Positions 1-21,825 of a DNA stretch of 21,825 nucleotides are shown here, in pieces. Position 1 is the first letter of the stretch; every line of letters begins with the position of its first letter. A program made the translations under genes and the position numbers. The notes below the pieces were generated by a model, which did no database searches, was not told the origin of the DNA, and saw only the letters and a program-made list of their open reading frames with translations. This DNA is from a virus, in the IMG/VR virus record IMGVR_UViG_3300025400_000460, positions 1-21,825 of that record; one strand, written 5' to 3'.

Positions 1-53
1 GCTTGAATTTGTCGACGCTCTAATTTGTGTGGTTCGAATTGATGTTTTTTCAT
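1..53 (-). CDS. Start of an unidentified gene, cut by the window edge
   Basis: Only 17 codons are visible. The ATG lies at 53-51 and shares its A with the last base of the TAA of the upstream structural gene (TAATG), the same coupled arrangement seen at 1201, 5347 and 9373. The visible peptide begins MKKHQFEPHKLERRQ and is strongly basic and polar, with no signal peptide or membrane segment. The overlap suggests it belongs to the same late operon. Too little is present to assign a family. It could be an independent gene, or the displaced remainder of the neighbouring structural protein, which is shorter than I expect. Confidence 0.5.
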   Translation of the reverse strand, partial: MKKHQFEPHKLERRQIQ

Positions 54-1201
54 TAAATCTTTCTTATTCCAGGATTATCTTGTACAAGTTGTCTAGCGGT
101 TTTTTCTTTTTCTTGTTTAATAACTTGCAGACTTGGTGCAAGTTGCATAATATAATCGCCAGTGTTAGTAGAAACTAAATTAACAGTCCAAACAGATGTG
201 CGATCAGCAGTTCCAATTACTTCGCCCGGGCGGATACTTGCACGATCTAAACTAGTATATGCTGATGGTACTGCTGGTGTAGTCCATGTTGCTGTTGCTT
301 GATTGTTATTAACAAATACAATAGTTTTACTTTGTAACTGTGTATTAATCCCGTCTAAACCGCCCGGAAACTCTGTTAAAAAATCACTTAATAATCTGTT
401 TTGTATGTCAGCATAATTAAAGTCTACTGCGGCATTAACTGTTGATGCAATTGGCATCGCTACATAAAAATCTTGTGCAGTATTTGTTGGAACTTGGAAA
501 GTTATAGTTCCAACGTCCACACCGTTGTTTGTAACACCATATACGTCGCGAGTACTTACTGTAGAAATATTTGGGTCCATGCCTTCGGTACCTGGATCGG
601 TCTGTATCCAAAATTTAAAGCCAGGTTGATTGAGTTGGAATGTATATGTGCCACCACGTGCCAGTGCTAGTGGAGCATTTGGCAATAGGCCACGACCGGT
701 AAAATTGTATCCACCGACAGCAGTATTTCTTGTTACTGTATAGTCTGCAGAGTAAGGAACATTTGTAGTCAATGCTACAGCATCGGGACCATTGGGTAGC
801 CAATAGTAATTGTAATAGTTTACAAATTTGTCGTAATCAAAATGCCCATCGTAGTTATACGTCTCCGATGCAAACAATCTATTATGGTTTTGTGTTTTAC
901 CACCGTAGTAGTCAATACTGTCTAATAGATCAATATATCCGGCTGTAAACTCAATGTTTTTATTACCGTTAGTAACAACAACACCAGGTTCTAATTGGTA
1001 ATGCTGGCGCTGTTTTGTAAAGTCAGGTACATAGTTGTCAGTTAATTTATATGTAGGTGTAAATGTTTTACCAATATAACCATTAACCGGCTGATTAACA
1101 GAGTCCGTTGCTAAATGATCTAGTGTTGCCCCCAGGAAGCGTTGGTTCGTTGAAGTTTGAAATACCTGTGGTAAAAAATTAATAGTATTAACTAATGCCA
1201 T
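53..1201 (-). CDS. Virion structural (tail/baseplate-associated) protein, short form
   Basis: A 382-aa protein with no T4 gene number I can assign. Its N-terminus (FLPQVFQTSTNQRFLGATLD), the segment GYIGKTFTPTYKLTDNYVPD near residues 41-60 and the aromatic motif FVNYYNYYWLPNGPDA near residues 126-141 match, from memory, the start of a large virion protein found beside gp6 in marine T4-like phages. That family usually exceeds 1000 aa. Here the frame stops after about 380 residues, with a lysine/glutamate-rich end unlike the family. The protein is rich in Tyr, Asn and Thr, with no signal peptide. Its ATG overlaps the gp6 stop by one base (TAATG), so it is probably translated by coupling to gp6 and expressed late. 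It may be a genuine short variant or a split gene. The structural role is well supported; the exact position in the virion is not. Confidence 0.7.
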   Translation of the reverse strand: MALVNTINFLPQVFQTSTNQRFLGATLDHLATDSVNQPVNGYIGKTFTPTYKLTDNYVPDFTKQRQHYQLEPGVVVTNGNKNIEFTAGYIDLLDSIDYYGGKTQNHNRLFASETYNYDGHFDYDKFVNYYNYYWLPNGPDAVALTTNVPYSADYTVTRNTAVGGYNFTGRGLLPNAPLALARGGTYTFQLNQPGFKFWIQTDPGTEGMDPNISTVSTRDVYGVTNNGVDVGTITFQVPTNTAQDFYVAMPIASTVNAAVDFNYADIQNRLLSDFLTEFPGGLDGINTQLQSKTIVFVNNNQATATWTTPAVPSAYTSLDRASIRPGEVIGTADRTSVWTVNLVSTNTGDYIMQLAPSLQVIKQEKEKTARQLVQDNPGIRKI

Positions 1202-4200
1202 TATTGTGTGCTTCCAAAGGTTACTCCGCTAATTTTTAATTGAGCTGCTGTTGCTGCTGACACTATGTCAACGTCATTGACTGTTGCGGCTGATGTAATG
1301 ATCTCCCACGGTTCGGCATTAATTTGGAAATACTTACCAAAGAAATTGTCGCCGCCTGTGCCAGCTGGTATGATCAATACGCTGGAAATGTTTGGTGCTA
1401 ATGTTGTATGCAGGTATGCTGCTAACTCTGAGAAATAAAATGTATCACCAAAGTCCCAGTTGTTAACATCAAAGTAAGCGTTAATTGCACTGATAACCTG
1501 TGTCTTAACTTCGTTGTCGGTTATACCGGCAGCAGGATTCTTAATAACTTGGAAACGTGCTTGTACTGATGGGTCCGCTTTCTGTCCAAACAATGGTTTA
1601 AATTTAGCAGGATTGTAAACAATCGTATCACTAACTGCTTTAAAGTTTGTTAATGTATTGTAGTCAATCTCTAAACTACTTGATGTAGGAGGATTTGGCT
1701 GTGTGATAGTTCCAGTCAGATCTCGTAACCAATTGATGTAACTGTTAGTGTATGCCGCTGTTAATACATATAAGTCAATGATGTTTACCGGAGTAGGATC
1801 AATACGGCTACGGCTTGGAACATTGTGCTTGTATTGGAAGTACAAGTCTGGGCGACTAGGGCCATTGGCCACTAACGAATACAAGTCAGGATTATCCGGA
1901 ACACCTACCATTTGTACAGTGGATGATCCAACTATTACATTGGATGTATCAATGTAACCATCATCTCTATTAACAGTATTATAAATTTGCCATGTTACAT
2001 CAGAATCCATTGGGGTTCCTGTATCTCCTGGCTTGCCGCTGATCTTTAAAATCTTAATAGTATCATTTACGTTAGTACTTGTTACAGAATTATATACTCG
2101 TGTTGTTGGATCAAAGTAAAACTTAGTATTTTGTAAGCTACCAAATGTATAAGTTTGTGTTTTATAGTTGATTGTATACAGGCCTTGGTCGTAACTAAAC
2201 TTTAATACCCAACCGTTGTCACCATCTAATAGAGTTTTCCATACTTGGTTTGCCCAATCGTATGTTAAACCAAATGTAGACTTAGCTTTAATTTGATTAA
2301 TTAAACTAGTGATTACATCAGATGTTAATGTAGTCTTGTAAGGTGGAATGATTGCGTTGGCGCCAGTTAAGCTAGCGTCAGTTAAGATAGCACCATTAGG
2401 AACAACTGTACCAAATGTAATATGTGTATCACTGGTACCAACTGTATTGGCAGCTGTGCTAGTTACTGTTGCATACATAGTAGTTTCGCTACTCGGTACA
2501 TAAAATTGTAAACTTGCGCTTGCGGCCACATACTTTAATGGAGCATTAACTGTAGTGCCTACAGCTTGTGTATTGTTGTTCCACATTAAGTAACCGGTAC
2601 TTGTGCTAGTAGAATAGTTAGTTTGCTTAAATGTTACGTTAGAATCAAAACTATCATAACGAGTTGTTGCATTAGCATAATATAAATTTTTTAATTCTAT
2701 AGAATCTATAAGTGGAATTACTTTATTGTAAATTGCGTTATAGATGTCATTGGTAGTTAGGAAGTCAAACGTCGTTGGCTTGGTACTAGTAGATGATCTG
2801 ATTACGCCGTCATCACCAAAAATGTTTGTAGAGCTGTAGCTACCTGTTGGGTCGATCGCATCTAAGTATAAGCTAACGCCGGAACTTGTACGGTTAACTG
2901 CTTTAATTTTTTGGATGCTGGTAAATGATGTCTGTGGGAAGATATTATAGTCTTCGCCGGTGATCATACGATTTTGTGTATAGTACTGTTGCGGAGCCGC
3001 AGATTTGATGCTATCTAAACTAGGTGCTGCATTAGCATTAGTAATAGTGTATTTTAAACTTGCTGTAACAGTTAATGTTTCAACGGTATTGTTTTTGCTG
3101 ATGTACGTTAATCCAATGCTGACACTTGCCATATCGTCTGGAGTAATGCTGTAGGTAATACCGTTACCAGTACGATATAAAAATTTAAATGTTCCTTGTG
3201 GAATATTAGAGAAAGAACCGTCACCAAACACCAAATCAACTTGGTCATTGTTACGAGTATTAATCTGATATAAATTCTTATCTGTTAAGTTATTAAAAAT
3301 AACATTGATACCAGGGAGTGCAGGAACCTGACTCCATAGTGTTTGTGGATTGTTAGAAACATCTAACGAATACAGCCACTGATCAGAATTAGTAATGTTG
3401 TTAGTTGCAACTGTTACATAGTTGTTTGGAATACTGTTATTAATAGTAAACTGCGTGGTGTTTAAACTTCCCTGTTTAAAAAATACAAAGAAGCCAGTAT
3501 TATTGCTACCGTTGCCGTTGTTGTCATTGCGGTATAGTAAATTAAACTGTCCTGTCTTAGTTGGGTCGTTTTCGTAAATGTATGATTGGTTTACTGTAGT
3601 TGCGCTTACTGCTTCAAACGAAACAGGGTTACCTTGGATGTTAACATTGAAAGGCGCAACTGGTAACGTATTTGTGTTTAGTGCAACTGTGTATTCGTCA
3701 GTTTGAATACCATTGATTTTTTGACTATTGCCTGGCTTACCAAAGCTCTCGCTGGATACCAAAGTCGCATTAAAGATAGTAGTAAATTGTTCTAGCCAGT
3801 TATCGTTAGTGATGTCATTCCAATATACTGTTGCATTAGATAAATTAATACCAGAACTGTCTAGTACGTTTTCGGTTGTTTTAATGCTGTCAATTTTTAG
3901 CAAGCCAGACGCTGCATTTGTACGTCCTGGATTGTAGGCTAACATACGTGCTAGCTTTAGAATACTGTCACGGCGCTGTGCTGTATCAATGAAGTTTTCG
4001 CGAGCATTTAAGTCTGTGCGGAATGCCAGGCTTTGACCCAAGAAAGCGATCATGTCAATTAATGCAATGTATTCGCTAGATTCCAGGAAGTCGTTAAACG
4101 TTTCTGGATAGTATGTCTTAATATAATTAATCATACTATTACGCAGAGTTTCAAAGTCGTAACTAGTGAAGTCAGCGTTAGTGAAGGTCTGGTAGATCTT

Positions 4201-4251
4201 TGTCCAGTCCTGTTGTACTAAAAGATTTGTTTGACGTGTGCTTTGGGCCAT
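1201..4251 (-). CDS. gp6: Baseplate wedge protein gp6
   Basis: A 1016-aa protein recognised as T4 gp6, which dimerises to join adjacent wedges and forms the ring around the baseplate hub. The first 110 residues carry the family signature: the DWTKIYQTF segment, then YIKTYYPETFNDFLESSEYI, LIDMIAFLGQSLAFRTDLNA and a repeated Arg/Ala-rich stretch ending LARMLAYNPGR. The C-terminal region (about residues 870-1016) contains a QARFQVIKNP segment and a typical gp6 end. It is longer than T4 gp6 (about 660 aa); the extra length is Asn/Ser/Thr-rich and occupies the middle. The ATG at 4251-4249 has a weak AGG nine bases upstream, and a late octamer (GATAAATA) lies 20 bases upstream, so it heads its own late transcript. 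gp25 precedes it and the short structural protein follows by a TAATG overlap. Confidence 0.93.
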   Translation of the reverse strand: MAQSTRQTNLLVQQDWTKIYQTFTNADFTSYDFETLRNSMINYIKTYYPETFNDFLESSEYIALIDMIAFLGQSLAFRTDLNARENFIDTAQRRDSILKLARMLAYNPGRTNAASGLLKIDSIKTTENVLDSSGINLSNATVYWNDITNDNWLEQFTTIFNATLVSSESFGKPGNSQKINGIQTDEYTVALNTNTLPVAPFNVNIQGNPVSFEAVSATTVNQSYIYENDPTKTGQFNLLYRNDNNGNGSNNTGFFVFFKQGSLNTTQFTINNSIPNNYVTVATNNITNSDQWLYSLDVSNNPQTLWSQVPALPGINVIFNNLTDKNLYQINTRNNDQVDLVFGDGSFSNIPQGTFKFLYRTGNGITYSITPDDMASVSIGLTYISKNNTVETLTVTASLKYTITNANAAPSLDSIKSAAPQQYYTQNRMITGEDYNIFPQTSFTSIQKIKAVNRTSSGVSLYLDAIDPTGSYSSTNIFGDDGVIRSSTSTKPTTFDFLTTNDIYNAIYNKVIPLIDSIELKNLYYANATTRYDSFDSNVTFKQTNYSTSTSTGYLMWNNNTQAVGTTVNAPLKYVAASASLQFYVPSSETTMYATVTSTAANTVGTSDTHITFGTVVPNGAILTDASLTGANAIIPPYKTTLTSDVITSLINQIKAKSTFGLTYDWANQVWKTLLDGDNGWVLKFSYDQGLYTINYKTQTYTFGSLQNTKFYFDPTTRVYNSVTSTNVNDTIKILKISGKPGDTGTPMDSDVTWQIYNTVNRDDGYIDTSNVIVGSSTVQMVGVPDNPDLYSLVANGPSRPDLYFQYKHNVPSRSRIDPTPVNIIDLYVLTAAYTNSYINWLRDLTGTITQPNPPTSSSLEIDYNTLTNFKAVSDTIVYNPAKFKPLFGQKADPSVQARFQVIKNPAAGITDNEVKTQVISAINAYFDVNNWDFGDTFYFSELAAYLHTTLAPNISSVLIIPAGTGGDNFFGKYFQINAEPWEIITSAATVNDVDIVSAATAAQLKISGVTFGSTQ

Positions 4252-4271
4252 ATTAATTTACCTGTATCAAG

Positions 4272-4279
4272 TATTTATC
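4272..4279 (-). promoter_or_regulatory. Late promoter octamer upstream of gp6
   Basis: On the minus strand the sequence reads TGATAAATAC, one base from the T4 late octamer TATAAATA, and ends 20 bases before the gp6 ATG. It lies in the 48-base gap between gp25 and gp6. By the T4 rule the transcript would start about 15 bases before the ATG. It is the likely target of the gp55 sigma factor encoded at 10501-11388. Confidence 0.65.
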
Positions 4280-4299
4280 AGGTATAATTATATGGTCAG

Positions 4300-4674
4300 T
4301 TAATTAGCGGTTAATTTCTTGGAGTTTGCGTCGAAGTTTAGGGATAGTGTTTCGGTCTGGTCTGACGAAACGTATCCTAATGTGATTTGGATTAGTAGTC
4401 CATTGTTTTGCTGTGTTACTGCTACTTGCCCAACACGAAGACGTGGATCATAGCCGACAATTTTGGTTACATCTGCTTGTATTGCCTGCTGAGTATCTTC
4501 GTTAAGTGGCTCAAATAACATATCCCAGATAATGGTACCAAACGTAGGTTGCATTAGCTTCTGACCTTTGCGGATATTGAAGTAATTGATTAAGTCTTGT
4601 TTAGCTAATTCGTAGTCCGTTAGGGTATACTTTTTAGCATTTTGTTTGGTAGTAAATCCGCGATATGTTGTCAT
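4300..4674 (-). CDS. gp25: Baseplate wedge protein gp25 (GPW/gp25 family)
   Basis: A 124-aa protein, close to the T4 gp25 length (132 aa). gp25 sits in the inner baseplate next to gp6 and helps start sheath polymerisation. Visible family features are an N-terminal FTTKQN segment, DLINYFNIRKGQKLMQPTFG near residues 28-47, WDMLFEP near residues 50-56 and a YDPRLRV segment near residues 74-80; the last corresponds to the EPR core motif of the family, with Asp in place of Glu. Its late octamer lies only seven bases upstream of the ATG, and no Shine-Dalgarno sequence is visible, so the late message would be nearly leaderless. gp6 follows after 48 bases. Confidence 0.92.
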   Translation of the reverse strand: MTTYRGFTTKQNAKKYTLTDYELAKQDLINYFNIRKGQKLMQPTFGTIIWDMLFEPLNEDTQQAIQADVTKIVGYDPRLRVGQVAVTQQNNGLLIQITLGYVSSDQTETLSLNFDANSKKLTAN

Positions 4675-4681
4675 AGTTTAG

Positions 4682-4689
4682 TATTTATT
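4682..4689 (-). promoter_or_regulatory. Late promoter octamer upstream of gp25
   Basis: Minus-strand CAATAAATAC, one base from TATAAATA. It overlaps the last codons of the upstream lysozyme-like gene (stop at 4685). The gap between the octamer and the gp25 ATG is only seven bases, which would put the transcript start at about two bases before the ATG. Confidence 0.6.
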
Positions 4690-5347
4690 GACTTAAAATG
4701 GTCACTGCATAACGCCCGCTGTTAAATGCTTGTGCGCCATTGCCTACATTATAATACCGCCAAGCGTATGCGCCTGACCCATTGGATAGTGTATACTTAG
4801 GCTTTGTGCCTGGACCTAATATCCATCCTACATAAATCATTCCAGCTACTATGTCAGCAGTATCTTCTAGTAGTATTGCATCAACAGCCAGTAAGTTATT
4901 GTATAAATCATGTATAATTTGATCAGCTAACTGCTCTTGACTGATTGTACTAGATATGAACTCGGACAAATTTGTTACATTATGCAAGTAGTTTGATAAC
5001 GAAGTGGTATTCTTTCGCTGTGTGGTTTGTTGCCAACAACTTTGATAATTAATACACGCTGTTCCGTATTGATCGTTTGATCCAGCCGCAAGTAAACCAT
5101 ATCGTTCTAGTGTCTTAGTAGAAAACTGATATCTGCCCAACCGATTATCTGTGCCGACTAAACTGTAGTCCCATCCACTTAGATCATACGCAATTTGTGC
5201 TTGTAAATTTCTAACTTCTGTTGCAGATAGTTGATTAACATTTGACCAATCGCTAGGAATAGTAGGCGCATCGGGGCGACCCAGCCAGCTAACTGGTAAT
5301 GGGTTATCAATTGCTATTCCGCTAGCGGCCTGTATTCCTGTTGTCAT
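4685..5347 (-). CDS. Lysozyme/transglycosylase-like tail protein
   Basis: A 220-aa protein with a lytic-transglycosylase/lysozyme-like fold by motif. The stretch around residues 55-75 (DLSGWDYSLVGTDNRLGRYQ, followed by FS) matches the active-site region of phage peptidoglycan-cleaving proteins, in which an E-S-x-G segment precedes G-x-YQ. The C-terminal AGMIYVGW...GRYAVTILSQ pattern also fits that family. The residue expected to be the catalytic Glu appears to be Asp55, so activity is uncertain. There is no signal peptide, as expected for a virion-borne enzyme. It overlaps the gp5 stop by one base (TAATG). Since gp5 here lacks the lysozyme domain present in T4 gp5, this protein may supply that function at the tail tip. 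A non-catalytic structural role is the alternative. Confidence 0.7.
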   Translation of the reverse strand: MTTGIQAASGIAIDNPLPVSWLGRPDAPTIPSDWSNVNQLSATEVRNLQAQIAYDLSGWDYSLVGTDNRLGRYQFSTKTLERYGLLAAGSNDQYGTACINYQSCWQQTTQRKNTTSLSNYLHNVTNLSEFISSTISQEQLADQIIHDLYNNLLAVDAILLEDTADIVAGMIYVGWILGPGTKPKYTLSNGSGAYAWRYYNVGNGAQAFNSGRYAVTILSQ

Positions 5348-6954
5348 TAAATGCTTTCTGTTGCTGCTTTAGCAGCTTCTGCGTTTGCATCAAGTGCAGC
5401 CTGGAACGTGTCTGGGGAACTTTCCATTACTGCTCCGCCAATGCCTACTCCCAAGCCTGTTAATGCCGCTGTTAAACTTGTTGATGCTTGTGCTCGCTTC
5501 CACGGCTCGTGTGCAGGTACTACACCACAAGTAGTTAATATAACATCACCGCCAGCTACCCAGCCTTTACCTTTAACAAATAGTGTGTCTGGTAATACTT
5601 TAGGTATAGGTGGGATTACAGGAATAATAATGCTTGGCAAATCTGGGTATGGACTTGGTCCTAGTGGGTTTAACTGTAGCATAGGACCTTGTATTACAAC
5701 CGATCCGCCAGATCCCACTGTGGTTATTCCTTTGCTTGCCAATGTTGCTTTACCAATTGCTTTTAGATTTAATAATCCGCCAGCAGTTACACTAACAGCA
5801 CCCATTGAACTTAGGCCAAGAGTCATGTTACTCTTTAACGACATTTGCATCAATGCTTGAGCACTGATAGTGCCTGTACTCTTTAAGCTCAATGCCGCTA
5901 GTGGACTGTTCTTAGAACCAAATGCAGTAATACTAATATTTGGTGCACACATACTAATACCAGCATCAGAGTGCATGTTAATGGCGCCCGAGCTACGCAT
6001 GTTAATGCCTGCGGCAGCATATACGTTAATAGTGCCGTCTGGACTAAACTCCATCCATTGTGCGCCTGTGGCGCTGGCAATGTACAATACCTTTTCTGTA
6101 TCGTTCATTAAGATTTGATGTCCGCTACTGGTACGCAATCTAATTAATTGATCTGTGCCATCTTCTGCACCGTCATCCATAACAAACTGATGTCCGCCCT
6201 GACGATATATAACACCTTCTTTAAGTCCGGGAATTTGATCTGCGTTAGTTGCTTTGCGACCCGGAGTACTAATACCGTATACGTTACTTGGGGTTTCACG
6301 CATACTACTAGAACTAATGGCACCTCGTATAGGATCTCTATCTAAGCCTTGTACAATTAGCTTTGATGTTTGCACATCGTGTGCCCAGCGTGGGGATTTT
6401 ACTAAGCCATCAGAGCTAAATGATCCAGGATTTTTAGTATTATATTCTGTTACAGGAACTACGCTGTCACTGCCTAAGAATGGAGCAACCGAAGGTGATA
6501 CCTGTGTATCAGAGCTACCACCAATATCGCGGCCCATACCAGGAACCATGTGATGATTTGGGCTGTCGTAAACACAAGCAAACCAGTAACCGCGACTGCG
6601 ATCACCATTGATAAAAGTTACTAATACTTTACAGCCAATGTCAGGCGGAACCATCCACATGCCATAACTTTGTCCGCTAGTAGCCGACGAGTCTGGCAAT
6701 GCTTGCTGACCTGTGCCAAATGTAGTTCCGTAAAACGGACTAGCATAACTTACTTTAAGTTGATTTTTATCATCGGGAAATGCGCCACCGGTGTCTACTA
6801 GTGTTACTTCCAATTGGCCCATGCGAGTGCCAGGCACGTGTGCCACTACTATTGCTTCAAATGGCCCAGAGCTAGCAGCATTACCAGATTTTTTAGCATT
6901 TACAACTGACGTCGGATCTGGTCCTGTACGTATGCTTTGATTACTTTCACCCAT
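5347..6954 (-). CDS. gp5: Baseplate central spike protein gp5 without lysozyme domain
   Basis: A 535-aa homologue of T4 gp5, the trimeric spike under the tail tube. Residues about 30-140 look like the N-terminal OB-fold domain (PFEAIVVAHVPGTRMGQLEV, then PPDIGCKVLVTFINGD and RGYWFACV). Residues about 250-310 contain the VgrG/gp5-type segment HQFVMDDG...LIRLRTSSGHQILMND. Residues about 310-425 are short repeats of the form xINMxSxGAI, typical of the triple-stranded beta-helix needle. Near the C-terminus is TTCGVVPAHEPW, a feature I associate with marine gp5 variants. No lysozyme domain lies between the OB-fold and the needle; a linker replaces it. A Shine-Dalgarno-like AGGAAA lies about nine bases before the ATG. 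The hub protein precedes it after 12 bases and the lysozyme-like gene overlaps its stop. Confidence 0.88.
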   Translation of the reverse strand: MGESNQSIRTGPDPTSVVNAKKSGNAASSGPFEAIVVAHVPGTRMGQLEVTLVDTGGAFPDDKNQLKVSYASPFYGTTFGTGQQALPDSSATSGQSYGMWMVPPDIGCKVLVTFINGDRSRGYWFACVYDSPNHHMVPGMGRDIGGSSDTQVSPSVAPFLGSDSVVPVTEYNTKNPGSFSSDGLVKSPRWAHDVQTSKLIVQGLDRDPIRGAISSSSMRETPSNVYGISTPGRKATNADQIPGLKEGVIYRQGGHQFVMDDGAEDGTDQLIRLRTSSGHQILMNDTEKVLYIASATGAQWMEFSPDGTINVYAAAGINMRSSGAINMHSDAGISMCAPNISITAFGSKNSPLAALSLKSTGTISAQALMQMSLKSNMTLGLSSMGAVSVTAGGLLNLKAIGKATLASKGITTVGSGGSVVIQGPMLQLNPLGPSPYPDLPSIIIPVIPPIPKVLPDTLFVKGKGWVAGGDVILTTCGVVPAHEPWKRAQASTSLTAALTGLGVGIGGAVMESSPDTFQAALDANAEAAKAATESI

Positions 6955-6966
6955 TTAATTGATTTC

Positions 6967-9066
6967 CTATGTTCTTCCCGGAGTTACAGTTTGTGATGTG
7001 CCGTTACCAACAATAGCATTAGTTCCTGTTTCTGCAATAGCTTTGTCTTGTACGTTTCCAACTGCTCCTCGTTGTGCAGCTTTAGTAGAAGAGAAAAATT
7101 CTATATAGTCAGTATTGATATATCTGGCTAGGTGTAACACTTGCTCAAATTTACCAGCATTAAATGTGCTTTCTACTCTTGTAATTGTATATGCGCCACT
7201 AAACAAACTAGTCATTGTATTTGGTGCAGGAAATGCTAAGCCGTTATTATAATAGTCAGTGTCAATATCAATTGGAGTATTAATTATTAATTGTACAACC
7301 AATTCAGCATTGTCCATACGCAGATGGCCATATTTTTTAACAAAATCAAATTGACTAATCCGAGAGTTATACGATGTACTCTTAGTTGGACTTGGTACGT
7401 ACAACCAATCGTCTTGTTTAAGTAAAGTAGGGTCGCCTACTATAGTTAGCTTAACTGCTACCATGTCTCCATTGACACCGCTGTATGCCGATTTGAGTAC
7501 GTCTGCTGCAACTTGAGCAGAAGGGCGTGTACCATTTAACATACTAGTGTTGTTAACGTCTCCGTTAATATGTTTAATACGCATTTGTCCCAGGGTTTTA
7601 ACTGCCGACAACGGAGTAATTGCACCCGACAGTACTTCCGGTGTGAATGCTACAGTTTTAGCACTAATTAATTTATTTTCGTCGCCAGTGGCTGCCGAAC
7701 TTTGACTAGCAGCAATTTGTCTATTATAAGTGTTAATTGCTGTGTAGTACGTAGTATCAAAATTAATTTTAAGATCAACAATGTCTGTATTTTTACCAGT
7801 GTACAAGTAATTGTAATACTTAACTACCCACGGACGAGTATCTGGAATAGTGCCTTTCATTGAAGGATGAGAACCCTTCCATGATGTATATTGATGGACA
7901 ACATAAGTGAATGACATTGGTCTGCGAGATTTAGTCTTATCGTACACACCCGATTGTATTGCTCCGCTATAGTCAACCCCTTCGTACAATGTTTTTACTA
8001 CTGTCTTAAACAAGTTAGTAGGGTCTGTTTGATTTCCATTATTATTGGCTTTTTCTAACCCAAGCTGTGTATTAATTAGCCAATCCGATTGCACTATTAC
8101 TCTAGCAATTAAATCCATTACCGAAGTACCTTTTGGTATGCTCCAGGTTAGCTTATCCAATACTAAATTAGAATCCTTAGTGCTTGCCCATGTAAGTGGT
8201 GCTTCGTTTTTATTAACGATCGACGAAGAGGAAATAGCATCATCTATGTCAAAATAAACAGCGTCAGCATATTGATATCTACCAGTTAATACTTCTGTTG
8301 TATAGTATCTATTCCACTGGTTTTTAAATTCTGTAAAAAATTCAGCTACTGTTCCAGCTGTTACAGTAAAATCAGCTGGAGTAGTTGTGTGTTCGTTGCG
8401 TTGCCCTATATGAGTTGATGGCGCAAATTGTATTTTGTACTCTGCACCTTTGGCAGATACTGCCACTTTCATGCTTAGTATCGAAATAGGATAACGTTTT
8501 CTGTACAGAGCAGTTTCACTGTCTGGTATTGGTTGACCGTTATCGTCAAATCCTTTAAAATCGATTTGTAATAAAAATGGTTGCTGAGTATAGTTAATAT
8601 ATTTCTTTTGCACCGGATCCCAACTCGCATCAGCTAATGTATCAATAAATGTAACACCATATGGCTCAACTACAGTCATTGATCCTGTGGCGAGATTGGT
8701 GTGTTTACTAACTTGATTGAGGCCAATCAGCGTTGACAACTGCACTTCCTGCAATTGATAATTTAAGCCATACTGACTAGGTAGTCTACGATCAGTAAAT
8801 CGACCTCCGTCTTCGGCTACTACATAACTTAGCGGCCCAAGTTGATATGCTTGTGCAGCATCAACATCGTCACATGCCATTAGATTGTTTTTGTCGCCAA
8901 TATCAAGCCACCATAAACTCCATGAGTAGGTCCAGGATGCATAATTGTGCATTGGGTTAGGAACCGCAGGGGTAGCTAGAGGAATTTTATTTCCCTTATC
9001 TTGACCAGTAGATCCAACACCATTGATGTTTACTGGTCCAGGATCAATGGCTGTAGTGTTTGCCAT
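6967..9066 (-). CDS. Large baseplate hub protein, gp27-like by position
   Basis: A 699-aa structural protein between gp53 and gp5. The N-terminal segment MHNYASWTYSWSLWWLD (about residues 38-54) and the later FIDTLADASWDPVQ and FLLQIDFKGFDDNG segments resemble hub proteins of marine T4-like phages. The ending, with TITRVESTFNAGKFEQVL followed by HLARY, resembles the last strand of a gp27/gpD-type hub domain, where the protein meets gp5 and the tail tube. No membrane segments or signal peptide are seen. It starts four bases after the gp53 stop and ends 12 bases before gp5, so the three are one late unit. The hub assignment rests mainly on position next to gp5 and on recalled similarity. T4 gp27 is shorter (391 aa), so another baseplate role is possible. 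Confidence 0.6.
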   Translation of the reverse strand: MANTTAIDPGPVNINGVGSTGQDKGNKIPLATPAVPNPMHNYASWTYSWSLWWLDIGDKNNLMACDDVDAAQAYQLGPLSYVVAEDGGRFTDRRLPSQYGLNYQLQEVQLSTLIGLNQVSKHTNLATGSMTVVEPYGVTFIDTLADASWDPVQKKYINYTQQPFLLQIDFKGFDDNGQPIPDSETALYRKRYPISILSMKVAVSAKGAEYKIQFAPSTHIGQRNEHTTTPADFTVTAGTVAEFFTEFKNQWNRYYTTEVLTGRYQYADAVYFDIDDAISSSSIVNKNEAPLTWASTKDSNLVLDKLTWSIPKGTSVMDLIARVIVQSDWLINTQLGLEKANNNGNQTDPTNLFKTVVKTLYEGVDYSGAIQSGVYDKTKSRRPMSFTYVVHQYTSWKGSHPSMKGTIPDTRPWVVKYYNYLYTGKNTDIVDLKINFDTTYYTAINTYNRQIAASQSSAATGDENKLISAKTVAFTPEVLSGAITPLSAVKTLGQMRIKHINGDVNNTSMLNGTRPSAQVAADVLKSAYSGVNGDMVAVKLTIVGDPTLLKQDDWLYVPSPTKSTSYNSRISQFDFVKKYGHLRMDNAELVVQLIINTPIDIDTDYYNNGLAFPAPNTMTSLFSGAYTITRVESTFNAGKFEQVLHLARYINTDYIEFFSSTKAAQRGAVGNVQDKAIAETGTNAIVGNGTSQTVTPGRT

Positions 9067-9070
9067 TTAG

Positions 9071-9373
9071 TTAAATTCCGATTGCTTGTTGAAGGGTAGC
9101 TTTAGTTGGTACATATATAACAACACCAGGTCTGAAATTTAGCAACGGATCTTTTAGTGTGTCGGGATTTCTAACCGCAAATACCCACCATAAGTTACTG
9201 TCTTGATATAAATCGTGTGCTAGCAAATCTGGACGTAAATTATATGCAGAGTCGATTTGATATATTGCATCTGTTACCGCTGCCGGTATTGTTTTGCCTG
9301 CCCATACATCAAGGTATTGGCCCCAGGTGCTAGTGCCATAATATGGACTTGATTTAGAATATGTAGCTGACAT
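9071..9373 (-). CDS. gp53: Baseplate wedge protein gp53
   Basis: A 100-aa protein recognised as gp53, the wedge component that binds gp6/gp25 and clamps neighbouring wedges. The diagnostic part is the LysM-like C-terminal half: YNLRPDLLAHDLYQDSNLWW followed by VFAVRNPDTLKDPL and a GVVIYVP strand (about residues 44-91). It is shorter than T4 gp53 (196 aa), as is usual in marine relatives, which keep mainly this domain. The ATG overlaps the stop of the upstream 331-aa gene by one base (TAATG), and the hub gene begins four bases after its stop. Confidence 0.85.
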   Translation of the reverse strand: MSATYSKSSPYYGTSTWGQYLDVWAGKTIPAAVTDAIYQIDSAYNLRPDLLAHDLYQDSNLWWVFAVRNPDTLKDPLLNFRPGVVIYVPTKATLQQAIGI

Positions 9374-10368
9374 TATAGGAATCCGCCGTTAGTACGATTG
9401 GCGCTAACAACATTCTTAGCGCCTTGTGTTGCTCCAAATACAGTATTTGGTCTGCCGCTTGCACCCGGGTTAATTAATGCCCCTGCTGCAAAGTCAGTGA
9501 GACTAAATCCTCGACTTTGTGCATAACGACTGTATACCGGTTGTAGTGTTAATGTAATAGAACTTGTTGTTGGCAAGCGTGTACTGTTTAATCTATAGTT
9601 AGTAAACTGCGGATTGTATCCTGTGTTAGTAGCACGTGGCTCTGGGATATCCATGTAGTCAACATCCGACGGCATAGTATGAGCAAAGCTAGTTACCAAG
9701 CAAGGAACGTTAGGGAAATAGTATTGTCCATAACCGTTTAAGTAAACCAACGGAGGAGGGTTGCCTGCTAACGGATCTTGTCCGTAAAACATTTTTGTAA
9801 TCGATCTAAAGAAGTAAATTGTAGCCAATAAGTATTGACCTTCGTTAACACTTTGTACAGTAAAATCTGTAGTCAATTGGATTGCTTGTACTTCGGAGTT
9901 GTCGTAGTAATATTGTGCATAGTTACTATGAGTTAATTTTTGTGGAGTATAGTTAGCCGTATGTTGTACAGTAATCTGCGGAGTATATGGAAATACTACA
10001 CCAATACGTTGTGTGCCGCCACCAGCAAAGATATTAGAAATTGCGCCAGCTACTGCATTTACAGATCCTAACCCAGCTTCTCTAACCAATGGGCTTAATA
10101 ATACGTTGCTAGGATCGTTGTAGAAATAGTTGCTACCCGGGGCTAATCCAACACGCACACGCCAGTCTAGTGCAGCGTCTGGGAATATAAAACGTGGAGC
10201 AGGTCCTACTGTTTTATTGCTATATTGGAACATATCTGCTACGTTTTGTCTATTGCTAGCTGGGCTTAAGCCAACAGAACCTAATAGGCTAGACCCAATG
10301 GCAGAGCCAATTGAGTTATTACTGCCGCCTGCTGGGCCTGGTAATGATGCATTAGGTAAAACTGGCAT
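9373..10368 (-). CDS. Tail tube/baseplate structural protein (possibly gp48- or gp54-like)
   Basis: A 331-aa protein, first gene of the minus-strand late block. Residues about 125-205 (FPYTPQITVQHTANYTPQKL, then LTHSNYAQYYYDNSEVQAIQ and ITKMFYGQDPLAG) match a conserved virion protein of marine T4-like phages that I recall as tail-tube/baseplate associated. The flanks are Gly/Ser/Asn-rich and probably flexible. Length and context suit gp48 or gp54, which cap the hub and start the tube, but I cannot tell which, if either. The ATG has a good Shine-Dalgarno (AGGA, six bases upstream), and a late octamer lies 21 bases upstream. The gp53 ATG overlaps its stop (TAATG). Confidence 0.6.
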   Translation of the reverse strand: MPVLPNASLPGPAGGSNNSIGSAIGSSLLGSVGLSPASNRQNVADMFQYSNKTVGPAPRFIFPDAALDWRVRVGLAPGSNYFYNDPSNVLLSPLVREAGLGSVNAVAGAISNIFAGGGTQRIGVVFPYTPQITVQHTANYTPQKLTHSNYAQYYYDNSEVQAIQLTTDFTVQSVNEGQYLLATIYFFRSITKMFYGQDPLAGNPPPLVYLNGYGQYYFPNVPCLVTSFAHTMPSDVDYMDIPEPRATNTGYNPQFTNYRLNSTRLPTTSSITLTLQPVYSRYAQSRGFSLTDFAAGALINPGASGRPNTVFGATQGAKNVVSANRTNGGFL

Positions 10369-10389
10369 AATATGTCCTGTGTTATACTG

Positions 10390-10397
10390 TATTTATT
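10390..10397 (-). promoter_or_regulatory. Late promoter octamer for the minus-strand structural block
   Basis: Minus-strand TAATAAATACAG, one base from the T4 octamer TATAAATA. It ends 21 bases before the ATG of the 331-aa gene, giving a leader of roughly 15 bases that includes the AGGA ribosome site. It shares the 10369-10500 intergenic region with the divergent gp55 promoter. Confidence 0.65.
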
Positions 10398-10446
10398 ACC
10401 CGCAATTATAGGCTAATATAATGTTTGGACTATTTTCATAAAAAGG

Positions 10447-10476
10447 TTGACACAGCCAAATTAAATATGTTAGTAT
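10447..10476 (+). promoter_or_regulatory. Sigma70-like promoter for gp55
   Basis: A perfect TTGACA at 10447-10452, then 18 bases, then TAGTAT at 10471-10476 (four of six matches to TATAAT). The transcript would start near 10483 and give an 18-base leader carrying AAGGA seven bases before the GTG at 10501. It faces away from the late octamer at 10390-10397, so host-type and phage late control meet here. Nothing else is seen in this intergenic region. Confidence 0.55.
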
Positions 10477-10500
10477 GTGCTAACTTTAAAGGAAACGCAG

Positions 10501-11388
10501 GTGCGCCATAACTATCTTAATAATAAAGACATTCTAAAAGAAATCCACAAAAGCAAAACAACTTACTGTTGTTTTCCAAATCTAGAAGATGCTGCATATG
10601 ACATGATCTTGCTAGATGTTAGTAAAATTAACAAAAAGAACATTTTACAAGCACGTAAAGATCGTGCAGAACGTTTGACTAAACTAGCACACGAGGCCGC
10701 TGTGGCCGCAGATGGTGTTAAACGTAAAATGGACGAGTTTGAAGTCAAGCTCAAAGAAGTCAAAGATACCGATGTAGTATTCCGTGTAATGACGTGGGAA
10801 CATATTCCAGTCGACGATGTTAAAAGTCGCAAGGCCGCAGTTAAGGCAATGGAAGAAGATGGCCTGGTGCGCTCAGAATACGACGATGATGAGCTAGACA
10901 TTGCAGGTAATACAAAATACGTTAAATGTAACTTTCCTCCGTTTTTTCATTATAAAGTCAATGAAGAAGGTGAGCCGTATGTTGTGGGCAAGAGCCATTG
11001 GCAAGGTACACTTAAAAAGGGACACTTTAGTCGCGAACACGGCAAGATGACTCCTAAGCTAGCTCATATGTTTATTAAACTATGCGAACGCTATGCTACA
11101 CGCTCTAACTGGAGAGGATATACTTACAATGACGAAATGCGATCACAGGCACTACTACAGCTATCTCAAATTGGACTTCAGTTTGATGAAGCGAAAAGTC
11201 AAAATCCGTTTGCCTATTATACTGCTGCTATCACCAATTCATTTACTCGGGTACTTAATATCGAAAAGCGTAATCAAAATTTGCGAGACGATATCCTCGA
11301 AATGAACAACTTAACTCCATCCTATACACGCCAGGGTATGAAAATTTCTACTAGTTCTGGTGGTAGCGATGGCGGCTACGATGATTGA
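10501..11388 (+). CDS. gp55: Late transcription sigma factor gp55
   Basis: A 295-aa homologue of T4 gp55, which binds RNA polymerase and reads late octamers. I chose the GTG at 10501, not the GTG 24 bases upstream, because AAGGA lies seven bases before it and the resulting start (RHNYLNNKDILKEI) aligns with the YNYVNNKELL start of T4 gp55. The sigma region-2-like core is about residues 200-270: CERYATRSNWRGYTYNDEMR, LSQIGLQFDE, NPFAYYTAAITNSFTRVLNI and EKRNQN. T4 gp55 is 185 aa. The extra length here lies between the N-terminal helix and the core (about residues 20-190) and includes a Lys/Glu-rich helix and a KSHWQGTLKKGHFSREHGKM segment. The tail is Gly/Ser/Asp-rich. It leads the recombination block and should control the NATAAATA promoters in the window. 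Confidence 0.92.
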   Translation: MRHNYLNNKDILKEIHKSKTTYCCFPNLEDAAYDMILLDVSKINKKNILQARKDRAERLTKLAHEAAVAADGVKRKMDEFEVKLKEVKDTDVVFRVMTWEHIPVDDVKSRKAAVKAMEEDGLVRSEYDDDELDIAGNTKYVKCNFPPFFHYKVNEEGEPYVVGKSHWQGTLKKGHFSREHGKMTPKLAHMFIKLCERYATRSNWRGYTYNDEMRSQALLQLSQIGLQFDEAKSQNPFAYYTAAITNSFTRVLNIEKRNQNLRDDILEMNNLTPSYTRQGMKISTSSGGSDGGYDD

Positions 11389-11400
11389 ACGAATTAGTAT

Positions 11401-11429
11401 TTGATCTTTTCCTTTTAATAGTGTATAGT
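11401..11429 (+). promoter_or_regulatory. Sigma70-like promoter for gp47, giving a leaderless message
   Basis: TTGATC at 11401-11406, 17 bases, then TATAGT at 11424-11429 (five of six matches). The -10 box ends only seven bases before the gp47 ATG, so transcription would begin at or one base before the start codon. No Shine-Dalgarno sequence is present. It lies in the 48-base gap after gp55. Confidence 0.6.
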
Positions 11430-11436
11430 CGTAGCT

Positions 11437-12453
11437 ATGACTAATCTATTTAAAAAGGCCGCGGTCTTTACCGATATACACTTTGGACTAAAATCAAACA
11501 GTCAACTACACAACGATGACTGTTTGAACTTTGTTAAATGGGCTACCCAGAAAGCCAAAGAAGAAGGATGCGAGACTTGCATCTTTACTGGCGACTGGCA
11601 CAATAATCGTGCTAGTATTAATATTCTCACACTTCAATACAGTCTACAAGCACTGGAGCATTTAAATGCCAACTTTGAAAACACTTACTTCATTCCGGGC
11701 AACCATGATTTGTATTATCGCGATAAACGTGATGTACAATCTGTGGAGTGGGCCAAACACCTCAGTAACATTCACATTTGTAACGATTGGACTACTATGG
11801 GCGATGTTACTATTGCTCCTTGGCTCGTGGGCGATGACCATAAGAAGCTTAAAAAGCTAAAAGGCAAATATATGTTCGGGCACTTCGAGTTGCCTGGATA
11901 TATGATGAACGCTATGGTTGCTATGCCCGATCACGGCGAGATGTCTGCAGATTCGTTACTAGGCTTTGAACATGTTTACTCAGGGCACTTCCATAAACGA
12001 CAAACTAAAGGCAATGTTACTTACTTAGGCAATTGCTTCCCGCATAACTACGCAGATGCAGGCGATGACGATCGTGGTCTAATGATTTTAGAATGGGACA
12101 AGCCGCCTGTATATCACGCATGGCCGGATCAACCGTTATATCGTGTGTTTAACTTGTCGGACGTACTTAAACATACCGAAGTTATGCTTAAACCTAACAT
12201 GCATGTACGTGTCAATTTAGACATTGATATTAGCTACGAAGAAGCTACGTTTATCAAAGAAACATTCATTGATACTTACAAACTTAGAGAGATTACAATT
12301 ATCCCAGCTAAGGTTACAGACTTAACCGATTACGAAATACAAGGCAACATTGAATTTGAAAGCGTCGATCAAATTGTATTCGGGCAGTTAAGCACAATTG
12401 ACAGCGAACAATTTAACAAAAATCTATTGTTAGACATTTACAGAAATCTATAG
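11437..12453 (+). CDS. gp47: Recombination endonuclease subunit gp47 (Mre11/SbcD-like)
   Basis: A 338-aa metallophosphoesterase matching T4 gp47 (339 aa). With gp46 it forms the Mre11-Rad50-type complex that resects DNA ends for recombination-dependent replication and degrades host DNA. The metal-binding motifs appear in order: DIH at residues 13-15, GDWHNN at 52-57, GNHD at 88-91, GHF at 148-150 and GHFH at 173-176. The C-terminal third (about residues 210-338) is the capping and gp46-binding region. A promoter with its -10 box next to the ATG drives it. Its TAG shares a base with the GTG of the first radical SAM gene (TAGTG), so the two are translationally coupled. Confidence 0.93.
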   Translation: MTNLFKKAAVFTDIHFGLKSNSQLHNDDCLNFVKWATQKAKEEGCETCIFTGDWHNNRASINILTLQYSLQALEHLNANFENTYFIPGNHDLYYRDKRDVQSVEWAKHLSNIHICNDWTTMGDVTIAPWLVGDDHKKLKKLKGKYMFGHFELPGYMMNAMVAMPDHGEMSADSLLGFEHVYSGHFHKRQTKGNVTYLGNCFPHNYADAGDDDRGLMILEWDKPPVYHAWPDQPLYRVFNLSDVLKHTEVMLKPNMHVRVNLDIDISYEEATFIKETFIDTYKLREITIIPAKVTDLTDYEIQGNIEFESVDQIVFGQLSTIDSEQFNKNLLLDIYRNL

Positions 12454-13445
12454 TGTATAAACTTGAGGACATACGCAGATTAGAAATTGAGCCCACAAAC
12501 ACTTGCCAGGCTCGCTGTCCTCAATGTCTACGCACTCCCACAGATGGTAGCGTAAACAAGACATTAAACAACGAACTAACTTTAGATTTACTTAAAGAAC
12601 GTATTCCTGCTAGCTTTTGGGCTAACTTAACCAGCATTAACTTTAATGGCAGCACCGGCGACTGCATGGCGCATAAAAGTATTCGTAACCTTGTAGAATA
12701 CATGAAGCTACACAGCACAGCGCCTATTGTAATGCACACCAATGGTGGACTAGGATCAACTAGCACATGGACTGATTTAGCTATGTTGCTAGGGCCAGAA
12801 GATAAAGTTATATTTGGCATAGATGGCTTAGCTGATACTAGCCCACTATACAGAATTGGCGTCGACTTTGACCTAGCCGTTAAGAATGCACAAACATTTA
12901 TACTTGCTGGCGGTTATGCAGAATGGCAATATATTGTTTTTAAACATAATCAACATCAAGTTGAAGAGGCTAGACAATTAAGCCGGGATCTAGGATTTGC
13001 ACACTTTTGGTTGCGTAGCTCGGGCCGTTTTACCAATAGCGGATACCAAGACGTTTATGCCAACGGTGTAGTTACTCATCGCTTAGAGCCCGCAGATATT
13101 AAACTTAATTTTGTCGAAGCAGAACTAGAATATAAAAAGAATATTAGTACTACTGCTATTGACTGTGAAGCAATCAATACTAAATGGATATCTATCTATG
13201 CTGACGGAACTGTGTGGCCCTGTTGCCATTTAATGGGATGGCATCGTGCCCACGACTTTAGCATTTCCAATTTAGTTAATAAAAAATTAAATGATGTCAT
13301 TGGCGACTATAAAAAAATTAATTTACACTACAACGACCTCAAAGATATCATCAACAGCGATGTTTTTCAAGTTAAGTATCCTGAAAACTTTGCTAGTAAT
13401 CAACCCAACCCTATTTGCGTAAGCAACTGTAGACGCTGTGAATAA
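12453..13445 (+). CDS. Radical SAM protein with C-terminal SPASM-like cluster (A1)
   Basis: A 330-aa radical SAM protein. The 4Fe-4S/S-adenosylmethionine motif CxxxCxxC is Cys18, Cys22 and Cys25 (TCQARCPQC), at the start of a partial TIM barrel. NGSTGD near residues 65-70 takes the place of the usual GGEP SAM-binding strand. The C-terminal region has cysteines suited to auxiliary clusters: Cys238, Cys257-Cys258 after a DGTVWP turn, and Cys322, Cys326 and Cys329 at the very end. SPASM proteins of this type usually modify peptides or proteins, but no precursor peptide is visible here. The GTG start overlaps the gp47 stop by one base, and the next radical SAM gene overlaps its end by eight bases. 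It has the same layout as the 326-aa protein at 16618-17598, suggesting duplication. The fold is well supported; the substrate is unknown. Confidence 0.85.
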   Translation: MYKLEDIRRLEIEPTNTCQARCPQCLRTPTDGSVNKTLNNELTLDLLKERIPASFWANLTSINFNGSTGDCMAHKSIRNLVEYMKLHSTAPIVMHTNGGLGSTSTWTDLAMLLGPEDKVIFGIDGLADTSPLYRIGVDFDLAVKNAQTFILAGGYAEWQYIVFKHNQHQVEEARQLSRDLGFAHFWLRSSGRFTNSGYQDVYANGVVTHRLEPADIKLNFVEAELEYKKNISTTAIDCEAINTKWISIYADGTVWPCCHLMGWHRAHDFSISNLVNKKLNDVIGDYKKINLHYNDLKDIINSDVFQVKYPENFASNQPNPICVSNCRRCE

Positions 13446-14874
13446 AGAACAATTACGTGCCAATTTAGAACTAGACTACAAGTTAGTAGCTTTTGTTGAC
13501 TTTGCTGACGTTAGCCACACACCAACAGCAGCCTATAAGCTACTAGAAAGTGTACGCAAAGATGTATTTGCTGACTATGAGCGTATTGTGTTTTATGGTA
13601 ACTACCCGGACATAGAATTAGTTAACCACGTTGCTCGTGCTAGAGAATTACTAGACATTGGCGAGTATTTTTGTATTTGGCAAAACGAGATAACAGATGC
13701 AGGTGTACCGGGAACAGGATATCGCGTTAGCCAAGATACTTTTTGTCCGTTACTATGGAGCCATTTAGAAGTTAGACACACAGGCAACGTACACCCTTGT
13801 TGTGTTAGCGCAGACTATTTAGGCAATGCTAACGAAAGCACCCTAACAGAAATATTCCACAGCGACGCTATCAATCAAGTAAGAACCCAACTACTCAACG
13901 GAGTACGTGCCAAAGGCTGTGAGCATTGTTGGCGCATAGAAGATCAGGGGCTAACCAGTAATCGTCAATGGCACGTAAGTAAAAATGCCGAAGAGTTTTA
14001 TGCCACATGGTACGATAGCCTAGCCATACGTAGCTTAGACTTAAAGCCTGGTAATGTATGTAACTTTAAATGTCGTACCTGTAATCCCACTAGCAGTAGT
14101 TTAGTAGCTGACGAGTATAGACAAATACAAATTAAGTCCGGTGTTATTGCCCCTGTTGTTGGCAATCGTTGGGATGGATATAATGAATATACTTGGGCAG
14201 AGTTAGATAAACTATTGCCCACAATAGAAAACTTAGACTTTTACGGCGGCGAACCATTTTTACTCAAAGAGTTAAAAACGTTTTTGCGTAGTGCTGTTGA
14301 GAATGATCATGCCAAACACATAAGGATACACGTTAATACAAACGGTAGTATATATCCCGAAGATTTAATTGATACGTTGTTACAGTTTAAAGAAATTGAT
14401 ATTGCCGTAAGCATTGATAACATTGGTGCACGGTTTGAATTAGAGCGCGGCGGTAGTTGGACTGAAGTCGAACGCAATATACTCAAATTTAAAGAGTTAT
14501 CTAGTAATATCAATTTGTGTGTTATGCCCACAGTTAATATACAAAATGTCTACTACCTAGATGAGTTAATTGCCTGGGCCAACCAAATTGGTGTTCGTTA
14601 TGTATTAAACTTCCTAGATGAACCAAAGTATTTTAATATTGATCGTATGACTCCAGCAGCAAAGCAGTTAGTTGCCAACAAGTATGCCAACTCTCCAGTT
14701 AAGGAGTTACGCAACATAGCCGAACAAGTAGCTAACTCTGAAGGTAGCGATGGGTCAGAGTTCGTAAGACGTGTACGTAGGTTTGATTCTATTAGGGATC
14801 AAGACTTCGGTACAACCCATAAGGAAATTGCCCAAGCGATGGGATTTAATTTGATTTCTCAACAACAAGTATAG
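13438..14874 (+). CDS. Radical SAM protein with N-terminal twitch/SPASM-like cluster (B1)
   Basis: A 478-aa protein with the reverse domain order of its upstream partner. Residues 1-95 form an alpha/beta-looking region I do not recognise. A cysteine cluster follows: Cys103, Cys121-Cys122 after a TGNVHP turn, and Cys161 and Cys164. The radical SAM motif is Cys208, Cys212 and Cys215 (VCNFKCRTC), followed by YGGEPF near residues 269-274 and a NTNGS strand near 300-304. The C-terminal 60 residues are charged and helical. Such proteins are annotated as twitch-domain radical SAM enzymes; their reactions are mostly unknown. The GTG start lies inside the last eight bases of the preceding gene, so expression is probably coupled. 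Its 3' end contains the gp46 promoter. It pairs with the 421-aa protein at 17580-18845, which has the same order but lacks most of the N-terminal region. Confidence 0.85.
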   Translation: MNKEQLRANLELDYKLVAFVDFADVSHTPTAAYKLLESVRKDVFADYERIVFYGNYPDIELVNHVARARELLDIGEYFCIWQNEITDAGVPGTGYRVSQDTFCPLLWSHLEVRHTGNVHPCCVSADYLGNANESTLTEIFHSDAINQVRTQLLNGVRAKGCEHCWRIEDQGLTSNRQWHVSKNAEEFYATWYDSLAIRSLDLKPGNVCNFKCRTCNPTSSSLVADEYRQIQIKSGVIAPVVGNRWDGYNEYTWAELDKLLPTIENLDFYGGEPFLLKELKTFLRSAVENDHAKHIRIHVNTNGSIYPEDLIDTLLQFKEIDIAVSIDNIGARFELERGGSWTEVERNILKFKELSSNINLCVMPTVNIQNVYYLDELIAWANQIGVRYVLNFLDEPKYFNIDRMTPAAKQLVANKYANSPVKELRNIAEQVANSEGSDGSEFVRRVRRFDSIRDQDFGTTHKEIAQAMGFNLISQQQV

Positions 14875-14880
14875 TATAAT
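14851..14880 (+). promoter_or_regulatory. Sigma70-like promoter for gp46, giving a nearly leaderless message
   Basis: TTGATT at 14851-14856, 18 bases, then a perfect TATAAT at 14875-14880. The -35 lies inside the last codons of the upstream radical SAM gene, whose stop is at 14874. The -10 box ends eight bases before the gp46 ATG, so the message would begin about two bases before it. No Shine-Dalgarno is visible. Confidence 0.6.
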
Positions 14881-14888
14881 AGCCAAAT

Positions 14889-16658
14889 ATGTTTAAAATA
14901 AAAGATCTAACCGTTAAGAATTTTATGAGTGTGGGTAATACTACACAAGCAGTCAACTTTGATCGCCAGGACTTAACATTAGTCTTAGGTGAAAACTTAG
15001 ACTTAGGCGGAGACGACTCCGGTGCACGTAACGGTACAGGTAAAACTACAATTATTAATGCACTAAGCTATGCCCTGTACGGTAACGCACTCACTAACAT
15101 CAAGAAAGATAACTTAATCAATAAGACTAACCAAAAGAACATGATGGTTTGTATTGATTTTGAAAAAGACGGACAAAGTTATCGCATCGAGCGTGGGCGT
15201 AAGCCAAACGTAATGAAATTCTTTGTTGGCGATGCTGAACAAGAAATTACCGATGATGCACAAGGTGATAGCCGCGAAACACAAGCAGAAATAGAACGTA
15301 TGCTTGGTATGAGCCACGATATGTTTAAGCATATCGTGGCACTGAACACCTACACAGAACCGTTCCTTGCACTCAAAGCAAACGATCAGCGTACTATCAT
15401 TGAACAGTTGCTTGGTATTACATTGCTTAGTGAAAAGGCCGATAAGTTAAAAGAGCTTAATAAAGAAACCAAAGACGCTATTACAGCCGAAGAGTTTCGC
15501 ATCAAGGCTGTTACTGATGCTAACAAACGAATTGAAGAACAAATTGAAGCATTGAAACGCAGACAAACATTGTGGATAAACAAACATGCAGAAGAGACGC
15601 AAAAGCTACAGGTCGGAATTGAAGAGCTACAGAAAATCGACATCAAGGCCGAGATTCAGGCACACCAAGCGTTCAAGGTTTGGGATCAAACTCGAAAGGA
15701 TCTCAATGAACTATCATCGGCGATTAGCCGTACCAAATTGGACATTAATCGCGAAGAAAAGACTATTAGCAAGATATCAGCAGAAATCGTTTCGTTGGAA
15801 AATCATACGTGTCATACCTGTGGACAGGACTTTCACGACGAAAAGCACCAATCTGTATTGGGATCAAAGCAGAGAGAACTATCGGCAGCTATACAGCTTA
15901 AGGAAGAACATGCTACCCTCCTGGCTGAACTACAGTCAACTCACGATGGGCTGGGCAAACTAGGACCCAAGCCCGAAACGTTCTACGATAAAGAATCAGA
16001 TGCTATTCATCATCAAGCTAGTGTAGACAACTTAATTAAACAGTTAGAAACTAAGCTCATTGAGCAAGACCCTTACGCAGAACAAATTGTAGAAATGACC
16101 GAGCAAGGCTTAGAAGAAGTCAGTTACGATACTATTAACGAGCTTACTAATATTAAAGATCACCAAGAGTTCTTGCTTAAACTATTAACAAACAAAGATT
16201 CATTTATTCGTAAACGTATTATTGATCAGAATTTAAGTTATTTAAACGCCCGCTTGGGACAATACCTAGATCGTATTGGATTACCACACACAGTTAAGTT
16301 TAACAATGACTTATCTGTATCCATTACTGAGCTAGGTAGAGATTTAGACTTTGACAACTTGTCTAGGGGTGAACGTAACAGACTTATTTTAAGTTTGTCG
16401 TGGAGCTTCCGTGATGTTTGGGAAAGTCTATATCAACCCATTAACTTGTTATTCATTGATGAGTTAGTAGACAGCGGTATGGATAGTTCTGGAGTTGAAA
16501 ATTCCTTGGCTATCCTGAAAAAGATGAGTCGTGAAAGTAATAAGAGCATTTGGTTAGTTTCACACAAAGATGAATTAGCAGGTCGTGTAAACAATACACT
16601 CCACGTAGTTAAAGAAAATGGGTTCACAAGTTATAACACCGATATCGACATCGTTTAA
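14889..16658 (+). CDS. gp46: Recombination endonuclease subunit gp46 (Rad50/SbcC-like)
   Basis: A 589-aa SMC-like ATPase matching T4 gp46 (560 aa), the partner of gp47. The Walker A motif is GARNGTGKTT at residues 45-54, just after an Asp/Gly-rich loop. Coiled coil runs over about residues 180-300 and 320-440. At the apex is a zinc-hook CxxC, Cys308 and Cys311 (HTCHTCGQD), where two molecules would join. The ABC signature LSRGE is at residues 491-495 and Walker B LLFIDE at 520-525, followed by VSH near 557-559. It is preceded by 14 bases holding the end of its promoter and no visible ribosome site. Its final 41 bases overlap the start of the third radical SAM gene. Confidence 0.94.
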   Translation: MFKIKDLTVKNFMSVGNTTQAVNFDRQDLTLVLGENLDLGGDDSGARNGTGKTTIINALSYALYGNALTNIKKDNLINKTNQKNMMVCIDFEKDGQSYRIERGRKPNVMKFFVGDAEQEITDDAQGDSRETQAEIERMLGMSHDMFKHIVALNTYTEPFLALKANDQRTIIEQLLGITLLSEKADKLKELNKETKDAITAEEFRIKAVTDANKRIEEQIEALKRRQTLWINKHAEETQKLQVGIEELQKIDIKAEIQAHQAFKVWDQTRKDLNELSSAISRTKLDINREEKTISKISAEIVSLENHTCHTCGQDFHDEKHQSVLGSKQRELSAAIQLKEEHATLLAELQSTHDGLGKLGPKPETFYDKESDAIHHQASVDNLIKQLETKLIEQDPYAEQIVEMTEQGLEEVSYDTINELTNIKDHQEFLLKLLTNKDSFIRKRIIDQNLSYLNARLGQYLDRIGLPHTVKFNNDLSVSITELGRDLDFDNLSRGERNRLILSLSWSFRDVWESLYQPINLLFIDELVDSGMDSSGVENSLAILKKMSRESNKSIWLVSHKDELAGRVNNTLHVVKENGFTSYNTDIDIV

Positions 16659-17598
16659 CTTAGACATAGTTCAAGTTGAATTAAGCTCAAAGTGTACACT
16701 AAAATGTCCACGTTGCCCTCGCACGGAGTTAAAGCTACCTTACTTGAATCAAGAGATTACATTAAAAGAGTTTGTTAAGATCTTTACTCCTGCGGTACTA
16801 AGTCAAATTAAGTATTTGCTGTTCTGTGGGCACACAGGCGATCCTATATATGCAAAAGACTTCTTAGAAATTGTTGATTATGTTAAAACAAATTCAACAA
16901 CACGCTTAGAAATTGTTACCAATGGTAGTTATAAAGATGCCGAGTGGTGGAACTTATTAGGTTGCATGCTAGATGAAGATGACGGAGTAGTGTTTAGCAT
17001 AGATGGCTGGGACGATAAGTCTAACAACCGGTACAGAGTTAACAGCGATTGGGATAGTATACAGTTGGGAATTAAAACATTAGGCGAAGCTAGTCCTTGT
17101 TATATTAACTGGAGTACTATATACTTTAACTTTAATCAAGATAAGATTGAAACTATTGCAAAGTTAGCAGAACGAGCCGGATGCGATACATTCCAGCTTG
17201 TTAAGAGTGCTAAGTTTGATGGACGTTATCTAGTCAGAGGCATAGATCCACTAAAGCCTACAGAAGATTTTGTATCAGAAGATAATAACTACCGGCGTGA
17301 AAAGCAAGTATTTGGCAGGGACGATCCATTTACAATAGAACAGACTAAAACAGCACACCCTTACGCTAAATGCATGAACGGTGCTAAAGAATTAAACATA
17401 ACTGTAGAAGGTTATGTATATCCATGTGGTTGGTTTAACACGGGCTATCAAGAGAATGCGTTTGCTGAGAAATATAAAAATAAAATTAACGCAAAGACAC
17501 GCAGTCTTAAAGATATATTAGAAGATCCTGTATGGGATGAACTAACCAAAGAATTTAACTTAGAGATTTGTAATATAAAATGCCGCAACTGCAAGTAA
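16618..17598 (+). CDS. Radical SAM protein with C-terminal SPASM-like cluster (A2)
   Basis: A 326-aa radical SAM protein with the same plan as A1 at 12453-13445. The motif is Cys26, Cys30 and Cys33 (KCTLKCPRCPR). FCGHTGDP near residues 69-76 replaces GGEP, as NGSTGD does in A1, and a TNGS strand lies near 101-104. C-terminal cysteines are Cys252, Cys270 (after EGYVYP) and Cys318, Cys322 and Cys325 at the extreme end. A1 has an adjacent cysteine pair where A2 has one. The ATG at 16618 lies 41 bases inside gp46, so translation is probably coupled. No good Shine-Dalgarno is seen, and no later start would keep the cysteine motif with a usual leader. The next gene overlaps its end by 19 bases. Substrate unknown. 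Confidence 0.85.
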   Translation: MGSQVITPISTSFNLDIVQVELSSKCTLKCPRCPRTELKLPYLNQEITLKEFVKIFTPAVLSQIKYLLFCGHTGDPIYAKDFLEIVDYVKTNSTTRLEIVTNGSYKDAEWWNLLGCMLDEDDGVVFSIDGWDDKSNNRYRVNSDWDSIQLGIKTLGEASPCYINWSTIYFNFNQDKIETIAKLAERAGCDTFQLVKSAKFDGRYLVRGIDPLKPTEDFVSEDNNYRREKQVFGRDDPFTIEQTKTAHPYAKCMNGAKELNITVEGYVYPCGWFNTGYQENAFAEKYKNKINAKTRSLKDILEDPVWDELTKEFNLEICNIKCRNCK

Positions 17599-18845
17599 AA
17601 GATGTATTCTGTAACATTCCCTGGACCGAAGTCCATATTAATGCTGACGGTACATACCATACCTGCGGTAGTCAACCTAATCCGATGAGTTTAACTCTCA
17701 AAGGACAGATTTATAATGTACACAATATGCCCATCAATGAATGGATTAAAAGCGATTATCAATGTGCGGCTAGAAAAAACAAAGTCAGAGGTATTAGCGA
17801 ACCCTTATGCGGACAATGCTATGCTGAAGATGCTATGGGTTCTAGTAGCAAGCGAGTTAAAGAAAATTTAAAAAGCGGTATTAGTCAGTTAAACTTTGTA
17901 GAAGATTACCAAAATAGTTTCGATCGCAAGTATTTTGATTATTCAGATAGAAATCATGGCATGACTGATATGACTCCTTATAGTTTTCATATGAGTCTAG
18001 GCAATGAGTGCAATTTAGCATGTAAGATGTGTGGGCCAACTGCTAGCAGTAGAATAGCAGTAAAAGAAATACAATCAGGAACATACCATGGCCCAGCACG
18101 TATGAACTGGACTACCGATCAAGAAGCATGGGACGATGTAGTTGACTTTATTTGCAATACTCGAGTATTAAAGTTTGTGCATATCATTGGCGGTGAGCCA
18201 TTAATGAATCCAAAATTTGAAGAATTAGTAGATCGTTTAATTGCAGCAGGTAAAACAGACATCTATTTTGGGTTTACAACAAACGGCACCACCGTTAACA
18301 TTCCGCTATTAGAAAAATTACAAGCATTTCGTCACGTAGACATAGGTATTAGTATAGAGACTATTGGCGACCTTAACGACGCTATCCGTGACGGTTCTAG
18401 CACAGAAACTGTACTGAATAACATCGATATCTACTTAAAATATAGGTCAGAGAGTCATGTTTATGTAACTGTACGTCCTGTACCTAGTGCGCTAAGTGTA
18501 CACACATTAGATGAATTGTATCGATGGTGCATAAGCCGCAAAGTGGATGTACTAACCAACATGCTCACATTCCCCGAGTATCAACAAATTAAAAACCTAC
18601 CAGAAGAAATTAAAGCCAAATTATTAGGACAATACTCTGCGTGGGAGTATAGTGAACCTATGCCCGGTACTAGTGATCCTAGAGACCCTAATAGATTTAA
18701 AGAACATATTGACAGCGAAGTACGTGCTATTGTAAATTGTTTACAAGAGCCAGCAGATACAGCATTAACAAAAGAGTTATATAGTAAATTAACAACATGG
18801 GGGTGGTTGTCTAATCCAAAGTTAAAGAAATATTTTGAAATTTAG
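17580..18845 (+). CDS. Radical SAM protein with N-terminal twitch/SPASM-like cluster (B2)
   Basis: A 421-aa protein with the same order as B1 at 13438-14874. The N-terminal cysteine cluster is Cys11, Cys29 (after NADGTYHT) and Cys77 and Cys80. The radical SAM motif is Cys144, Cys148 and Cys151 (ECNLACKMC), followed by IGGEPL near residues 203-208 and FTTNGT near 232-237. It lacks the roughly 90-residue N-terminal region of B1 and has a single cysteine where B1 has two. The ATG lies 19 bases inside A2. The GIY-YIG endonuclease follows after 22 bases. Two A-B pairs with matching order, spacing and domain plan suggest they arose by duplication of one pair, or were acquired as related pairs. Reaction and substrate are unknown. 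Confidence 0.85.
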   Translation: MPQLQVKDVFCNIPWTEVHINADGTYHTCGSQPNPMSLTLKGQIYNVHNMPINEWIKSDYQCAARKNKVRGISEPLCGQCYAEDAMGSSSKRVKENLKSGISQLNFVEDYQNSFDRKYFDYSDRNHGMTDMTPYSFHMSLGNECNLACKMCGPTASSRIAVKEIQSGTYHGPARMNWTTDQEAWDDVVDFICNTRVLKFVHIIGGEPLMNPKFEELVDRLIAAGKTDIYFGFTTNGTTVNIPLLEKLQAFRHVDIGISIETIGDLNDAIRDGSSTETVLNNIDIYLKYRSESHVYVTVRPVPSALSVHTLDELYRWCISRKVDVLTNMLTFPEYQQIKNLPEEIKAKLLGQYSAWEYSEPMPGTSDPRDPNRFKEHIDSEVRAIVNCLQEPADTALTKELYSKLTTWGWLSNPKLKKYFEI

Positions 18846-18867
18846 ACAAAGATGATAACTACTATGC

Positions 18868-19296
18868 ATGTCATGGATTTACGAAAATACTCAAGTAGAA
18901 ACTTTACCCGAAGATTGTGTCGGATTTGTTTATTTAATAACAAATAACTTATCTGGCAGGAAGTATATTGGCAAAAAACTTGCAAAATTTAGCAAAACAA
19001 CGTATAAAGTAGTTAAGTTAAAGAACGGTAAGAAGAAGCGTAAGAAGATTAAGGGTAAGATTGATTCGGATTGGATGACTTATTATGGCTCCAGTCCAGA
19101 TTTAACAAAAGATGTAGTTGCACTTGGAGTAGAAAACTTTAGTAGAGAAATACTTTATTATTGTAAGAGTAAATCTGAGTGTAGTTATATCGAGGCGAGA
19201 GAACAATTTGCTCGCAGAGTTTTAGAAACTACAGATTATTATAACGGACACATACAAGTCCGTGTACATGGCTCACATATTATCAACAAGATTTAA
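18868..19296 (+). CDS. GIY-YIG family endonuclease (SegE-like)
   Basis: A 142-aa protein with a GIY-YIG nuclease domain. The first core strand is GFVYLITN at residues 19-26, with FVY in place of GIY, and the second is KYIG at 32-35. A very basic segment (about residues 47-64, KVVKLKNGKKKRKKIKGK) may contact DNA. SDWMTYYGSS lies at 67-76, and SYIEAREQF at about 106-114 contains the likely catalytic Glu109. YYNGHI lies near the end. The layout resembles free-standing Seg-type homing endonucleases of T4-like phages. It is 22 bases after the last radical SAM gene and next to the non-coding stretch 19297-19756, a usual position for an intergenic homing nuclease. No clear promoter or Shine-Dalgarno is visible. 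Confidence 0.8.
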   Translation: MSWIYENTQVETLPEDCVGFVYLITNNLSGRKYIGKKLAKFSKTTYKVVKLKNGKKKRKKIKGKIDSDWMTYYGSSPDLTKDVVALGVENFSREILYYCKSKSECSYIEAREQFARRVLETTDYYNGHIQVRVHGSHIINKI

Positions 19297-19698
19297 TCCG
19301 TAGACACAAAGTCTAGTCGCAGTAACAATCACTTTTATTATGGTACAGCACTCTGTTTGGTCGAGGTAGCTCGACTCCCGTTGCGAATTGGTGGAATACC
19401 CAATTTAGATGTGCTCGGGTGTGCAAGGATAATGCTAACTTAAGGCAAAAAATGGTCGGGGCCATGTGAAAAAGATACAACCCCAGCTTATAGGACTTCG
19501 ATTCGTTATGGGGTTACTAGGGTTCCGTTGATATGTGAAGCTAGAGTAAGGGGTACCGGTCAACCGCCTCTGTGTATGTAAATACAATCTCTTTATAATG
19601 AATGACTGTGCTACTCAGATAATGCTCAATCATGTTCACCGTTTATACGGTGAATTATGACCAATTAATCTAGATAATACGAAACAACATCAAAGAAG

Positions 19699-19729
19699 AA
19701 AAACATTGCTGAGCTTTAGCGAAAGCAAT
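19699..19729 (-). terminator. Probable terminator after the gp26 operon
   Basis: Read on the minus strand, ATTG plus CTTT pair with AAAG plus CAAT across 19729-19705 around a CGCT loop, and five Ts (19703-19699) follow within two bases, then a T/C-rich run. The position, about 30 bases beyond the stop of the small tail-assembly gene, fits a factor-independent terminator. The stem is imperfect, with a five-base bulge. Confidence 0.45.
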
Positions 19730-19748
19730 AGATTAGCTTCGCTAATCT
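19730..19748. repeat. Perfect inverted repeat, eight-base stem with TTC loop
   Basis: AGATTAGC at 19730-19737 pairs with GCTAATCT at 19741-19748 around TTC (a CTTCG pentaloop if the last pair opens). It lies just beyond the stop of the minus-strand gene at 19757 and next to the terminator-like hairpin. It may strengthen termination or protect the 3' end of either convergent message. There is no T-run directly after it on the plus strand. Confidence 0.5.
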
Positions 19749-19756
19749 TGATACTG

Positions 19757-19975
19757 TTAAAAGAAAGGTAATCCAGATTCTTTAGTAGTTTCCATATGTT
19801 CTTTGATGATAGCACCAATCATTTCTCTTTCAGTCTGACTTAGTAACATTGCTTCTTCGTAACTAACCCCACCTCTCATGTACCAGGTAAATTTTAGAGC
19901 TTCGCTTCTAATGGCTTTTGTCTCTTTGTCTAGTTCTTCAATGAACTCAACAACCTGCTCTCTATCGAGTTGCAA
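19757..19975 (-). CDS. Small tail-assembly protein, likely made as a frameshift extension of gp26
   Basis: About 72 codons counted from a TTG at 19975-19973. The core ALKFTWYMRGGVSYEEAMLL followed by SQTEREMIGAIIKEH matches a small conserved protein placed after gp26 in marine T4-like phages and described as a tail or baseplate assembly factor. The frame has no ATG or GTG before its middle. It is open upstream to a TAA at 19996-19994, which overlaps gp26. A UUUUUUC slip site at 19993-19987 would carry ribosomes from gp26 into exactly this frame (reading FF then RLRLLQLDREQ). The TTG has AAGG only three bases upstream, too close for a good ribosome site. I therefore think it is made mainly as a gp26 fusion, like the G-GT chaperones of other tailed phages. 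Separate initiation at the TTG is the alternative. Confidence 0.75.
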   Translation of the reverse strand: MQLDREQVVEFIEELDKETKAIRSEALKFTWYMRGGVSYEEAMLLSQTEREMIGAIIKEHMETTKESGLPFF

Positions 19976-19980
19976 AAGCC

Positions 19981-20817
19981 TTAGGCGAAAAAATTAGCGT
20001 AATCGAAATTTAATGGAATATCATATTCATGACTACATGCTTTACATGCAACGTGAATAGGTTTGATTGCTGCTTGGGTATTGATATTTGCTAAACGTTC
20101 TTGTATTTGGCGCATAACTTTATAGTCGGCCATATTGTAGTATTCTTTGATAAAATCAGAATCGGCAACTACAGTACCGTCTTCGGTGATAATTTCCTGG
20201 GTACTATTTGCACATACATTAATGTTTAAATCTATTAGACGTTGCAAGTACTCATCAGTTTTAGTTTTCTTTTCATCATCTGTTAACGTAGAGTCGTTGA
20301 TAGTTCTTAGAATTTGTTGTTCTGTAAATGTTAACTGATTAGTTTTATTGATTTCAAAGTATGGCTGTGGGCGTAAACGAATTTTGAGCCCATCAAACTC
20401 TAATAAAGTGCTATAGTCTGGCATAGCGATTTGCCCTACTAGATTACTAATATCTAACGTAAAATTGCTCTCTTCCTTACATGCAGGGCAATTGGTATCA
20501 AAGTCCATATTAGCACCGTAGCTAGCAATGCGGATGTTTAATAATATAGCATCAACGTCAATACTAGGCATTAGCCATGCATTTTTAATGTTTGGACAAC
20601 AGCTCTGGATAATATCTACAACTCCTTGCCCATTTAGTAGTGCGTCTGGTGTGCGTAGCGTAATTTCGTCGCGAGCAGTCATTGGATACACTGGAATTTC
20701 CCCTGTTACGGGTAATTCTAATGCGCCCTCAGGCCAATATTTCCCATTACTAGGTAATTTGATATAAATTGCAGGCTGTCTAAAGTGTTTAGCTAGCGGA
20801 TTGTTTGATTGAACCAT
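19981..20817 (-). CDS. gp26: Baseplate hub assembly protein gp26 (T4 baseplate protein family)
   Basis: A 278-aa protein related to T4 gp26 (208 aa), a factor needed to assemble the baseplate hub. Family features are NNPLAKHFRQPAIYIKLPS at residues 5-23, PMTARDEITLRTPDALLNGQ at about 45-64 and DIIQSCCPNIKNA at about 68-80. Two CxxC pairs, Cys110/Cys113 and Cys258/Cys261, probably bind one zinc ion. I chose the ATG at 20817-20815, not an in-frame ATG 26 codons upstream, because it has GGGA seven bases before it and starts at the conserved region; the longer version would run across the divergent promoters. A late octamer lies at 20852-20859. The last codons contain the slip site that can extend the protein into the 72-codon frame. 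Confidence 0.85.
   Translation of the reverse strand: MVQSNNPLAKHFRQPAIYIKLPSNGKYWPEGALELPVTGEIPVYPMTARDEITLRTPDALLNGQGVVDIIQSCCPNIKNAWLMPSIDVDAILLNIRIASYGANMDFDTNCPACKEESNFTLDISNLVGQIAMPDYSTLLEFDGLKIRLRPQPYFEINKTNQLTFTEQQILRTINDSTLTDDEKKTKTDEYLQRLIDLNINVCANSTQEIITEDGTVVADSDFIKEYYNMADYKVMRQIQERLANINTQAAIKPIHVACKACSHEYDIPLNFDYANFFA
19987..19993 (-). other. Probable -1 ribosomal frameshift site in gp26
   Basis: On the minus strand the gp26 codons read AAT TTT TTC GCC TAA. The T TTT TTC heptamer fits the X XXY YYZ rule, and a -1 slip would continue as CGC CTA AGG CTT TTG CAA into the downstream 72-codon frame. The zero-frame stop comes two codons later. A possible stem (AACTC at 19971-19967 with GAGTT at 19948-19944) lies about 15 bases downstream. 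Tail-assembly chaperones of many tailed phages use such slips. Confidence 0.6.
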
Positions 20818-20827
20818 TTTTTTATCC

Positions 20828-20835
20828 CATAAATA
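20828..20835 (+). promoter_or_regulatory. Late promoter octamer for the tape-measure-like gene
   Basis: Plus-strand CATAAATATAG, one base from TATAAATA. It ends 33 bases before the ATG at 20869. It lies inside the leader of the divergent gp26 message, so the two transcripts would overlap at their 5' ends. Confidence 0.6.
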
Positions 20836-20851
20836 TAGTTGAGTACCTGTA

Positions 20852-20859
20852 TATTTATT
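20852..20859 (-). promoter_or_regulatory. Late promoter octamer for gp26
   Basis: Minus-strand CAATAAATATAC, one base from TATAAATA, ending 34 bases before the gp26 ATG at 20817. It lies in the leader of the plus-strand gene. The two octamers face each other, 16 bases apart. Confidence 0.6.
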
Positions 20860-20868
20860 GGTAAAAAT

Positions 20869-21825
20869 ATGACCCCAGAAGAAAATGCACAACAAGAGTC
20901 GCTAAAGAAACAAACAGACGGACAAGACGCGGCTGCTAAAATGACCAAGCGTTTAATGGACGCAATGGAAGACCTAGAGGATCCTGTTAAAAGACAGGCC
21001 CGACTTACTGCTGAAACAAACAAAGGATTCCTTGGATTAGACCGTGCTATTAAGTCTGGGCGTACACGCTGGATTGATGCAACTGATGATATTAGAAAAC
21101 TAGCAGAGCAGATTGAAGAAGTTACTGATGCTAGTAAAAAAGCAGAACTAGAAGAAAAACTACAAACTGCTCGTAGTAATGCAAAAGCCGCACAGCGCGA
21201 TAAGTTCTTACTTGACAGTTTTGGTGAATTAGCCAAAGGTGTTTTCAATGCTGGCGTAGGTATTACTAAAAGCGTTGTAAACAGTTATCAAAGCGGTGCT
21301 AGTGCGTTCCAAACATTTGGTGATGCAGGTATTGCAGCAATTAGTGCTAGTCAACAAACCGCTGCTGGCGTATCTGCTGCTGGAGCATCGTTTGCAGGTG
21401 CAATGGCGCTATTAGCGCCTGAGACAGCAGGACTATCGTTAGCATTTGGTGCATTAGTTGGAGTTGCTAATGCGTTGTACCAAGGTATGTCAGAGCTAAC
21501 AAAAGCTGGTGTACAAGTAGCAGTTAAGGAAATTGAGAATACCGCTAAAGCATATAATAGTGCTGCCAATGCTGGCGCAATATTTACAGACGGTATTATG
21601 AGCATTAGATCAGGGTCTATAGAAGCCGGACTTACTATGGCCCAGCTTAGTAAAGTTATTAACGAACAAAGTCAACAATTAGCTGATTTTGGTGGTAACG
21701 CAATGCGAGGAGTTGACGCATTTAAGAAAATTAGTAAACAATTAATGAGTAACGATGGTGTTGTTGCTGGGTTAATTGGGCTAGGTTATGGCGTTCAGGA
21801 CATGGCCGATGGCATGGCTAACTAT
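20869..21825 (+). CDS. Tape-measure-like or hub structural protein, 3' end outside the window
   Basis: 319 codons are visible and the frame is still open at the window edge. Residues 1-115 are charged and helical, rich in Lys, Glu, Gln and Ala, with likely coiled coil (for example LAEQIEEVTDASKKAELEEK at about 84-103). Residues about 120-220 are rich in Ala, Gly and Ser with hydrophobic helices (AAGVSAAGASFAGAMALLAP and GLSLAFGALVGVANAL), as in tape-measure proteins that can insert into a membrane. Mixed polar helices follow. It is placed directly beside gp26 and the frameshifted assembly gene, where tailed phages keep the tape measure, although here it is divergent. In T4 that role is played by gp29. 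The ATG is preceded by only a weak GG and by a late octamer at 20828. Another hub structural protein is possible. Confidence 0.6.
   Translation, partial: MTPEENAQQESLKKQTDGQDAAAKMTKRLMDAMEDLEDPVKRQARLTAETNKGFLGLDRAIKSGRTRWIDATDDIRKLAEQIEEVTDASKKAELEEKLQTARSNAKAAQRDKFLLDSFGELAKGVFNAGVGITKSVVNSYQSGASAFQTFGDAGIAAISASQQTAAGVSAAGASFAGAMALLAPETAGLSLAFGALVGVANALYQGMSELTKAGVQVAVKEIENTAKAYNSAANAGAIFTDGIMSIRSGSIEAGLTMAQLSKVINEQSQQLADFGGNAMRGVDAFKKISKQLMSNDGVVAGLIGLGYGVQDMADGMANY

Follow-up and report, generated by a model that had tools for sequence, protein, structure and literature searches.

Why does a T4-like virus of bacteria carry four radical SAM genes in the midst of its recombination nuclease genes, and were they copied from a single pair? 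The window, the whole stretch of DNA analysed, is 21,825 nucleotides of IMG/VR record IMGVR_UViG_3300025400_000460. A sequence-only reading described two A-B pairs, one behind each nuclease gene, as a duplicated module. A check of the open reading frames bears out the lengths, order and overlaps that it gave. Six genes, all on the plus strand, run gp47-A1-B1-gp46-A2-B2 with overlaps of 1 base (gp47/A1), 8 (A1/B1), 41 (gp46/A2) and 19 (A2/B2) and a 14-base gap from B1 to gp46. With their flanking genes the features are:

10477..11388, + strand: gp55-like late sigma factor (PHROG 12791 'sigma factor for late transcription', E 1.3e-77), bounding the hotspot described below on the left
11437..12453, + strand: gp47, SbcD-like nuclease subunit (PHROG 100, E 2.5e-62; Metallophos above cut-off)
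12453..13445, + strand: A1, radical SAM with C-terminal four-Cys twitch-type domain, 330 aa, GTG start (SPASM 30.9 bits)
13438..14874, + strand: B1, N-terminal twitch radical SAM, 478 aa (NF033640 304.8 bits, cut-off 170)
13438..13725, + strand: extra N-terminal alpha/beta domain of B1, approximately residues 1-96, conserved in the B1 family
14889..16658, + strand: gp46, SbcC-like ATPase subunit (PHROG 77, E 7.3e-106)
16618..17598, + strand: A2, radical SAM with C-terminal four-Cys twitch-type domain, 326 aa (PF04055 32.8 bits, SPASM 30.0 bits)
17580..18845, + strand: B2, N-terminal twitch radical SAM, 421 aa (NF033640 245.2 bits, cut-off 170)
18868..19296, + strand: SegE-like GIY-YIG endonuclease (PF19835 109 bits, cut-off 25), right border of the hotspot

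In A the radical SAM domain comes first and a SPASM-type domain is C-terminal; in B the SPASM-type domain is N-terminal and the radical SAM domain second. The CxxxCxxC motif is 100% conserved in the A1-side, A2, B1 and B2 families. Invariant among 23 A1-side proteins are the core cysteines 18, 22 and 25, the auxiliary cysteines 238, 257, 322 and 326, and Gly66, Gly69 and Asp70 of the strand at the GGEP position. The 59 A2 proteins likewise keep Cys26, Cys30 and Cys33, auxiliary Cys252, Cys270, Cys318 and Cys322, and Gly71, Gly74 and Asp75. Auxiliary cysteines 103, 121, 161 and 164, core cysteines 208, 212 and 215 and the GGE(P) at 270-273 are invariant or nearly so in 37 B1 proteins. Invariant in 47 B2s are auxiliary cysteines 11, 29, 77 and 80, core cysteines 144, 148 and 151 and the GGE at 204-206. 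The arrangement noted for the B-types, auxiliary cysteines first, then CxxxCxxC and GGE(P), holds in both families.

Other features had been read differently. The A-type strand, NGSTGD or GHTGDP, was described as a degenerate GGEP, but its invariance across families is not decay, and the retention of core cysteines and of an invariant strand at this position in both types speaks against a partnership of one active and one modified site. Since catalytic and auxiliary cysteines are kept across the families, all four proteins look active. Of the CxxxCxxC thought to end the A-types, the C-x3-C is conserved and the last cysteine is not. With only four invariant auxiliary cysteines and that last position variable, the SPASM-like domain of A1 and A2 is twitch-type; family conservation does not reveal in either the seven cysteines and two auxiliary clusters of a full SPASM domain.

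Both A-types exceed the SPASM (PF13186) cut-off of 21.5 bits, and against the PF04055 gathering cut-off of 29.5, B1 (48.4), B2 (63.2) and A2 lie above and A1 (14.2) below. B1 and B2 are members of NF033640, sharing an auxiliary domain N-terminal to the CxxxCxxC core, whereas the A-types fall outside it (A2 scores 32.7 bits against the cut-off of 170 and A1 is absent from the match list). B1 differs in its additional N-terminal domain of about 95 residues, which is kept in the B1 family, absent in B2 and has weak stand-alone relatives. B2 differs in being tied to an A-type partner, and the family name specifies no substrate. AlphaFold2 models of B1 and A2 have pLDDT values of 90.8 and 91.2, respectively.

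Relatives differ in the radical SAM genes that they carry in the gp55-gp47-gp46-segE interval, a cargo hotspot of T4-like phages. Distinct gp46-segE intervals were counted in two scans. The loci scanned for radical SAM genes gave 49 such intervals with A2-B2; the gp47 scan gave 20 that are empty, 13 with A2 alone, eight with A1 alone, seven with A1 and A2, and one with two A1 genes. A2 lacks B2 in the 20 A2-bearing intervals of the gp47 scan. B2 never occurs without A2 in the 49 intervals, all 42 hotspot B2s in the B tree lie directly behind an A2, and the A2-B2 junction is an overlap in every one of 119 loci counted, repeats included. Two B2 classes, approximately 35% identical, are swapped behind A2s that are 77-88% identical. 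The partial correlation of A2 and B2 distances given gp46 is 0.26, a value reached by none of 1000 permutations. A2-B2 is a genuine conserved pair, a fixed cassette, and to that extent the proposed A-B partnership is supported. The A1-B1 combination is confined to one small clade and B1 is mostly alone. Recognisable cargo other than radical SAM genes amounts to scattered cases, among them a methyltransferase, TauD, TctC and an AMP-binding enzyme; Pfam searches with most hotspot and island neighbours gave no matches.

Are A2 and B2 partners, or are the genes unrelated passengers at a site that tolerates insertions, with A2 and B2 adjacent only by inheritance and packing? Most genes of this operon overlap their neighbour or come close to it, with median gaps of -4 (gp47-B1), -41 (gp46-A2) and -28 bases (A1-A2). 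Since short overlaps are normal here, they are by themselves weak evidence of partnership. Partnership is supported by the A2-B2 linkage and by A-B adjacency in Bdellovibrionales. A2, A1 and B1 are each found alone, and A2 and B2 have recombined independently, as cargo might. Nevertheless the invariable position of hotspot B2s behind A2, the recurrence of the pair across large divergence and the correlation that persists given gp46 count against mere packing. To these can be added the pattern in 60 Bdellovibrionales genomes, of which 21 carry B; all 11 genomes with A are among them (p 1e-6), and 15 of 35 A genes lie within 500 bp of a B against 0.37 expected at random. We consider unrelated cargo a rather doubtful account.

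As judged by sequence, the conserved phage pair is related to genes of predatory bacteria. The Bdellovibrionales/Oligoflexia arrays hold relatives of both types, often adjacent, but they are chromosomal, of mixed strand, and include extra B12 radical SAM and third radical SAM genes. QueC-like genes are present in one Bdellovibrionales array.

The best overall explanation, which we advance tentatively, is that these genes are hotspot cargo in which A2-B2 forms a fixed cassette and that they serve a shared small-molecule pathway, perhaps of a sugar or glycan. Radical SAM genes of several old lineages are gained, lost and swapped between the gp55, gp47, gp46 and segE boundaries. Each enzyme would be expected to cleave S-adenosylmethionine at the cluster bound by CxxxCxxC, while a single auxiliary cluster assists in substrate binding or oxidation. 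Our inference is that one small molecule is the target of both A2 and B2, in succession or within a complex of the two. A1 and B1 would take part in the wider pathway of the radical SAM island found elsewhere in related phages, a connection that only shared genomes and related sequences suggest. The pair probably tailors a sugar or similar small molecule. Of possible substrates, the most probable would be a sugar, a nucleotide sugar or a glycan destined for the host envelope or virion, and a glycan is faintly suggested by genomic company and fold resemblance. Because B2 alleles swap behind a constant A2, B2 may set a variable product, as in serotype conversion. Of all this, the hotspot, the cysteine conservation, the separate origins, the A2-B2 linkage, the swapping of alleles and the bacterial arrays are direct observations; enzyme activity and a common pathway are deduced from them, and a glycan substrate more weakly so.

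With respect to fold, the A2 and B1 models both have BlsE, from the blasticidin S pathway, as their top Foldseek match. BlsE acts on a nucleoside sugar acid. The twitch segment of B1 matches BtrN, an aminocyclitol enzyme, in sequence (E about 1e-6). The differences are an identity of only about 15% over the fold match and, in B, an auxiliary domain placed in front of the core. Fold matches are also generic, including SkfB, SuiB, CteB, MoaA and viperin, which counts against a glycan, and as a means of deducing substrate the fold comparison was uninformative beyond class. With respect to company, the closest long relative (G064) has 13 PF04055 matches, including a six-gene island of NF033640 (B-type) genes with a carbamoyltransferase nearby. 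A carbamoyltransferase also occurs by a second island (L064), in phage Mosig and in one Bdellovibrionales array. In CP220, radical SAM genes adjoin nucleotide-diphospho-sugar transferase-fold genes and an amidinotransferase. Against the best explanation, the hotspot itself contains no glycan gene and A2 often lacks B2. A conserved 320-aa island gene, traced through 75 loci in viral contigs, gave no indication of function, and PDB searches with two island proteins returned nothing useful.

A stricter version would have an obligate two-enzyme system, the C-terminal twitch domain of A2 and the N-terminal one of B2 addressing one substrate and B2 being swapped to change the product, a logic that the Bdellovibrionales would share in expanded arrays. 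We think this unlikely. We would give similarly little credence to A and B as maturases of ribosomally made peptides or modifiers of a phage or host protein. SPASM-type domains are common among peptide maturases, and SkfB, SuiB, CteB and anSME are fold neighbours. However, the four conserved auxiliary cysteines, sufficient for one cluster, are not the full SPASM set, and the overlapping junctions leave no space for a precursor gene between A and B. All the RiPP radical SAM maturase models listed score far below their curated cut-offs.

Modification of nucleotides, RNA or phage DNA is decidedly improbable. The genes do lie within a replication and late-transcription operon, the bacterial QueC-like genes fit, and viperin, MoaA and TYW1 are among the fold neighbours. 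Yet no base-modification gene is seen in the hotspot, matches to QueE-like 7-deazaguanine enzymes (PHROG 2076) are marginal for B1 (E 0.0015) and B2 (E 0.0026), with none for the A-types, and scores against the viperin-like antiviral model (NF038283, cut-off 180) are just 30.1 bits for B1, 16.8 for A2 and 24.2 for B2. Both enzyme classes were rejected as candidates.

Was a pair copied around gp46? A1 and A2 fall in different clades, as do B1 and B2, and the split between A1 and A2 has bacterial A sequences to either side. AU tests reject grouping A1 with the paired A2s (p 5e-51). They also reject A1-linked B1 as grouped with paired B2s (p 6e-56) or with the wider clade of B2 (p 1e-9), and leave a single grouping borderline, that of A1 with the wider clade of A2 (p 0.056). 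The four genes are of separate ancestries gathered at a variable spot. By the sequence-only reading's own criteria, duplication of the pair is refuted. The model of an A-B heterodimer, its one site active and the other modified, with the module copied around gp46, has in its favour an identical A-B order at both places and identities of 26% (A1-A2) and 25% (B1-B2), but can scarcely be credited given these trees, the usual absence of A1 beside B1, homologues that regularly stand alone and A-type motifs that are conserved.

Phages with a dozen radical SAM genes are already published, and the present layout is a variant of those. They have been noted since 2010, with no established function in the literature examined; our searches found counts of phage radical SAM genes and no account of this layout or its function. 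The analysis adds a fixed, conserved anchor, gp46-A2-B2-segE; the distinction of a genuine enzyme pair, one partner swapped and the other constant, from chance neighbours; and the link of both types to bacterial arrays. A2-B2 offers a small, expressible two-protein unit with which to ask what phage radical SAM enzymes make.

The T4-related Campylobacter phages CP220 and CPt10 have 11 and 12 radical SAM genes and an interchangeable module of five such genes plus an amidinotransferase (PMC2853527). The A-like genes of these phages, which match A1/A2 at roughly 24%, lie in another genomic neighbourhood; no gp46/gp47 hotspot is described there, and searches found no B partner with an N-terminal twitch. 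TARA_ERS488813_N000010, a T4-like aquatic environmental genome, is comparable by its published count of 12, which, in the part of the source seen, is reported without layout or pairing (PMC5332604). One study reports no radical SAM genes in its freshwater SAR11 phages but describes variable radical SAM cassettes in T4-like pelagimyophages, in their case within the host recognition cluster of the tail-fibre region (PMC7029224).

The window, an IMG/VR virus fragment, carries on its + strand the run gp55 (late sigma factor-like), gp47 (SbcD-like nuclease subunit), A1, B1, gp46 (SbcC-like), A2, B2 and segE, with baseplate-type genes on the - strand to both sides. The radical-SAM proteins A1 and A2 have a C-terminal SPASM-type domain, which is placed first in B1 and B2, both members of NF033640. 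Checking the ORFs of the window confirmed the gene lengths, order and overlaps of the sequence-only reading. Two features of the run are:

Window 13438-13725, + strand: extra N-terminal alpha/beta domain of B1, about 95 residues, conserved across the B1 family
Window 18868-19296, + strand: SegE-like GIY-YIG endonuclease, also matching PHROG 447

Weak stand-alone relatives of the B1 domain (180-222 aa) occur within the same hotspot, the gp55-gp47-gp46-segE interval with variable radical-SAM cargo. The name of PHROG 447, 'NAD synthetase', looks like a misannotation.

The two A-B pairs had been read as one module duplicated around gp46. The trees refute this, with A1/A2 and B1/B2 in separate clades and the duplication groupings rejected. 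A2 lies within a 59-row clade and A1 within a four-row clade, the next relative of which, at locus L101, has no adjoining B1. B1 belongs to a 39-row clade with A1 present in only four cases, and the B2 clade comprises 42 A2-linked proteins and five from other large phages. AU tests rejected A1 forced with the paired A2 (p = 5e-51) and A1-linked B1 forced with the paired B2 (p = 6e-56) or the wider B2 clade (p = 1e-9). Joining A1 to the wider A2 clade gave no clear rejection (p = 0.056); we caution that these values are indicative, since groups were named with the trees already in view. When bacteria are included, the A1/A2 split has Bdellovibrionales A genes on either side of it, so it predates this phage lineage. 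The corresponding B tree agrees, with a weaker backbone.

A2 precedes every hotspot B2, and the junction overlaps in 119 of 119 loci counted, repeats included. The linkage is one-sided because A2 often occurs without B2. A2-B2 distances correlate beyond the gp46 effect (partial r 0.26, reached by 0 of 1000 permutations). Two B2 classes, about 35% identical, stand behind A2s that are 77-88% identical, a disparity that shows exchange of B2 alleles at a fixed slot. Class interchange is seen at:

Window 17580-18845, + strand: B2 gene, one of the two exchanged classes
Related loci L117, L119, L123 and L162: B2 genes

In the gp47 scan, independent of the radical-SAM genes, distinct gp46-segE intervals were empty (20) or held A2 alone (13), an A1-type gene alone (8), A1+A2 (7) or A1+A1 (1); A2-B2 intervals numbered 49 among loci from radical-SAM queries, under which loci found by both scans were counted, and occur in at least three gp47-scan loci (L218, L221, L280); as each scan comprises its best 80 loci, such counts are not population frequencies. 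The exact A1-B1 ... A2-B2 layout was seen in the window, in contigs nearly identical to it and in relatives (L009/L010, L019/L158, L020). Also among the hotspot cargo are an AMP-binding enzyme, TauD, TctC and a methyltransferase:

L126:6738-8249 and L033:8723-9793: AMP-binding enzyme and TauD-type dioxygenase genes in the hotspot of some phages

One 'Candidatus Pacearchaeota' MAG includes a contig (L292/L329, G005 C42) whose A2 gene nests among phage A2s; the contig may be viral and misbinned.

The CxxxCxxC motif is present in 100% of the aligned A2 (59), A1-side (23), B2 (47) and B1 (37) proteins, as are four auxiliary cysteines spaced C-x12/13-G-x4-C ... C-x2/3-C. The A-type strand at the GGEP position, previously considered degenerate, follows an invariant pattern of its own, GxxGD, with P in 97% of A2. 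With core and auxiliary cysteines and this strand conserved, none of the four proteins looks decayed, and both the A and B types have a single-cluster twitch-type auxiliary domain. B1 and A2 were modelled with confidence by AlphaFold2 (pLDDT 90.8 and 91.2). Their closest solved folds are BlsE, SkfB, MoaA and viperin, with anSME for A2, and these neighbours confirm the enzyme class, not the substrate. BtrN matches the auxiliary segment of B1 at sequence level.

The closest long relative, G064 (140,816 bases), has 13 PF04055 matches. Among these, six NF033640 genes lie within one co-directional island, a carbamoyltransferase following within a few kb downstream; L064 has a similar island, likewise with a carbamoyltransferase.

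L442:4755-19863 and L443:1726-3201 (C1 110755-128201): G064 radical-SAM island, six co-directional N-twitch genes
L064:3931-4893: uncharacterized 320-aa gene heading the L064 island, closely related to genes on about 75 viral contigs

The G064 island further holds another radical-SAM gene and genes of about 300 aa without assigned function. Hotspot and island B genes are paralogues, because trees without and with bacteria relate the B1 clade of the hotspot to one of the island lineages. Pelagiphage Mosig carries MoaA-like radical-SAM genes with a carbamoyltransferase, aminotransferase and methyltransferase. Radical-SAM-rich T4-like phages are already known: Campylobacter phages CP220 and CPt10 have 11 and 12 such genes (PMC2853527), a marine T4-like viral genome has 12 (PMC5332604), and pelagimyophages carry radical-SAM cassettes (PMC7029224). 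No description of the gp46-A2-B2-segE anchor, the mirrored C-/N-twitch pairing, B2 exchange or the Bdellovibrionales link was found in the open-licence literature searched.

The A and B enzymes may modify peptides or proteins, or nucleotides or RNA. The reading we favour is that A2 and B2 both tailor one small molecule, which is most likely a sugar or glycan, and that the exchangeable B2 determines the product. That they share one pathway is fairly supported; genomic company and fold class hint weakly at a glycan.

The assemblies in which a genome scan detected A2 relatives include those of Oligoflexia and Bdellovibrionales; the genes have ordinary chromosomal neighbours such as TruB, thiolase and pyruvate kinase, and the genomes bear several to many NF033640 genes. 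Of 60 Bdellovibrionales genomes, 21 have B, and these include 11 of the 11 genomes with an A gene (p = 1e-6 for this co-occurrence). Of 35 Bdellovibrionales A genes, 15 have a B gene within 500 bp, versus 0.37 expected under random placement, a null that takes no account of radical-SAM genes being clustered in islands. Many of the A-B pairs are on opposite strands. Bacterial arrays include a carbamoyltransferase, QueC-like genes, B12 radical-SAM genes, an Asp/Arg hydroxylase-like gene and glycosyltransferases. One Bdellovibrionales triplet recurs, in which an A1-type and a B1-type gene accompany a third radical-SAM gene (379-393 aa):

L359:9508-13156, L364:1700-5394 and L366:3442-7155: Bdellovibrionales triplet
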